From the NCBI GenBank assembly GCA_024399495.1, contig JAKSNY010000004.1:62001-126000 (forward strand): a DNA stretch of 64,000 nt. The letters run 5' to 3'. The notes beneath the pieces were generated by a model. The model saw only the letters and a list, made by a program, of their open reading frames with translations. It did not search any database and was not told where the DNA came from. The stretch comes from Paludibacteraceae bacterium. GTDB taxonomy: Bacteria > Bacteroidota > Bacteroidia > Bacteroidales > Paludibacteraceae. Below, in pieces: positions 1 to 64,000 of the stretch (positions are counted from its first letter, which is position 1; every line of letters starts with the position of its first letter). A program made the position numbers and the translations under genes.

Positions 1-860
1 CGGTGCCCGCTAAAATAGCAGGGTGCAAGGATATTGTGTTATGCACTCCGCCCGATTCAGGCGGTAATGTTAATCCTGCAATACTTTTTGCCGCCAAGAC
101 TGCCGGCGTAAGCAGTATATATAAAGTAGGTGGAGTTCAGGCTATAGCCGCTATGGCTTACGGAACAGAGAGCGTTCCTAAGGTGTATAAGATTTTTGGT
201 CCGGGTAATCCGTACGTAACCACAGCCAAGCAGATAGTAAGTGTCAAGGATGTTGCCATAGATATGCCTGCTGGTCCGTCAGAGGTTGCCATAATAGCAG
301 ACTGCTCGCAGAGACCCGATATCATTGCCGCCGATATGCTATCGCAAGCGGAACATGGCACTACAAGCCAATCTATGGTGTTTACTACAGATAAGGCGTT
401 GGCAGAACAGGTTATGGCAGAGGCTCAGAAACAGTGTAATGAATCACCAAGAAAGGAGTTTATATCCAAATCATTGGAGAATAGTTGCATATTTGTGCTT
501 GATACAGAAGACAGGTTGGTGGATATAAGTAATGAGTACGCACCTGAGCACCTTATTATATCGCATAAAGATTATAAATCAATAGCGGAGCGTATAGTTA
601 ATGCAGGTTCCGTGTTCCTTGGTAACTTTACGCCTGAGAGTGCAGGCGATTATGCATCGGGTACAAATCATACACTGCCTACAAGCGGATATGCCAAGGC
701 ATACAGCGGTGTTAATATGGACAGTTTCATAAAAAAGATAACTTTTCAGGAGATTTCTGCCGAGGGATTGGGTAATTTGGCTGAAACCATAGAAGTTATG
801 GCTGAAAATGAATTGTTAATGGCTCATAAAAATGCTGTAGTAATAAGAGATAAATGTTAA
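1..860 (+). CDS. hisD: Histidinol dehydrogenase, 5'-truncated by window edge
   Basis: This is the C-terminal two thirds of HisD, which oxidises L-histidinol to L-histidine with NAD+ in two steps in the cytoplasm. The reading frame is open to the window edge (first full codon at base 3), so the true start lies outside. Visible family motifs are the SQAEHGT segment with the zinc-ligand Gln and His (His at about base 354), the EYAPEHLI segment with the catalytic Glu-His pair, and the C-terminal GTNHTLPT segment. It ends normally at TAA. In many Bacteroidales hisD is followed by hisC and hisB; here the next gene is a histone-like gene with its own promoter, so the his cluster ends or is split after hisD. 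Confidence 0.97.
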   Translation, partial: VPAKIAGCKDIVLCTPPDSGGNVNPAILFAAKTAGVSSIYKVGGVQAIAAMAYGTESVPKVYKIFGPGNPYVTTAKQIVSVKDVAIDMPAGPSEVAIIADCSQRPDIIAADMLSQAEHGTTSQSMVFTTDKALAEQVMAEAQKQCNESPRKEFISKSLENSCIFVLDTEDRLVDISNEYAPEHLIISHKDYKSIAERIVNAGSVFLGNFTPESAGDYASGTNHTLPTSGYAKAYSGVNMDSFIKKITFQEISAEGLGNLAETIEVMAENELLMAHKNAVVIRDKC

Positions 861-893
861 ATTGATGAAAAATTGACATTTTTTCCATATTTA

Positions 894-925
894 TTTGTTT
901 TTTAAGAAAATAGTTCATATATTTG
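894..925 (+). promoter_or_regulatory. Promoter of the histone-like gene
   Basis: A -33 element TTTG at 894-897 and a -7 element TATATTTG at 918-925 are separated by 20 bases, matching the Bacteroidota TTTG/TAnnTTTG consensus. It lies about 40 bases before the ATG of the histone H1-like gene. A TTCCATATTT tract sits directly upstream of the -33 box and recurs at two other promoters in the window. Confidence 0.7.
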
Positions 926-967
926 TGAAAGTAAATTTTAGTTTTATTAATTAATTAATCAACTATT

Positions 968-1141
968 ATGGAAAAATTATTTGCTAATCTCGACGAGAAA
1001 ATGAAATTCTTTGCAGAGAACGCTGCTGCTCAAGTAAAGAGCGGTAACAAGGCTGCTGGTATGCGTGCACGTAAGGCATCTCTTGAAATTGAGAAACTTA
1101 TGAAAGAGTTTCGTAAGGCTTCTATCGCAGCTGCTAAGTAA
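968..1141 (+). CDS. Histone H1-like DNA-binding protein (Hc1 family)
   Basis: A 57-residue lysine- and alanine-rich protein. The central segment with NKAAGMRARKASLEIEKL and the following KEFRKAS are what I know from the small Bacteroidota proteins annotated as histone H1 / Hc1. Members are thought to bind and compact DNA, but the role in this phylum is not established. The protein is highly charged with no signal peptide, so it is cytosolic or nucleoid-associated. It has its own promoter and a strong intrinsic terminator, so it is a monocistronic, probably highly expressed gene. It is shorter than many gene-calling cutoffs. Confidence 0.88.
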   Translation: MEKLFANLDEKMKFFAENAAAQVKSGNKAAGMRARKASLEIEKLMKEFRKASIAAAK

Positions 1142-1161
1142 TCTGCAATTAGAGCGTAAAA

Positions 1162-1194
1162 AAAAGTCCGGATTTTTCAATCCGGATTTTTTTT
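1162..1194 (+). terminator. Intrinsic terminator after histone-like gene
   Basis: Perfect 8-bp stem TCCGGATT / AATCCGGA (1167-1174 and 1179-1186) with a TTTC loop, followed by eight T residues. An A-run before the stem makes it bidirectional, so it may also stop transcription of tRNA-Gly from the other strand. Confidence 0.9.
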
Positions 1195-1205
1195 GCTCAT
1201 CTTTG

Positions 1206-1278
1206 AGCGGTAAACGGGACTCGAACCCGCGACCCTCGGCTTGGGAAGCCAATGCTCTACCAACTGAGCCATTACCGC
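1206..1278 (-). tRNA. tRNA-Gly(CCC)
   Basis: The minus strand folds into a complete 73-nt cloverleaf: acceptor GCGGTAA/TTACCGC, D stem GCTC/GAGC, anticodon stem TTGGC/GCCGA with loop TTCCCAA (anticodon CCC, reads GGG), five-base variable loop and a T arm with loop TTCGAGT. CCA is not encoded. Its first 19 bases are repeated twice more upstream of the tRNA (transcription sense) in a 78-bp tandem repeat. Confidence 0.95.
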
Positions 1279-1435
1279 ATATTACTTAACATTCTACCAA
1301 CAATTGTCAGTTGGTAGAGCCTGTCCTTTTCTCTTTGGCAACTGAGCCATTACCGCATATTACTTAACATTCTACCAACAATTGTCAGTTGGTAGAGCCT
1401 GTCCTTTTCTCTTTGGCAACTGAGCCATTACCGCA
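1261..1435. repeat. 78-bp tandem repeat carrying tRNA-Gly 5' fragments
   Basis: Units start at 1261, 1339 and 1417 (the third is cut after about 19 bases); the period is exactly 78. Each begins with the reverse complement of the first 18-19 bases of tRNA-Gly. Each full unit also carries a hairpin with arms TCTACCAAC/GTTGGTAGA (1293-1301/1310-1318 in unit 1), of which TCAGTTGGTAGAGC is the tRNA D-arm in the opposite orientation. The third partial copy supplies the final CGG codon and TAA stop of ribH. Confidence 0.95.
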
Positions 1436-1913
1436 AACTTGCCATACGAATGGCCGTTATGGCACCTTCTATGCCTTTGTTGCCTAATTTGCCTCCTGCC
1501 CTCTCTTCTGCCTGCTCCATATTGTTTACTGTGAGCACGCTAAAGATAACAGGACAATAGCCTTTTGTTGCATTAAGGGTTGTGATACCTTGGGTTACGC
1601 CACCGCATACATAATCAAAATGCGGAGTGTCGCCTTGTATTACACAACCAATGACTATAATAGCATCGTAAACACCTTTCTCCTCAAGTAACCTGGCACC
1701 GTATGTAAGTTCAAAAGTACCTGGTACATGAATCACATCTATATTTACCGCTCCGCATTCCTTTAACTTTTCAACGGCACCGTCAAGCAGTTTGTATGTG
1801 ATGACCGAATTCCAGTCTGCAACTATAATGCCATATTTCTGATTTGCCACCACCTCTTTAGAAGGCAACACATCGGGGTTGTAGGTTGACAGATTATGTA
1901 AATTACTGGACAT
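1428..1913 (-). CDS. ribH: 6,7-dimethyl-8-ribityllumazine synthase
   Basis: RibH (161 aa) condenses 5-amino-6-ribitylaminouracil with 3,4-dihydroxy-2-butanone 4-phosphate, the penultimate step of riboflavin synthesis; family members form cytosolic 60-mers or pentamers. Seen here: the Trp-Asn substrate-binding segment near residues 34-35 (ADWNS), the PGTFEL segment, and GDTPHFDYV with the catalytic His98. Length is normal. Its start overlaps the end of the upstream TPR gene by 11 bases, indicating translational coupling. Its last sense codon and stop codon are read from the third copy of the tRNA-fragment repeat, so the natural C-terminus may have been altered slightly. Confidence 0.96.
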
Positions 1914-2613
1914 TGCCCTTAACTTTGGCTACGGTGATATACTTATCTATATCATCTACCTCTGGTATTCCACGCTGTGCAGAGGTGGCATTAGCCTTAA
2001 CCTCCTCATATAATTTTAATGCTTTATCATACTTGCCAAGGCTCTCGTACGCTATGCCAGCCTTAACCATATATACAGGTTTCACAAGAATGTTGTCAGA
2101 TTCAGCGGCATCCAAGAAATAGTCTATGGCCTTCTCTGTCTCGCCTTTTTGTACGTAGCAGTCGCCGATGGTGCCCTTAACTGTGTATTTAAGAACATCA
2201 TCCTTACCGTTGTAGCTCTCAAGGTACTTTATGGCGTTGTCATAATCACCTAATTTATAATAAGAGAGACCAGCGTATGCCTTTGCCAGTTTACCTGATT
2301 TTGTGATGCCGTAATTGTCTATCAGATTTATGAACCCGTCAAACTCAACGCTATCGCCGTTAAGGGCAACATCGTAGTTTTCAGCGGCAAAATACACCTG
2401 ACCTTTTGCAATCAGGTTATCAGCCTCTTCATTCTTAGGAACTATATACAGGTTTTGGATAAGCAGCCAAATAGCGATTACCAGTACAATTGCACCAAGT
2501 ACAATGGTCAGTACCTTTTGGTTTTTCTCAATAAAAGACTCTGTGGTTGAAAGTGCGTTTTGCAGGTTCTCCAAGTCTTTTTCCTCTTCGTTGTTTTTAA
2601 CTTTCTTTGCCAT
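1903..2613 (-). CDS. TPR-repeat single-pass membrane protein
   Basis: A 236-residue protein with a charged N-terminus, one transmembrane segment at about residues 33-55, and an extracytoplasmic or cytoplasmic tail with three or four degenerate tetratricopeptide repeats (for example [20 protein letters not shown] and [20 protein letters not shown]). The architecture resembles YfgM-like tetratricopeptide proteins. This TPR gene is commonly the partner of ribH in Bacteroidales. TPRs mediate protein contacts, and no enzymatic role is visible. Start is ATG at 2613. Confidence 0.85.
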
Positions 2614-2653
2614 TATTTTAGATTTTATTTAGTTACTCCGATGTTAAGCGGTG

Positions 2654-2661
2654 CAAATTTA
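2654..2661 (-). promoter_or_regulatory. -7 box upstream of the TPR-ribH operon
   Basis: Reads TAAATTTG on the minus strand (TAnnTTTG), about 40 bases before the TPR start. No well-spaced TTTG -33 element was seen, so this is only a partial match. Confidence 0.45.
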
Positions 2662-2755
2662 CTTAAAATTCCTGATAAAACATACTTTTTTCAAAACATA
2701 AATAAAGATTTTACAAAAAACATTGTAAAATATTAGATAGTTGCAAATAAATTAC

Positions 2756-2763
2756 TATCTTTG
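2756..2763 (+). promoter_or_regulatory. -7 box for tRNA-Cys
   Basis: TATCTTTG, a perfect TAnnTTTG element, ends 17 bases before the first base of tRNA-Cys. A -33 TTTG at ideal spacing is not obvious. Confidence 0.6.
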
Positions 2764-2780
2764 CACCGCAAAACACCAAT

Positions 2781-2854
2781 GGTACCTTGGCCGAGTGGTT
2801 AGGCAACGGTCTGCAAAACCGTGTACAGCGGTTCGAATCTGCTAGGTACCTCCA
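2781..2854 (+). tRNA. tRNA-Cys(GCA), CCA encoded
   Basis: A 71-nt cloverleaf (2781-2851) followed by an encoded CCA (2852-2854). Acceptor GGTACCT/AGGTACC, anticodon stem ACGGT/ACCGT with loop CTGCAAA (anticodon GCA), T arm with TTCGAAT. The tRNA 3' end is mirrored by an inverted copy 40 bases downstream. Confidence 0.95.
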
Positions 2855-2900
2855 AGCAAAGGCTTCCCGAAAGGAAGCCTTTTTTGCTTGGAGGTACCCA
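2852..2900 (+). terminator. Long hairpin terminator mirroring the tRNA-Cys 3' end
   Basis: The arm AAGCAAAGGCTTCC pairs with GGAAGCC-TTTTTT-GCTT around a CGAAA loop, giving a stem followed by a T-run. The pairing continues outward through TCCAAGC/GCTTGGA and into the acceptor sequence AGGTACC/GGTACC, with only three unpaired Ts. So the terminator arm includes the tRNA 3' end itself. Confidence 0.8.
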
Positions 2901-3160
2901 GTTCCTTCTTTTATTGGGGACACCCCAAACCCCGCGCAAAGCGTTCGGGCTAAAGCCCTCTGTCGCTACGCTCCAGAAAGAGACCCTACTTTCGTTTTGG
3001 AGGTACCAATACCTTTTTTATTGGGACACATTCCCAAACCTTTGCGCTTCGCGGCACGCAGAAGCGTGCTTTTTGCTGAGAGTTACCTATCCTTGTGTGG
3101 GGCATATCCCCACACCCCTACGCTTCGCGGCACGCTGTCGCGTGCTTGGACTTCGCCCTC
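2900..3160. repeat. Three degenerate copies of a CGCTTCGCGG-type intergenic repeat
   Basis: No gene is supported in this 300-base stretch. Three related modules occur at about 2911-2956, 3009-3056 and 3088-3137, all with the plan CCTT-TTTATTGGGG, a short spacer, CCCCAAACCCC, then CGCTTCGCGGCACGC. Each has internal dyad symmetry (GGGG..CCCC, GCGTGC..GCACGC). GGAGGTACC, the inverted tRNA-Cys end, recurs at about 2999. A fourth copy lies on the other strand at 14080-14125. Confidence 0.75.
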
Positions 3161-3163
3161 ACG

Positions 3164-3583
3164 CTATTTAACACGAGAAATGTACTTGAAATAGTTTTTC
3201 AAGAGGTATTCTAATTCCTCATAAGAGGCTGCCTTAAACAGCCATTCCCAATTCAAGTACTCCTTCATCTCCTCAACAAACTCCGGAGTCCAGTCTATAT
3301 GCTTAGTTTTTTCGTTCCAATGCCAATTCAAGGCAAATACACAGACTAGATTCGGACAAGCCAATGCAGTAGCTTTATTTTTTGACAGTTCATTCCAGTC
3401 AAGTCTGTCTGTGAATTTGTGTATAAGCGACTCTGTCCATACGACTTTCTCGTTGGATGAAATATTCTTCCAATTAACCTTGTCGGCATAATGGGTAAGC
3501 ATTTCTTCGGTCCATCTCAACTCGGAGGAAATTTTATCCCATATATCTTGCTTACGATGGGCAAAAAGTAGCTCTTTTATCAT
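3164..3583 (-). CDS. Uncharacterised Trp-rich repeat protein
   Basis: A 139-residue soluble protein without signal peptide or membrane segments. It is built from repeats of about 22-25 residues with a conserved Trp and a small motif of the kind D-x-[LV]-[ND]-W-x-x-[IL]-S-x-N (for example DKVNWKNISSN and DRLDWNELSKN). Between repeats come WTEEML, WTESLI and WTPEFV. I recognise the pattern from hypothetical Bacteroidota proteins but know no function; it looks like a helical solenoid. Its ATG overlaps the stop of the upstream small gene by 4 bases, so the two are co-translated. Confidence 0.7.
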   Translation of the reverse strand: MIKELLFAHRKQDIWDKISSELRWTEEMLTHYADKVNWKNISSNEKVVWTESLIHKFTDRLDWNELSKNKATALACPNLVCVFALNWHWNEKTKHIDWTPEFVEEMKEYLNWEWLFKAASYEELEYLLKNYFKYISRVK

Positions 3584-3795
3584 AATCTTTCACTCTCCAT
3601 GTAACCCGTATTCACATAGTGCTCAGGGTCTATGCCATACTTGCTCTCAAACAACTGTCTGATTTGAGGAATGTTCTTAGATTGAGATAATGGGTTTAAT
3701 GTCGAAGAAGTTACAAACTCAACTGACATTCCTACTTCAAGTCGCAAGCCAACCTTGTTGACTTTGTGTTTTACACTAATTTTCCAAAGTGACAT
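3580..3795 (-). CDS. Small protein resembling DUF6140
   Basis: A 71-residue protein. Its pattern (W/F-K-I-x-V-K-H near the N-terminus, then G-M-S-V-E, then a C-terminal YGIDPEH segment) resembles the small Bacteroidota proteins grouped as DUF6140. No function is known for that group. The match is from memory of the family pattern and is not certain. It lies 4 bases in overlap with the Trp-repeat gene, and downstream of a hairpin that probably ends the PD-(D/E)XK gene transcript. Confidence 0.6.
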   Translation of the reverse strand: MSLWKISVKHKVNKVGLRLEVGMSVEFVTSSTLNPLSQSKNIPQIRQLFESKYGIDPEHYVNTGYMESERL

Positions 3796-3823
3796 AATAA
3801 TTATAATTTATAGTTAAACAATA

Positions 3824-3852
3824 TAGCGTGACTCCATTATGGAATCACGCTA
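3824..3852 (-). terminator. Hairpin after the PD-(D/E)XK gene
   Basis: A 14-bp stem with one mismatch (TAGCGTGACTCCAT against ATGGAATCACGCTA) and a tiny loop. On the minus strand it is followed by an AT-rich stretch. It lies between the nuclease-like gene and the DUF6140-like gene and probably separates their transcription. Confidence 0.6.
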
Positions 3853-3911
3853 CAAAACTATTACACGTTACTGCCAAATTGGTTCAGTGGGAAATAAAAA
3901 GAAATACAAAA

Positions 3912-5048
3912 TTAAATTTCGTTAATGGAATTTTGCCTTAGCTCAACAGAGATAGCAGATAACTGCTCTTGAAGTTCAAGCAACATAGATGTAACTTTCT
4001 TTATATCAGCATATCCTGAGTTCTCATCTATAAATTCGCTTTTATTCTGCCTAATATTACATAGTGTCACGTTTTCTCCTTTACTAACACTTTTGACAGG
4101 TATGGCATTAAAACCATTTACTCTGGTATCTGCAAGTTTGTTTAAAATGTTAGACCATCCTGCTTGAGGACGACATTCTCCTTTACAATATGCTTTTATG
4201 CTAAGTTTGTTCAGTTCTAAACACAAATATAAACAAATATTATTATTCCCTGTAATTGACAACTTGGGTAATTGAAGATACCATATACTTATCTCCTTCT
4301 TCTTTTGATTCTTTTTATTTCCTTTGGGTTTACTATCCCATTTGCAATATATCTTCGTCTCACTCTCTTGCTTGTTTTTGTTAAGTTCAGAATTTATGAT
4401 ATTTTCTATTGCCATATAAAAGCCCTGCCATGCTGTATTCCCCCAAAGACCAGTAGTTTTAGTATCATCTTTATAGGAGTCAGACCATTTTTGTAACTTG
4501 CACAGATTGTTGATATAATCTACAAAAATAGCATTTGATGTAGGATGTTCTTTCAACTTCAAAATACTTAAAATGTCTTCACGTAGCATTTCCTTAAAGA
4601 AAATTCTAAATTGCTCACTAGAATTATCTTTGATATATTTGCTATATTCTAATTCAAGTTTGTTTAATGTATAAAAGCTCTCATTACCTGATTTAAAATA
4701 AACACAATGGAGTTCAGAACACTTAGTGTACTTCTCTCTCACTATGGTTGAATATCTTTGAAGTTGCTGATCATGTGCCTTTGTATTAGTTTTATCTTCA
4801 ACAATAAGAGCATATTTATCATTGATTATAGCCAGCACATCAATATTATACTTCTGTTTTATACATTTTATTGATTCTATTTTGAATTTAGGCTTGTCTA
4901 ATAAGGAATAGACGAATGCTTGTGCAACGGTATGTAAATTTTCATCTGTTTCCTCGTATGCGGGGTTTGCCCAATCAAGTAACCATAGGATAAATGCATC
5001 CTGGCTGAGTTCAGAAGTGGCATAATTAAATAAGTTTGGTGTTTCCAT
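3912..5048 (-). CDS. PD-(D/E)XK nuclease-superfamily protein
   Basis: A 378-residue protein matching the PDDEXK_4-type family: N-terminal helices with ATSELSQDAFILWLLDW, then the core Asp70 (NIDVLAI) and Glu84-x-Lys86 (LIVEDKTNT), and the KAHDQQLQRY segment after the core. The D...E-x-K spacing keeps the catalytic set, so it is probably an active DNA or nucleic-acid nuclease. Its substrate is unknown. The C-terminal half (about 200-378) is not recognised. It lies 12 bases downstream of a WYL regulator gene, apparently in one operon. The gene is visibly more AT-rich than the housekeeping genes around it, hinting at acquisition. Confidence 0.8.
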   Translation of the reverse strand: METPNLFNYATSELSQDAFILWLLDWANPAYEETDENLHTVAQAFVYSLLDKPKFKIESIKCIKQKYNIDVLAIINDKYALIVEDKTNTKAHDQQLQRYSTIVREKYTKCSELHCVYFKSGNESFYTLNKLELEYSKYIKDNSSEQFRIFFKEMLREDILSILKLKEHPTSNAIFVDYINNLCKLQKWSDSYKDDTKTTGLWGNTAWQGFYMAIENIINSELNKNKQESETKIYCKWDSKPKGNKKNQKKKEISIWYLQLPKLSITGNNNICLYLCLELNKLSIKAYCKGECRPQAGWSNILNKLADTRVNGFNAIPVKSVSKGENVTLCNIRQNKSEFIDENSGYADIKKVTSMLLELQEQLSAISVELRQNSINEI

Positions 5049-5060
5049 AAGACTGATGTT

Positions 5061-5981
5061 TTATTTGTTATACAATTTCGTTATCTCTTCACTCTCCATC
5101 TTCATCTCGTCCGCCAACTTCTGTGGCTCAAGAACCTGTACGGCTGAACCGTGGGAGCGGAGTTCTTGCTTGAACTCGTAGTTGGGGACAAGATAATATT
5201 TAAAGATGGAATATTCATCTGTGCACTCTGTCTCTTCCTGTGAGTGGTGCAGTGGTAATGAGCGGAAATAATTTGCTTGCCAACTGTTTACACGGATGGT
5301 GACAAACTTAGGTTTCTTACCAGCATCGCTGACACCCACAATGGAATAGAAGTATTCCTCTGGGTTAAAATCAACGGGCATTTTATATGTAATATCGGTC
5401 ACCGCTAAGTCCTCAATTCGGTCAAGAGCATAAACAGTCATATCCGTTTTCTCTGACTGTGCCAGCATATACCAACGTTGACGATACACTTTCACGCAAT
5501 ATGGCTTGACCATAAAAGTGGAAGAATGATTCTTGTGGTAGCCGTGATAGGTCATTTTTAGTAGCATCTTATCACGCATTGCCTCAATAATAGGTGTGAG
5601 AAAACGCTGACCAGATGGTATCTTCTCAAATAAAATTTGGCGTTTAAGGTGATGGCTCTCGTTTATGAGGTTGTTTACAGCAAAGGTGTTGATGAGCCAT
5701 TGTCGGACACCACCGCGTTCCAAATCTTCTGCATCCTCAATGTAGTATGCTCCACCAAGTTTGCGGCTGCACTCGATGTTGATTTGAAATAAATCTTGAA
5801 TAGCCCATATCCAGTTATGGAATGTGCGTTCAGGAATGGCACTCTCATGAAGACTATTGAGTGAGTAATTCTGAGCCCACTTGTGGTTAATCTCCGCACG
5901 TGTGATATGTCCGGCAGTATAAATGGTATCTACTAACCATACATACGAACGGAATAATTGAGCAGATGATTGTTTAGCCAT
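5061..5981 (-). CDS. WYL-domain transcriptional regulator
   Basis: A 306-residue regulator with an N-terminal winged-helix part (about 1-85) and a central WYL domain (about 120-200, containing the VKPYCVKVYRQRWYMLAQ segment), then a C-terminal WCX-like extension. WYL proteins bind nucleic-acid or nucleotide ligands and often control defence genes. The frame extends to 6065, but I place the start at 5981 (MAKQSSAQLF), the usual start in this family, because a TATCTTTG -7 box lies inside the longer version. It is probably co-transcribed with the PD-(D/E)XK gene. Confidence 0.88.
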   Translation of the reverse strand: MAKQSSAQLFRSYVWLVDTIYTAGHITRAEINHKWAQNYSLNSLHESAIPERTFHNWIWAIQDLFQINIECSRKLGGAYYIEDAEDLERGGVRQWLINTFAVNNLINESHHLKRQILFEKIPSGQRFLTPIIEAMRDKMLLKMTYHGYHKNHSSTFMVKPYCVKVYRQRWYMLAQSEKTDMTVYALDRIEDLAVTDITYKMPVDFNPEEYFYSIVGVSDAGKKPKFVTIRVNSWQANYFRSLPLHHSQEETECTDEYSIFKYYLVPNYEFKQELRSHGSAVQVLEPQKLADEMKMESEEITKLYNK

Positions 5982-6010
5982 ATTATTTGGAATAATTTTC
6001 AAATGATAGG

Positions 6011-6018
6011 CAAAGATA
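6011..6018 (-). promoter_or_regulatory. -7 box of the WYL/nuclease operon
   Basis: TATCTTTG on the minus strand, about 30 bases before the ATG at 5981. It supports the shorter start for the WYL regulator. A TTTG occurs upstream, but at a spacing (about 14) shorter than usual. Confidence 0.6.
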
Positions 6019-6113
6019 ATGTTTTTCACTGACAAATCATAGCAGTTTATAACAAAAATCGCCACGCCTGCTGTTGTTTGATAAATGAATTAGGATATGT
6101 GTTGTATTTGTTG

Positions 6114-6121
6114 TATATTTG
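6114..6121 (+). promoter_or_regulatory. -7 box of the DUF2130 gene
   Basis: TATATTTG on the plus strand, 53 bases before the ATG at 6175. No convincing -33 box. Together with the box at 6011-6018 it defines a divergent promoter region of about 190 bases. Confidence 0.5.
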
Positions 6122-6174
6122 TATTTTAAATATGAATATCAATAAAGTGATGTAATTATAAGAAAAAAGATATT

Positions 6175-7380
6175 ATGAAAAAGATTATATGTCCAAATTG
6201 CCATACCGCTTTTACTGTGGATGAGGCTGATTATGCAGCCATTTTAAGTCAGGTAAAGAATGCTGAGTTCAACTCAGAGTTGGAGCAGCGTATAGACATT
6301 ATGAAAAGGCAGTTGATGGCAGAGCAGGAACTGAAAAATACTAAAGCCAAGAGTGATTTTGAAAAATTTATCTCAGAGAAAGAGAAGGAGTTGGTTTCAA
6401 AGGAATCTGATATTAGAACCCTGCAGGGTAAGATTGATAATATAGAGAAATTAAAACAATCTGAGTTACAGCAAGAACTTGCTAAAAAAGATATTGAGAT
6501 TGCAAGACTAAAGGCTGACTCTGAGATTGCAAGTCAGAAGGCTGTCAATAGTCAAAGTGCGTTGAGGCAGGAGTATGAGGCAAAACTGAAGCTTGCTCAG
6601 GAACAGGTGGAGTATTATAAGGATATGAAGATTAGACTGTCAACCAAAATGATAGGGGAGAGTCTTGAGGTGCATTGCAGTACAATCTATGAGCAGACAA
6701 TGCGTTCACTTATGCCAAGTGCGTATTTTGAGAAGGATAACGACGCATCGGGTGGTAGCAAGGGTGATTTTATATTCCGTGATTTTGCTGACGATGGCAC
6801 AGAATACATATCCATTATGTTTGAGATGAAAAATGAGGCTGACACTACTGCCACCAAGCATAAGAATGAGGACTTTTTCAAGAAATTGGACGATGACCGC
6901 AGGTCAAAGAATTGTGAGTACGCCGTATTGGTGTCTCTATTGGAACCTGAGAGTGAATTGTACAACGGCGGTATTGTTGACGTGTCGTACAGATATGATA
7001 AAATGTATGTTATCCGTCCACAGTTCTTTACACCTATAATCTCTCTTTTGGTACAGACATCCAAGAAGAGCCTTGAATACAAGAGATTGCTTGCGTTTGA
7101 AAGGGAAAAGTCTGTAGATGTCAGAAAATTTGAGGAGGAACTTGCAGACTTCAAGGATAAATTCGGTAGAAATTACCGTCTTGCAAGTGAGAAATTTAAA
7201 ACTGCCATTGAAGAGATTGACAAGTCTATACTGCACCTTACCAAAATAAAGGAATCGTTAATTGGCAGTGAGAATAACTTACGTTTGGCAAATGACAAGG
7301 CTGAGTCATTGAGTATAAATAAGTTGACAAAGAACAGCCCATTGCTTCTGGCTCAATTTAAAGAGGCGGGAAAAAAGTAA
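6175..7380 (+). CDS. DUF2130 protein: zinc-ribbon start, coiled coil, nuclease-like core
   Basis: A 401-residue protein. It starts with a Cys6-Pro-Asn-Cys9 knuckle, has a long Glu/Lys-rich coiled coil (about 25-155), and then the DUF2130 domain (about 155-320). The domain carries Asp198 (GDFIFRD) and Glu217-Met-Lys219 (MFEMKNEAD), an arrangement like the D...ExK core of restriction-type nucleases. The nuclease idea is inference; the family has no agreed function. A second coiled region follows to the end. It is cytosolic. The ABC ATPase gene starts 11 bases after it, so the two are likely co-transcribed. Confidence 0.88.
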
Positions 7381-7391
7381 GGCTATTAGCA

Positions 7392-8840
7392 ATGCAGTTT
7401 CTTAAATTAGATAATGTATTTCCAAGGATTCCCGATGTGGAGTTTAAGAGCCCTGTAAATCTCACTGTAAACAATGGTGAGTGTTGGACAGTATATGGCG
7501 GCAATGGTAGTGGCAAAACCCTCTTGGCACAGATAATAAAGGGTGGGTTTGGTATAAAAAGCGGAGACGTTGTATATGATTTTATGGTGGCAGAGCGAGC
7601 CAAGACCCAAGATTACGTATATCCATCGCAGTTTATAAAAATAGTAGGGTTTGAGGCTGCCTATACGTTAGGCTCATTCCGTGATGCTTATTATCAGCAG
7701 CGTTTCTCATCTATGGAGATAGATTGGTATCCTACTGTGCGTGAGCTTTTACCCGATACGGAATATGCACAGCATGTAATTGAGCTATTGAACATTACGC
7801 CACTTCTTGAACATAGGCTTATAACCCTGTCAAGCGGACAATTAAGGCGTCTGCTTATAGCCAAAGCCATGCTTGAGAAACCACGTATGCTTATATTTGA
7901 CAATCCGTTCATAGGGCTGGACGTAGAGTCAAGAGCACTGCTTGACGGAGTGTTTGAGAGTCTACGTAATGATGGAGTGCAGCTTATGTTTTTGGTGCCT
8001 ACAGTACGTGATATACCTAAAATTACCACAAATGTGCTATGGCTTGATAAACTGGAGAGCAGGTTTACAGGTCTAAAATGTGAATTTGATAAATTAGGCA
8101 TAAAGGAGAAGTCTCCCGTGGTGGCTACGTTTAAGTTCAAGAACCTTACACCTAAGGCTACAGATTTCAGTATTGCTGTTAAGATGGAGAATCTTGATAT
8201 TAACTACGGCGATGTGATTTATCAGAAGGGTTTGAATTGGACTATTAAAAAAGGTGAGAAATGGGCTCTGCTTGGACCTAACGGTAGCGGAAAATCAACT
8301 TTGCTAAGTTATATTTTTGCAGATAACCCACAGGCGTACAGTAAGCCGCTTACCCTTTTTGACCGCAAACGTGGCACAGGAGAGAGTATTTGGGATATCA
8401 AGCGTCATATAGGCTTTACATCATCAGAAATGCACCTGTATTATTTAGAGAACGTGCCTTGCAAGAGTGTGGTGGAGTCCGGATTTTTTGACAGTGTGGG
8501 GCTATATTGCCACCCATCGGCAGAGCAGAGTGAGTACGCTATGGAACTGATGAGGATTTTGGGAATTGATGCCATAGCAAACAAAGGATTCCTTAAAGTA
8601 TCAAGCGGAGAGCAACGCTTGCTTCTGTTTGCAAGGGCTTTGGTCAAGAACCCCGATTTGCTTATACTTGATGAGCCGTTCCATGGTGTGGATTTTGCAC
8701 ATAAGATGGTTTGTCTTAACCTTATAAACCAATTCCTATTACAACAGGACAAGTCAATAATTTTTGTAACACACTATAAAGAAGAGATTCCAAAGAATGT
8801 GGATAAGGTTTTTTCACTTGATAGTTGCACTATCAAGTGA
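7392..8840 (+). CDS. Soluble tandem ABC ATPase, ModF/PhrA-like
   Basis: A 482-residue protein of two ABC ATPase domains with no membrane segments. Domain 1 has Walker A GGNGSGKT (36-43), signature LSSGQ and Walker B LIFDNPFIGLD. Domain 2 has GPNGSGKST, VSSGE and LILDEPFHGVD. The fold order matches the ModF/photorepair-protein PhrA group, whose true role is unclear; it is not a demonstrated molybdate importer and no permease is adjacent. Domain 1 has Asn in place of the catalytic Glu after Walker B, so only one site may hydrolyse ATP efficiently. It forms a likely operon with the DUF2130 gene. Confidence 0.85.
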   Translation: MQFLKLDNVFPRIPDVEFKSPVNLTVNNGECWTVYGGNGSGKTLLAQIIKGGFGIKSGDVVYDFMVAERAKTQDYVYPSQFIKIVGFEAAYTLGSFRDAYYQQRFSSMEIDWYPTVRELLPDTEYAQHVIELLNITPLLEHRLITLSSGQLRRLLIAKAMLEKPRMLIFDNPFIGLDVESRALLDGVFESLRNDGVQLMFLVPTVRDIPKITTNVLWLDKLESRFTGLKCEFDKLGIKEKSPVVATFKFKNLTPKATDFSIAVKMENLDINYGDVIYQKGLNWTIKKGEKWALLGPNGSGKSTLLSYIFADNPQAYSKPLTLFDRKRGTGESIWDIKRHIGFTSSEMHLYYLENVPCKSVVESGFFDSVGLYCHPSAEQSEYAMELMRILGIDAIANKGFLKVSSGEQRLLLFARALVKNPDLLILDEPFHGVDFAHKMVCLNLINQFLLQQDKSIIFVTHYKEEIPKNVDKVFSLDSCTIK

Positions 8841-8845
8841 AAAGG

Positions 8846-8880
8846 AACTATGTATAATGTATGATGTATGATGTATGAGT
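8846..8880 (+). repeat. ATGTATGATGT tract
   Basis: A short tandem of about 8-bp units of the ATGTATGATGT type (TGTATAATGTATGATGTATG...). It fills the gap between the ABC ATPase and the macroglobulin-like gene. The same tract occurs at about 14022, 48864, 59636 and 61374. Confidence 0.8.
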
Positions 8881-8900
8881 ATGAATAACTTTCAACTATT

Positions 8901-11900
8901 ATGAAGCGAACAACAATATTATTCTTAGCATTGATTTCATTGGTGGCAGTAGCCTCCACAGTAAGCATAAACATTAAGAAACGTCTTGATGAGATGCATC
9001 AACTCTATCTTACAGACAGGGACTCACTGTTCAGTCAGATAGAGGAGAGGAAACGTAGTTTTGAGAAGACGGAAGACCCTGTGGAGCGTAGTGTGTATCG
9101 TATGGCAGTGGCAACCATGTATCAGGAGTACTACAATAATAACCGCTATGCAATAGACGGACGTACAGATATAGAGGGAGCGGCACCCGATGATATGCGA
9201 GAGTGGAGCCGTAAGAACTTTAAGGATTCCATAGCATGGTATTTGGATAAGGCTTTGGAGAATAGGCAGGCACTGCTTGACGCTTCTACATCGGGTTATA
9301 GGGAGAACATAACAGAGGGTAAGGATTCTGCACTTATGCCAACCATGTATGATATTCTTATAGATAAGGCAATACGTATGGTTGAAGATGATTCTGTTAA
9401 GGTTAATGAATTGTATAACAGGCTTATAGAGGCACATAAGAATGAGCGTGCTGTCCACGATGCCGCACAATTCCGCCTGTATATGTATAACACAGACCGT
9501 AAAAACAGTGAGTGCCAAGTAGGGTTTGCAGAGCAGTATAAAGGTACTCCGCTATATGTATATGTAAAGGCATACGAGCTGAACCATTGCACGCTTAGCC
9601 CTAAAGCCAAGCACGATGCCTGTGTTGAGATTTTGGATAAATATGGGGATAACCCTTACATAACCTCAATACTTAATGTAAAGGAGACTCTGGAACGTCC
9701 GTATCTTGAGATGGAGAACGGCTGTGAGGACGGCAATAAGTCAAATCTGCTATACAAAGGTGAAGAGGAGACTATTTGGTTAAAATACAAGAACTTGCAG
9801 AGTGTTAAGGTTAATATCTACAGACTTAATCGGAGTGCATACACCTATTCTGAAAACGGCGATGGGGTTATAGAACTTGTAAAATCAGAAACCATAGCCT
9901 TGCCTGATTCCGCAGATTATGACGTACATACATACGCATATAAGCTTAAGCGTGACACTTGTGGCATATATCTTGTAAATATACTTGCAAACGGAGAATT
10001 AAAATACACTCTGTCAAACCATTTTTTTGTTACAGATATTTTTGTGTTGGATAAGGCTGTAGATGGTGGCTATGAGTTCTATGTAGTTGACAGACGGAAC
10101 GGAATGCCTCTTAATAATGTGGAGGTTAAGGTTTATGAGGGCAAAAACGGTGCCTATCGGGTGCTTAAAACAGACATTCATGGTGTTGCAAAAGTGCAGT
10201 TAAACCGCAAGACAGGAGCCGTTTGCACGTTTAAATATGGCAAAGATGAGTTCTATCCTGCCAAATCCATTTGGCGATATAAACAGCAGCGTATTCTTAA
10301 TCCGCATACATACACAGAATTCTTTATGGATAGAGGAGTGTATCGTCCGGGGCAGAAGGTTATGGCAAAAGGTATTGTATATAATGTACGTGGCGATGAG
10401 TATTCATTGGCGGTTGCCACACCAGTTACAGTAAAACTTACAGATGCAAACGGTAGTGTGGTGGATGAAAAAGAGGTAAAGACCAATGATTATGGCTCTT
10501 TCTATGTGGAGTTTACTATACCGGAGGGGCTGTTAAGCGGTAATTTCTCTCTTTACACTAAGAGTGGTTCCAAGTATTTTAGGGTGGAGGAGTACAAGCG
10601 TCCTACATTTGAGGTTAAGGTGGACAGTGCTTCTGCCAAGACCATAAATGATAAAATAACCATTAGCGGTAATGCCCGTTATTACAGAGGCAGTTCAGTA
10701 TCGGGCGGTACGGTTAAGTACAAGGTTACATCGTCTGCTGTTTATTATCATTGGTGTAATTGTATATTGCCTCAAACCAAGTATGTGGTTGCCTCAGGCA
10801 ATGCCGTTTGTGACTACGATGGCAACTTTACCATAGAGTTTTTGCCTGAGATAATATCTGAGAACCGTCATCCGTTCTATAGGCTTACCACAGAGGTCTC
10901 TGTTACCGATATGTCAGGAGAGACTCAGATGTGTAACCACTCTTTAGTTACAGGAACGGCTGATTTCTCCCTCTCTTGCCCTATAGATGAGCTTATGGAT
11001 AAGTCTAAGGTTAAAGATATGGTACCCGATGCGTATGATTGTGCAGGTAATAAGGTCAGCGTATGCGGAAACTACACACTGCGTTCAGCTTCTAATGTTT
11101 ACGAGGGGGAGTTTACATCGGGGCAAAAATTAGACATTAAATTTTCTGCTCTAAAGAGTGGAAAATATACTCTGACACTTAATGCAGTGGATTCCAAAGG
11201 GCGTGCCGTAGATTATAAGACCACCTTTATAGCGTACTCTGTAAACGATAAAAAACCTGCTGTAGATACTCTGCAATGGGTTATCCCGGTAAAGACAGAG
11301 TGTGAGAATAGTGATATTGCCATTGTTGTTGCGGGCTCTTCGTACGATACATATACAATGCTTGAACTCTATGACCAAGGTAAACTAGTGGAGCGTAAGG
11401 TGGAGAAAATGAACTCTGCAAACAAGCGGTTTAAGATAATCTACAAGCCTATTTACAGTGACAGGCTTACAGCGGTGTTCACCACTATATATAACGGAAA
11501 GGCTGTGATTAAATCTGTTACGCTGAATCGTGTTCTTAAAAGCAGAGATTTAAGTATAGAGCTCTCACACATAAAAAAACTGTATGAGCCTGGAGAGAAA
11601 GATAAGTGGAACATCAGTGTTAAAGATGTTGATGGCAAGGATAAGAGTGCTGAGGCTGTGGTTGCCATGTATGATTTAAGCCTCGATGCCATTGCCTCTA
11701 ACCATTGGAGTTTTAATCCTGTGCATAAAACCTTCATAGATGCCCCTGTTTGGAGTGTACCGTATGTTTCACCAATAAGAGGTATGGTTTATGCAGGTAA
11801 TATAAAACACTATGAGTATCAGTTTGCATATCCTAAACTCTATTTTGACCAAGATTCGCACTATTATATGCGTGCCGGTATGAACTTGTATAAATCCGCC

Positions 11901-14021
11901 CCAGAATCAATGCTTATGATACGGGGAGTTGGTTCCATTAATGATGATATGGCAGATGGTTTTGCAGAGGCGGAAGAGGCGGCAGATGGTGCATATCCTG
12001 ATGTGTCGGAGATTTCAGACGGTTCAGACGGCTCTGTTGCGTTACGTACTGATTTTGCTGAAACCGCAATGTTTATACCTCAGTTACAGGTTAATAACGG
12101 AGAATGTTCTATTGATTTTGAGGCACCACAGGCACTTACATCGTGGAAACTAATGATTCTTGCCTATAACAAGGATATACAGACGGCTGTAATCACTGAT
12201 ACCGTAATCACTAAAAAGAGCCTATCCGTAAATCTTAATCTGCCACGTTTTATGCGTGCTACAGATAGTGCAAACCTATCTGCCATAGTGGAGAATACCT
12301 CAGATTACGATGTTAATGCCACTGCATTGTGGAGCGTAACAGATGCTTTCTCAGGTGCCGTGTTGGCAGAAACCACACAAGACATAAGCATTAGGCATAA
12401 GGCTCAAGAGGTTGTACAATGTAAAGTGAATGTGCCTGATTCTGCATCGGTGCTTAAAGTAAGGGTAACTGTAAAAACTGCCGGCATAACAGATGGTGTG
12501 GAGAACTTGGTACCTGTACTATCCACTAAAATTATGGTGACAGAGACCAAACCTATAGAACTAAGCACAGATAATATAAGTTCCACTATGGCACTTCAGG
12601 CATTGCCATACGTAAGTGAGCCTAAGTTTGAGAATGCCATTGATTTGGCACTTGCATACTATATAAATTGGCTTGCCGCTGAGGCTATGAGCCACGATGA
12701 CAAATTACGTGAGTCATTAAAATCACTGAAAAAGGGAGACTTGAGCGTGGAATCGCCTCTAAGTGCAAACCAAAATCTTAAAAACATTCTGTTGCAGGAA
12801 TCGCCGTGGGTTGTGGAGGCTAAGATGGAGACAGACAGAATAAACTCACTTACAGAACTTCTTAATACAGGCAAGCAGTCTGCACAGAGAGAAAAACTGC
12901 TACGCAAGTTGTTTAAACTGCAGAATGCCGATGGTGGCTTTGCATGGTTTGACGGTGGTGAGTCTAGTGAATATATAACCAAATTTGTGGCGGAACAGTT
13001 GAAAAAGACAGACTATAACGGAAAGGAGCTTACATCGGCGTTAGATTATCTAAGTAGTAAAATGGAGACTGATTATCAGGATATTAAGGATAAGAAGAGT
13101 GAGATTAAGCCTACTGTCTATGATATTAAGTCAATGCTTATTATGGGTAAACGCACCACGGAGTCTTATAAACATAACTATAACAGTATTAAGCAGTTCT
13201 GGGCACAGTACTCATTGCCTACACAAGCCGTTATAGCACAGGTTCTTTATGCTGACGGCGATAAAGAACTTGCGGCAAAGGTTATTGACAACCTACGTAA
13301 ATATATGGTTTATAAACCTATATTGGGGCTATATTTCCCTAACACTTCCACCATAGAGACTCAGTTAGAATACATTAAGGCTTTTGCTACGGTAAGCCCT
13401 AACGATGAGGAACTCTCAAATATGAAACTTTGGTTGCTGTACAATAAACAGTCCAATATGTGGGAGAATTCAGTTGCCACAGCCGATGCTTTAGGAGCGT
13501 TGCTGCTTTTTGGAAAATCTGTTACCGTATCAGACTCAGAGGCATTGGATTTGAGTGTCTCTTACAGACAGTATATGGCAGATATGACTCAGGTTCAGAA
13601 ACATACAGACAGCAGATTAAAACTTGATAAAGGGTACTATGTGGAGCGTAACGGTGTTCTTCATAAAATTAACCCCGATGAGGGTGTCAATGTTGGTGAT
13701 AAAGTGACAGTGCGTCTTGTAGTTACTGCTGACCGTGATATGGAGTTTATCCACATAAGGGATTTACGCCCTGCAGGATTGGAGCCTGTAAATCAGATTT
13801 CCAGAAGATTTATACAAAGCGGATTGTCATACTACATGACCACCAAAGATTGTACCACAGACTTTTTCTTTGATAGAATGCCTAAAGGTACATACGTGTT
13901 TGAGTATCAATTAAATGCAAACCTATCGGGCAACTATGCCGCAGGCTTTGCAACCATAGAGAGTATGTATTCACCAGACTTTAAATCGCAAACTGAAGGG
14001 GTTAGAATGGATATAAAATAA
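8901..14021 (+). CDS. Alpha-2-macroglobulin-like exported protein without thioester
   Basis: A 1706-residue exported protein with an N-terminal signal peptide (about 1-22, no lipobox Cys). An MG2-type domain is marked by FMDRGVYRPGQKV near residue 475, the A2M domain by PQALTSWKLMILAYNKD near 1075, and the alpha-helical TED-like region spans about 1240-1500 with NADGGFAWFDGG near 1341. Bacterial A2Ms are thought to trap proteases or guard the envelope. Where related proteins have the CxEQ thioester after an LPY segment, this one has NAID (about 1245-1248), so covalent trapping by thioester is not possible. No pbpC partner is adjacent. Confidence 0.9.
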   Translation: MKRTTILFLALISLVAVASTVSINIKKRLDEMHQLYLTDRDSLFSQIEERKRSFEKTEDPVERSVYRMAVATMYQEYYNNNRYAIDGRTDIEGAAPDDMREWSRKNFKDSIAWYLDKALENRQALLDASTSGYRENITEGKDSALMPTMYDILIDKAIRMVEDDSVKVNELYNRLIEAHKNERAVHDAAQFRLYMYNTDRKNSECQVGFAEQYKGTPLYVYVKAYELNHCTLSPKAKHDACVEILDKYGDNPYITSILNVKETLERPYLEMENGCEDGNKSNLLYKGEEETIWLKYKNLQSVKVNIYRLNRSAYTYSENGDGVIELVKSETIALPDSADYDVHTYAYKLKRDTCGIYLVNILANGELKYTLSNHFFVTDIFVLDKAVDGGYEFYVVDRRNGMPLNNVEVKVYEGKNGAYRVLKTDIHGVAKVQLNRKTGAVCTFKYGKDEFYPAKSIWRYKQQRILNPHTYTEFFMDRGVYRPGQKVMAKGIVYNVRGDEYSLAVATPVTVKLTDANGSVVDEKEVKTNDYGSFYVEFTIPEGLLSGNFSLYTKSGSKYFRVEEYKRPTFEVKVDSASAKTINDKITISGNARYYRGSSVSGGTVKYKVTSSAVYYHWCNCILPQTKYVVASGNAVCDYDGNFTIEFLPEIISENRHPFYRLTTEVSVTDMSGETQMCNHSLVTGTADFSLSCPIDELMDKSKVKDMVPDAYDCAGNKVSVCGNYTLRSASNVYEGEFTSGQKLDIKFSALKSGKYTLTLNAVDSKGRAVDYKTTFIAYSVNDKKPAVDTLQWVIPVKTECENSDIAIVVAGSSYDTYTMLELYDQGKLVERKVEKMNSANKRFKIIYKPIYSDRLTAVFTTIYNGKAVIKSVTLNRVLKSRDLSIELSHIKKLYEPGEKDKWNISVKDVDGKDKSAEAVVAMYDLSLDAIASNHWSFNPVHKTFIDAPVWSVPYVSPIRGMVYAGNIKHYEYQFAYPKLYFDQDSHYYMRAGMNLYKSAPESMLMIRGVGSINDDMADGFAEAEEAADGAYPDVSEISDGSDGSVALRTDFAETAMFIPQLQVNNGECSIDFEAPQALTSWKLMILAYNKDIQTAVITDTVITKKSLSVNLNLPRFMRATDSANLSAIVENTSDYDVNATALWSVTDAFSGAVLAETTQDISIRHKAQEVVQCKVNVPDSASVLKVRVTVKTAGITDGVENLVPVLSTKIMVTETKPIELSTDNISSTMALQALPYVSEPKFENAIDLALAYYINWLAAEAMSHDDKLRESLKSLKKGDLSVESPLSANQNLKNILLQESPWVVEAKMETDRINSLTELLNTGKQSAQREKLLRKLFKLQNADGGFAWFDGGESSEYITKFVAEQLKKTDYNGKELTSALDYLSSKMETDYQDIKDKKSEIKPTVYDIKSMLIMGKRTTESYKHNYNSIKQFWAQYSLPTQAVIAQVLYADGDKELAAKVIDNLRKYMVYKPILGLYFPNTSTIETQLEYIKAFATVSPNDEELSNMKLWLLYNKQSNMWENSVATADALGALLLFGKSVTVSDSEALDLSVSYRQYMADMTQVQKHTDSRLKLDKGYYVERNGVLHKINPDEGVNVGDKVTVRLVVTADRDMEFIHIRDLRPAGLEPVNQISRRFIQSGLSYYMTTKDCTTDFFFDRMPKGTYVFEYQLNANLSGNYAAGFATIESMYSPDFKSQTEGVRMDIK

Positions 14022-14155
14022 TGTATGATGTATGATGTATGAAGAGCCGATAGGCGAATAGAGAACGATAGTTCTCCGCGAAGCGTAGGGGTTTGGGGAT
14101 ATGCCCCAATAAAAAAGGAATAATAATTTTTAACGAGCCGATAGGCGAGATGAAA
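14022..14155. repeat. Composite intergenic repeats before rimM
   Basis: An ATGTATGATGT tract (14022-14042) is followed by GAGCCGATAGGCGA at about 14043 and again at about 14139. Between them lies a reverse-strand copy of the CGCTTCGCGG module (14080-14125; on this strand CCGCGAAGCGTAGGGGTTTG). No gene is supported here. Confidence 0.75.
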
Positions 14156-14159
14156 AATT

Positions 14160-14657
14160 ATGGAACGAGTAGATGAAAATATAGCCGTAGCAGGCAAGGT
14201 GCTTAAATCGCATGGAGTTAACGGTGAGGTTACAGTGGCTGTAACTAACGATGCATTATTTGATGCGTCATGTATGATAATACCCATAGACGGACTCTAT
14301 GTCCCGTTTTTTGTGGAGTCACGCCGCAGTAAGTCATCTACTGTGGATATTGTTAAGTTTGAGGGCGTTGACTCTGAATCAGATTTGGCACCGTTGCTTG
14401 GTGCCACTGTCTATCTTAAAAAGAGTGAATTGTCCGGCGATGGCAACGATTACCACACCCTTGAGGGTTACACAATATATAACGGAGATACACTGATAGG
14501 TGAGATAGCCTATATAGATGACCAGACCATCAACGTACTGTTTGTAGTAAAATCCGTTAGTGGTGAAGTGCTTATCCCAATAGTTGAAGAGTGGATAAAC
14601 ACCATCGATGACACCACCAAAACCATTAAAATGACACTACCTGAAGGGTTGGTTTAA
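14160..14657 (+). CDS. rimM: 16S rRNA processing protein RimM
   Basis: A 165-residue cytosolic protein that assists 30S subunit maturation by binding S19 near the 16S rRNA head. The N-terminal RimM beta-barrel (about 8-85, AVAGKVLKSHGVNGEV) and the C-terminal PRC-barrel (about 92-162, LEGYTIYNGDTLIGEI and VLIPIVEEWI) are both seen. Length is normal. Its final bases overlap convergently with glnS by 4 bases. Confidence 0.93.
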   Translation: MERVDENIAVAGKVLKSHGVNGEVTVAVTNDALFDASCMIIPIDGLYVPFFVESRRSKSSTVDIVKFEGVDSESDLAPLLGATVYLKKSELSGDGNDYHTLEGYTIYNGDTLIGEIAYIDDQTINVLFVVKSVSGEVLIPIVEEWINTIDDTTKTIKMTLPEGLV

Positions 14658-16315
14658 TTCTTTTTAGCCCAATTATCCTTGAGTGATACTGTGCGGTTGA
14701 ATATCAAATGTTCCGGTGTGGAATCTTTGTCAACTGTAAAGTAGCCTTGCTTTAGGAATTGGAAATGGTCAAGTGGCTTGGCTGAGGCAAGTGATTTCTC
14801 TATAATGCAATTGCTTATAACCTTAAGTGAATCTGGGTTCAGCAGTTCTCTAAAGTCCTGCTCTGATGCAGACGGGTTCTCTACTGAGAACAGACGGTCA
14901 TATAGCCTTACCTCTGCTGTGGTGGCATTTTTTGTATCCACCCAATTTATTGTACTCTTTACTTTACGGTTTCCACCCTCTGTACCACTCTTTGTGTTAG
15001 GGTCGTATGTGCAGTGTACCGCTGTAATGTTGCCGTTTGCATCTTTATCACAGCCTGTGCATTGTATAATGTAGGCACTCTTCAGGCGAACCTCACGCCC
15101 TCCAGGTGTAAGACGGTAGAAATCTTTAGGTGCATCCTCCATAAAGTCTCCACGCTCTATGTAAATCTCTTTAGACAGGGTTATCTCACGTGTGCCTGCG
15201 TTCTCGTTATCGGGGTTATTCTCTGTAACAAGAGTCTCAGACACACCATCGGGGTAGTTATCTATAATAAGTTTTATCGGGTCAAATATGGCACATACAC
15301 GGTTTGCTCTAACTTTTAAGTCATCTCTTACAGATGCCTCAAGCATAGATACATCTATTGTCGCCTCATATTTGGTGTAGCCTATGCGGCTTATAAAATT
15401 CTTTATTGCCTCTGGTGTGTAGCCACGCCTACGCAGACCGCATATTGTAGGCATACGAGGGTCGTCCCAACCTGCTACAAGCCCCTCTTGCACAAGTTGC
15501 AGCATCTTACGCTTACTCATAACTGTGTATGTTATGTTAAGGCGGTTGAACTCATATTGGTGCGGACGGTAGTCTGAATCTGCAAATTGGTCTATAAACC
15601 AATCGTATAACGGACGATGTACTACAAACTCAAGTGTGCAGATAGAGTGGGTTACACCCTCAAAATAGTCTGACTGCCCATGTGCAAAGTCATACATAGG
15701 GTATGCTTTCCACTTGTAGCCTGTCCTATGATGCGGATGGTCTGTAATAATCCTATACATAATAGGGTCACGGAAGTGCATATTAGGTGACGCCATATCA
15801 ATCTTGGCACGTAACACCATGGCTCCGTCCTTTATTTCTCCGCTGTTCATCTTATAGAACAGGTCTAAATTCTCTTGGATGGGGCGGTCACGGAACGGAC
15901 TGTTTTGCCCCGGTTCTGTAGGTGTGCCTTTCTGTGATGCTATAGTTTCTGCTGATTGCTCATCAATGTAAGCCTTGCCCTCCTTAATCATTCTGACAGC
16001 AAGGTCCCAAAGTTGTTGGAAATAGTCTGAAGCGTAGTAAATGTTTCCCCATTGGAATCCAAGCCACTTGATATCCTCTTGTATGGAATCTACATACTCA
16101 ACATCTTCTTTAGTGGGGTTTGTATCGTCAAAACGCAGGTTGCATACACCGTTATATTTTTGTGCTATTCCAAAATCCATACAGATTGCCTTTGCATGCC
16201 CGATGTGCAGGTATCCGTTTGGTTCTGGCGGGAAACGGGTTTGAATTCTTCCGTCGTTTTTACCCTCTTGTAAATCTTTCTCTACAATCTCTTCTATAAA
16301 GTTCAAAGATTCCAT
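14654..16315 (-). CDS. glnS: Glutaminyl-tRNA synthetase
   Basis: A 553-residue class I synthetase that charges tRNA-Gln directly. Seen here: the HIGH motif at 37-40 within PPEPNGYLHIGHAK, the KMSKS-type motif as VMSKRKML near residue 268, and the two beta-barrel anticodon-binding domains in the C-terminal third. Length matches bacterial GlnRS. Direct charging implies that the organism does not depend solely on GatCAB for Gln-tRNA-Gln. Upstream lies a repeat-filled gap, then lpxA. Confidence 0.97.
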   Translation of the reverse strand: MESLNFIEEIVEKDLQEGKNDGRIQTRFPPEPNGYLHIGHAKAICMDFGIAQKYNGVCNLRFDDTNPTKEDVEYVDSIQEDIKWLGFQWGNIYYASDYFQQLWDLAVRMIKEGKAYIDEQSAETIASQKGTPTEPGQNSPFRDRPIQENLDLFYKMNSGEIKDGAMVLRAKIDMASPNMHFRDPIMYRIITDHPHHRTGYKWKAYPMYDFAHGQSDYFEGVTHSICTLEFVVHRPLYDWFIDQFADSDYRPHQYEFNRLNITYTVMSKRKMLQLVQEGLVAGWDDPRMPTICGLRRRGYTPEAIKNFISRIGYTKYEATIDVSMLEASVRDDLKVRANRVCAIFDPIKLIIDNYPDGVSETLVTENNPDNENAGTREITLSKEIYIERGDFMEDAPKDFYRLTPGGREVRLKSAYIIQCTGCDKDANGNITAVHCTYDPNTKSGTEGGNRKVKSTINWVDTKNATTAEVRLYDRLFSVENPSASEQDFRELLNPDSLKVISNCIIEKSLASAKPLDHFQFLKQGYFTVDKDSTPEHLIFNRTVSLKDNWAKKN

Positions 16316-16482
16316 AATAATTGAAAGTTGACTGTGACTGTGAAACTGGCTGTAAGCAAACTGATTGAAAATAAAGTGGAAAGTGGAAAGTTAAAAGTTA
16401 AAAATGTTACAACATATTCCTCCCCTTGGGGGAGGTTAGGAGGGGCATTTTCAATTTTCAATTTTCAATTTTCAACTTTGCA
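16316..16482. repeat. Repeat element with CCTCCCC hairpin (copy 1)
   Basis: The gap is filled by TTGAAAGTTGACTGTGA-type sequence, GTGGAAAGTGGAAAGTTAAAAG tracts, the hairpin CCTCCCC-TT-GGGGGAGG with its conserved flank TTAGGAGGGGCA (about 16421-16450), and TTTTCAATTTTCAA tracts. Left and right tracts are roughly inverted. Copies 2-4 are at about 22500, 23818 and 25915. Confidence 0.85.
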
Positions 16483-17256
16483 TTAAACATTTAGTCCTTT
16501 GATAATTCCTCTTGAAGCCCCCTCTTTAATAAACTTGATTATGTAGTCTCTTTCAGGTGTAGATGGCATTTCAGCCTCTATCTTTTCTAACGCTTGACTT
16601 ACGTTAAGTGCTGATTGGTAAATTGTTCTGTAGCACTCTTGAATGGTCTGAATCTGTTCTGCTGTAAAGTTACGGCGACGTAAGCCAATTAAGTTAAGCC
16701 CTGCAAATATAAGAGGGTCTCTTCCTGCTGTAACGTATGGAGGTACATCTTTACCTGTGCGTGAACCGCCCTGAATCATTACATGACCGCCAATGTGTAC
16801 AAATTGGTGTACAAGATTTCCTCCGCCAAGAATTGCAAAGTCATCAATAACAACCTCACCTGCAATTTGAGAGGCGTTTCCAATAATACAATTATTTCCT
16901 ACAACACAATCGTGAGCCACATGTGAGTACGCCATAATAAGAACATTGCTTCCTACAATGGTAGTACCCTTTGATGCGGTGCCTCGGTTAACAGTTGCAC
17001 ACTCTCTGATAGTAGTGTTATCGCCAACTACAGCGGTGGTCTCCTCTCCGCGGAATTTTAAATCCTGAGGAATGCCAGCGATTACCGCTCCAGGAAATAT
17101 TCTACAGTTTTTACCTATCCTTGCACCGCTAAGTACAGTTGCGTGAGTGAACAAATGTGTTCCGTCACCAATTTCAACATTGTCATCAACGTATGCAAAA
17201 GGGTCGATGATTACATCTTTGCCTATTTTGGCATTGGGGTGGACAAAAGCGTTCAT
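16483..17256 (-). CDS. lpxA: UDP-N-acetylglucosamine O-acyltransferase
   Basis: LpxA (257 aa) transfers a 3-hydroxyacyl chain from ACP to UDP-GlcNAc, the first step of lipid A synthesis. The N-terminal two thirds is a left-handed beta-helix of hexapeptide repeats (for example VIDPFAYVDDNVEIGDGTHL), with the catalytic His in MAYSHVAHDC. The helical C-terminus with GLNLIGLRRRNF follows. It lies 13 bases downstream of lpxC in the lpxD-lpxC-lpxA operon. Confidence 0.97.
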   Translation of the reverse strand: MNAFVHPNAKIGKDVIIDPFAYVDDNVEIGDGTHLFTHATVLSGARIGKNCRIFPGAVIAGIPQDLKFRGEETTAVVGDNTTIRECATVNRGTASKGTTIVGSNVLIMAYSHVAHDCVVGNNCIIGNASQIAGEVVIDDFAILGGGNLVHQFVHIGGHVMIQGGSRTGKDVPPYVTAGRDPLIFAGLNLIGLRRRNFTAEQIQTIQECYRTIYQSALNVSQALEKIEAEMPSTPERDYIIKFIKEGASRGIIKGLNV

Positions 17257-17269
17257 ATTTAATTAAAAG

Positions 17270-18166
17270 TTAAAAGTTAAATAGGGCTTTAGATACTTGG
17301 GTGTTTACACCATGTCCTGGTTTATATGCCACAATTTTACCTTTGATAGGCATTCCAACTAAAGCCAAATCTCCTATAATGTCAAGCAATTTATGCCTTG
17401 CAGGCTCATTCTCCCATGCAAGCGGACGCTTGTTAAGGTAGCCCAATTTATCTGTATTTACACCTTCCACACCAAGCAGTGTTGTAAGGTGGTTTATAGT
17501 ATCCTTGTCCATTGGTTGGTCGTAAATTACAATGGCATTATCAAGGTCTCCGCCCTTTATAAGCCCCATTTTTAGCAGTGGCTCAATCTCTCTTACAAAT
17601 ACAAAAGTGCGTGCGGCGGCAATATCCTTGTCAAAATCGGAAATATTGTTAAGAATAGCAGTCTGTTTATTTAGAACAGAAGAACCAAAATCAACTGTTG
17701 ACTCAATGCTGAAATCATCTGCAGGCAAAACGGCAAACTCAGAACCGTTAGGAAACTTAAAGTACTGAGCCTTCTTGATTTCCATAAACTTTCTTTCTGC
17801 CTGTTGCTCCGCAATGCCGGCTTTCTTTATGGCATTTGAGATTATTGCGGCACTGCCGTCAAGGATAGGAACCTCAGGTGCATTGACCTCTATAGTGCAG
17901 TTGTCTATGCCATTTGCCATAAGGGCTGCCATGGTATGCTCTATAGTAGAGATTGATGCCTCGCCCTTCTTGACAACAGTTCCACGCTCTGTGGCTGCAA
18001 CGTTGCTTGCAAGTGCCTCTACTACAGGTTTGTCCGCCATATCGGTTCTTACAAATTTTATTCCGCTTCCTGCTGGGGCGGGAAGAAATGTAGCGGTTAT
18101 CTGTAATCCGGTGTGCAGACCTTTGCCTTCAAGAGTAAATTTGTTCTGTATAGTGTGTTGTAACAT
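17270..18166 (-). CDS. lpxC: LpxC deacetylase without the usual FabZ fusion
   Basis: LpxC removes the acetyl group from UDP-3-O-acyl-GlcNAc, the committed step of lipid A synthesis; it is zinc-dependent. Seen here: the zinc-ligand His in STIEHTMAAL, VPILDGSA, and HKLLDIIGDLAL with the other His and Asp ligands, then PGHGVNT. The protein stops at 298 residues. In Bacteroides, Porphyromonas and Prevotella LpxC is normally fused to a FabZ dehydratase (about 460 aa); here the frame ends in FNF-stop read from a TTTAACTTTTAACTTTTAA repeat, and lpxA follows 13 bases later. No FabZ remnant is visible. Confidence 0.95.
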   Translation of the reverse strand: MLQHTIQNKFTLEGKGLHTGLQITATFLPAPAGSGIKFVRTDMADKPVVEALASNVAATERGTVVKKGEASISTIEHTMAALMANGIDNCTIEVNAPEVPILDGSAAIISNAIKKAGIAEQQAERKFMEIKKAQYFKFPNGSEFAVLPADDFSIESTVDFGSSVLNKQTAILNNISDFDKDIAAARTFVFVREIEPLLKMGLIKGGDLDNAIVIYDQPMDKDTINHLTTLLGVEGVNTDKLGYLNKRPLAWENEPARHKLLDIIGDLALVGMPIKGKIVAYKPGHGVNTQVSKALFNF

Positions 18167-18168
18167 AC

Positions 18169-19227
18169 TTATTTGCTTAGTGCGTTAAGATTTTCTGTCA
18201 ATTCCTTTACCTGTTTCTCTAAATCATTAACAGTTTGATAAATATCGGGTAAATTTCTGTATATTGCAATAAGTTTTCTGGATTTTGCCAATGTCATTAC
18301 AGGAGAACCTTGCCAAACACCATTCTCCTCTTTAATGGTTTTAGTAACATTGGAACCAGCGGCGATGGTGGAGTTGTCTGCTATCTCAAGATGACCTACA
18401 ATACCAACATTACCTGCTATTATGCAATTCTTTCCTATTTTAGCGGAACCTGCCACACCAGAGCAAGCCGCCATAGCGGTGTTCTCACCTATCTCCACAT
18501 TGTGTGCTATCTGAATTTGATTGTCTATCTTTACTCCGTTTGCTATCTTTGTTGGACCCATGCTGCCACGGTCTATAGTGGTGGATGCTCCTATCTCTAC
18601 ATTATCACCAATAATTACATTGCCGTTCTGAGGCATCTTTACGTAGGCTCCGTTTTCATCGCGGGCAAAACCAAAGCCGTCAGCACCTATAACTGTGGTG
18701 GCATGTATTATACAGTTGTCGCCAACCTGACAATTGCTATAAATGACCACTGAATTGTAAAGAATTGTGTTCTTGCCTATCATAGCGTTGTCATTTATGG
18801 CACAGTGAGAGTATATTTGGGTGTTGTCTCCAATTATTACATTATCCCCGATATAGACAAACGGACCTATGTAGCAATCCTTTCCTATTTTAGCCGATTT
18901 AGACACACGAGCCGTCTTATCAGTACCTTTCTTAACCTTTTTCGTGCTTTCTTCAGCCATCTTTAGTAGAGTGGCGAGAGCCATATAAGCATCTTTAACC
19001 CTGATAAGGGTGGCTTTTACAGGCTCTTTAGGGGTAAAATCCTTATTTACAAGCACAATGCTTGCCTCTGTGGTGTATATGTAAGGCTCGTACTTAGGAT
19101 TAGAAAGGAATGAGATGGTGCCGGGCTTGCCTTCCTCGATTTTAGAGTAGGTGCTGACTGTAGCGGTCTCATCGCCTTCAATCTCTCCTTTTAGGATTGC
19201 AGCTAATTGTTTTGCAGATAGTTCCAT
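18169..19227 (-). CDS. lpxD: UDP-3-O-acylglucosamine N-acyltransferase
   Basis: LpxD (352 aa) adds the second 3-hydroxyacyl chain in lipid A synthesis. It has the N-terminal uridine-binding domain (about 1-100), a long beta-helix of hexapeptide repeats (about 105-300; [31 protein letters not shown]) with the catalytic His in [10 protein letters not shown], and a C-terminal helix. It is the first gene of the lpxD-lpxC-lpxA operon; lpxC begins 2 bases after its stop. Confidence 0.97.
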
Positions 19228-19262
19228 AATGTTATTGTATATATTACGGTCATATTATCCTG

Positions 19263-19290
19263 CAAAGATAGTAATTTATCTTCAAGACAA
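19263..19290 (-). promoter_or_regulatory. Promoter of the lpxD-lpxC-lpxA operon
   Basis: Minus-strand -7 element TATCTTTG (19263-19270) with a TTG -33 element at 19288-19290 and a 17-base spacer. It lies about 36 bases before the lpxD ATG. Confidence 0.7.
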
Positions 19291-19343
19291 TATAAAATAA
19301 GTCTTAAAATATGTTAAAAAAGACAATAAAAAGGTAAGTTTAA

Positions 19344-20555
19344 CTATAACTTGTAATAAGTGAAGTAGTATTTCTTTATTTCTCTTGACAAAACACTCAT
19401 GTCAAACATATCTGACGCTTCAGATATGCTTTTGGTAGTACCGTCAGAGTAGAGAATGTCAATGGCTGTCTCATCGCCAGTGTAAATGTGGTTGGATACT
19501 TTATTCTCCGATACCAAATACTGTGCGTCATCTTTGCTTATGTCAAATGCCTTGCACATCTCATCAATCTTGTTTTCAATAATCTGAGAATCAAATGGTT
19601 TGTTAGATATATCAAGATGGAAAAGATGTCGGTTCACAATACCGTCACTTAGTATAGACAAAACCTTGTCATTTGAGTGAGCCCACGCTTTTAGTGCAAC
19701 CCATACATCGGAGTCATCAATGTCCATAAAATTCTCTATAACAGTGTCGTCAATGTTCTTTACAGGTTGTTTAAGAAAAAATTTGAGTGAGTCTCCGGCA
19801 AACAGATCCCCTCCATTTTGCTCCACATACCTTGCTCTGCACAGTGTTTTAGATAACATTAAGTCAGAGGCGTATGCGGTCTTGTGGTAATACACCTGCC
19901 AATACATAAGGCGGCGACTCATAAGGAAATTCTCAATGGAATATATACCCTTTGCCTCCACTACAAGTTTACCGTCCTTAATGTTAAGCATCTTTATTAT
20001 TCTTGCAGACCCGATGTTGCCCTCCTGCACGCCGGAGAAGAAACTGTCGCGGCGTATATAGTCAAGGCGGTCCATATCCAGCTGACCCGATACAAGTTCA
20101 TGCAGGTAGTGCTTTGGATAGGTGTCGGTAAGAATCTCAATGGTCTTGTCAAGCTTTCCGTCAAATGTGCGGTTCATATATCTTAATAAGGCAAGACCAA
20201 CCTTCTCATGAGAAATGTTGTCAAAAAAGAAATGCTCTAAAGCGTGAGAGAAAGGTCCGTGACCTATATCGTGTAGCAGAATGGCTGCATAAACGGCATC
20301 AGCCTCATCATCCGTTATCTCCACGCCTTTTTTTCGCAGGGTGTTTACAGCCTCAGTCATAAGGTGCATTGCACCCAGTGAGTGCTGAAACCTTGTGTGC
20401 TGTGTTCCAGGATAGACATACGATGTCAATCCTAATTGTTTTATTCTTGTAAGTCTATGAACAAAAGGGTATTGCATCAGGTCAAAAATAAAATCTGACG
20501 GCAACGTAATAAACCCGAAAACGGGGTCGTTGATAATTTTCTTTTTATTCACCAT
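19344..20555 (-). CDS. HD-domain phosphohydrolase, dNTPase/SAMHD1-like
   Basis: A 403-residue cytosolic metal-dependent phosphohydrolase. The HD signature is intact: [11 protein letters not shown] (first His), [13 protein letters not shown] (His-Asp) and later [16 protein letters not shown] (last Asp region). The overall pattern matches the SAMHD1-like family, whose members hydrolyse dNTPs or are uncharacterised. The specific substrate cannot be read from sequence. It overlaps pyrF by 7 bases, indicating coupling with the pyrimidine gene. Confidence 0.88.
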
Positions 20556-21370
20556 TTTAAGAGCGATTCCATCTCTTGTTGAACTTTCTTTGCAGCCTCA
20601 CGTGCTTTCTCTGCAAAGTCCTCTCCGTCGGAGGCGTAAATAATTGCTCTTGAAGAGTTTACAAGCAAACCACACTGACTGTTCATACCATTCTTTGCAA
20701 CCTCTTGCAGGCTTCCGCCTTGCGCCCCGATACCTGGAACAAGCAGAAAATGGTCAGGAATTATAGCCCTTATATCCTTAAGCATATCAGCCTTTGTAGC
20801 ACCCACCACATACATCATATTGTCTGCGTTGCCCCATTTTTGAGAGGTCTCAAGCACCTTTTCAAAAAGTTTCTTACCCGATTCCTTATCCTCCATAAAT
20901 TGGAAATCAAAGGCACCCTTGTTAGATGTAAGAGCCAGCAGTGTAACCCATTTGCCCTCGTATGTGAGGAACGGTGACACACTATCCTCTCCCATATAAG
21001 GAGCCACAGTTACGCTGTCAAAATCCATATTTCCAAAGAATGCACGAGCGTACATAGCAGATGTGTTGCCTATGTCGCCACGCTTTGCATCAGCAATAAT
21101 GAATTGGTCAGGGTAGTTGGTTCTAATGTATTCAACAGTGCGTTCCAGTACGTCCCAGCCTTCAAGCCCCATGCTCTCATAAAAAGCGATGTTAGGCTTA
21201 TAAGCCACACAAAGGTCAGCGGTAGCGTCTATTATAGCCTTGTTAAAGCGGAATAGGGCATCGTCCTCATCAAACAGAAACTCAGGGATTTTCTGAATGT
21301 CAGTATCCAGTCCCACACAAAGGAAAGATTTTTTCCTCTTAATGTTCTCAAATAATTGTTCTCGTGTCAT
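20549..21370 (-). CDS. pyrF: Orotidine 5'-phosphate decarboxylase
   Basis: A 273-residue PyrF of the longer (type 2) subfamily; it decarboxylates OMP to UMP, the last step of pyrimidine synthesis. The catalytic Asp-Lys-Asp set is in [14 protein letters not shown], with FLCVGLDTD near the N-terminus and [11 protein letters not shown] as phosphate loop. The start ATG overlaps the prfA stop by 4 bases. Confidence 0.97.
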
Positions 21371-22473
21371 AACTCGCTCTCTTTAAGCCGTTCCGCATTC
21401 TCTGCAACAATCAGGTGGTCTATGCAATCCTGAATATCGCCGTTCATAAATGCGTCAAGGTTATAAATTGTATATCCTATTCTATGGTCTGTAATTCTTC
21501 CTTGCGGGAAGTTGTAAGTTCTGATTTTTGCACTACGGTCACCTGTTGAGACCATAGTCTTACGCCTTGATGCTATATCATCAATGTATTTCTGATGCTC
21601 TCGGTCATAAATCATTGTGCGTAAGCGTGATAAAGCCCTCTCTCTGTTCTTTGGCTGGTCTCTTGTCTCTGTACACTCAATAAGAATCTCCTCCACATTG
21701 CCGTTTACAGGATTTTTCCACATATATCTAAGTCTTACCCCAGATTCCACTTTATTTACATTCTGACCGCCCGCACCGCTGCTTCGGAAAGTGTCCCATT
21801 TAATCTCTCCCTCATTTATATGTACCTCAAATTCATCAGCCTCTGGTAGTACTGCCACTGTAGCCGCCGATGTATGCACCCTGCCTTGAGTTTCGGTTAC
21901 AGGCACACGCTGAACCCTGTGAACTCCCGATTCATATTTCAGTATGCCATATACACCCTCACCCGATACATTAAATACTATCTCCTTAAACCCACCTACG
22001 GTACCCTCATTGCAACTGCTCACCTGTACGCTCCAGCCCTTGCTCTCACAATACTTGCAGTACATTTTATATAAGTCTCCTGCAAACAGGGCAGCCTCAT
22101 CACCACCTGTACCGCCACGTATTTCCATAACCACATTCTTGCCGTCTTCGGGGTCGGCAGGTATAAGCAATAATTTGATTTCCTCTTCTAATTTAGGGGC
22201 TTGCTCCTCACAGTTTGCAAGTTCTTCCTTAGCCATCTCACGCATCTCTTCATCTTGCTCACTATCAAGTATTTGCTTTGCCTCGTCAATACCGTTAAGG
22301 CATTGTATATACTTCTCCCTAACTTTCATCAAGGCACTCAAATCCTTATACTCCTTGGTAAGTTTTGCATACCGTTTTTGGTCTGCAATAACCCCAGGGT
22401 CAGTAATAAGCGTTGATACCTCCTCAAATCGGGATACAACCCCTTCAATTCTATTTAGAATACTGTTGTTCAT
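21367..22473 (-). CDS. prfA: Peptide chain release factor 1
   Basis: RF1 (368 aa) recognises UAA and UAG stop codons on the ribosome. The codon-reading tripeptide P-V-T is in [12 protein letters not shown], and the universal GGQ motif is in [15 protein letters not shown]. The N-terminal coiled domain (about 1-100) is complete. It is in the purM-prfA-pyrF cluster common in Bacteroidales, separated from purM by a repeat. Confidence 0.98.
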
Positions 22474-22563
22474 AATAAGAGTTGAAAGTTATTTTTACTA
22501 TTTTTTTCCCTCCCTTTAGGGAGGTTAGGAGGGAACTTTTAACTTTCAATTTTCAATTTTCAA
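22474..22563. repeat. Repeat element with CCTCCC hairpin (copy 2)
   Basis: Contains GTTGAAAGTT, the hairpin CCCTCCC-TTTA-GGGAGG with flank TTAGGAGGGA, then TTTTAACTTTCAATTTTCAA tracts. Same layout and orientation as the copies at 16421, 23818 and 25915. It fills the purM-prfA gap. Confidence 0.8.
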
Positions 22564-23730
22564 TTAATATTTGAATTTTCCAAATTCACTTATCAAGGTT
22601 AAGTGTGTATGGTCTGAGGCCTCTATTCTGCCAATGATTTGTGCGTCTATGCCAAAAGATTTTGAAATCTCTATAACCTTATCTGCATCAGCCTTGTCAA
22701 GGTAAACCTCAAGACGATGACCCATGTTAAATACCTTGTACATCTCTGCCCAATCTGTGCCGCTCTGCTCCTTAATGGTCTTGAACAGAGGAGGAACAGG
22801 GAACAGATTATCCTTAATTACATGCACGTTCTCTACAAAGTGAAGCACCTTGGTTTGGGCTCCACCTGAACAGTGTACCATACCATGAATCTTTGGACGC
22901 ATAACGTCAAGCAGTTTCTTAACTACAGGTGCGTATGTGCGGGTAGGGGATAGCACAAGTTTTCCTGCATCAAGAGGCGAACCTTCAACTTTGTCGGTAA
23001 GACTCAATCCACCAGAATATACAAGTTCATCAGGAACAGCGGCATCAAAACTCTCAGGATATTTTTTTGCAAGATATTTTGCAAACACATCGTGACGTGC
23101 GGATGTAAGTCCGTTACTGCCCATACCGCCGTTATACTCCTTCTCATACGTTGCCTTACCATACGATGCCAGCCCCACAATAACATCGCCGGGCTTAATG
23201 TTGGCATTGTTTATGACATCGGAGCGTTTCATACGGCAGGTTACGGTGCTATCTACAATTATGGTACGCACCAAATCGCCCACATCGGCAGTCTCACCGC
23301 CTGTTGCATAAACCCCAATGCCCATTTCACGTAACTCTGCAAGCAGTTCATCTGTGCCATTGATTATGGCAGATATAACCTCTCCAGGTACTAACAGCTT
23401 GTTTCTGCCAATGGTAGATGATACCAAAATATTATCAACCGCACCTACGCAAATAAGGTCATCGATGTTCATAATAAGAGCATCTTGGGCTATTCCTTTC
23501 CAAACGGATAGGTCTCCTGTCTCTTTCCAATAGAGGTAGGCGAGCGATGATTTTGTCCCAGCCCCGTCTGCATGCATAATGTTGCAGTACTCCGGGTCTC
23601 CACCTAAAATATCAGGAATGATTTTACAGAAAGCCTTTGGATAAAGACCTTTGTCAATGTTTTTAATGGCATTATGCACATCTTCTTTTGATGCGGACAC
23701 GCCACGTAAAATGTATCTTGAATCGTTCAT
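22564..23730 (-). CDS. purM: Phosphoribosylformylglycinamidine cyclo-ligase (AIR synthase)
   Basis: A 388-residue AIR-synthase protein of the Bacteroidota type; it closes the imidazole ring of FGAM to give AIR in purine synthesis. The ATP-binding N-terminal part has IMHADGAGTKSSLAYLYW and MNIDDLICVGA; VYATGGETADVGD and PGDVIVGLASYGKATYE lie in the middle, and VHCSGGAQTKVL in the C-terminal half. It is longer than E. coli PurM (345 aa), as usual for this phylum. Confidence 0.92.
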   Translation of the reverse strand: MNDSRYILRGVSASKEDVHNAIKNIDKGLYPKAFCKIIPDILGGDPEYCNIMHADGAGTKSSLAYLYWKETGDLSVWKGIAQDALIMNIDDLICVGAVDNILVSSTIGRNKLLVPGEVISAIINGTDELLAELREMGIGVYATGGETADVGDLVRTIIVDSTVTCRMKRSDVINNANIKPGDVIVGLASYGKATYEKEYNGGMGSNGLTSARHDVFAKYLAKKYPESFDAAVPDELVYSGGLSLTDKVEGSPLDAGKLVLSPTRTYAPVVKKLLDVMRPKIHGMVHCSGGAQTKVLHFVENVHVIKDNLFPVPPLFKTIKEQSGTDWAEMYKVFNMGHRLEVYLDKADADKVIEISKSFGIDAQIIGRIEASDHTHLTLISEFGKFKY

Positions 23731-23871
23731 AATTCATTAGTTGAAAGTTGAAAGTTGAAAGTTGAAAGTTAAAAGTTGACTGTGAAGCTGACCAAAGGTA
23801 AAATTTATACAAACGATTCCTCCCCTTGGGGGAGGTTAGGTGGGGCATTTTCAATTTTCAACTTTCAACTT
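23731..23871. repeat. Repeat element with CCTCCCC hairpin (copy 3)
   Basis: Four GTTGAAA units, then GTTGACTGTGAAGCTGACC and AAGGTAAAATT, the hairpin CCTCCCC-TT-GGGGGAGG with TTAGGTGGGGCA, then TTTTCAATTTTCAACTTTCAAC tracts. A spurious frame that would start with MKMPHLTSPKGRN crosses it. The end of tonB (codon AAT and stop TGA) reads into its right edge. Confidence 0.85.
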
Positions 23872-24729
23872 TCAATTTAATATGTATTTATACGTTATAG
23901 TTCCGGTTTGAATTTGGGAACCGTTATTTGCATTGAATTTTGCTTTTTTGGCTGCAAGTTCAGCCTCACGCCTTAAGGTTGCATCGCCAATGGTGGTACC
24001 CGCCGCTCCTGCCTTTGCACTTAACACCTTACCCGATGGGTCAACCTCTATGGTGACAACAATGATTCCTGCCTCATTTCTGTTATACGCAGGTCTTGGA
24101 ACACTCCCCACAATCTTTCTGCCAGACAAACTGTAACTTGAGCCAATGCCGCCACCGTCTGTATAATTCTGTGCTCCAGGAGTGCCTGATACTACACCTT
24201 GATTACCTTCTCCACCTGCAATACCCTGATTTTTAGTGTTGTTATCAGTGCCCTTGCCAGCCGTTGAGCCTGCAAATGCGTTCTTTGCTGTAGAGGATGC
24301 TTTCTGTGCTTTAGCCTCTTTCTCTTTACGCTCCCTCTCCTGTTTTGCCAATAACTCCTTCTGTTTGCGAATCTCCTCTTGGCGTTTAAGTTCTTCCGCT
24401 TTCTTTCGCTCTTTCTCAGCCTTTACCTCCAAAGATTCCTCAATATCCTGTGTAACTTGGTCTTCAGGTATAGGAGGTGTAACATCGGGTGGTGATGCAG
24501 GCTCTGATGCGGAATTGTCCATTACGTCCTCTATGGCTGACATTGGGGCTGGCTCAAACAGACCTTCTCCCATATCATCTGTACCATAATCCACCTCCAA
24601 ACCTGTCTCATCTTTTGGTACAACTGTACGCAGTCCCCAAAACAGTAAGGCAAGCAATAGCAGCAGGTGTACTGCGACGGTACCAACGATACCTGCTATC
24701 CTGTTATCGTTTTTCTTAAAGAAATTCAT
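23872..24729 (-). CDS. TonB/TolA-like energy transducer
   Basis: A 285-residue protein with a cytoplasmic N-terminus, one membrane anchor (about 13-33, IVGTVAVHLLLLLALLFWGL), a long Glu/Lys-rich periplasmic coiled rod (about 95-145) and a C-terminal TonB fold (about 205-285, with VPRPAYNRNEAGIIVVTIEV). It should couple the ExbB-ExbD proton channel to outer-membrane partners. The TolA-like helical rod leaves open a role in envelope integrity in place of nutrient import. It overlaps exbD by 4 bases. Its last sense codon and stop lie in a repeat. Confidence 0.88.
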   Translation of the reverse strand: MNFFKKNDNRIAGIVGTVAVHLLLLLALLFWGLRTVVPKDETGLEVDYGTDDMGEGLFEPAPMSAIEDVMDNSASEPASPPDVTPPIPEDQVTQDIEESLEVKAEKERKKAEELKRQEEIRKQKELLAKQERERKEKEAKAQKASSTAKNAFAGSTAGKGTDNNTKNQGIAGGEGNQGVVSGTPGAQNYTDGGGIGSSYSLSGRKIVGSVPRPAYNRNEAGIIVVTIEVDPSGKVLSAKAGAAGTTIGDATLRREAELAAKKAKFNANNGSQIQTGTITYKYILN

Positions 24730-25139
24730 TCTTTTGAGGGTCTTGTAGCAATTACCAATTTAAACTTGTTCTTGTTTGCTATATTAAGAACTTTTACTAT
24801 CTCTCTGTAAGGTACGCTCTCATCAGCGTAAAGTGCTATGTACATTTCAGGTTCCTCTGCCACTACACTTTGCAGAAAAGGCTCTATCTCATCAAACGCC
24901 ACTTGACGCTCCTTCTCTCCGCCTGTAGATACATAATAGTTTATGTCAGCATCTATGAAAACCCTTGTTATAGGTCTTGCAGTTGCCTGACTGCTGCTTT
25001 TTGGCAGTAGCAGTTTTATGGCACTTGGGGTAACTACCGTTGATGTTATCATAAAGAAAATCAGCAACAGGAACACCAAGTCTGTCATAGATGACATGCT
25101 GAACGATGCACTAACCTTGTTTCTTCTCTTTATAGCCAT
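24726..25139 (-). CDS. exbD: ExbD/TolR biopolymer transport protein
   Basis: A 137-residue inner-membrane protein with a single N-terminal transmembrane segment (about 15-38) that carries the key Asp (SSMTDLVFLLLIFFMI), and a periplasmic domain. It forms the proton channel with ExbB. Gene order exbB-exbD-tonB with 3- and 4-base junctions shows one transcription unit. Confidence 0.94.
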   Translation of the reverse strand: MAIKRRNKVSASFSMSSMTDLVFLLLIFFMITSTVVTPSAIKLLLPKSSSQATARPITRVFIDADINYYVSTGGEKERQVAFDEIEPFLQSVVAEEPEMYIALYADESVPYREIVKVLNIANKNKFKLVIATRPSKE

Positions 25140-25142
25140 AGC

Positions 25143-25862
25143 TTACTTTATAGGTTCGTTAAGCAAATCCATAAACTCCATAGTCTTTAGCTCCATCTTT
25201 TGAACCACATTGTCCAATTTAGAAACCAAATAGTTATATGCAAAATATGCAACTATACCTACAATAAGACCTGCTACAGTGGTTATCATAGCGGTATATA
25301 TACCATCAGATAACACTGTTATATCCACATTGTTACCTGCATTTGCCATATCAAAGAATGCCTGTACCATACCAAGTACAGTACCAAGGAATCCAAGCAT
25401 AGGGGCGCCACCTGATATTGTGGCAAGCATTGTAAAGCCTTTCTCTAATTTAGTGGTCTCTATGTTACCAACGTTCTCTATGGCTACCAATACATCGTTC
25501 ATAGGTTTGCCAAGTCTTGATATACCTTTCTCTATCATACGTGCCGATGGGGTGTTTGTCGTTTGGCAAAGTTTGGTAGCAGACTCTATCTGCCCCTCTG
25601 TAATATAATCCTTTATGCGGTTCATAAAGTCCTTATCCTCTTTAGATGCCTTGTGTATTACAACAAGTCTCTCTATAAAGATATAAACCGCTATAATAGA
25701 CAAGATGAGTAGTGGAATCATAATGGCTGGTCCACCTTTCATTGCCATATCCAAATAGTTCATCTCTACCACTTCAGGAGTGGCTTCTGCGGCAGCTTGT
25801 GCCGTGGATGCAATAGTATCCATACTTTGCACCGTAGTGTCTGTAATGATTTGTAGTAACAT
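25143..25862 (-). CDS. exbB: MotA/TolQ/ExbB proton channel protein
   Basis: A 239-residue polytopic inner-membrane protein with three transmembrane segments and the conserved GTVLGMVQAF segment. I place the start at 25862 (MLLQIITDTTV). An upstream in-frame ATG at 25952 would add about 30 residues encoded wholly by the CCTCCCC repeat (MKMPHLTSPKGRN...), which is very unlikely to be genuine. The next gene, exbD, starts 3 bases after its stop. Confidence 0.93.
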   Translation of the reverse strand: MLLQIITDTTVQSMDTIASTAQAAAEATPEVVEMNYLDMAMKGGPAIMIPLLILSIIAVYIFIERLVVIHKASKEDKDFMNRIKDYITEGQIESATKLCQTTNTPSARMIEKGISRLGKPMNDVLVAIENVGNIETTKLEKGFTMLATISGGAPMLGFLGTVLGMVQAFFDMANAGNNVDITVLSDGIYTAMITTVAGLIVGIVAYFAYNYLVSKLDNVVQKMELKTMEFMDLLNEPIK

Positions 25863-25972
25863 AATAATTGATAATTGAAAGTTGAAAGTTGAAAGTGAAA
25901 AATCATACAACTTGTTCCTCCCCTTGGGGGAGGTTAGGTGGGGCATTTTCAATTTTCAATTTTCAATTTTTA
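25863..25972. repeat. Repeat element with CCTCCCC hairpin (copy 4)
   Basis: TTGATAATTGAAAGTTGAAAG tracts, hairpin CCTCCCC-TT-GGGGGAGG plus TTAGGTGGGGCA, then TTTTCAATTTTCAATTTTCAA. The pdxJ gene ends inside the right edge: its last residues K-I-E-N and stop are encoded by the tract. Confidence 0.85.
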
Positions 25973-26678
25973 ATTGATTTAAGTATTGTTTAATAGTCTC
26001 TTTTAATCCTAAGTATAGAGCGTCCGATATTAGAGCGTGCCCTATGGACACCTCTGCAAGCGGCTGCACGTTTTTAGTAAACCAAGCCAGATTTACAAGG
26101 CTCAGGTCATGCCCTGCATTCACCCCTAATCCACAACCCGATGCCACCTTTGCCGCCTCTGTAAAATCCTTTACGGCAGCCTCTTTGCCGTTGAGGTAGG
26201 CAGATGCGTAAGGCTCTGTATATAACTCTATTCTGTCTGTGCCTGTAAGGGCGGCGGCTTCAATTATATTACGGCGTGTATCTGTGAATATAGAGGTGCG
26301 AATGCCCGCACTTTTGAATATTTTAACTATATCTATCAGGAAATCCCTGTTTTTTATGGTGTCCCAACCAGCGTTTGACGTAAGAGCCTCAGGTGGGTCA
26401 GGAACCAGTGTAACCTGAGTAGGCTTAACCTCAAGAACCAAGTCTATAAAACTCTTGCAAGGGTAGCCCTCTATGTTAAACTCTGTGGTGACAGCCTTGC
26501 TTAGCTCACGAACATCAGAGTAGCGGATATGCCGCTCGTCGGGTCTCGGGTGAACTGTAATACCTTGAGCGCCAAAACGTTCACAGTCAAGTGCCACTTG
26601 CAGAACATTTGGAACATTACCGCCTCTGGCATTCCTTATGGTGGCAACCTTGTTTATATTTACGCTTAATTTTGTCAT
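25956..26678 (-). CDS. pdxJ: Pyridoxine 5'-phosphate synthase
   Basis: PdxJ (240 aa) condenses 1-deoxyxylulose 5-phosphate with 3-amino-2-oxopropyl phosphate to pyridoxine 5'-phosphate. Seen here: [15 protein letters not shown] at the start, [14 protein letters not shown] with the conserved His and Arg residues, FNIEGYP, and [12 protein letters not shown] with a further active-site His. I choose the ATG at 26678 (MTKLSVNIN), the usual start. An upstream in-frame ATG at 26705 would add nine atypical residues. The C-terminus runs into a repeat. Confidence 0.96.
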
Positions 26679-26721
26679 TGTCAAAAAAAATCGCTTACTT
26701 TGCACTCAATATTAAAACATA

Positions 26722-26737
26722 CAAATTTACAAATATA
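26722..26737 (-). promoter_or_regulatory. -7-like boxes upstream of pdxJ
   Basis: Two overlapping TAnnTTTG matches on the minus strand: TAAATTTG (26722-26729) and TATATTTG (26730-26737). They lie in the 79-base divergent gap with nadK. On the plus strand TTACTTTG at about 26695-26702 is a near match that could serve nadK. Confidence 0.45.
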
Positions 26738-26757
26738 TTGTGAAAAAATAATGTTTT

Positions 26758-27651
26758 ATGCAAGAAAGTTATCCACATATTGACAAAGTTGCAATTTACG
26801 GCAGTACACACAAGGTTGGTTTTGCTGAAGCCGCCAAGGAACTTATATCTGTATTGTTAAAAAACAGGGTTAAGGTTTATCTTAATGATAAGGTGTATGT
26901 TTTTCTATCGGGCGTTGGAATAGAGAACTTAGATAAGTGTAATATGCTTGATTACAACGATTTGCAAACTGTTGATATGGTGTTCAGTCTTGGTGGAGAC
27001 GGTACATTCCTAAAAACGTCACTTGCTGTAGGGGCGTTGGAAATACCTATTTTAGGCATAAATTTAGGTCATCTTGGATTTTTGTCTGATGTGAGCGGAA
27101 ATGAGATAGTGGCGGCGGTATCAGAAGTATTGAGTAACGGATATATTACAGAGAACCGTACCATGTTGCAAATAAATCCGGCAGGTACGCTGTCTGATTC
27201 CAGTAAATGTGTGGCTCTTAATGAGGTGGTAGTTGCCAAGCAGGACTCATCTGCAATGATACAGGTTAATGCAAATGTAAACGGTGAATATCTGTGTACA
27301 TATAGGGCGGACGGACTTATAGTATCCACCCCTACAGGTTCTACGGCATACGCCATGAGTGTAGGTGCCTCAATAGTGGACCCAGAGAGCAAGGTTGTGG
27401 TTATGGCTCCTGTATCGCCTCATACTCTTAATCAGCGTCCAATCATTATACCCGATGACAGAACTATAGAACTAAAGATTACAGGCAGGTGCAAGGAGTT
27501 TATGCTCTCACTTGACGGACGTTCATATCGTTGCCCCATAGACACTAAAATTTCAATTAAGAAATCTGTGTATAAGGTGATGGTGGCAAAACGCAAAGGA
27601 CGCACTTACTTCCAGACTTTGCGTGAAAAGTTAATGTGGGGAATGTATTGA
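26758..27651 (+). CDS. nadK: NAD kinase
   Basis: NadK (297 aa) phosphorylates NAD to NADP in the cytoplasm. The GGDGTFLKT motif (near residue 80), the LGINLGHLGFLSD segment, ALNEVVVAK, and the glycine-rich GLIVSTPTGSTAYAMS segment are intact. It is divergent from pdxJ, as in other Bacteroidales. ruvC begins inside its last codons. Confidence 0.97.
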   Translation: MQESYPHIDKVAIYGSTHKVGFAEAAKELISVLLKNRVKVYLNDKVYVFLSGVGIENLDKCNMLDYNDLQTVDMVFSLGGDGTFLKTSLAVGALEIPILGINLGHLGFLSDVSGNEIVAAVSEVLSNGYITENRTMLQINPAGTLSDSSKCVALNEVVVAKQDSSAMIQVNANVNGEYLCTYRADGLIVSTPTGSTAYAMSVGASIVDPESKVVVMAPVSPHTLNQRPIIIPDDRTIELKITGRCKEFMLSLDGRSYRCPIDTKISIKKSVYKVMVAKRKGRTYFQTLREKLMWGMY

Positions 27652-28217
27652 TACCGAATTGCAGGATATTAGGTATTGACCCTGGTACTACGGTTATGGG
27701 GTTAGGTTTATTAGAGGTTTCCAACGGTAAAACCTCTCTGATAGCCATGTCCACCATAGATTTTAAGGATTGCAAGACTCACTATGAGAAACTTGCAAAA
27801 ATTTTCAGGCACGTTACAGAGGTGATTGACGCCTATCAGCCGCAGGAACTTGCAATAGAGGCTCCATTTTTTGGGAAAAACGTGCAGTCTATGCTAAAAC
27901 TTGGTAGGGCACAGGGGGTTGCCATCGCTGTGGCTATAAGCAAGGGACTTAAAGTTACAGAGTACCCTCCATTAAAAATAAAGATGGCTATTACAGGAAA
28001 CGGTGCCGCCAGCAAGGAGCAGGTGGCAGGAATGCTTGCCCGATTCCTTAATATAAACGATGACCGTATGCACGTCAAACTTGATGCCACCGATGCCTTG
28101 GCGGCTGCATACTGCCACTATCTTCAACTTGGTGCACCAACAACAGATGCGGTGCACTACAAGTCTTGGAAAGATTTTGTAAATAGAAATGGAAATTCTG
28201 TGATTCCGAATAAATGA
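27636..28217 (+). CDS. ruvC: Crossover junction endodeoxyribonuclease RuvC
   Basis: RuvC (about 190 aa) resolves Holliday junctions with RuvAB. First catalytic Asp in RILGIDPGTTVMG, the Glu in LAIEAPFFGKNVQS, and the last acidic pair in KLDATDALAAAYCH. There is no ATG; the frame opens with GTG at 27636 (overlapping nadK by 16 bases) or TTG at 27648, which gives a family-typical short N-terminus. Either start implies coupling to nadK. Confidence 0.93.
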   Translation: MGNVLIPNCRILGIDPGTTVMGLGLLEVSNGKTSLIAMSTIDFKDCKTHYEKLAKIFRHVTEVIDAYQPQELAIEAPFFGKNVQSMLKLGRAQGVAIAVAISKGLKVTEYPPLKIKMAITGNGAASKEQVAGMLARFLNINDDRMHVKLDATDALAAAYCHYLQLGAPTTDAVHYKSWKDFVNRNGNSVIPNK

Positions 28218-28233
28218 GCAAAGACAACTCTTT

Positions 28234-28956
28234 TTACTCCTCCGGAGCCATGTTGGTATAGACGTTCTGTACGTCCTCATCTTCCTCTATCTTGTCTATG
28301 AGTTTTTGTACAGACTCACGTTGCTCAGGGGTAACCTCCTTGTAGTCATTAGGAACACGCTCAAATTCAGCACTGTTGATTTCAAATCCGTTGTCCTCAA
28401 GATATTTCTGAATCTCAGAGTTGTTCTGGAAATCACCACAAATTATTAGGTTCCCGTTCTCGTCGGTGTCTATCTCCTCTACGCCATAGTCTATAAGCTC
28501 AAGTTCAAGGTCGTCCATGGCAATACCCTCTTTAGGGCATACGTTAAATATGCACTTGTGGTCAAACAGGAACTGCAGGCAGCCTTGTGTGCCAAGAGAA
28601 CCGCCGTGTTTTGTAAAATAACTGCGGATATTGGCTACGGTACGCATATTGTTATCTGTAGCGGTCTCTACAAATATTGCTATTCCGTGAGGACCGTATC
28701 CCTCATAATTGAGTTCCTTATAGCCTGCTTCGTCTTTGGATAATGCCTTTTTAATGGCTCTATCCACATTGTCCTTAGGCATATTCTCTTTCTTTGCCTG
28801 CTGAATCAGTACTCTAAGCCTTGGATTCATATCGGGGTCTCCGCCACCGTCACGTGCAGCCATGGTAATCTGCTTTCCAAGTTTTGTAAATACTCGGGCC
28901 ATATTGCCCCAACGTTTAAGCTTTGTCGCTTTTCTGTATTCAAATGCTCTTCCCAT
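28234..28956 (-). CDS. YebC/PmpR family protein
   Basis: A 240-residue member of the YebC family, with the N-terminal MGRAFEYRKATKLKRWGNMA and TKLGKQITMAARDGGGDP, and the acidic C-terminal third. Members act as transcription regulators or, as reported for YebC-type proteins, assist translation of proline stretches; which applies here cannot be told. It is convergent with ruvC and followed upstream by pheT, a usual Bacteroidales arrangement. Confidence 0.93.
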   Translation of the reverse strand: MGRAFEYRKATKLKRWGNMARVFTKLGKQITMAARDGGGDPDMNPRLRVLIQQAKKENMPKDNVDRAIKKALSKDEAGYKELNYEGYGPHGIAIFVETATDNNMRTVANIRSYFTKHGGSLGTQGCLQFLFDHKCIFNVCPKEGIAMDDLELELIDYGVEEIDTDENGNLIICGDFQNNSEIQKYLEDNGFEINSAEFERVPNDYKEVTPEQRESVQKLIDKIEEDEDVQNVYTNMAPEE

Positions 28957-29040
28957 AATAATTGTTTAATCGGTTAATCGGTTAATCGTGGAATCGTTCA
29001 GTTCACCGATTCACCAGTTCACCGGTTCACCGTTGTTTAT
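28957..29040. repeat. Short alternating AATCGGTT / CACCGGTT tract
   Basis: Tandem TTAATCGGTTAATCG units followed by TTCACCGATTCACCAGTTCACC units fill the YebC-pheT gap. A related CGGTGATGCGGTGATTCGGTG tract lies inside the AddA-like gene at 41405. Confidence 0.75.
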
Positions 29041-31485
29041 TTATCTTATCGTTGCTCCCAACTTCTCTTGGAACGCTTTCATAAGGCGTTGCATAATATT
29101 ATCTATTTGTTTGTCTTCAAGTGTTTTCTCCGTATCCTGAAGGGTAAAGTTTACAGCGTATGACTTTTTGCCTGCCTCAATGTTCTTGCCTTCATATACA
29201 TCAAATAGAACCACTTTCTTAAGCAGTTTGTGTTCAACGCCAAACGCTATGTTCTCTATCTGCTCAAACTCAATGTTTTTGTCAAGTAGCAGAGCCAAAT
29301 CCCTCTTAACCTCAGGAAATTTAGGCAAATCCTGATAGGTTATGGCATTGGACTTAATCTGACGCAGAATCCTGTTCCATTGGAAATCAGCATAGAATAC
29401 ATCTGCATCTATGTCAAAATTCTTAAGAAGTCTCTTAGCCACAATACCTAACTCCGCCAATACGACACCGCTGCGTGTCTCTATCCTTATGGCTTGAGAG
29501 TAGATGTCGCTCTCCATACTCTTAATGGTGTAGGCATTTTCATTTATACCCAAACGCCTGATTATGTTTAGTGCGTGTGCCTTAAGGTCAAAGAATGTAA
29601 GCGGACGCTCAGAGTCTGTCCATGATTGCTCATAACGGTTGCCGCTGAGCCACAATGCAAGATGTAACTCTTCTGAATATGCTGCAAGAGGCTTCTCTCC
29701 ACCTGCCTTCTCCTTATTGTAGTGGTAGCATTCTCCAAACTCATAGAATTTAAGGTTTGTACGCTTACGGTTGCGGTTACGTGCTATGCTCTCAAGACCG
29801 CCAAACAGCAGTGTCTGACGCATAACGCTCAGGTCTGAGCCAAGCGGATTCATAATGCGTACCGCATTCTCTACAGGATAAGATGTAAGTCCGTTATAGT
29901 AAGATATTTTAGTCAGTGAGTTGTTAAGAATCTCACTGAAACCTGCACCTGTAAGGTGTCGTGCCACATTGTTCTGCAACTTTACGGTATCGGGGAATGA
30001 GGAGTAGCTGATAGATGACTTTACAGAATCGCCAGGGGTTACATTGTTATATCCGTAAATTCTGAGAATATCCTCTATAACATCTACATCACGCTTTACA
30101 TCTGCACGGTATGGTGGTACCAGCAGAGTCATGGAGTCATTGTCCTCACGTGCAATCTTTATCTCCAGTCCGCTAAGAATAGACTTAATGGTGCTTTTCT
30201 CTATCTCTTTACCTATAAGGTCGTTTATTTTCTTAAATGTTATCTCTACCTTGAAATCTTCAATAGGGTTAGGGTAGATGTCTATTATATCACTCGATAC
30301 GCTGCCTCCTGCAACCTCTTTTATGAGCAGTGCGGCACGTTTAAGTGCATAGATGTTTATGTTAGGGTCGCAACCACGCTCATAGCGGAACGATGCGTCT
30401 GTGTTAAGCCCATGACGGCGTGCAGTCTTTCTGACCCAAACAGGATTAAAGTAGGCACTCTCTATAAAAATGTTCTTGGTTTCCTCTTTTACACCTGAGT
30501 CAAATCCGCCAAACACACCTGCAATACACATGCCCTCTTCCTTGTTGCAAATCATAAGGTCAGAGTCAGACAGTTCTCTCTCTACACCGTCAAGAGTGGT
30601 GAATTTGGTCTTATCGGGTAGGGTACGCACGTTAATCTCACCTCCTTTAATCTTGTCTGCATCAAATGCGTGCAGCGGTTGCCCAAGCTCATTAAGAATG
30701 AAATTTGTAACATCTACAACATTGTTTATAGGCCTTAAACCTATTGAGTTAAGCCTATTCTTAAGCCAATCGGGCGATTCCTTTACCGTTACCCCCGATA
30801 TGGTGACTCCGCAATATCTTGGACAAGCCTCCGTATTGTGAACATTAACCTTAATAGGCAGATTGTGGTTCTCTATGCTGAAAGCATCTACGTTTGGACG
30901 TATTAGCGGTAGCCCCAATGCGGCAGACAGGTCTCTTGCCACACCAAAGTGAGATATTGCATCAGAACGGTTAGGGGTTATATCTACCTCTATAAGTGTG
31001 TCGTTCTCTATCTTGTAGTAATCTTTTGCAGGTGTGCCTACCTCTACATCATTGGGTAATTCTATAATGCCGGCATGGCTTTTGCCTACACCAATCTCAT
31101 CTTCGGCACAAAGCATGCCAAATGATTCCACACCACGTATTTTTGATTTCTTTATGGCAAAGCACTCATCGCCGTCATAAAGTTTGGTGCCAATTGTAGC
31201 CATTATGGTTTTAAGCCCGGCACGGCAGTTAGGGGCACCACATACAACCTGAATAAGCTCTCCGCTTCCGTTATCCACTTTGGTTATGTGCAGGTGGTCT
31301 GAATCAGGGTGCTCCACACACTCCACAACTTTAGCGACAACTAAACCTTCAAGCCCGCCTTTTATGCTCTCTACGGTCTCCACAGAGCCTACCTCAAGAC
31401 CTATGGATGTAAGTTTTTTAGCGGTCTCATCTGCACTTATATCAAGCAGAATATACTTTTTAAGCCAATTAAAAGATATGTTCAT
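29041..31485 (-). CDS. pheT: Phenylalanyl-tRNA synthetase beta subunit
   Basis: A 814-residue PheT. Domains in order: N-terminal B1 with the tRNA-binding OB fold (about 40-150, GLVVAKVVECVEHPDSDHL), B3/B4 editing region (about 210-390), B5 (about 400-475), the catalytic-like core (about 480-700), and a C-terminal FDX-ACB anticodon domain (about 720-814, FPEVKRDLALLLD). It works as a heterotetramer with PheS, which is not in the window. Confidence 0.98.
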   Translation of the reverse strand: MNISFNWLKKYILLDISADETAKKLTSIGLEVGSVETVESIKGGLEGLVVAKVVECVEHPDSDHLHITKVDNGSGELIQVVCGAPNCRAGLKTIMATIGTKLYDGDECFAIKKSKIRGVESFGMLCAEDEIGVGKSHAGIIELPNDVEVGTPAKDYYKIENDTLIEVDITPNRSDAISHFGVARDLSAALGLPLIRPNVDAFSIENHNLPIKVNVHNTEACPRYCGVTISGVTVKESPDWLKNRLNSIGLRPINNVVDVTNFILNELGQPLHAFDADKIKGGEINVRTLPDKTKFTTLDGVERELSDSDLMICNKEEGMCIAGVFGGFDSGVKEETKNIFIESAYFNPVWVRKTARRHGLNTDASFRYERGCDPNINIYALKRAALLIKEVAGGSVSSDIIDIYPNPIEDFKVEITFKKINDLIGKEIEKSTIKSILSGLEIKIAREDNDSMTLLVPPYRADVKRDVDVIEDILRIYGYNNVTPGDSVKSSISYSSFPDTVKLQNNVARHLTGAGFSEILNNSLTKISYYNGLTSYPVENAVRIMNPLGSDLSVMRQTLLFGGLESIARNRNRKRTNLKFYEFGECYHYNKEKAGGEKPLAAYSEELHLALWLSGNRYEQSWTDSERPLTFFDLKAHALNIIRRLGINENAYTIKSMESDIYSQAIRIETRSGVVLAELGIVAKRLLKNFDIDADVFYADFQWNRILRQIKSNAITYQDLPKFPEVKRDLALLLDKNIEFEQIENIAFGVEHKLLKKVVLFDVYEGKNIEAGKKSYAVNFTLQDTEKTLEDKQIDNIMQRLMKAFQEKLGATIR

Positions 31486-31520
31486 AATCTAATGATTAGT
31501 CCTAATTACCAAATAAAGCA

Positions 31521-31528
31521 CAAAGATA
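31521..31528 (-). promoter_or_regulatory. -7 box of pheT
   Basis: TATCTTTG on the minus strand, about 36 bases before the pheT ATG. TTG-containing -33 candidates lie 16-22 bases further upstream. Confidence 0.6.
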
Positions 31529-31561
31529 CTATTTATTTGGAAAACAATAGCAAAAAATATA

Positions 31562-32038
31562 CTATTTTTGAATTAAAGATACAGCGTAAGCGGAGATTCC
31601 CTCTTCTCTGCCTGTAAAGCCAAGTTTTTCTGTGGTGGTGGCTTTAATTGAGATGTCATCAATGTCACACTCTAACACCGATGCCAAGGTGGAACGCATT
31701 GCCTCTATATGCGGATTAAGTTTGGGCTTCTCTGCACAAACTGTGGCATCTATATTGCATAGTTGCCAGCCTTTGGAACGTACCAAATCTATGGTGCGTT
31801 TAAGAAGTATTTTAGAGTCTATATCCTTGTAGGTATTGTCTGTATCAGGAAAATTGTAGCCTATATCACGCAAAGATGCGGCTCCCAAAAGAGAGTCGCA
31901 TATTGCATGTATAAGTACATCGGCATCTGAATGTCCAAGCAAGCCTAAAGAGTGGTCAATCTTTATTCCGCCAAGCCACAATTCACGGTTTGGCACCAAC
32001 TTGTGTACATCATATCCCAAGCCGACTTTGAATCTCAT
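31562..32038 (-). CDS. ispF: 2-C-methyl-D-erythritol 2,4-cyclodiphosphate synthase
   Basis: IspF (158 aa) makes the cyclic diphosphate in the MEP isoprenoid pathway. Zinc ligands Asp and His in GLGYDVHKLV and the His in LGHSDADVLIHAICD are intact, as is the C-terminal ATTTEKLGFTGREEGI. The stop of porV lies 2 bases upstream; the porU-porV-ispF order is also that of Porphyromonas gingivalis. Confidence 0.97.
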   Translation of the reverse strand: MRFKVGLGYDVHKLVPNRELWLGGIKIDHSLGLLGHSDADVLIHAICDSLLGAASLRDIGYNFPDTDNTYKDIDSKILLKRTIDLVRSKGWQLCNIDATVCAEKPKLNPHIEAMRSTLASVLECDIDDISIKATTTEKLGFTGREEGISAYAVSLIQK

Positions 32039-32040
32039 TG

Positions 32041-33273
32041 TTAGAAAACCTCGTTTTCATTGTCATTTACGTCGTTCTTGACAAGGTTATGGATGCCTGC
32101 CATATTGAAACCAAGCGTAAATTTAAGTGTTTGGTCAAGTGGGTTGTTTTTAGCAACTGAAAGCAAATACGCTACATCAAGAACTACAACATTTAGGCGG
32201 AAACCTGCACCAAATTCAAGGAATTTTCTGTTGCCGCATTGTTTTGACTCATTAAAGTAACCCATACGGGCAAGAAACATATTCTTGTAGTCGTACTCAA
32301 TACCTACAGAGAAGTTCATTTGTTTTAATTTGTACACAAAATCATATTTGCTGCCATCAGGCATATCCGCAAAAGACTTTCCTATACCTGTAAGAGGGTC
32401 CATATGGTAGTATTCGTCAAGACGCTTGTTGTAGTCTTCCAGACTTTCTTTATCCCCCTGAATAGGTCTTGCCGGTACCAACAGTTTGTTTATATCCACA
32501 TTAAACGACATGTGGTTGTAATCATTGCCAAGCGGTAATTTGAAACTGCCTCCCAATCGCAGATTGGTTGGAATAAACGCACTTGACCTATAATCACCAT
32601 AGTCAATCTTTTTACCCAAGTTGGATATGTTGAAACCAAACGAACCACTACCTTTACCAAAAGAGAAATCAACCTCTTTAGTGTAGAAACCAGAAATATC
32701 GGCGGCGATACTCCAACCTGGTTTCAGATAGTTTCCGTCAACAGAGTGACCGCCTGTAAGGTCAGACCAAATAAAGCGGAGAGCCACACCCATTGAGAAA
32801 CCTTTTGCAAGAATTCTTGAATAAGATGCGTCTAATGCCAAATCGTACGGCTTAACATTATAGCCAGGGTCGTTGGGGTCTTTCTTTATCAATACATTTC
32901 CTATAGAGAAGAAACGGAACGACATAGCCACAGTCTGCACATCCTTTATCTTATAGAAACCTGCGGCGGAAACAAGGTCAATGTCAGAAACCAATTTTCT
33001 TAACCAAGGTACGTAAGATACTGATGCACCGCCTACGCCATCAATAAATGCGTATTTTGCCGGATTCCAAAATTGAGAGTTCTCATCGGGAGTGGTGGCA
33101 CCACCGGTATCACCCATACCACCGCACCTTGCATCAGGAGCGATAGTCAAAAATGACGCACCTGTTGTAATAGGGGCATAAACATCCTGAACGGTTGGCT
33201 CATTCTCATCTGCCATAACGCCAAAAGGCAATATGCACAATAATGTTAAATAAATTTTAAAATTCTTCTTCAT
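32041..33273 (-). CDS. porV: Type IX secretion outer-membrane protein PorV
   Basis: A 410-residue outer-membrane beta-barrel of the FadL-like PorV (LptO) group. It has a signal peptide (about 1-21, cut after VMA), then QDVYAPITTGASFLTIAPDARCGGMGDTG, a strongly conserved PorV start, and a barrel to the end. PorV carries cargo between the SprA translocon and the PorU sortase. It has its own -7 box but is adjacent to porU in the same direction. Confidence 0.95.
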   Translation of the reverse strand: MKKNFKIYLTLLCILPFGVMADENEPTVQDVYAPITTGASFLTIAPDARCGGMGDTGGATTPDENSQFWNPAKYAFIDGVGGASVSYVPWLRKLVSDIDLVSAAGFYKIKDVQTVAMSFRFFSIGNVLIKKDPNDPGYNVKPYDLALDASYSRILAKGFSMGVALRFIWSDLTGGHSVDGNYLKPGWSIAADISGFYTKEVDFSFGKGSGSFGFNISNLGKKIDYGDYRSSAFIPTNLRLGGSFKLPLGNDYNHMSFNVDINKLLVPARPIQGDKESLEDYNKRLDEYYHMDPLTGIGKSFADMPDGSKYDFVYKLKQMNFSVGIEYDYKNMFLARMGYFNESKQCGNRKFLEFGAGFRLNVVVLDVAYLLSVAKNNPLDQTLKFTLGFNMAGIHNLVKNDVNDNENEVF

Positions 33274-33309
33274 TTGTTAAAATTTTTTACATTTCACAAA
33301 AAACGGCTA

Positions 33310-33317
33310 CAAAGATA
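33310..33317 (-). promoter_or_regulatory. -7 box of porV
   Basis: TATCTTTG on the minus strand, about 37 bases before the porV ATG and downstream of the porU stop. It gives porV independent transcription. A -33 match was not seen. Confidence 0.55.
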
Positions 33318-33334
33318 ACGCTCTTTTTTTAATT

Positions 33335-36300
33335 TTATTGCGTTTTTATTATAAATTTTTGAACTTTGTGAGTAAGATTGCCGTTACTGTCTGTTATTTT
33401 GGCTCTTACCCAATACACGCCACTTGCCATATTCCCATATTTTCCTTTTAAATCCCAATGAGCGGTGTAAGTGCCGTCCGTGTTATCCGTGACAGTGGTT
33501 TCCCAATGTTCTCTCCATAACATGTCATAAACTATAAATGTTACAGTTACAGGTGTATATGGGCGGTCATAACGCAAGTGAATATTCAATTCTGTGGTAA
33601 CGGGATTGGGATAAATATAATATTCCTCAAGTGTGGGTTTGGCATCGGTATCAACTACAAATGTAAGATTTGACACTGTAGATATATTCTGCATATTCCA
33701 AGACTTAAAATTAAGATTATATGTGCCATTTTCCAATTTTGGGAACTGATACCTTACGGAACCACTCTTATAATCGTTTAGAGATGATGTGTAATAGTCA
33801 TTGAGAATATAATATTTTGAAGGGCTGTTGTTAAGTTGAAGTGTCATATCATGCCCGATACCTGAACCTATTACATTTATACCGGAATCATCATATAAAT
33901 GTGCGTAAAATACTGGTGTGTCATTAACCTTATCACCGTTTTCAAACTCTGGAACATTTATATACGCCCGCACTATAGAGCCTTTATTACTTGGGTCAAC
34001 AGTAGGGTCTGTGCCATAAACCTCAAACTCTGTATTATTTCCAAAAGCATCGTTATCGGGTAATGAATTTATATGGGCATAATACACTATTTTTCCATAT
34101 CCGTTTGTGTATCTGATATCTTTGGGTACCATAAAAGTAATACTAAACTTCCCGTTCTCTACACTTACTGTGCCCGAAAACAGTTTGTTTGCATAATCAG
34201 TATATTGGAATTTAGGTCCTGTTTGCCCTAACGTGGTAAGAATCGACTCCTTATCATATACAACAACCTTCAAAGACCCATTATAATCATCAAGACGTTC
34301 TCCTTTGTAATTTTCAATGTGTCCTTTAATTGTTACAATGCCAAGTGCTTGCATAACAGCCAAATCTGGTGTAACTCCGTTTATGGAATCGGTAACAACC
34401 CTATGCGTAGGATAATGCAATTTTATTGCAGGGTCTCCTAACAAAGTGTAATTAAGTTTGTTTTGGTTACTACCCATATCTATTTTGGATAGACGGAATA
34501 TCTCTCCTAGTGTTTTAGCAGATTCGTTATCTTTGGGAAACAGATTTTTGTATGTGGCAACCATCAATTTAAAGTTATCGGACGAGAATACAATTCTTGT
34601 TGTGGTGTACATAGCCACACTGCCACCTTTGGGATTTAAAATGGCCTCCATACCGGCAGAGTGTTCGTTATTGTCGTATCTTGAGATATCACAAGATGCG
34701 GTAATCCATAAACCTAAATTATCATTGTACATGTTTACAATGTCATTTTTAGTAATCATCTGTTCAGATGTAAGGGTGTTTGTACTGCCGTGCCCCACGT
34801 ATGTAAACACAAGCACACCGCTTAGTAAATCTTTATGAATCCTGTCTTTGGCTCCTGGAAATGTTACACCTGATGATGTCTCTGTACTCTTAAAAGCATC
34901 AAGATACACCTTGTCTATTATAAAACTTTCGTTTGAATTTTTTAATATTCTTGTCAGCGAATCGGCTTGACTGACATGCGTGTTGTTATCTCCGTCATCT
35001 GCAAGAAAAGTACAAAAACTTCTCCAATCATCTGCAACAGATTCTGTTACATAGCGTATGGTTTTGTTTACCACGTTGTTTGCTTCAGTAACAGATGTTA
35101 CAGGAAACCTGCCTACTGCAATGTCCATTTTAGCACTTGATAATAAACCGCCCTCATTATCATCAAGCATAGCATAAAAATCATCTGTGGTAAAAGATGA
35201 GGTTTCAGAGAGTGATTCAATTGACTGATAACTCAATAGTGGCAAAGCCTGATGATGTATCCCCAAATTATCGTAAGATGCAGTCCCCATAAATAGCAGG
35301 CACTGTGGGGCAGAGTTATTGTTATCTTGATGACGGTCATAAAACATCTTCATAAACAGTCGGTAAGCAGAGGCATCTGGCGTGCCGGATGAAAACTCAT
35401 TGTATATGTCCTGTGGATTTGCAATGTACACACTCATATTGTCGTGAGTTCTATGAAATTTTGCAAGTTTTTCAGATGCTTCAAAATATTCGGGTGCGGA
35501 TATTATAACCATATCAATATTATGTAGGGCATGAAGATTTTGATTTGCCACATTCCCAATCATAATAGGAGATTTTGCTACAGAAGATGAATTGAAAGCA
35601 AAGTACGTATGAATCATATTATGATTCTCTTTAAAGGTGGCAATATCGGAATCCAGCTCATAATCAACATACGATATATTGTTTAAATCTGTAATATTCC
35701 ATATTTTGGTACCCGATGTACAGCCTTTAATATGATATGCCACAACTGATTTGTTTCCAAGATTATCGGGATTGGTTATAAGTAGAGAACCACTGTTTCC
35801 GTGTAAAATCAGTTTCTTATAGTAATTTGCAGTTATGTAGTGCAAGTAACCTGCATCAGATGATGCATTAGGATAGAATTTCAGAGTTATCACAGGGTTG
35901 TTTTCAGTAGTATTTTTAAAATATAACATAGAGGTGCTTTTCTGCCCTTTCTGATGTAAAGAGGTGCTGCCTGCTACTGTTATTTTATTGAGCGTGCCAC
36001 CAAGACTGACATCAAATGTTGTTTTGGCATTTGAATATGCCACTACCGCCATATTTAAATAGATAGTTTCAGTTAAGTCAATATCAGTATCTTTGATTAC
36101 AAAGGATTGTGTGTTTGTGGATTTCTGAAATTTATAGCCATACCATTCTCTGCCGCTATCTGCCAAATTATACTCCGATTTGTGAATATAATATCCGGCG
36201 TAAGTTGTTGTGCAGTCCACTGTAGGTTCTGCTGTGGGTTCAGGTTCCACTTCAATTCTCTTACCCTCGCCTGCCATGCTTGTTATAAAATAATAACCCG

Positions 36301-36706
36301 TGTTGCTGTAATAATTGTAGGTATATGTATGCCCCGATGTGCTAATATTATCAGTGACAGTGCCTTGTGCGTAAAACAAAATGTAATCACCTTCAGAAAA
36401 CACACCGTCGGCACCCTTTTCCATATATATTGCAATTTCAGGCAGGTCGTCATGTCGTGGTAGCAGTTTTGATAAATTCTCCTCAATTATGGCGCCTCCG
36501 TATCCATATACCCTTACCCCTGCAGGATCTCCAATGCCCATGTTTTTTATATCAGAATAGGAGAGTTTATATAGTCCGGATGTCTGCACACCTATCTTAT
36601 ACCACTTGCCTTGAGACAATACAGAGTTATCTGCATACTTCTGTACTCCAGCCCAAGATAATGAGCAGTATAAAACAAAAAATATATATGATATGTATTT
36701 TCTCAT
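33335..36706 (-). CDS. porU: Type IX secretion sortase PorU
   Basis: A 1123-residue exported cysteine protease of the gingipain (C25) family. PorU cleaves the C-terminal signal from type IX cargo and attaches A-LPS. It has a signal peptide (about 1-19), a prodomain, and the catalytic His near residue 637 (TYVGHGS) and Cys near 671 (ITASCD). The C-terminal part has beta domains and a sorting-type tail (YYIYPNPVTTELNIHL ... GVYWVRAKI) that PorU itself retains. It overlaps the downstream-lying FAH gene start by 4 bases on the 5' side, so both are probably transcribed together. Confidence 0.95.
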   Translation of the reverse strand: MRKYISYIFFVLYCSLSWAGVQKYADNSVLSQGKWYKIGVQTSGLYKLSYSDIKNMGIGDPAGVRVYGYGGAIIEENLSKLLPRHDDLPEIAIYMEKGADGVFSEGDYILFYAQGTVTDNISTSGHTYTYNYYSNTGYYFITSMAGEGKRIEVEPEPTAEPTVDCTTTYAGYYIHKSEYNLADSGREWYGYKFQKSTNTQSFVIKDTDIDLTETIYLNMAVVAYSNAKTTFDVSLGGTLNKITVAGSTSLHQKGQKSTSMLYFKNTTENNPVITLKFYPNASSDAGYLHYITANYYKKLILHGNSGSLLITNPDNLGNKSVVAYHIKGCTSGTKIWNITDLNNISYVDYELDSDIATFKENHNMIHTYFAFNSSSVAKSPIMIGNVANQNLHALHNIDMVIISAPEYFEASEKLAKFHRTHDNMSVYIANPQDIYNEFSSGTPDASAYRLFMKMFYDRHQDNNNSAPQCLLFMGTASYDNLGIHHQALPLLSYQSIESLSETSSFTTDDFYAMLDDNEGGLLSSAKMDIAVGRFPVTSVTEANNVVNKTIRYVTESVADDWRSFCTFLADDGDNNTHVSQADSLTRILKNSNESFIIDKVYLDAFKSTETSSGVTFPGAKDRIHKDLLSGVLVFTYVGHGSTNTLTSEQMITKNDIVNMYNDNLGLWITASCDISRYDNNEHSAGMEAILNPKGGSVAMYTTTRIVFSSDNFKLMVATYKNLFPKDNESAKTLGEIFRLSKIDMGSNQNKLNYTLLGDPAIKLHYPTHRVVTDSINGVTPDLAVMQALGIVTIKGHIENYKGERLDDYNGSLKVVVYDKESILTTLGQTGPKFQYTDYANKLFSGTVSVENGKFSITFMVPKDIRYTNGYGKIVYYAHINSLPDNDAFGNNTEFEVYGTDPTVDPSNKGSIVRAYINVPEFENGDKVNDTPVFYAHLYDDSGINVIGSGIGHDMTLQLNNSPSKYYILNDYYTSSLNDYKSGSVRYQFPKLENGTYNLNFKSWNMQNISTVSNLTFVVDTDAKPTLEEYYIYPNPVTTELNIHLRYDRPYTPVTVTFIVYDMLWREHWETTVTDNTDGTYTAHWDLKGKYGNMASGVYWVRAKITDSNGNLTHKVQKFIIKTQ

Positions 36707-37296
36707 TTAATATAAAAATCAAGCATTTTTCTGCCACACAACCAACCTTCCAAGTGATTCCCTATGGACACAGCCCCAACCCCTGACGGTGTACCTGTAA
36801 AAAGTATGTCGCCAATCTTTATTGTATAAAAACGGCTTATATATGAAATTATTTTATCCACACTGAAAATCATATCTTTTGTATTGCCACTCTGTACTGT
36901 CTTGCCATCGATGTCAAGCCTAAAATCCAAATTCTGCACATCGCCGCCCAAATCAGTCAGCGGAATAAATTTGCTTATGGGGGCGGAGCAGTCAAATCCC
37001 TTACATAAATCCCAAGGCTCACCGCTACTGCAAGCCTCCATCTGCATATCGCGTGCAGTAAAATCTATACCTAACCCCACCTCTGCATAATAACGGTTTG
37101 CAAATTTCTCCGCAATACCCTTGCCCAGACGGTTAATCCTTATGGTGACCTCCACCTCATACTCAAGACTCTCTGTAAAGTCAGGAATATACACAGGCTT
37201 ATTGTCCTTAAGCAGAGCGGTCTCTGGTTTAAGGAATATGGTAGGGCACGCAAGGGCACTGCTACCGTAATTGTTATCTATACAAATTATTTTCAA
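36703..37296 (-). CDS. Fumarylacetoacetate-hydrolase family protein
   Basis: A 197-residue FAH-fold protein, the short FAHD1-like type that acts on small beta-keto acids (acylpyruvate hydrolase or oxaloacetate decarboxylase activity in characterised members). Seen here: metal-ligand Glu in LEYEVEVTIRINR, GIDFTARDMQ, and the C-terminal FTGTPSGVGAVSIGNHLEG. Its substrate is unknown. It is the first gene of a unit with porU, an association also seen in other Bacteroidales. Confidence 0.88.
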   Translation of the reverse strand: MKIICIDNNYGSSALACPTIFLKPETALLKDNKPVYIPDFTESLEYEVEVTIRINRLGKGIAEKFANRYYAEVGLGIDFTARDMQMEACSSGEPWDLCKGFDCSAPISKFIPLTDLGGDVQNLDFRLDIDGKTVQSGNTKDMIFSVDKIISYISRFYTIKIGDILFTGTPSGVGAVSIGNHLEGWLCGRKMLDFYIK

Positions 37297-37333
37297 TAAT
37301 TGAAAGTTGAAAATTGAAAGTTGAAAGTTATTT
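37297..37333. repeat. TTGAAAGTTG tract between divergent genes
   Basis: Tandem TTGAAAGTTGAAAATTGAAAG units in the 98-base divergent gap. A TTG here could open the CotH-protein frame, but the ATG at 37395 is preferred. Confidence 0.8.
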
Positions 37334-37394
37334 TTTTGCTTGCAAATTTAATATTTTTATATTAACTTTACAAAAATTTTATTTTTCAAGCCCT

Positions 37395-39221
37395 ATGAGA
37401 AAATTTACTTCTTTTCTGTTTTTACTATTAGTGTCATTGTGCTGTTTTTCCGCTTTAGCGGTGGATATTCCTAAAGGAACATCCTATTATATAGCAGGAG
37501 ACGGTAATGCACATGAGAACTGGTGTTGCGGGTTTTATTGGAATCCTGCAGGTTGCAAACTTACAGATGACGGAATTTATGAGACTACGTTGAGTGCTGG
37601 AACATACTCTTTTAAAATAACAAAAGGCTCATGGAGTGTTGATTGGGGTTATGAGTCATTTAATTCGTCGCAATCAACGGTGAACTGTTATCCGGAGTTA
37701 AATAATGGTAATGTCATGTTTACATTGGATAAGGCATCAAAGATTATTATATCATTCTCAGAGAACAATGGTATAATAGTGACAGAAGGCACTGCACCAA
37801 CTCCTGTTACGTGTAATCCTTCATCGGGTACACTACCTGTAATGTATCTTAATACAGATTCGGGTAAAGAGATTACAGATGATGAGAATTATGTGCCTGC
37901 CACAGTCTATATTGACGCACTGGGAATAGAGGGATATGAGTCTTTAGGTACAAAAGAGGAGCCGCTTGTTGCACAGACAAAGGGTAGAGGCAACTATACG
38001 TGGACTGGTTTTGATAAGAAGCCGTACGCACTTAAATTTGATAAGAAACAAACGCCTCTTGGGCTTACAAAGGATAAGAGCTTTACACTTTTAGCACACG
38101 CTGATGATGAAGATGCGTTTTTGCGTAATACTCTTGGATTTGCACTGAGCCGTGCTATGGGGCTTGCTTATACACCAGGGCAAGAACCGTTTGAATTATT
38201 TATTAACGGGGTCTATAGGGGAATTTATTTCCTGACAGACAAAATTAAGGTTAGTTCAAACAGGGTGCAGGTAACAGAACAGGAAGATGGTGAGACAGAC
38301 CCGTCGCTTGTTACAGGCGGCTGGCTTCTTGAGATAGATAACTACGATGAAGATGAGAGCGTGCAGTTCAGAATGGAGGAGAAAGATGGTGATATATTAC
38401 GTGTAACAAGTAAATCTCCTGAGGTTATGTCTAAAGTGCAGTACGATTATATGTGGAACTACCTCTTTAACACCAATAAGACTATACAGCAGAGGGGTGA
38501 TTTTGAAAAATATATAGATTTGGAGTCTCTTGTAAACTTTTATATAGTGCAGGAGGTTATAGGTAATCATGAGTCTTTCCACGGCAGTTGCTATATGCAT
38601 AAAGAGAGGGGCTCTAATACAAAACTTGAGTTTGGACCTGTATGGGATTTCGGCTCATCGCTACATCGGACTCCAGGTTGGCATATATACGATATACCGC
38701 CTTGGGGTGATATATGGATAGATGATTTGGCTAAGTACAAATCTTTCCAAGACCAGTGTAAGAAACGCTGGAATGAGGTAGGTGGCAATCTGTATTCCGC
38801 AGTTAAGACAGAGGCAGATGCCTTTATAGATAAGATTAATTCCGCCGCTCAGTGTGACTGCAAAAAGTGGCCCGAATACGGGAATCGCGGACTATATGAT
38901 AAAAAGAGAGAGGTGCTGGATTATTTGTATGCAAGAATCCAATGGCTTAATACAGAGTGGGGAACGCCATCTATAGATGACAATATAAGCAGTAATGGAG
39001 TTGATATATCAGTATATCCAACATTTACTACAGGAGTTATAAATATAGATGGGGCAGAGTCTCTTGCAGAAATCATAGTGACAGATATGAACGGAAAACT
39101 TGTGAGAACTCTTAATCCTGCTGAGTCTTCTTGGAATCTGAATGTAGATAAGGGGTTGTATATTATAAAGGCTAAAGATGTGGACGGTAGTGCTCACACA
39201 TCTAAGATAACAGTCCATTAA
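37395..39221 (+). CDS. CotH-kinase-family protein with type IX sorting tail
   Basis: A 608-residue exported protein. Order: signal peptide (about 1-22), an N-terminal starch-binding-like beta domain (SYYIAGDGNAHENWCCGFYW, about 25-115), a CotH kinase domain (about 130-460) with KGRGNYTW near 196 and FGPVWDFGSS near 417, and a C-terminal type IX sorting domain (about 535-608, VYPTFTTGVINIDG ... GLYIIKAKDV). CotH kinases are atypical protein kinases; in Bacteroidota they may act on surface proteins or glycans. The tail predicts export by the PorU/PorV system encoded just upstream on the other strand. ATG at 37395 is chosen because it precedes a good signal peptide. Confidence 0.92.
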   Translation: MRKFTSFLFLLLVSLCCFSALAVDIPKGTSYYIAGDGNAHENWCCGFYWNPAGCKLTDDGIYETTLSAGTYSFKITKGSWSVDWGYESFNSSQSTVNCYPELNNGNVMFTLDKASKIIISFSENNGIIVTEGTAPTPVTCNPSSGTLPVMYLNTDSGKEITDDENYVPATVYIDALGIEGYESLGTKEEPLVAQTKGRGNYTWTGFDKKPYALKFDKKQTPLGLTKDKSFTLLAHADDEDAFLRNTLGFALSRAMGLAYTPGQEPFELFINGVYRGIYFLTDKIKVSSNRVQVTEQEDGETDPSLVTGGWLLEIDNYDEDESVQFRMEEKDGDILRVTSKSPEVMSKVQYDYMWNYLFNTNKTIQQRGDFEKYIDLESLVNFYIVQEVIGNHESFHGSCYMHKERGSNTKLEFGPVWDFGSSLHRTPGWHIYDIPPWGDIWIDDLAKYKSFQDQCKKRWNEVGGNLYSAVKTEADAFIDKINSAAQCDCKKWPEYGNRGLYDKKREVLDYLYARIQWLNTEWGTPSIDDNISSNGVDISVYPTFTTGVINIDGAESLAEIIVTDMNGKLVRTLNPAESSWNLNVDKGLYIIKAKDVDGSAHTSKITVH

Positions 39222-42200
39222 ACCTTTATAACTTCCAGATTCTCAAAATAGTAAATGTAGCCGGTTATATTATTGTAGCCGGCTTCTTTATATAGAGCCA
39301 TATAGTTCTGTACCTGTGATATGTGCTTCTTTTCTTTTGCCTCACCAAACTTGTAATCCACTATGGTAACTTCCCCTTCAGACCCGATGATAACCCTGTC
39401 TGGTCTCCACGTGTGATGATTCTTAATTATGCTGCGTTCAGAGAGAATGCGGTTTTCTGTATTAAACCACTCTCTTACGGCAGGGTTTAGAATATATGAG
39501 GTTAGGTCTTCTTTTAGTTCTTTCTGCTGTTCTTCTGTAATATAACCATGGTCTGCCATGTCTTGCAGCACAGGTGCCAAATCATCAATAGTCTTAATAT
39601 GTTCCATTACCCGATGCATACGGCTACCACGCTCTATCTCAGGCGTTATGGCATCATCAGAACGCAATTTAAAGTGTTGCAGTTTCTCAATGGGGGAAAT
39701 GTCAGTTGATAATTGAAAATTGACTGCGGAGCTGACCGAAGGTAAAATTGAAAATTGAAAATTATCGGTGGGCTGCGAAGCTGACTGAAGGTAAAGTGGA
39801 CTGTTTCCATTTTCAATTTTGCATTTTCCACTTTCAATTTTTTGCATGCTTGCATGCAAAAGCGGCAGCGTGCTTTTGAATGTCTTGTTCTCCGCATCTT
39901 TCATCGGGTCTGTTTTGGTGGTCTGGCAATAGCCTATAAGCACCTCTTTGGCACGCGTAAAAGATACGTATAGGGCATTTATATTGTCAATGTATAGTTT
40001 CAGGGTCTCATCGTAGTACTGTTCACGGAAAATAGTATCTTTCAGCGTGTCGGAAAACTCTATAGGCACGCATTTAAGTTCCTCATACAGCGGGTTGCCG
40101 TCCGGAATCTGCTCCCACAGAATATCCCTATGCAGAGAATTTGTAAAACTCCAATTCAGCAGCGGCATAATAACCACCTTGTATGACAAACCTTTAGACT
40201 TATGCAGTGTGGTTATTGTAACCGCATCCGCCTCAGAGGCTGTAGTAAGGTTGGCGGAATCCTTTATCTCTTTCCACCACTCTAAAAATGAGTGAATATC
40301 AGAGCCGTTACGTGATATATAGTCCATCACCAAATCCTTAAAGGCACTAAGATACGGCTTTGCATCGTTGTCGTCATTATATCCCGATGTGTAGATTATC
40401 TGCTCCACAATCTCATACAGAGGCAGTTTGGATAGTGATTCCAAATCAATCTCCTGACCGGCGTATATTATATTTTCAACTAAAAAGTTGTTTACAGGGT
40501 TATTCCTGTCAATAATATATCTGAGTATCGCCGTTATATCCTGTACAGCATTACACGATGCCACCTTCAGAGCCTCCTCCGATATAACCTTAACCCCTTT
40601 ATCAAGCAAATATTCAGCCACAGCGTCCGCCTCACGGTTCTTGCGTACAAGTATGCCTATATCGCTGTATTTGTAGCCGTTGGATAGTAACATCTCTATA
40701 TCGGCGTACATCTTGTCAAAAGCGGCAAGTTTGGCGTCACTGCCACGCTCATTTTCTATAAACTCAATGTTTACATAACCTTTTCCACGTAGGCTTTCAT
40801 CGGGTAATTTCTGCACTATATCCTTATAGGCATCTGTAATAGTGGTATTATCAGCTCTTCCAGATTGCTTGCAATAGTAGTCCTGAAGCTTCTCCGCCAT
40901 AGCCTTAAACAAGGTGTTGTTAAACTCTACTATATTGCCAAGACTACGGTGATTCACATCAAGGGTCTTAGGTTCAGCAAATGCCTTAAACTGTTCGTCT
41001 TCAAGTATCTCCTTGCCAAGAATAGACCAGTCTGAATCACGGAAACGGTAAATGCTCTGTTTTACATCACCCACTATAAGGTTATCGAATCCCTCGCTTA
41101 AACTATTGCTTATCAGTGGCTTAAAATTATCCCATTGTATATGTGACGTATCTTGAAACTCATCTATAAGAAAATTATCTATATAGGTGCCTGTTTTCTC
41201 ATATATAAAAGGTGTGTCGCTTCCGTCTATTATTCTCTTTATAAACTCACCAGAACGGCTTAGCAGTTGGGTGTTTTCTCCCTTTACATTGCTATTAACC
41301 TCATTTTCAATAAGTTTAAATAATCTAAAGTATTTGATGTTGTGTAAAATAACATTGCAAGTATTAAACGTGCGGCGGTTGCTCTCCACAAAGTCTATAA
41401 AATCGGTGATGCGGTGATTCGGTGATGATTCACTCCTAAACTCCTTAACTCCTTCACTCCTAAACTTTAATATCGTGGGGTTTAGGGTTGGCAGTGCATC
41501 TGTGTTGTTTATGGTGTCGTAGAGTGGCGTTAATGCACCACGTGGAAAATCGGCTTTTGTAAGCCCTTCGCTTTTAATGAGTTCTAAAACATGCTCTGCC
41601 TTGCTCTGTGCCTCTTCTAAAATGGATTTTCTTAATGTCTGCAACTCTTTGGCTTTACGGCGTATTGTGTCGTCATCGGGTAGTAGATGCTTAACCCTAT
41701 TATAGCGTTCCATAAAAATCTCCTTGCTTATACCCTCTATGCTCTCTATAATTTGTTGGAAATTTATTTTATCGCCATCAGCCTCTTCTATCTGCTCGCT
41801 AAACCAATCCATAAAAGGTGCGTATTTGCCTTCATCAAGGTGTACCATTATGTTGTTTATGGTATTTGAAATCACACGCTGCACATCTAACTCCACATTG
41901 TAATTGCTGTTTATGCCCAATTCTCTTACAAATGAGCGTATTATCTGCTGAAAAAACTTATCTATGGTGGTTACTCTGAAATAAGAATAGTTTTGCAGAA
42001 TGGCAATCAATAACTCCTTTGCCTTGCTTGGTTCCAACATTTTTCCAGCCACCATTACAGGCTTGTCGCTTTTTGAAATCTCATAAAGTTTACTTGTTAT
42101 CCTGCCTTTCATCTCATCTGTAGCCTTGTTGGTAAAGGTTACGGCAAGCACATTGCGGAACTTGTTTGGATTGCCGTCTTTGGTATTCATAAGCATACCT

Positions 42201-42271
42201 ATATACTGCTCTGTAAGCGTATATGTCTTGCCACTGCCGGCGGAGGCTCTGTAGATGTTAAGTTTCCCCAT
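39218..42271 (-). CDS. AddA-like UvrD helicase-nuclease with two in-frame repeat inserts
   Basis: A 1017-residue helicase of the RecB/AddA type. Walker A ASAGSGKTYT (9-18), the DEFQDTSHIQW motif II, KQSIYRFRDSDW, TTLHKSKGLSYKVV and a C-terminal RecB nuclease domain (VTIVDYKFGEAKEKKH). It processes double-strand breaks; its AddB partner is not in the window. Two stretches do not fit the family: residues about 269-290 and about 809-859 are encoded by intergenic-type repeats read in frame (for example GKCKIENGN and NFQLSTD segments). Both keep the frame, so the enzyme may still work. Confidence 0.9.
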   Translation of the reverse strand: MGKLNIYRASAGSGKTYTLTEQYIGMLMNTKDGNPNKFRNVLAVTFTNKATDEMKGRITSKLYEISKSDKPVMVAGKMLEPSKAKELLIAILQNYSYFRVTTIDKFFQQIIRSFVRELGINSNYNVELDVQRVISNTINNIMVHLDEGKYAPFMDWFSEQIEEADGDKINFQQIIESIEGISKEIFMERYNRVKHLLPDDDTIRRKAKELQTLRKSILEEAQSKAEHVLELIKSEGLTKADFPRGALTPLYDTINNTDALPTLNPTILKFRSEGVKEFRSESSPNHRITDFIDFVESNRRTFNTCNVILHNIKYFRLFKLIENEVNSNVKGENTQLLSRSGEFIKRIIDGSDTPFIYEKTGTYIDNFLIDEFQDTSHIQWDNFKPLISNSLSEGFDNLIVGDVKQSIYRFRDSDWSILGKEILEDEQFKAFAEPKTLDVNHRSLGNIVEFNNTLFKAMAEKLQDYYCKQSGRADNTTITDAYKDIVQKLPDESLRGKGYVNIEFIENERGSDAKLAAFDKMYADIEMLLSNGYKYSDIGILVRKNREADAVAEYLLDKGVKVISEEALKVASCNAVQDITAILRYIIDRNNPVNNFLVENIIYAGQEIDLESLSKLPLYEIVEQIIYTSGYNDDNDAKPYLSAFKDLVMDYISRNGSDIHSFLEWWKEIKDSANLTTASEADAVTITTLHKSKGLSYKVVIMPLLNWSFTNSLHRDILWEQIPDGNPLYEELKCVPIEFSDTLKDTIFREQYYDETLKLYIDNINALYVSFTRAKEVLIGYCQTTKTDPMKDAENKTFKSTLPLLHASMQKIESGKCKIENGNSPLYLQSASQPTDNFQFSILPSVSSAVNFQLSTDISPIEKLQHFKLRSDDAITPEIERGSRMHRVMEHIKTIDDLAPVLQDMADHGYITEEQQKELKEDLTSYILNPAVREWFNTENRILSERSIIKNHHTWRPDRVIIGSEGEVTIVDYKFGEAKEKKHISQVQNYMALYKEAGYNNITGYIYYFENLEVIKV
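39697..39861. repeat. Intergenic repeat in frame inside the AddA-like gene
   Basis: Sequence of the same kind as the gaps elsewhere: GATAATTGAAAATTGACTGCG, GAGCTGACCGAAGGTAAAATT (twice, degenerate), TTTTCAATTTTGCATTTTCC, ending with the palindrome TTTTGCATGC-TT-GCATGCAAAA. The closest relative is at 23765-23800. About 50 codons are read through it without a stop. Confidence 0.85.
41405..41462. repeat. Second in-frame repeat tract in the AddA-like gene
   Basis: CGGTGATGCGGTGATTCGGTG and then CACTCCTAAACTCCTTAACTC-type units, read in frame as about 20 residues (FRSEGVKEFRSE ...). The first part resembles the tract in the YebC-pheT gap. Confidence 0.75.
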
Positions 42272-42434
42272 CTTAATTCCCCGATGTTTTTAGACTACAA
42301 ACTTACAAAAAAATCTGCAAAATTCAATTACTAAACCAAAAACATTCCGTTTTTGAAAAATACTTATTTGTGAAAGTGTGTGCAAGCCCCAATTCAAAAA
42401 ATGTATTTTTTTCAAAAAAATGTTCCATATTTTT

Positions 42435-42465
42435 TTTGTTTTTTGCTCGGTTTGCACTATCTTTG
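42435..42465 (+). promoter_or_regulatory. Promoter of the fimbrillin-like operon
   Basis: TTTG at 42435-42438, 19-base spacer, TATCTTTG at 42458-42465. Directly upstream is a CAAAAAATGTTCCATATTTT tract also found at 47245. It implies a leader of about 560 bases before the first ATG at 43037. Confidence 0.7.
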
Positions 42466-42500
42466 TTGCTATATGGTAAGAAAACAATGCTAAGACATAA

Positions 42501-42570
42501 AAGCCGCTTGCGGCTTAAATATAAAGGTAGGTAGAAATTACCCTCCCCGAGTGCATCGGGGGGGGTAATT
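42501..42570 (+). promoter_or_regulatory. Two hairpins in the long leader
   Basis: Hairpin 1: AAGCCGC-TT-GCGGCTT (42501-42516). Hairpin 2: 15-bp arms AATTACCCTCCCCGA / TCGGGGGGGGTAATT with loop GTGCA and one mismatch (42536-42570). Neither has a T-run, so they may be structural or regulatory elements in place of terminators. Confidence 0.55.
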
Positions 42571-42593
42571 TGCTTATATTCAATGAGTTATGA

Positions 42594-42872
42594 TTTAGTA
42601 ATGAGCATTGTTTCTTGCTGGGTGCTCGCCGAGAACCCTTCAAAACGCCAAACTTGCTTACGCCGTGTTCGTCGTGGCTCGGCATAATCCAAACAGGTTT
42701 GGCTTCTGCACTCGCAACTCCTCACCGTGTTGCGGTGCTCCAAGTGGGAGGCGTTTTGCTGACGCCATGCTCGTCACGACTCAGCATAATCCAAGTAAAC
42801 TTGGCTTCTGCTTTCGCTGTTCCTCGCAGTGGTGCGGGGCTCGCAATGCAATTCACAATGCTCATTACTAAA
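42594..42872. mobile_element. MITE-like element with 18-bp perfect terminal inverted repeats
   Basis: A 279-bp segment bounded by TTTAGTAATGAGCATTGT at 42594-42611 and its exact reverse complement at 42855-42872. Inside are two direct degenerate copies of about 65 bases (from about 42661 and about 42762) containing GCATAATCCAA(A/G), a small palindrome, and TTGGCTTCTGC. It has no transposase or coding capacity I can support, and no clear target duplication. Confidence 0.7.
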
Positions 42873-43036
42873 AACAACAGTTAACGCATCACCGAATTAA
42901 CGTGCAAGCCGAACACAGACAAACTTGTTTGTATGTTGAGGCGAAGCCGTTAATCACGAGCAAAGCGAGTAATCACCGATATAGAAAACGAGATTAACTA
43001 ACATATTAATTAACTTTTAACTTTCAACTTTCAACT
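42873..43036 (+). other. Rest of the leader: short repeats, no gene
   Basis: Contains ACAAACTTGTTTGT (palindrome, about 42922), ATCACGAGCAAAGCGAGTAATC and TTAACTTTTAACTTTCAACTT tracts up to the small ATG at 43037. No coding region is supported. Confidence 0.6.
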
Positions 43037-43159
43037 ATGAAAAAGATTTATTCCGCTCCCAAGATGGAGCAAGTAAAAATGGAGGCAGAGACATCTGTGA
43101 TGTTGGCAGGGTCTGGTGTAAACGATGCAAACCTTGGTAGTTATGATACCAGGTGGTAA
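43037..43159 (+). CDS. Small Bacteroidales peptide (40 aa), function unknown
   Basis: A 40-residue frame with a proper start after a tract of TTTCAACT and a TAA stop. The N-terminus MKKIYSAPKMEQVKMEAET matches a pattern I recognise from many tiny Bacteroidales proteins (M-K-K-x-Y-x-x-P-x-[MI]-E-x-V), followed by VMLAGSG and a short variable tail (NDANLGSYDTRW). No function is known to me. It is the first gene of the unit with two fimbrillin-like lipoproteins, 35 bases upstream of the first. The LAGSG segment looks like a processing site, but this is inference. Confidence 0.7.
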   Translation: MKKIYSAPKMEQVKMEAETSVMLAGSGVNDANLGSYDTRW

Positions 43160-43194
43160 TTAAAGAGAGTAACAGATTAAAAAATTAAAAGACA

Positions 43195-44085
43195 ATGAAA
43201 AGAGTTACATTTTTAGCAATGTTGTTAGCACTTGTGGTGCTGATAGGTTGCAAAAAGGAGACCAACGCATCTGACCCTGAACAACCTGCCAAAAAGGTTC
43301 CTATGACCTTTTACGCATATCCGCAGGGTGGTGAGCGTACAGGTTTTGATGTAGATGGCAGAACATCTATTTGGACAGAAGGTGATATTATAAAGATATT
43401 CTCATCATCTGATGCAGAGGGTAGTGAGTTCATACTATCAGAGGGTGCTGGTACAAACTATGGTGTGTTTGAGGGCGAGTTGGTGAAATCAGCCAATTAT
43501 GCGGCTGCATATCCTGCAAACCTTGCAAGCAGCACAGACGGCAGTACCATAATATTTAATCTGCCAGGTACCCAAGAGTATGTGCCAAACAGTTACGCAC
43601 CCAACACGGTGCCAGTGGTGTCATACACAACAGACAACCACCTCTACTTTGACAACACCACAGGACTTATGCGTATAGGCATTAAGACCACAGAGGCTGT
43701 AACAGTAACCAAGATGGTTCTTGCAGACAAGATTAGTACCGCAAAACTCTGGGGTACATTCAGTATCACAGCCCTGGCATCACAGGGACTTGATTATGAA
43801 TCTGGCGGAGATAACACCCTTACAATGAATTTGGGCGATGGTGTGGAACTTAACTCAGAAGATTACACCTATTTTTTCTTCTGTCTGCCAGTTGGAGCAC
43901 TTGAAGAGGGCTTCACATTGGATATGGAGTCAGCGGACGGCAAACTTGCAAAGATAGACTATACAGGAGCAGAAGTGGCTACAGAGCTTAATGTGGGCAA
44001 ACCATACAACGCGGAAGGCGTGGATTTCAAGACCCCTGTAAGCGTGCTTGACAATATGCCAAAGGAGGACGGAGCGTGGGAGTGA
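43195..44085 (+). CDS. Fimbrillin-like lipoprotein
   Basis: A 296-residue lipoprotein: signal peptide with lipobox LIGC (Cys19), then a fimbrillin fold (WTEGDIIKIFSSSDAEG near 65 and YAAAYPAN near 105, both typical of Bacteroidales fimbrillin/Mfa-like proteins). Such proteins build surface fimbriae after removal of an N-terminal segment by an Arg/Lys protease, or sit on the surface as lipoproteins. The gene is 38 bases upstream of a paralogous second one. Confidence 0.8.
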   Translation: MKRVTFLAMLLALVVLIGCKKETNASDPEQPAKKVPMTFYAYPQGGERTGFDVDGRTSIWTEGDIIKIFSSSDAEGSEFILSEGAGTNYGVFEGELVKSANYAAAYPANLASSTDGSTIIFNLPGTQEYVPNSYAPNTVPVVSYTTDNHLYFDNTTGLMRIGIKTTEAVTVTKMVLADKISTAKLWGTFSITALASQGLDYESGGDNTLTMNLGDGVELNSEDYTYFFFCLPVGALEEGFTLDMESADGKLAKIDYTGAEVATELNVGKPYNAEGVDFKTPVSVLDNMPKEDGAWE

Positions 44086-44123
44086 AACTTAATTAAAGAA
44101 TAAAACAGTAAAAACATAAAGCA

Positions 44124-45656
44124 ATGAAAAAACTTATCTATACAGTAACCGCTGCACTGATAATGCTTGCCTTTGTATCTTGTGAGAAAAAAGAGACAGT
44201 AAAGGAGGCACAGTCATCTGTAGAGAAGGCTGATATGGTGTTTACAGCCACATCAGAAAGCGGTGCTTTAAAGACCACAATGCACTCAAACGGCACCACA
44301 GTGGTGTGGTCAGAGGGCGATAAAATAAAGGTGTTCACTGCCGAAGACCAGACAGGCAGTGTGTGTACAATGACTGACCCTAAATGGGTAGGCACTAACA
44401 CAGCGGAGTTTGCAGGACAGTGTGCCAAGAAAGGACCTTGGACAGCAATATGCCCTGCCAACAAGGCTACAGGTTTTGCAAACGGCAACATAACCATTAC
44501 AATGCCAGAGAAACAGACATACGCTGCTAATACATTTGCAGCAGGTGCAATGCCTTGCGTTGCATACTCAGAGATTGCCACCCTTAATTTCAAACACACA
44601 TTCGGTGTGTTGAAATTCAGCCTCCAACTTAAAGAGGGAGAGACGGGTTCTGTAAAGAGCATAACAGTAACAACCAAGGGTTCAGAGAAACTTAACGGTA
44701 CATTTACAGTTAACCCATCTTCAGGCAGTGCGGCTGCCCAAAAGAGCGGTGCAGATGGTACAGCATCTGTAATTATTGACTGTGGCACTGGCGTGGCACT
44801 CAGCACAAGCACAGCCACAGATTTTTGGATTGTGGTTCCACAGGGTGCGTTTGAGGGCGGATTTGACGTGACAGTAACACCAATAGACGATCATTATCTT
44901 CCAACAACAATTTCAGCCACAAAAGCCAACACCATTACTGCAGGTAAGATTAAGGAGATGCCTGTACAGATAGTTGAGTTTAATGAAAAACCACGTCCTG
45001 CTTGTCAAGAGGCATTGGATGCAGATGCCAACTGGGTTAAGATAGGTGAACAATATTGGCTTAAGGAAAACATCAAGTGTACAGAGTATGACAAAGGGTC
45101 TGAGGCGTACAAAGTTGGCAGATACACTATTCCGACATCATCAAATAAAACATTTAACCCATACTACACCGTCATTCCAGATTCAAAAAAACCTGATCAT
45201 ATGACTCCTGAGCAGTTCGGCAAGTTAGGCTTGCTGTACAACTGGGCTGCCGCTATGGGATATACAGATCTAGAAGCAAGAGCCCAAACAGGAGCATACA
45301 GCGGAACCCGTCAGGGTATCTGCCCTAATGGCTCACACATTCCTTCAGTAGCGGAGTGGAATGTTCTCAGTGATTATTTGGGCGGAGGCTCTGTCGCAGG
45401 CAAGAAGATGAAGACCGAAACCGGCTGGTATAAAAACTCTGGTACTAACGAAAGTCGTTTTGCGGCTCTGCCGGCAGGCTACGCCCAAGGAAGCACCTGG
45501 TACAGTGGTGTTGGTGATGGCACCTACTATTTGTCATCAAATGCCGACCAAATCAGTGGCGTTTACGACCGCGAGCTCGGTTACGGCTATGAAGATTTGA
45601 AACCGTACCACACCAGTAAGGAATATGCATGTAGCGTGCGTTGCTTAAGGGATTAA
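44124..45656 (+). CDS. Fimbrillin-like lipoprotein with C-terminal FISUMP domain
   Basis: A 510-residue lipoprotein (lipobox FVSC, Cys20). Residues about 35-290 are a fimbrillin-type domain paralogous to the upstream protein (VWSEGDKIKVFTAEDQTG). Residues about 295-510 form a FISUMP-type domain (fibrobacter succinogenes major paralogous): WLKENIKCTEY, GLLYNWAAAM, GICPNGSHIPSVAEWN and the terminal YACSVRCLRD. It is probably a surface or tip protein with the FISUMP domain outermost. Likely transcribed with the preceding two genes; hairpins follow its stop. Confidence 0.85.
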   Translation: MKKLIYTVTAALIMLAFVSCEKKETVKEAQSSVEKADMVFTATSESGALKTTMHSNGTTVVWSEGDKIKVFTAEDQTGSVCTMTDPKWVGTNTAEFAGQCAKKGPWTAICPANKATGFANGNITITMPEKQTYAANTFAAGAMPCVAYSEIATLNFKHTFGVLKFSLQLKEGETGSVKSITVTTKGSEKLNGTFTVNPSSGSAAAQKSGADGTASVIIDCGTGVALSTSTATDFWIVVPQGAFEGGFDVTVTPIDDHYLPTTISATKANTITAGKIKEMPVQIVEFNEKPRPACQEALDADANWVKIGEQYWLKENIKCTEYDKGSEAYKVGRYTIPTSSNKTFNPYYTVIPDSKKPDHMTPEQFGKLGLLYNWAAAMGYTDLEARAQTGAYSGTRQGICPNGSHIPSVAEWNVLSDYLGGGSVAGKKMKTETGWYKNSGTNESRFAALPAGYAQGSTWYSGVGDGTYYLSSNADQISGVYDRELGYGYEDLKPYHTSKEYACSVRCLRD

Positions 45657-45664
45657 AATTTGAA

Positions 45665-45700
45665 TCATCAGACTTCGGGCAGTAAGCCAAAGTCTGATGA
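45665..45700 (+). terminator. Hairpin after the fimbrillin-like operon
   Basis: Perfect 11-bp stem TCATCAGACTT / AAGTCTGATGA (45665-45675 and 45690-45700) with a 14-base loop. No T-run follows, so termination is likely completed by the next hairpin. Confidence 0.65.
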
Positions 45701-45740
45701 TAACAGGCGGGCTGTCCCAAATGTCAAATAACTACCAACG

Positions 45741-45778
45741 GGTCAAGGGACTGTGATTTCCTTTGACCTTTGTTTTGT
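45741..45778 (+). terminator. Second hairpin with T-rich tail
   Basis: GGTCAAGGGA pairs with TTCCTTTGACC (45741-45750 / 45758-45768), followed by a T-rich tail. After it (45780-45890) only AGCCAAATAACCAAA-type AT-rich repeats are seen. Confidence 0.65.
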
Positions 45779-45893
45779 TCGCTTTTCAATCCGCTACAAG
45801 CAATCAAATAGAATTCAGCCAAACAACCAAATAAAAATAAGCCAAATAACCAAACAAAATCAAGCCAAATAACAAAAAATATTGAAAAATATT

Positions 45894-45923
45894 TTTGTAT
45901 TTCACAGATTATCACTATATTTG
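45894..45923 (+). promoter_or_regulatory. Promoter of the AAA/DUF4143 gene
   Basis: TTTG (45894-45897), 18-base spacer, TATATTTG (45916-45923). It lies inside the longest open frame and so supports the ATG at 45961 as the start. Confidence 0.75.
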
Positions 45924-45960
45924 CAATAAATTTACAAAAACAAATTTATATGCTAAAAAT

Positions 45961-47235
45961 ATGGAGTACAAAAGAAGAATCGCAGACATAATTTTAAAAG
46001 AAAAATTGGATGCAATGGGTGCTGTTTTAATAGAAGGTCCTAAAGCCTGTGGTAAAACCACAACTGCGGAGCAACAAGCCAAAAGCATTCTTTATATGGA
46101 TGACCCTCAACAGATTAAGCAAAACCTGCAATTAGCGGAAACAAACATAAAACGATTATTAGAAGGTGAAAATCCAAGACTTATAGACGAGTGGCAGATT
46201 GCCCCTCAACTGTGGGATGCCATTCGTTTTGAAACTGACCACAGGCAAGGAGACGGATTTTTTATGCTGACAGGTTCTGCTGTTCCTGCAGACAAATCTA
46301 AAATCAATCATAGTGGTGCAGGTCGTTTTGCTTGGCTCACAATGCGCCCCATGACCCTATGGGAATCTAGAGAATCAACAGGAGACGTCAGTCTAAGAAA
46401 CCTATTTCAAAACCCAGAAAAAGTTGATGGGGAAAACAAGTTGCAGTTGGAAAACATAGCCTACTATATCTGTCGTGGAGGTTGGCCTAAAGCAATCAAT
46501 AAAAAAAATGAAAAATCCGCTATACAACAGGTAATTGAGTATTATGAAGCCATAACACGTTCAGATATCTCAAGAGTTGACAACATATCAAGAGACGAGC
46601 ATCGTGCCAAAAGACTTATGCGTTCATACGCGAGATTACAAGGGGCTTCGGCTACTATCCCTACAATAGTAGCGGATATGAAAGCCAATGAGCTGGAAGA
46701 TATGAGCGACGAGACCATTGCGTCTTATATAAATGCTTTAAAAAATATTTTTGTGATTGAAGACATGCCGGCGTGGAATCCTAATCTGCGTTCTAAAACA
46801 GCGATACGAACAAGTGATACCAGATATTTTATTGACCCGTCTTTAGCGACCACAGCGTTAGGGATAGGACCTAATGACTTGTTGAACGATTTGGAAACTA
46901 TGGGTCTGTTTTTTGAGACCCTTTGCGTCAGAGACTTGCGCGTGTATGCCGATGCTAATTATGGTAATGTCTATCATTACAGAGATAAATCGGGACTTGA
47001 ATGTGACACTGTAGTTCATTTAAGAAACGGCAATTACGGACTTATAGAGATTAAACTTGGAGGCGAAACTCTTATTGAAGAAGGTGCTACTAATTTAAAG
47101 CGCTTGGAAGATAAAATAGACACCACAAAAATGAAAAAACCGTCATTCAAAATGGTGCTTACAGCCGTTGGTCAATATGCCTACATGCGGACAGACGGTG
47201 TAATGATAGTTCCTATAGGGTGCTTGAAAGATTAG
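45961..47235 (+). CDS. AAA-type ATPase with DUF4143 C-terminus
   Basis: A 424-residue cytosolic protein. Walker A GPKACGKTTTA (about 26-36), Walker B RLIDEWQ (about 80-86), sensor-type FFMLTGSAVP, then the DUF4143 domain with a restriction-like fold (SGLECDTVVHLRNGNYGLIEIKLGG, Asp...Glu-x-Lys). The family is widespread in Bacteria, often in mobile or accessory regions, and its function is unknown. The start at 45961 is chosen because the promoter lies just upstream. It stands alone with a terminator before it and a promoter behind. Confidence 0.92.
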   Translation: MEYKRRIADIILKEKLDAMGAVLIEGPKACGKTTTAEQQAKSILYMDDPQQIKQNLQLAETNIKRLLEGENPRLIDEWQIAPQLWDAIRFETDHRQGDGFFMLTGSAVPADKSKINHSGAGRFAWLTMRPMTLWESRESTGDVSLRNLFQNPEKVDGENKLQLENIAYYICRGGWPKAINKKNEKSAIQQVIEYYEAITRSDISRVDNISRDEHRAKRLMRSYARLQGASATIPTIVADMKANELEDMSDETIASYINALKNIFVIEDMPAWNPNLRSKTAIRTSDTRYFIDPSLATTALGIGPNDLLNDLETMGLFFETLCVRDLRVYADANYGNVYHYRDKSGLECDTVVHLRNGNYGLIEIKLGGETLIEEGATNLKRLEDKIDTTKMKKPSFKMVLTAVGQYAYMRTDGVMIVPIGCLKD

Positions 47236-47268
47236 TTTTTTTTCAAAAAATGTTCCATATTTTTTGAT

Positions 47269-47298
47269 TTTGTGAATTATAAAAAAAATAGTATTTTT
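47269..47298 (+). promoter_or_regulatory. Promoter of the endonuclease/phosphatase lipoprotein gene
   Basis: TTTG (47269-47272), 18-base spacer, TATTTTTG (47291-47298). Upstream is CAAAAAATGTTCCATATTTT, shared with the fimbrillin-operon promoter at 42413-42432. Confidence 0.7.
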
Positions 47299-47374
47299 GC
47301 AAAGTGAAGGTATTTGGTGATGTATCTCTTGTTAGACTTGATTGGAAAAACGGACATAAATATAAATTGTTTCT

Positions 47375-48865
47375 ATGGAAAGGTTTTTAGTATTGCCGCT
47401 CATTATATTGGTGGCGTTAGCATCGTGTAAGAAAAACAATAACGGGAAGGAGCTTACAGAGAGTCCTGAACTTGTTTCTGCTAAGATTAGTGAGATAGGG
47501 GATACTTTTGTTAAATTTAAGGTAGCGGGTGTTGACCAAAACGGAGATGCCACCACTAAGTTTGTAGTTGTGTTTCCATTACAAAAAGAGATTGGAGAAG
47601 TGGAGTGTGAGGTAGATGATAAGGGAATAATTGGGGTTGAGGGGCTTACACCTAACACAAACTATTTTGTAGGCATATTTACAAAAGACAGATGCAATAA
47701 TGTATCGTACAATAGCGAGGACATAAATTTTACCACATCTGGACCTAAAACAGTAACATTGGGTGCTGTACAGGGCGGTACGGTAAAGATGTTTTATAAG
47801 GGAGAGGAACTAAAATCGGGTGAGACAGTGCCACAAAACTCTTACGTAACGGTAGAGGCAGTGGCAGACGATTACCATTTGTTCAGTGGCATCAATATAT
47901 ATAAAGGTGTGGCGGTGCGTGACTCTTTTAAAGTAACAAAAGATACTACCGTAGTGGCGGAGTTTACTGCTGTAGATGCGTTGCCTGCTACAGATAAGTA
48001 TAAGGTTTGTAACTACAATATAAGGCTATATACTGAGGACGATAAAAAAGACAAACATTGGACAAATCGTAGGAGTTATCTGTTTAAAATGATAGAGAAA
48101 CACACAATGGATGTGTGTGGGTTAGAGGAGATGACACCACAGCAAGCACCTGATTTTGAGAAAAATATGCCTGATTATGAGTATGTGGGCTATGGCAGGG
48201 ATAACGGCAAGGCATACGGAGCAGGCAGTTCAGGAGAGCAGACAGGCTTGGTATATAACAAACGCCATTTTGTAAAACAAGACCAAGGCAGATTCTTCCT
48301 TTCTAACACCCCAAATAAACCCTCAAAGGTTAGCGGAGCATCATTTAACCGCATGGTTACATGGGTGAAACTAAAAGAGCGTAAATCAGATGTTATATTC
48401 TATTTCTTTGCCACCCATTTTGACCACCCTACAAACCAAACAGGTATAAACACACGTTCTAAAGAGGCCGATATAGCACTTGTAGAGGTGCCTAAAATAG
48501 TGGGGAATAATCCTATGTTCTTTGTGGGTGACTTTAATTGCCGTCCAGAAGAGCCTGCATATCAAAAACTTGCAGCCCAATGGAAAGACTCATTCATAAC
48601 TATGGGCGATAAGGCACAGGGAGGCTATGTTTGCAACGATGCTCAACTTGCACGTCCAGGACTACAGGCAGACTGTGCCTGCAAGGGCAATACATACACA
48701 GGCCTGTATAACGTAAATGACTCATTGCCTAAGCGTATAGATTTTGTACTATATAATGAGGTTCATGCATATCCTATATCTTACATTGCAGATGGTGACA
48801 ATATGGGACACACCACACTGCCATCAGACCATGTGCCGGTGGTTACAGAGATGGTTATTAAATGA
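47375..48865 (+). CDS. Exported endonuclease/exonuclease/phosphatase lipoprotein
   Basis: A 496-residue lipoprotein: lipobox ALASC (Cys18), an N-terminal beta domain (about 30-125, FNIII-like), a second beta segment, then an endonuclease/exonuclease/phosphatase domain (about 205-496). Metal and catalytic motifs are intact: YNIRLYTEDD, GLEEM, THFDHP, VGDFNCRPEE and LPSDHVPVVTEM. The C-terminal domain resembles Bacteroidales proteins annotated as DNase I-like or sphingomyelinase-like phosphodiesterases; the substrate is unknown. It is anchored in the envelope, so it probably acts on extracellular nucleic acid or phospho-compounds. Its stop codon lies in an ATGTATG tract. Confidence 0.87.
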   Translation: MERFLVLPLIILVALASCKKNNNGKELTESPELVSAKISEIGDTFVKFKVAGVDQNGDATTKFVVVFPLQKEIGEVECEVDDKGIIGVEGLTPNTNYFVGIFTKDRCNNVSYNSEDINFTTSGPKTVTLGAVQGGTVKMFYKGEELKSGETVPQNSYVTVEAVADDYHLFSGINIYKGVAVRDSFKVTKDTTVVAEFTAVDALPATDKYKVCNYNIRLYTEDDKKDKHWTNRRSYLFKMIEKHTMDVCGLEEMTPQQAPDFEKNMPDYEYVGYGRDNGKAYGAGSSGEQTGLVYNKRHFVKQDQGRFFLSNTPNKPSKVSGASFNRMVTWVKLKERKSDVIFYFFATHFDHPTNQTGINTRSKEADIALVEVPKIVGNNPMFFVGDFNCRPEEPAYQKLAAQWKDSFITMGDKAQGGYVCNDAQLARPGLQADCACKGNTYTGLYNVNDSLPKRIDFVLYNEVHAYPISYIADGDNMGHTTLPSDHVPVVTEMVIK

Positions 48866-48897
48866 TGTATGATGTATGATGTATGATGTATGAGGAG
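48862..48897 (+). repeat. ATGTATGATGT tract
   Basis: Four units of ATGATGTATGATGTATG between the lipoprotein and SufT-like genes; the first TGA is the stop codon of the lipoprotein gene. Confidence 0.8.
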
Positions 48898-48908
48898 ATG
48901 TTAAATTT

Positions 48909-49223
48909 ATGTCTGAATTTTTGGAAATAGAGGAGGGTATAGTCAAAATGCTGAAAACAGTGTTTGACCCTGAAATCCCTGTAAATGTATATGACTTAGG
49001 TCTTATATATAAGATAGATGTGTCTGATACCAAAGACGTTACCATAGATATGACCCTTACGGCGGTAGGGTGTCCTATGGGAGATTTCATAGCAGAGGAT
49101 GTAAAACAGAAAGTGCAGAGTGTTGAGGGTGTCAATAGTGTTACCGTAAACATAGTCTTTGAACCTGCCTGGGACCAAAGCATGATGACCGATGAAGCCA
49201 AACTTGAGTTAGGGTATCTGTAA
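48909..49223 (+). CDS. SufT-like iron-sulfur cluster assembly factor (MIP18 family)
   Basis: A 104-residue MIP18/DUF59 protein (SufT/PaaD group), which helps mature Fe-S proteins. Seen here: FDPEIPVNVYDLGLIY at the N-terminus and the conserved Cys in LTAVGCPMGDFI; FEPAWDQSMMTDEAKLELG ends it. Length is normal. A TtcA-like gene, whose product needs an Fe-S cluster, is 26 bases downstream, a sensible pairing. Confidence 0.93.
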   Translation: MSEFLEIEEGIVKMLKTVFDPEIPVNVYDLGLIYKIDVSDTKDVTIDMTLTAVGCPMGDFIAEDVKQKVQSVEGVNSVTVNIVFEPAWDQSMMTDEAKLELGYL

Positions 49224-49249
49224 TCTTTGCCAGTCCAAACAGAAACTTA

Positions 49250-49984
49250 ATGGAAACCGAGCAATCCTTTATATATCATCTGCGTGGCAAATTCTCTAAG
49301 GCGTTGAAAGATTATGCCTTGATAGATGACGGCGATAAGGTTCTCATCGGGTTATCGGGTGGAAAAGACAGCCTTGCCTTAGTGGATTTCTTTGCTGAAA
49401 GGATGAAAATCTTCAAGCCTAAGTTTACTGTTGAGGCGGCACACATTATTGTAAGGAATATACCGTATCAGTCAGACATTGAGTATCTGAAAAACTATTG
49501 TAACAGTTTTGACATACCTCTGCATATAGTGGAGACGGAATTTGACCAATCTACAGACACACGTAAGTCTCCTTGTTTCCTCTGTTCCTGGAACAGGCGT
49601 AAAAAGTTGTTTGAGACAGCATCTGAGTTAGGTTGCACTAAAATAGCATTGGGGCACCATCAAGATGACATTATTGAGACTCTGCTAATGAACCTTACGT
49701 TTCAGGGGGCTTTTGCCACTATGCCTCCTCTACTGAAAATGAATAAGATGGAGTTCTCTATAATACGTCCGCTATGTCTTATCAAAGAGAGTGAGTTACA
49801 GCAGTTTGCATCAATTAAAGGCTTCAGAAAACAGATTAAGAACTGCCCGTATGAGAATGACTCCAACCGTGCCGATATGAAAGCCGTACTTTCAGAGTTG
49901 GAAAAACTTAACAAAGATGCCCGATACAGCATTTGGGGAGCGATGCAAAATGTGCAAGCAGAATATTTACCAAAAAAAAGTTAA
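49250..49984 (+). CDS. TtcA-like PP-loop ATPase (tRNA 2-thiolation)
   Basis: A 244-residue PP-loop protein: SGGKDSLALVDFF (P-loop near residue 35), the C-x-x-C pair in CFLCSWNRRKK and ALGHHQDDIIETLLM. This matches TtcA, which makes 2-thiocytidine at tRNA position 32 with an Fe-S cluster. Some related TtcA-like proteins act on other substrates. Likely co-transcribed with the SufT-like gene. Confidence 0.88.
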   Translation: METEQSFIYHLRGKFSKALKDYALIDDGDKVLIGLSGGKDSLALVDFFAERMKIFKPKFTVEAAHIIVRNIPYQSDIEYLKNYCNSFDIPLHIVETEFDQSTDTRKSPCFLCSWNRRKKLFETASELGCTKIALGHHQDDIIETLLMNLTFQGAFATMPPLLKMNKMEFSIIRPLCLIKESELQQFASIKGFRKQIKNCPYENDSNRADMKAVLSELEKLNKDARYSIWGAMQNVQAEYLPKKS

Positions 49985-50122
49985 AAGTTAAAAGTTGAAA
50001 GTTGAAAGTTGAAAGTTTTTTGTATCTTTGCATTTTGTTATAGAACTTATAACTTTCAATTTTACTTTCAGTCAGCTAACGCAGTCAATTATCAATTTTC
50101 AATTATCAATTTTCAATTATAA
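49985..50122. repeat. TTGAAAGTT / TTTCAATT repeats, with the mutA promoter
   Basis: AAAGTTAAAAGTTGAAAGTTG units up to 50020, then TTTCAATTTTACTTTCAGTCAG, GTCAATTATCAATTTTC units up to 50122. A -7 box TATCTTTG sits at 50023-50030. Confidence 0.8.
50002..50030 (+). promoter_or_regulatory. Promoter of mutA-mutB built partly from a repeat
   Basis: TTG at 50002-50004 (inside a TTGAAAGTT unit), 18-base spacer, TATCTTTG at 50023-50030. The -33 element is supplied by the repeat. Confidence 0.6.
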
Positions 50123-50128
50123 AAAATT

Positions 50129-51997
50129 ATGGCTAACAAATTGAACTTTTTAGCGGATTTCCCTGCCATTACAACAGAGCAGTGGATGGCTAAAATCACT
50201 GAAGACCTGAAGGGTGCCGATTTCAACAAGAAGTTGGTTTGGCGTACCCCTGAAGGGTTCAATGTAATGCCTTTCTACCGTCAGGAGAACTTGGAGGGCT
50301 TACAGACTACAGAGAGTGCACCGGGTCAGTTCCCGTTTGTGCGTGGTGTTAAAGAGAGTAATGTTTGGCGTGTACGTCAGAACATTAACGTTAAGGAGTT
50401 GGGTGCCGCCGATGCTAACAAAAAGGCATTGGACATACTTACAAAAGGCGTTGACTCTTTAGGCTTCAAACTTAATGCAGAGGAGTTAAGTGCTTCTTAC
50501 ATTGCCACATTGCTAAAGGGCATAGATGCAGAGAAGGTGGAGCTAAACTTTAAGGTTTGCATGCACAAGACTGCTGAACTTGTAGATTTGCTTTGTGAGT
50601 TCTTTAAGAATAACGGTTTTGATGCCGCTAAGGTTCAAGGTTCTATAAATGTGGACCCTATAAAGAGAATGTTACGCAAAGGTAGGAAATATTCTGCCGC
50701 TGAAGTTTCTGAATTTATAACCACAGCAGTTAAGGCAGGAGAGAAACTTCCTAAATTCCGTACAGTAGGTGTTAATCCTAAGGTATTCTGTAATGCAGGT
50801 GTTTATGCTACACAAGAACTTGGTTACGCTCTTGCTTGGGGTAACCAATATATGGAAATGCTTACAGAGGCAGGCATCGATGCTAAGGAGGCTGGCTGTG
50901 CCATTAAGTTTAACTTTGGTATTGGTGGTAACTACTTTATGGAGATTGCAAAATTCCGTGCCGCACGTCTGCTTTGGGCTAAGATAGTAGAGGCTTACAA
51001 GCCATCTTGTAACTGTGCAGCCAAAATGTGCATTCACGCTGTAACATCTTCGTTCAACAAGACGCTGTTTGATGCTCACGTAAATCTTCTACGTTCTCAG
51101 ACAGAGGCTATGAGTGCCGCTCTTGGTGGTGTATGCTCAATGACAGTACGTCCGTTTGACATTACATACAAGGCTGCCGATGATTTCTCTGAGCGTATAG
51201 CACGTAACCAGCAGTTACTGCTTAAAGAGGAGTCTCACTTTGATAAGGTTGTTGACCCGGCTGCAGGTTCATATTATCTTGAGAACCTTACCGCTATGGT
51301 TGCAGAGCAGGCTTGGAAGATATTCCTTGAGATTCAGAACGGTGGCGGATTCTTTGCCGCTGTAGAGAATGGCTCTATTGTAAGTGCCGTTAAGGAGATT
51401 GCCGCCGGCAGAATGAAAGCTGTTGCTTCACGTAAGGAGACACTGCTTGGTACAAACCAATTCCCTAACTTTAATGAGACCGCCGCTTCCAAAATAGAAA
51501 AGAAGGGTGATTGCAAGTGCAAGTGCTGCTGTGCAGAGGCAGAACTTGAGACATTGCCTAAGAACCGTGCCGCAGAGCAGTTTGAGGCTTTGCGTCTTGC
51601 AGTAGAGAATTCAGGCAAGCGTCCAAAGGTATTTATGCTTACCATTGGTAACCTTGCAATGCGTCTTGCTCGTTCACAATTCTCTTGCAATTTCTTTGCA
51701 TGTGCAGGTTATGAGGTTATTGACAACCTTGGATTTGACACTGTAGAGGCTGGTGTAGAGGCTGCTCGCAAGGCTAAGGCAGACATTATAGTTCTTTGCT
51801 CAAGCGATGATGAGTATGCAACACTTGCCGTTCCTGCATTTAAGGCTATAGGCGGTAAAGAGATTTTTGTAGTTGCAGGTGCTCCTGCTTGTATGGAGGA
51901 TTTGCAGAAAGAGGGTATAGAGAACTTCATCCACGTACGTTGCAATGTTCTTGAAACTCTTAAATCATTTAACGATAAATTAAGTATTAACCAGTAG
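50129..51997 (+). CDS. mutA: Methylmalonyl-CoA mutase small subunit
   Basis: A 622-residue subunit of the heterodimeric B12-dependent mutase that interconverts succinyl-CoA and R-methylmalonyl-CoA on the route to propionate. It has the TIM-barrel half with NVWRVRQNI and AYALAWGNQYMEML and the degenerate B12-type C-terminal domain. The small subunit is not expected to carry cobalamin, and the DxHxxG motif is indeed absent. Odd: a Cys-rich linker (Cys462, 464, 466, 467, 468) joins the two domains. mutB follows 66 bases later. Confidence 0.96.
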   Translation: MANKLNFLADFPAITTEQWMAKITEDLKGADFNKKLVWRTPEGFNVMPFYRQENLEGLQTTESAPGQFPFVRGVKESNVWRVRQNINVKELGAADANKKALDILTKGVDSLGFKLNAEELSASYIATLLKGIDAEKVELNFKVCMHKTAELVDLLCEFFKNNGFDAAKVQGSINVDPIKRMLRKGRKYSAAEVSEFITTAVKAGEKLPKFRTVGVNPKVFCNAGVYATQELGYALAWGNQYMEMLTEAGIDAKEAGCAIKFNFGIGGNYFMEIAKFRAARLLWAKIVEAYKPSCNCAAKMCIHAVTSSFNKTLFDAHVNLLRSQTEAMSAALGGVCSMTVRPFDITYKAADDFSERIARNQQLLLKEESHFDKVVDPAAGSYYLENLTAMVAEQAWKIFLEIQNGGGFFAAVENGSIVSAVKEIAAGRMKAVASRKETLLGTNQFPNFNETAASKIEKKGDCKCKCCCAEAELETLPKNRAAEQFEALRLAVENSGKRPKVFMLTIGNLAMRLARSQFSCNFFACAGYEVIDNLGFDTVEAGVEAARKAKADIIVLCSSDDEYATLAVPAFKAIGGKEIFVVAGAPACMEDLQKEGIENFIHVRCNVLETLKSFNDKLSINQ

Positions 51998-52063
51998 TAT
52001 GAATTTTTGGAATAGCGAGCGAAGAACAAACTTGTTTGTTATTCCGAGTCATGACAAAAATCT
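51998..52063. repeat. Short repeat between mutA and mutB
   Basis: Contains GAACAAACTTGTTTGTTATTC (palindrome AACAAACTTGTTTGTT) flanked by AGCGAGCG, similar to a stretch in the fimbrillin-operon leader. Confidence 0.55.
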
Positions 52064-54199
52064 ATGCGAAGCATGAAACCTAATTTTAATGATATAGATA
52101 TTAAGAAAGTTGCCCCTTCTAAAGCAGAGGGTGCTAACCAGAATGATTGGCTTACACCAGAGCAGATTCCTGTAAAGTCAATTTATACTAAAGAGGATAT
52201 CAAAGATATTGATTTCCTTAATTATGCCGCAGGTTTGGCTCCATTCTTACGTGGACCTTACAGCGGAATGTATCCAATGCGTCCTTGGACTATACGTCAG
52301 TATGCAGGTTTCTCTACTGCTGAGGAGTCTAACGCATTTTACCGCCGTAACTTGGCATCGGGTCAGAAAGGTCTTTCCGTAGCATTTGACCTTGCTACAC
52401 ACCGTGGCTACGATGCTGACCATGAGCGTGTTGTAGGTGACGTTGGTAAGGCTGGCGTATCCATCTGCTCTGTAGAGGATATGAAAGTTCTTTTCAACGG
52501 AATACCTCTAAACAAGATGTCAGTCTCTATGACAATGAACGGTGCCGTTCTTCCTATTATGGCATTCTACATAAACGCAGGTTTGGAGCAGGGTGCAAAA
52601 CTTGAGGAGATGGCTGGTACCATTCAGAACGATATTCTTAAAGAGTTTATGGTGCGTAACACATATATTTACCCACCTAAATTCTCTATGAAGATTATTG
52701 CTGACATATTTGAATATACATCTAAGAATATGCCTAAGTTCAACTCAATATCCATTTCAGGATATCACATGCAGGAGGCTGGCGCCACCGCAGACATAGA
52801 GTTGGCTTACACACTTGCTGACGGCCTTGAGTACTTGCGTGCTGGTGTTAATGCAGGCATGGACATCGATGCTTTTGCTCCACGTCTGTCATTCTTCTGG
52901 GCTATAGGTACAAACCACTTTATGGAGATAGCCAAGATGCGTGCCGCACGTATGTTGTGGGCTAAGATTGTTAAACAGTTCAATCCAAAGAATCCTAAAT
53001 CTCTTGCACTACGTACACACTGCCAGACATCGGGTTGGTCTCTTACAGAGCAAGACCCATTCAACAATGTAGGTCGTACATGTATTGAGGCTATGGGTGC
53101 AGCACTTGGTCACACACAGTCATTGCATACAAACGCTCTTGATGAGGCTATTGCATTGCCTACAGACTTCTCTGCACGTATTGCCCGTAACACTCAGATT
53201 TATATCCAAGAGGAGACAAAGATATGTAAGGAGATAGACCCATGGGCTGGTTCTTACTATGTAGAGTCTCTTACAAAGGAACTTGCTGAGAAGGCTTGGG
53301 CTCACATTGAGGAGATTGAGAAACTTGGAGGTATGGCTGCCGCTATTGAGACAGGTATTCCTAAGATGCGTATTGAGGAGGCTGCCGCCCGTACACAGGC
53401 TCGCATTGACTCTGGTGCTCAGACCATCGTAGGTACTAACAAGTATCGTCTTGACCACGAGGACCCGATTGATATCCTTGAGGTTGATAACACTACAGTT
53501 CGTAATCAGCAGATTGAGCGTCTTAAAGCCCTTAGAGCAAACCGTAATGAGGCTGACGTTAAGAAGGCTCTTGATGCCATTACCAAGTGCGTAGAGACAG
53601 GTGAGGGTAATCTGCTTGAACTTGCAGTAGAGGCTGCAAGAGTAAGGGCTTCACTTGGTGAAATCTCTTATGCATGTGAGAAGGTTGTAGGTAGATATAA
53701 AGCAACAATTAGAACAATATCAGGAGTGTATAGTTCAACAGCAAATCAAGACCCAAGCTTCAAGGAGGCTTGTGAACTTGTAGCGAAATTCGCTAAGAAA
53801 GAGGGTCGTCAACCACGTATTATGATAGCCAAAATGGGTCAGGACGGACATGACCGTGGTGCTAAGGTAGTAGCCACAGGTTATGCAGACTGCGGTTTTG
53901 ACGTAGATATGGGACCTCTGTTCCAGACTCCTGCAGAGAGTGCAAAGCAGGCTGTTGAGAACGATGTTCACGTACTTGGCGTATCTTCGCTTGCAGCAGG
54001 ACACAAGACTTTAGTTCCTCAAGTAATTGCAGAGCTGAAGAAACTTGGACGTGAGGATATTATAGTAATAGCAGGTGGTGTAATTCCTGCACAAGACTAT
54101 GACTTCCTTTACAAGGCTGGCGTTGCCGCCATCTTTGGACCTGGTACCAGCGTATCTAAGGCTGCTGTAGAAATAATGAACATTCTGCTTGCAGACTAA
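52064..54199 (+). CDS. mutB: Methylmalonyl-CoA mutase large subunit
   Basis: A 711-residue catalytic subunit. The substrate barrel spans about 20-560 ([21 protein letters not shown]), and the B12-binding domain follows with [12 protein letters not shown], the DxHxxG motif that ligates cobalt. Active-site Tyr and His are in the typical places. Start is ATG at 52064 or, equally plausible, at 52073 ([10 protein letters not shown]). It needs a MeaB-type chaperone not seen here. Confidence 0.97.
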
Positions 54200-54202
54200 C
54201 TC

Positions 54203-54250
54203 TCGTCATGCTGAGCGAACACTCGTCATGCTGAGTGAAACGAAACATCT
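54203..54250. repeat. Two GTCATGCTGAG(C/T)GAA repeats
   Basis: CTCGTCATGCTGAGCGAA and CTCGTCATGCTGAGTGAA in tandem, followed by CGAAACATCTC, a sequence of a kind dispersed in many bacterial genomes. Confidence 0.7.
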
Positions 54251-54251
54251 C

Positions 54252-54290
54252 AACCTCCGATAAGAAAATATCTCTTATCGGAGGTTTTGT
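54252..54290 (+). terminator. Terminator of mutA-mutB
   Basis: Perfect 13-bp stem AACCTCCGATAAG / CTTATCGGAGGTT (54252-54264 and 54274-54286), 9-base loop, then TTGTTT. Confidence 0.9.
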
Positions 54291-54327
54291 TTAAACTTTG
54301 CGATTGTTAATAAGTCAAAGAGATAAA

Positions 54328-54359
54328 TTTGCGTAGAATTGGATAAATATTTATCTTTG
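54328..54359 (+). promoter_or_regulatory. Promoter of the six-gene envelope operon
   Basis: TTTG at 54328-54331, 20-base spacer, TATCTTTG at 54352-54359, about 40 bases before the first ATG. Only one promoter is seen for the operon. Confidence 0.7.
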
Positions 54360-54399
54360 TGGATGTATATTGATGGTAATATTTTTAATTTTATAGATT

Positions 54400-54882
54400 A
54401 TGAAAAAGTTAGTTTTAATTTTGGTTGCGGTTTCATTATCGCTTGCTTGTATGGCAAAAACATCTGATAAAAAGACAAAAGAGTGGCTGTATGATATAGA
54501 GTGTGCCGGTGTAGGTGCTCAAGGTACTTATTTGGTTAAGGTGTATTCTTATTCAAACGTTCAGTCAAAAGCACAGAAACAGGCAGTTAAGAATGCTGTT
54601 CACGGCGTTCTTTTCAAGGGTGTTATGGGTAAGGGTAGAGAATGTAACTCACAGCGTCCGTTAGTAAAGTCTGATGTTGCAAGCCAACATGAGGATTTTT
54701 TCAAGAATTTTTTTGCTGAGGGAGGCGAGTATGCAAAATATGCCTCTGCAACAGGTGCACCTGAAACATCTAAAGTAGGCTCCCAATATAAAGTAGGTGT
54801 AGTGGTTTCTGTACAAAAAGACCAACTACGCAGAGACTTGGAAGAGGCAGGTATTATTAAAGGTTTAAGTTCAGGTTTTTAA
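54400..54882 (+). CDS. Exported protein, paralog A of the envelope operon
   Basis: A 160-residue exported protein with a signal peptide (about 1-19, ending LACMA; only a weak lipobox). It is paralogous to the gene product at 55834: both share K-N-A-V-x-x-V-x-F-x-G, then C-N-[ST]-Q-x-x-L, then a [YF]-x-x-x-F-F...G-E-[YF]-x-K-Y segment. The pattern AxKNAV on a helix is reminiscent of LPP20-like domains, but I do not claim the family. Function unknown. It opens the operon 40 bases after a good promoter. Confidence 0.8.
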   Translation: MKKLVLILVAVSLSLACMAKTSDKKTKEWLYDIECAGVGAQGTYLVKVYSYSNVQSKAQKQAVKNAVHGVLFKGVMGKGRECNSQRPLVKSDVASQHEDFFKNFFAEGGEYAKYASATGAPETSKVGSQYKVGVVVSVQKDQLRRDLEEAGIIKGLSSGF

Positions 54883-54894
54883 AAAATTCCTATT

Positions 54895-55815
54895 ATGAGA
54901 AAATTTATATCAGTAATGGTTATTTGTGCTGTGGCGGTATGCTCCGTTATGGCACAAGATGTAGTATATCTTAAAAACGGAACCGTAATTAACGGTAAGG
55001 TTACAAAGAATGATGCCGTTACAGTGGAGATAGACTCAAACGGCAGACAGCTAAGCTACAAGGCAATGGATGTACAAAAAGTACAGATAGGCAGTTCTGC
55101 CGTTACAGTGCCTGAGACTCCTAAACGTCCTAAATATAAGGATTATGAAACGGCAGAGAAAGGCTATTGGACAGCCGTTGAGTTTTGGGGTGGCGGTGCT
55201 GTAGATTTTGGAGGCAAGCCTAATATGTGTAACGTTGATATTCATTGGATTAACGGATACAGATTTAATGAGTGGATACGTGTGGGTGTAGGTCTTGGTT
55301 TCCGTTACTATCTTGGCGATTTGAATTACAAATCAGGTGGGGTTGACTATTCTGAACCAATCAGCTCAAAGTACTCTTGGACTAATCCTAATAATCAAAA
55401 AGAGACTCAAGGCGGTAATCAGTGGGCAATTCCTCTATACTTGGATTTACGTGGAAACATTATGTCTATGGCTACACGCTTATGCGTTCCTTACTGGTCA
55501 TTTGATGCAGGTTACACATTTACAGGGAAGTTTGTAAATCAAAAGGATTACGTAGATGATAAAACTCCAGGTACTGCAGACCCTACAAAAGATATTGACG
55601 GAAAGTTAGTTCAAGGTCAAGGTTTCTTCTTCTCACCTACACTTGGTGTAAAGATTATGGGACCTCGTCATAGTCTGCTTATAGGTATAAGCTATATGGG
55701 TCAGATTATGCCACGATACACAGAATACACATCGGGTCCACAACCTAACGGTATTCCATACGTAAAGCCGCAATATACAAATTTCATTATGGGAAGAATT
55801 GCATACGAGTTCTAA
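54895..55815 (+). CDS. Outer-membrane beta-barrel protein of the envelope operon
   Basis: A 306-residue exported protein: signal peptide (about 1-20, VMAQ), a short beta domain (DVVYLKNGTVINGKV, about 22-60), then alternating beta strands to a terminal aromatic residue (MGRIAYEF), as expected of an outer-membrane barrel. No homolog with known function is recognised. It lies 12 bases downstream of paralog A and 18 bases upstream of paralog B. Confidence 0.8.
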   Translation: MRKFISVMVICAVAVCSVMAQDVVYLKNGTVINGKVTKNDAVTVEIDSNGRQLSYKAMDVQKVQIGSSAVTVPETPKRPKYKDYETAEKGYWTAVEFWGGGAVDFGGKPNMCNVDIHWINGYRFNEWIRVGVGLGFRYYLGDLNYKSGGVDYSEPISSKYSWTNPNNQKETQGGNQWAIPLYLDLRGNIMSMATRLCVPYWSFDAGYTFTGKFVNQKDYVDDKTPGTADPTKDIDGKLVQGQGFFFSPTLGVKIMGPRHSLLIGISYMGQIMPRYTEYTSGPQPNGIPYVKPQYTNFIMGRIAYEF

Positions 55816-55833
55816 TTTAAAAACAGTAAAGAT

Positions 55834-56319
55834 ATGAAGAAAAGTTATTTTATAGGTTTGGCATTGCTGCTTATAGCCCCGATGTCAATGTATGGTATAA
55901 AGAAAAGTAATTCAGCCGCTTATAAGAATGTGCCTACAGAGTGCCTTAATGTAGAGCTTGACGGTTCGCAAACTCTTAGAGTGTATGGTAAGGGCAGAAA
56001 CCGTACTGATGCCATAGAGCAGGCTAAGAAAAATGCTGTCTATGATGTTATATTTAACGGCATAAAGAGCGGTAGCGGCGGTTGCAATACGCAGCCATTG
56101 CTATTGGAGGTTAATGCTAAAGAGAAATATGAGTACTATTTTAATGTGTTCTTTAAGGATAAAGGAGAGTTCCTTAAATACATAAGTATGGAGGACCAGC
56201 GTATTGAGACAAAAAAATACGGCTATACAGGAACACAAATGTACTATGCCATAACAGTGCGTGTGTTACGTCCAGAGCTAAAACAACGCCTTATAGATGA
56301 CGGCATACTTAAACCTTAA
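55834..56319 (+). CDS. Exported protein, paralog B of the envelope operon
   Basis: A 161-residue exported protein (signal peptide about 1-21), paralogous to the product of 54400. It shares the AKKNAVYDVIFNGI segment, the Cys-Asn-Thr-Gln, and FFKDKGEFLKYIS. The two paralogs may form a heteromer around the barrel protein. No known function. Confidence 0.8.
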   Translation: MKKSYFIGLALLLIAPMSMYGIKKSNSAAYKNVPTECLNVELDGSQTLRVYGKGRNRTDAIEQAKKNAVYDVIFNGIKSGSGGCNTQPLLLEVNAKEKYEYYFNVFFKDKGEFLKYISMEDQRIETKKYGYTGTQMYYAITVRVLRPELKQRLIDDGILKP

Positions 56320-56361
56320 GCATTTAATATGGTCTAACAGATAAACAAAAAACTTTTAGAT

Positions 56362-57312
56362 ATGAAAAGAATATTGATTTTTGTAACATCGCTATTAGTT
56401 GCGGTGTCAGCAATGGCAGAATCACATGCTGCAAAACCAACTTTAATGGTAGTTCCAAGTGATGCTTGGTGTAACGAGAACGGTTACATGCAGGAATTTG
56501 ACAATCAAGGTACAGTGGAGTTGATTCCAGACTACAAGAAAGCACTCCAGAGTGACCAAAACCTAATGCTTGCAATCTCTAAGATAAATGAGATGATGGC
56601 AGACAGGGGTTTCCCACTAAAAGATTTGGAGAGTAATCTTAAATCAATATCAAACCGTACAGCAGAGATGAACATGACCACCAGCAAAAGCGGTTCCACA
56701 ATAGCCCAAAGCCCTATGGACATGTTAAAGAATACTGCCAAGGCGGATATTATTATCCAATTAGGGTGGTCTGTAACTTCTAATGGACCCAAACAGACAT
56801 TGACATACATTTTAAGAGGCTTGGATTCCTATACAGACAAGCAGATAGCAGGTGCCAGCGGTAGTGGTGCTCCATCTATGAGTGCAGATGTTCCTGTACT
56901 ACTTGAGGAGGCTGTTATGGACAAGATGGACGAGTTTGCAGGCAGACTTGACGACTATTTCAATGATTTGTTCAGCAATGGCAGAGAGGGTGTGTTTGAA
57001 ATCCGTGTATTTGATAATGGCTCAGGCATTGATTTGGAGAGTGAGTATAATGGTATGGAACTTAGTGAGATAATAGATGACTGGATGAACCAGAACACAG
57101 TGGAGCACCGTTATTCTCAGTCAGAGGCATCAGAGAACTATATGTTGTTTGAGCAGGTTCGTATGCCGCTTAACGATGTTAATGGTAAGGCTGTAACAGC
57201 AAAATCTTTTGCAGACCAATTGCGTAAATATTTAAAAAACACATTCCAAATAGAGTCTAAGACAGCTAATCGTGGATTGGGTAGGGCATATCTTATAATT
57301 GGAGAAAAGTAA
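56362..57312 (+). CDS. DUF6175-like exported protein
   Basis: A 316-residue exported protein (signal peptide about 1-19, SAMAES). It begins with AKPTLMVVPSDAWCNENGYM, then KISKINEMMADRGFPLKDLES: a conserved Bacteroidales pattern I know as DUF6175, reminiscent of the CsgG/TolB-like N-terminal fold. This domain assignment is by memory. Function unknown. It is 42 bases after paralog B. Confidence 0.75.
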   Translation: MKRILIFVTSLLVAVSAMAESHAAKPTLMVVPSDAWCNENGYMQEFDNQGTVELIPDYKKALQSDQNLMLAISKINEMMADRGFPLKDLESNLKSISNRTAEMNMTTSKSGSTIAQSPMDMLKNTAKADIIIQLGWSVTSNGPKQTLTYILRGLDSYTDKQIAGASGSGAPSMSADVPVLLEEAVMDKMDEFAGRLDDYFNDLFSNGREGVFEIRVFDNGSGIDLESEYNGMELSEIIDDWMNQNTVEHRYSQSEASENYMLFEQVRMPLNDVNGKAVTAKSFADQLRKYLKNTFQIESKTANRGLGRAYLIIGEK

Positions 57313-57330
57313 CATAAAAATAGCAGGATT

Positions 57331-58287
57331 ATGAAAAAGTTAAGTTTTATTATATTGGGTATGTGTATGCTTGGCATTCAGTCATACGCCCAAAATGTGG
57401 ACTTTGAGAACGATAAAAGCACTTGGATTCATCTTTCAATCCTGATACCTGACCAAGAGGGTGAGGCTATAACCACAGGAGCAAAGAGTTATCTTACCAA
57501 CAAGTTAAAACAGATTGCCACAAAGAACGGAGTTGCCGCCAATGAGGATTTCAGCAGGTTCTTTATAACAACTGTAATAACACCATTGACCAAGGATGTG
57601 TTGCCTGGTCCACCTGCACAGGTTGCAGAGAATTTGGAAATGACATTCTATATTGCCGATTATTATGACCAAAAAGTGTATTCAAGCACATCTATGGAGA
57701 TAAAGGCAATAGGCACTAACGATACCAAGGCTTACATAAACGGTATTAAGAATATAAATGTAAACAACAAGGAGTTGGCATCATTTATGGATGAGGGTAA
57801 AAAGAAAATCATAGCCTACTACAATGCACGTTGTGCCCAGATTATGAAGATAGCACAGACAAAGGCAGACCAAAAGCAGTATGAGGCTGCACTGTATGAC
57901 CTTGTTTCAGTACCTGAGGTTTGCGATTGCTATGATGAGGTTCTTGCACTGTCACAAAAGATATATCAGCAGTATATAGACAATCTATGCCAAATAAATT
58001 TGGCTAAGGCTAGAGCCGCATGGGCTGCACATCAGAACTCATCAGGAGCAGAGGATGCCGGTCAGTATCTGTCGCAAATCCTACCAGATGCCTCTTGTTA
58101 CGGTGATGCTATGGCACTTTATACAGAGATTAAGGCCAAGGTGCTTGATGATTGGAAGTTTGAGATGAAAATCTATCAAGACCAAGTTGATTTGGAAAAA
58201 CAGCGTATAGAGGCTATGCGTCAGGTTGGTATAGCATACGGTAATCATCAGCAACCGGTTACTACAGTATTCCCGTGGCTAAGATAA
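57331..58287 (+). CDS. Exported protein of the envelope operon, unknown
   Basis: A 318-residue exported protein (signal peptide about 1-20, SYAQ). A beta N-terminal half (about 30-150) is followed by a helical, TPR-like C-terminal half (about 160-300; KADQKQYEAALYDLVSVPEV and NLAKARAAWAAHQ). No catalytic motif is seen. It overlaps the next gene by 13 bases, so the two are coupled. Confidence 0.75.
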   Translation: MKKLSFIILGMCMLGIQSYAQNVDFENDKSTWIHLSILIPDQEGEAITTGAKSYLTNKLKQIATKNGVAANEDFSRFFITTVITPLTKDVLPGPPAQVAENLEMTFYIADYYDQKVYSSTSMEIKAIGTNDTKAYINGIKNINVNNKELASFMDEGKKKIIAYYNARCAQIMKIAQTKADQKQYEAALYDLVSVPEVCDCYDEVLALSQKIYQQYIDNLCQINLAKARAAWAAHQNSSGAEDAGQYLSQILPDASCYGDAMALYTEIKAKVLDDWKFEMKIYQDQVDLEKQRIEAMRQVGIAYGNHQQPVTTVFPWLR

Positions 58288-59627
58288 GAGAATTATTATT
58301 AGTAATATGTTCAATATCCTGTGTGGCGATGTCTGCACAGGATGTTGTTAATGATGGCATTCAGCGTTATCGCCGTAATGCCATTGCCACTATGATGGTT
58401 CATCATAGTGAAGATGAGTTTGGTAAGGATATTAAGGACGCTTATCTTGAAATTCCCACCCCTGATAAGTATGATAACCACGATGTGGGGTTAAAAGTTT
58501 TGGAGAGTGAGTGGTTTTCCGGTGTAAAACCTAAAGAGAAAGGTTTGTATAAGGCTGTTTATGGCAAGAATCTCTCTAATGCAGAGATAGAGCGTAACGG
58601 TATTGCATTGGAAAATTTCCTCAACAAGACCAATATAGGAATGTATATGGTTGCCAAGTGGTTTAATCTCTCATCGCAGGATTCGTCTGAGTTTAATTAT
58701 TCCACCGCTACATTTAATACGGAACTTATACAGCAGCGTGGCTTGTATGATGCCACAGCATTTGATGTGGATATGGCACGCCATACCATCAGAGGCGATG
58801 CTATGCTTGCAGATGCAGGTGAGGAGCTTATATCTCAATCATTTATTATAGTCAATGATATGACTTACGTAACTGCGGAGCAGAAAGCGGCGGCAGCCAA
58901 AGCGGCATTGGCAGTGCTTGGCGGTATTGCAGACGCTTTTTTGGGCGGTTCATCGGGCAGACAGTTGGCATCTACGGCAGGAGCCATAGCAGACAGTTTT
59001 ACAGGTTTTAAGGTACGTAACCACTCTTATCTGTTCCAGCTGCAATGGAATGACTCAATAGCGGCTGTATTCTATAAGGACTACTACACAGAGACTCCTG
59101 ATGAAGAAAAAATAAGGTCGTTTATTCAGAATGATTCCCTGTTTAAAATAAAATATGTGGCTCATGAGTATGAATATGATGAAAATTCGGTGCTAAAAGG
59201 AAAATATGACCGCCATGATTTGGTTAAGATAAACTGTACAAGAAGCCAGGATAAGAATATATCCCAATTACAGGTTAAATATGAGGATTTTAAGCTAAAG
59301 ACACCTGTTTATCAAGTTGTAAGGAATGAAAAAGGGAAAGTTCTGTATTATAAGGCAAAAGTTGGGTTGAAGGATGGCGTTAAGCCTACAAGCAAATTTC
59401 AGGTTGTGCAACGTATAATAGACCCCAAGACCAATAAGTCAAGATACAAATATGTAGCCACCCTAAAACCTATTAAGGGTAAGATATGGGATAACCGCTA
59501 TATGGCTACAGAGGAGCACGAGGAGGGTTCAGAATTAGATGCCACTCAATTTAAGAAGTCAAGTGGCGGCGAGATTTATGAGGGAATGCTCATTATAGAA
59601 GGCAAATACAGCAAAGTGGAGCAGTAA
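58275..59627 (+). CDS. Large exported protein closing the envelope operon
   Basis: A 450-residue exported protein starting with GTG (58275, inside the preceding gene) and a signal peptide (about 1-21, SAQD). It contains a Gly/Ala-rich hydrophobic stretch near residue 210-240 (AALAVLGGIADAFLGGSSG) that could insert in a membrane, and a C-terminal beta half (about 290-450). No known family is recognised. A terminator follows its stop. Confidence 0.75.
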   Translation: MAKIRELLLVICSISCVAMSAQDVVNDGIQRYRRNAIATMMVHHSEDEFGKDIKDAYLEIPTPDKYDNHDVGLKVLESEWFSGVKPKEKGLYKAVYGKNLSNAEIERNGIALENFLNKTNIGMYMVAKWFNLSSQDSSEFNYSTATFNTELIQQRGLYDATAFDVDMARHTIRGDAMLADAGEELISQSFIIVNDMTYVTAEQKAAAAKAALAVLGGIADAFLGGSSGRQLASTAGAIADSFTGFKVRNHSYLFQLQWNDSIAAVFYKDYYTETPDEEKIRSFIQNDSLFKIKYVAHEYEYDENSVLKGKYDRHDLVKINCTRSQDKNISQLQVKYEDFKLKTPVYQVVRNEKGKVLYYKAKVGLKDGVKPTSKFQVVQRIIDPKTNKSRYKYVATLKPIKGKIWDNRYMATEEHEEGSELDATQFKKSSGGEIYEGMLIIEGKYSKVEQ

Positions 59628-59636
59628 ATCAGAGGT

Positions 59637-59706
59637 GATGTATGATGTATAATGTATGATGTATGAGAGTCAAGAGACAAACAAAATCCCTTGACTCTTG
59701 TTTTAT

Positions 59707-59712
<6 letters not shown>
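59637..59712 (+). terminator. ATGTATG tract and terminator after the envelope operon
   Basis: An ATGTATGATGTATAATG tract (59637-59665) is followed by a hairpin GAGTCAAG / CTTGACTC (59667-59674 and 59690-59697) and the T-rich TTGTTTTATTTTG. The tract is of the same family as those at 8846, 14022, 48862 and 61374. Confidence 0.75.
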
Positions 59713-61381
<1,669 letters not shown>

Positions 61382-61400
<19 letters not shown>

Positions 61401-62299
61401 CACTAATTACTGTATTAGGTCCAACGGCAAGCGGTAAGACCTCTTTTGCTTGCAAGTTAGCCGCTGAATTGGGCGGAGAGATTATCAGTGCCGATTCCCG
61501 ACAGGTATATCGGGGTATGGATATAGGTACAGGAAAGGATTTGGAAGACTACACAGTAGATGGGCGTAAAATTCCGTATCACCTTATAGATATACGTAAT
61601 GCTGGTGAGCAATACAATATTTTTGAGTATCAGAGGGATTTCCATAATGCCTACCGTGATATTGTTTTAAGAGGGGTGCAACCTATACTTTGCGGTGGCT
61701 CAGGGCTTTACATTGAATCGGTGCTGAAGGGTTACAGGTTAGTTGAGGTGCCTGTAAACAGTGAGTTGAGGGAGAATCTTAATGGAAAAACTTTGCAAGA
61801 ACTTACTTCTATTTTAAAAACATATAAAACTCTACATAATACCACTGATGTAGATACAATAAAACGTGCCATACGTGCTATAGAGATAGAGGAGTATTAT
61901 AAGAGCCATAATGAAATTTCAGGTGTAGAACCTATTGATAGTCTTATAATTGGAATTGATATAGATAGAGAAGAACGCCGCCTTAAAATAACTGACAGAT
62001 TGAAATCAAGGCTTGAGAATGGTATGATAGATGAGATTAAGGGGTTGCTTGCCAGTGGCGTATCATCTGATGCTCTTATTTATTACGGACTTGAATATAA
62101 ATATGTTACACAATATATTTTAGGAGAACTTTCATATAATGATATGTTCTCGCTTCTTGAAATAGCCATACACCAATTTGCCAAACGGCAGATGACTTGG
62201 TTCCGTGGTATGGAGAAACGCGGTTTCCACATAAATTGGATTGATTACTCAACTGCTGACGAGGAAAAAGTGTCTATTGTTACAAAATTGTTACAATAG
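61382..62299 (+). CDS. miaA: tRNA dimethylallyltransferase
   Basis: MiaA (305 aa) attaches dimethylallyl to A37 of tRNAs reading UNN codons. The P-loop GPTASGKTSFAC, the active-site SADSRQVYRGMDIGTGK, DIRNAGEQYNIFEYQ, and the C-terminal FAKRQMTWFRG are intact. The first residues (MMYDVC) come from a repeat; homologs start shortly before the LITVLGPTASGKT core. Confidence 0.96.
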
Positions 62300-62309
62300 T
62301 ATTACGAAA

Positions 62310-62349
62310 TTACTACACTTGGAAACTATTGTAGTAAAAAAGTTTCCAA
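62310..62349. promoter_or_regulatory. Two interleaved palindromes upstream of a TetR gene
   Basis: Palindrome 1 has arms TTACTACA (62310-62317) and TGTAGTAA (62330-62337). Palindrome 2 has arms TTGGAAACT (62319-62327) and AGTTTCCAA (62341-62349). Both are perfect and they interleave. Lying just before the TetR start, they are good operator candidates for that regulator. Confidence 0.6.
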
Positions 62350-62376
62350 AAACAACAAATCTATTGTGATTTGCTT

Positions 62377-62384
62377 TATATTTG
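62377..62384 (+). promoter_or_regulatory. -7 box of the TetR-efflux operon
   Basis: TATATTTG, 11 bases before the ATG at 62395. The palindromes lie 30-70 bases upstream, where a bound regulator could block RNA polymerase. Confidence 0.55.
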
Positions 62385-62394
62385 TATTGCCATT

Positions 62395-63018
62395 ATGGAA
62401 AATCTACGCCAAAACATATTAAGGACAGCGGAAACCGAGTTTCTGAAATACGGAATACGGAGTGTCAGCATAGATGATATATGCAATACGTTGCATATTT
62501 CAAAAAAGACATTTTATACGGAGTTTCGGCAGAAAGAGGAGCTTATTATGTTGGTGCTGGAGTCAATAAGTGAGCGTAATAGCAATGAGGATAGGGAGTA
62601 CTCAAAACTGTTTACTGAGTATAATGCTATAGATTTGGCTCTTGCATACCGTCATCCTGTGTTTAAGGAGAGAACTTCAAAGTATGAGAAGTTTATGCGT
62701 GACCTTATTAAGTATTACCCCGATATACATGGTGAGTTCCTATCCAGTAAGAAGGAGAATATTAAGAATTTTATTCTTAATAATGTACTGAAAGGTGTAA
62801 AGGAGGGATTTTATAGAGCGGAGTTGGAGGATTTGACATCGGGTAGTGTATATTTGGACTATTTGTATAATGTTATTGTAGTTTCTATAGATTTAGTGGA
62901 GAAGGATAATAACATTACCAAGAACGCTCTTATAGACTTGCGTGCAGATACATTCCTGCGTATGGTCTGCAATGAAAAGGGATTGAATTATTACGAACAA
63001 AAAAATAAGATAAAATGA
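62395..63018 (+). CDS. TetR/AcrR-family regulator
   Basis: A 207-residue repressor-type protein: helix-turn-helix at about 20-50 (KYGIRSVSIDDICNTLHISKK with FYTEF) and an unassigned ligand domain. The start is placed at 62395 (MENLRQNILRTAETEF); the -7 box lies just upstream. The following TolC gene starts within its stop codon (ATGA overlap), so it most likely controls an efflux operon continuing beyond the window. Confidence 0.93.
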   Translation: MENLRQNILRTAETEFLKYGIRSVSIDDICNTLHISKKTFYTEFRQKEELIMLVLESISERNSNEDREYSKLFTEYNAIDLALAYRHPVFKERTSKYEKFMRDLIKYYPDIHGEFLSSKKENIKNFILNNVLKGVKEGFYRAELEDLTSGSVYLDYLYNVIVVSIDLVEKDNNITKNALIDLRADTFLRMVCNEKGLNYYEQKNKIK

Positions 63019-64000
63019 TGAGAAGATTTTTGTTTGCATTGATAGGGATTGCTTTTACGCTCCCGATTATTGCTCAGGAGAGTACATCGGAGGCAAATCC
63101 TAAGGTACTTAGTGTATCTTTGAGAGATGCAGTGCAATATGCCGTTGACCATAACCGTTCACTACAGAATGCTTCGTTAGAGGAGAGACAGCAGCATGCG
63201 GCACGTTGGCAGACCATTGCCACTATGCTTCCACAGGTAAGTGGAACGTTGGATTACCTTAGTATGTGCGGGTATAAGATGAATATAGGCGGTATGGCTA
63301 TGCCAATGAACCCTAACGGTACTTTAGGTGTTACCGCCGCTTTGTCTTTGTCTGGTAAGCAGGTGGTTGCCACATTGCTTAATAATTTGGCTATAGAGAT
63401 GTCTGAGGTTTCAAAGAAAAAGACAGAGCAGACTGTAATTAACAGTGTTATAACCACTTACTATACAGTTCTTACTTTAACAGAGACCATAGATTTGCTT
63501 CAGGATAACTACAATAACCTTGAAACTCTTTACCAAAGGGCGTTAAAGGCTGTAGAGGTGGGTGCCGCAGAGCAGATTTCCGCAGACCAGATAGAGGTGC
63601 AGGTAAACACTTATAAGACATCTATCAGCGATGTACAACTAAACAGAGAGGTTATGCTCAGTACATTAAGGTTTTTATTGGGACTTGACCGTGACACCAA
63701 TGTGACATTAACAGATAAAATCAGTAACCTGATGTCTATAGATGAAACCCTTGCTATACTTGGAGAGGAGTTTGATATAGAGAAAAATTATGACTATCAG
63801 TTGGTTAGTAAGAATGCGGAAATTGCAAAGAAACAAATAACCCTTGCCACTATGGATTATATTCCGTCTGTAAGAGCCTATTACAAGTATTCCGCCAAGA
63901 CATATTTTGGTGCAGATGAGGGCTTTAATATGACTAACCCTAACACTATAGGAATCTCAGTTGACGTACCTATATGGTCATCGGGTCAAAGAGCATCTGC
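63015..64000 (+). CDS. TolC-family outer-membrane efflux protein (partial)
   Basis: The first about 328 residues of an outer-membrane efflux protein; it runs off the window. Signal peptide (about 1-21, TLPIIAQ), then the TolC pattern of helices (SLRDAVQYAVDHNRSLQNASL, LQDNYNNLETLYQRALK, EQISADQIEVQ). It forms the outer part of RND-type pumps; an adaptor and RND gene are likely to follow. It overlaps the TetR gene by 4 bases (ATGA). Confidence 0.93.
   Translation, partial: MMRRFLFALIGIAFTLPIIAQESTSEANPKVLSVSLRDAVQYAVDHNRSLQNASLEERQQHAARWQTIATMLPQVSGTLDYLSMCGYKMNIGGMAMPMNPNGTLGVTAALSLSGKQVVATLLNNLAIEMSEVSKKKTEQTVINSVITTYYTVLTLTETIDLLQDNYNNLETLYQRALKAVEVGAAEQISADQIEVQVNTYKTSISDVQLNREVMLSTLRFLLGLDRDTNVTLTDKISNLMSIDETLAILGEEFDIEKNYDYQLVSKNAEIAKKQITLATMDYIPSVRAYYKYSAKTYFGADEGFNMTNPNTIGISVDVPIWSSGQRAS

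What the first reader, a model, noticed from the sequence alone, without database searches (positions are those of the whole stretch)
54400..59627. Six-gene operon of exported proteins with no recognised function
One promoter (54328-54359), six genes with gaps of 12, 18, 42 and 18 bases and one 13-base overlap, and a terminator. All six have signal peptides. The set comprises two paralogs flanking an outer-membrane barrel, a DUF6175-like protein, a beta plus helical-repeat protein and a 450-residue protein with a hydrophobic Gly/Ala stretch. This looks like an envelope-spanning secretion or surface-assembly complex. No known family was recognised apart from DUF6175, so it may be undescribed.
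Basis: partly seen in the sequence, partly recalled or inferred. Interest (0 to 1): 0.75.

Follow-up and report, generated by a model that had tools for sequence, protein, structure and literature searches.

The report
Conserved envelope operon resembling flagellar ring
Six neighbouring genes, most of which recur together across the Bacteroidota, probably build a structure under the outer membrane from parts that remotely resemble a ring around some flagellar motors and a curli secretion protein; its function is untested.

The parts
54252..54286 (+). terminator-like hairpin after the preceding gene, upstream boundary of the operon
   Evidence: 14-bp stem with T-rich tail
54328..54359 (+). Bacteroidota-type promoter TTTG-N20-TATCTTTG
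   Evidence: exact consensus match; 7 in window vs 1.54 expected; activity not tested
54400..54882 (+). g1, exported 160-aa protein, upstream paralog (C-terminal GF type; SHS2/LPP20-like by motif only)
   Evidence: upstream and downstream copies separate with 0 of 100 tips misplaced
54895..55815 (+). g2, barrel-like protein with a Lepto_7_Nterm/Hfq-like N-terminal segment; optional part
   Evidence: NCBIfam NF047433 E 3.2e-9 but below cut-off; in 20 of 79 loci; barrel assignment by eye only
55834..56319 (+). g3, exported 161-aa paralog of g1; in relatives often with a lipobox
   Evidence: lipobox pattern in 23 of 50 downstream copies against 2 of 50 upstream copies; none in the window's own copy
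56362..57312 (+). g4, DUF6175; N-terminal half CsgG/LpoB/TolB_N-like
   Evidence: Pfam E 2.7e-118; 14 divergent members vs CsgG-like set hhalign score 55.4, 142 columns, best of 20 shuffles 22.5; close members alone not above controls
57331..58287 (+). g5, alpha/beta N-terminal domain plus helical C-terminal part (by alignment, no model); homologs in one lineage carry an LPP20 domain
   Evidence: 19 of 20 DUF6175 genomes, 0 of 41 others; L069 homolog LPP20 E 6.7e-6 over cut-off
58275..59627 (+). g6, 450-aa FlgT-like protein (alpha/beta domain plus C-terminal beta domain) with a Gly/Ala helical hairpin (residues 201-241) between two strands; some homologs carry a barrel-like C-terminal extension
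59663..59701 (+). terminator-like hairpin
   Evidence: RNA fold -14.9 kcal/mol, z -2.99

Best explanation
The operon encodes an outer-membrane-anchored periplasmic scaffold or collar made of CsgG/FlgT-type domain proteins. g6 is a FlgT-like subunit (TolB_N/CsgG-like domain plus C-terminal beta domain), g4 (DUF6175) and perhaps g5 add further CsgG/TolB_N-like domains, and g1/g3 form a two-paralog layer with a possible SHS2/LPP20-like fold. Anchoring to the outer membrane would be by a barrel (g2 here; a barrel-like C-terminal extension of g6 in some other lineages) and by lipid on g3 in many relatives. I expect g1/g3 with g4 to oligomerise around or beneath a barrel, as FlgP/FlgT/FlgO do around the flagellar LP ring. 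Shown: operon layout, co-inheritance, gene fusions, export signals (hydropathy), CsgG-like relation of divergent DUF6175 members, a CsgG protein beside g1 in half of the g6-less loci, FlgT-like predicted fold of g6. Inferred: SHS2 fold of g1/g3, barrel exchange between g2 and g6, ring formation, physical complex, location, and role (structural or regulatory support of an outer-membrane channel or of wall attachment).
Against: g1/g3 do not reach LPP20 by profile once signal peptides are removed (15.8 vs shuffled max 15.6; 15.7 vs 12.0 over 12 columns for divergent members). The FlgT matches have an rmsd of 10-11 A, and most other rows match only the C-terminal beta domain. Pfam lists no FlgT, FlgO, CsgG or LPP20 match for any of the six window proteins. 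g4 vs CsgG with close members alone is not above controls (17.6 vs 19.7). Five of 12 g6-less loci have no CsgG protein next to the core and one more has only a weak LpoB-like one. g2 and long g6 never share a locus, but after removal of duplicate loci this is not significant (97 loci, p 0.07; 0.11 for the 11 barrel-like ones). No structure was obtained for g1, g3, g4 or g5.
Confidence: 0.48

Rival explanations
1. A CsgG-like export machine: g6/g4 form an outer-membrane gate that secretes a surface polymer or protein. The Gly/Ala helical hairpin of g6 would insert in the membrane.
For: CsgG-family proteins beside g1 in 6 of 12 g6-less loci; Gly/Ala hairpin between two strands in the g6 model, with a hydrophobic 18-mer (above 1.6) past residue 40 in 29 of 115 g6 homologs; WG-repeat-like proteins nearby in 12 of 79 loci (WG confirmed by Pfam for one of them, L137, and for a neighbour in L197).
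Against: CsgF in 0 of 61 genomes; no Pfam CsgG match in the own genome; no substrate-like gene that recurs in most of the 79 loci; the CsgG-fold proteins also match the LpoB model, a non-secretory regulator.
Confidence: 0.2
2. A peptidoglycan or envelope regulator module of LpoB type: outer-membrane-tethered CsgG-fold proteins that reach through the wall to activate a synthase.
For: LpoB (PF13036) scores beside CsgG for the proteins next to g1 in g6-less loci; lipobox tendency of g3.
Against: LpoB is one small lipoprotein (general knowledge); this is a five- to six-gene cassette with fusions and paralogs. No synthase gene was recognised among recurrent neighbours, though not every neighbour was scanned.
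Confidence: 0.15
3. A set of exported proteins kept together by shared regulation, without a physical complex.
For: g2 is optional; g6 lies upstream in 41 and downstream in 35 of 79 loci; extra g6 copies away from the core exist.
Against: g1+g4 fusions, near-fixed core order, and g5 beside g4 at all 19 places found in 61 genomes.
Confidence: 0.15

Closest known systems
Flagellar H ring of Vibrio (FlgO, FlgP, FlgT; PDB 3w1e, 8z5n)
   Same: g6 predicted fold matches FlgT best; small linked set of exported proteins; FlgP and FlgT contain SHS2-like folds (passages of PMC12222027), g1/g3 possibly so
   Different: No sequence-family match to FlgT or LPP20 models; Bacteroidota are not known to be flagellated (general knowledge, not tested); a DUF6175 component; paralog pair; optional barrel-like protein
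Curli secretion component CsgG (PF03783) and LpoB (PF13036)
   Same: Divergent DUF6175 members align with CsgG-like proteins; Pfam CsgG members sit beside g1 in 6 of 12 g6-less loci
   Different: CsgF in 0 of 61 genomes; none of the six window proteins reaches the CsgG model; lipobox in only 12 of 120 g4 and 1 of 115 g6 homologs
LPP20 lipoprotein family (PF02169)
   Same: g5 homologs of one lineage carry an LPP20 domain; some neighbours of the cassette match weakly; motif-level resemblance of g1/g3
   Different: g1 and g3 do not match LPP20 by profile
Pfam DUF6175 (PF19672)
   Same: g4 is a full-length member
   Different: Pfam's entry describes this one protein without function; the partners and the CsgG relation are added here

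Membership tests
DUF6175 (PF19672) | full-length match over curated cut-off | tested here: met
   394.8 bits vs cut-off 23, positions 1-293 of 293
Curli system | CsgF present | tested here: not met
   0 of 61 genomes, control rings in E. coli; own genome 82.5% complete
Curli system | CsgG over Pfam cut-off in the own genome | tested here: not met
   0 matches in G000
Curli system | CsgA/CsgB curli repeats and CsgE | not tested
   no search made
Flagellar H ring (FlgO/FlgP/FlgT) | FlgT-like fold of a component | tested here: inconclusive
Flagellar H ring (FlgO/FlgP/FlgT) | sequence match of window proteins to Pfam FlgT/FlgO/LPP20 models | tested here: not met
   none listed at E up to 1
Flagellar H ring (FlgO/FlgP/FlgT) | flagellum genes in the genome | not tested
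LPP20/SHS2 for g1/g3 | profile similarity to LPP20 domains | tested here: inconclusive
   15.8 vs shuffled max 15.6; divergent set 15.7 vs 12.0 over 12 columns
CsgG/LpoB/TolB_N superfamily for g4 | profile similarity above shuffled controls across the core domain | tested here: met
   55.4, probability 92.7, 142 columns, shuffled max 22.5 for divergent members; all non-fused members 34.9 vs 18.7; but close members alone 17.6 vs 19.7, not above controls
Type IX secretion | cassette tracks T9SS | tested here: inconclusive
   SprA in 60 of 61 genomes, so it cannot discriminate
Known anti-phage defence (PADLOC) | confident match of any of the six proteins | tested here: not met
   only E 0.008 and 0.02 for g3 to type I specificity subunits

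The most novel reading that the evidence does not exclude
A flagellum-independent relative of the flagellar H ring: a ring or collar of SHS2 and CsgG/FlgT-type subunits built under the outer membrane of Bacteroidota around a barrel, an unrecognised envelope machine spread widely in the phylum.
Probability: 0.3. Interest if true: 0.8.

Novelty: new variant of a known kind. Interest (0 to 1): 0.58.

Why it matters
It gives a family of unknown function (DUF6175) a set of constant partners and a remote relationship, and suggests that FlgT/CsgG-type domains, known from flagellar rings and curli export, are used in a separate conserved assembly in a phylum that is not known to swim with flagella. 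If true, it would bear on where the flagellar H-ring parts came from, and it names a testable envelope complex in gut and environmental Bacteroidota.

Tried and rejected
Curli operon: rejected (CsgF 0 of 61). Phage defence: no match of note. Plasmid-borne: no match of g4 in 72,556 plasmid records. T9SS link: uninformative. PDB sequence-profile searches of g1/3, g5, g6 and g4: no relevant hit, best E 0.009 to a ribosomal protein. NCBIfam gave g6 a sub-threshold match (E 4e-4, residues 207-250) to an unnamed 'hypothetical protein' model, not pursued. First hhalign runs gave 86-87% for g1 vs LPP20-like lipoproteins and g5 vs CsgG-like; signal peptides had been left in, and the values fell to 2% and 1% after trimming, so they are not used. 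The LPP20 alignment held reverse-strand translations and was rebuilt. The LPP20-g5 value of 94% covers only 25 columns and probably reflects the few g5 members with an LPP20 domain. g2 barrel vs long-g6 C-terminus: no similarity (15.2); exclusivity of the two not significant once duplicate loci are removed.

Rows dropped and duplicates: one of 80 loci (L097) had no g4 ORF called and is outside the 79; the 80 are the best of at least 562 confirmed places. Among the 80, three pairs (L086/L087, L092/L093, L095/L096) share an identical stretch of at least one family protein, and six loci of the genome sets repeat contigs of the 80; counts include these duplicates. One search used 25 of 30 LPP20 loci (three cut at contig ends, two not used). 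The CsgG-like set has 7 members, of which L067_4 is below the Pfam cut-off. Of the 12 g6-less loci, L053 and L189 are contigs under 4 kb, so g6 could lie outside; in L058, L061, L069, L072 and L199 the ORF next to g1 (or to g4 where no g1 was called) is no CsgG.
Full report
OBSERVATION. A Bacteroidota-type promoter matches exactly at 54328-54359 (consensus recalled), and a hairpin with a T-rich tail follows the last gene at 59663-59701. A terminator-like hairpin lies after the upstream gene at 54252-54286, so the operon is bounded. All six proteins begin with a hydrophobic segment; this is a hydropathy rule, not SignalP. The window lies in a 2.08-Mb genome, 82.5% complete. The closest named locus, 89% identical in g4, is a Paludibacteraceae MAG from horse faeces.

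FAMILIES. Among the six, Pfam and NCBIfam recognise over cut-off only g4, as DUF6175. g2 has a sub-threshold Lepto_7_Nterm segment (E 3.2e-9) and a C-terminal part that reads like a barrel by eye. PADLOC gives nothing of note.

LINKAGE. In 61 genomes (the own one and 60 relatives), 20 have DUF6175. g6 occurs in 16 of them and in none of the other 41. g5 occurs in 19 of them and in none of the other 41, each time beside g4. Fisher p values are 2e-11 and 7e-15, not corrected for relatedness. DUF6175 itself is patchy: 25 of 345 genomes drawn from the class and 13 of 296 from the phylum. Within the genus, genomes with DUF6175 (7 of 16) are larger than those without (p 0.002 on rounded sizes), which suggests loss in smaller genomes, though several are incomplete.

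A scan of the species-genome collection gave at least 562 confirmed relatives, of which the best 80 were kept: Paludibacteraceae, Prevotella, Dysgonomonas, Flavobacterium, Chryseobacterium and others by record title. In the 79 with a called g4, g1/g3 lies upstream in 75 (two copies in 49), g5 downstream in 75, g6 nearby in 73 (41 upstream, 35 downstream, some both), g2 in 20 and WG-repeat-like c4 in 12 (WG confirmed by Pfam for one c4 protein, and for a neighbour in another genome). Over all sets, g1 and g4 are fused into one protein in 6 of 111 distinct g4 loci.

PARALOGS. In 50 loci with both copies (49 plus the window) the upstream and downstream g1/g3 copies form two groups with no tip of 100 misplaced (support 1.0). 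46 of 50 upstream copies end in GF or FF against 0 of 50 downstream; a lipobox pattern is seen in 2 of 50 upstream and 23 of 50 downstream copies. Of 26 loci with one called copy, 9 fall with the downstream group and 17 with the upstream one. The duplication is therefore old and the copies are specialised, the downstream one often carrying a lipobox.

REMOTE RELATIONS. Twelve loci with g4 lack g6. Six of them carry a Pfam CsgG protein over cut-off next to g1, on the side away from g4 (L053, L055, L066, L189, L190, L191); L066 passes by 0.2 bits. One more has a weak LpoB-like protein (L067), and in five the neighbouring ORF is no CsgG. After removal of signal peptides, the CsgG-like set aligns with 14 divergent DUF6175 members over 142 columns (score 55.4, best of 20 shuffles 22.5) and with all non-fused DUF6175 members at 34.9 against 18.7; with the close DUF6175 set alone it does not exceed controls (17.6 against 19.7). 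It also aligns with the C-terminal part of g6 (39.7 against 18.2) and weakly with g5 (28.7 against 20.9; 25.3 against 17.9). g1/g3 show no clear profile relation to LPP20; the SHS2/LPP20 reading of g1/g3 rests on the strand-G-x-G-helix pattern seen in the alignments and is my inference. One g5 homolog (L069) has an LPP20 domain over cut-off, and LPP20 matches lie beside DUF6175 in four genomes of that family.

LITERATURE. DUF6175 is in none of 5.39 million papers of the held library. 'LPP20, CsgG, Bacteroidetes' together: none. 'FlgT, Bacteroidetes, homolog': one paper, seen in the listing only. From passages of PMC12222027: FlgP, Lpp20 and FlgT share an SHS2-like fold, and ring formation in the family goes with an insertion after the SHS2 helix. 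From passages of PMC6375700: the Vibrio H ring consists of FlgO, FlgP and FlgT. From passages of PMC3521004: curli systems do occur in Bacteroidetes, and many CsgG-model matches are non-curli paralogs.

READING. The most economical explanation is an outer-membrane-anchored periplasmic scaffold built from CsgG/FlgT-type domains. The barrel may be g2 here and a C-terminal extension of g6 in other lineages: 11 of 14 long g6 proteins look barrel-ended by eye, and g2 and long g6 share no locus, but with duplicates removed this is not significant (97 loci, p 0.07; 0.11 for the 11; the earlier values of 0.04 and 0.06 included duplicates). Curli is rejected (CsgF 0 of 61). Secretion remains a rival, helped by the hydrophobic stretch in 29 of 115 g6 homologs. 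The physical complex, the ring and the function are inferred. A referee should discount the linkage p values for shared ancestry and wait for models of g1 and g4.

Noticed in passing
window 8850-8880, 14021-14044, 48865-48895, 59638-59661, 61371-61394: A 7-bp tandem repeat (ATGTATG)n sits at or within about 11 bases after the stop codon of five + strand ORFs. The exact 22-mer occurs 124 times in the genome (72 +, 52 -) and 0 times for the reversed control; on contig C21 all listed copies are +.
   Followed up: partly
window 54204-54235: Two direct copies of CGTCATGCTGAG, 20 bases apart, just before the hairpin that ends the preceding gene.
   Followed up: no
L047:2596-5983, L054:736-6343: A g6 paralog (L047) or the g6 gene (L054) preceded by WG-repeat-like proteins (by eye; a c10-type protein too in L047), suggesting a separate WG-g6 association.
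   Followed up: no
L056:9620-11515, L062:10437-11735, L064:3819-5820, L196:5233-6483: A 416-435-aa exported protein with an N-terminal 'KPxWV' LPP20/FlgT_N-like pattern (by eye), in L056 and L064 with a small LPP20-like lipoprotein beside it, lies next to the cassette outside the genus; no Pfam match over cut-off for those scanned.
   Followed up: partly
L048:1621-5017: Two copies of a 275-277-aa lipoprotein-like ORF with the same N-terminus flank an ATPase-like ORF between the mutase gene and the cassette, which looks like a duplication or insertion.
   Followed up: no
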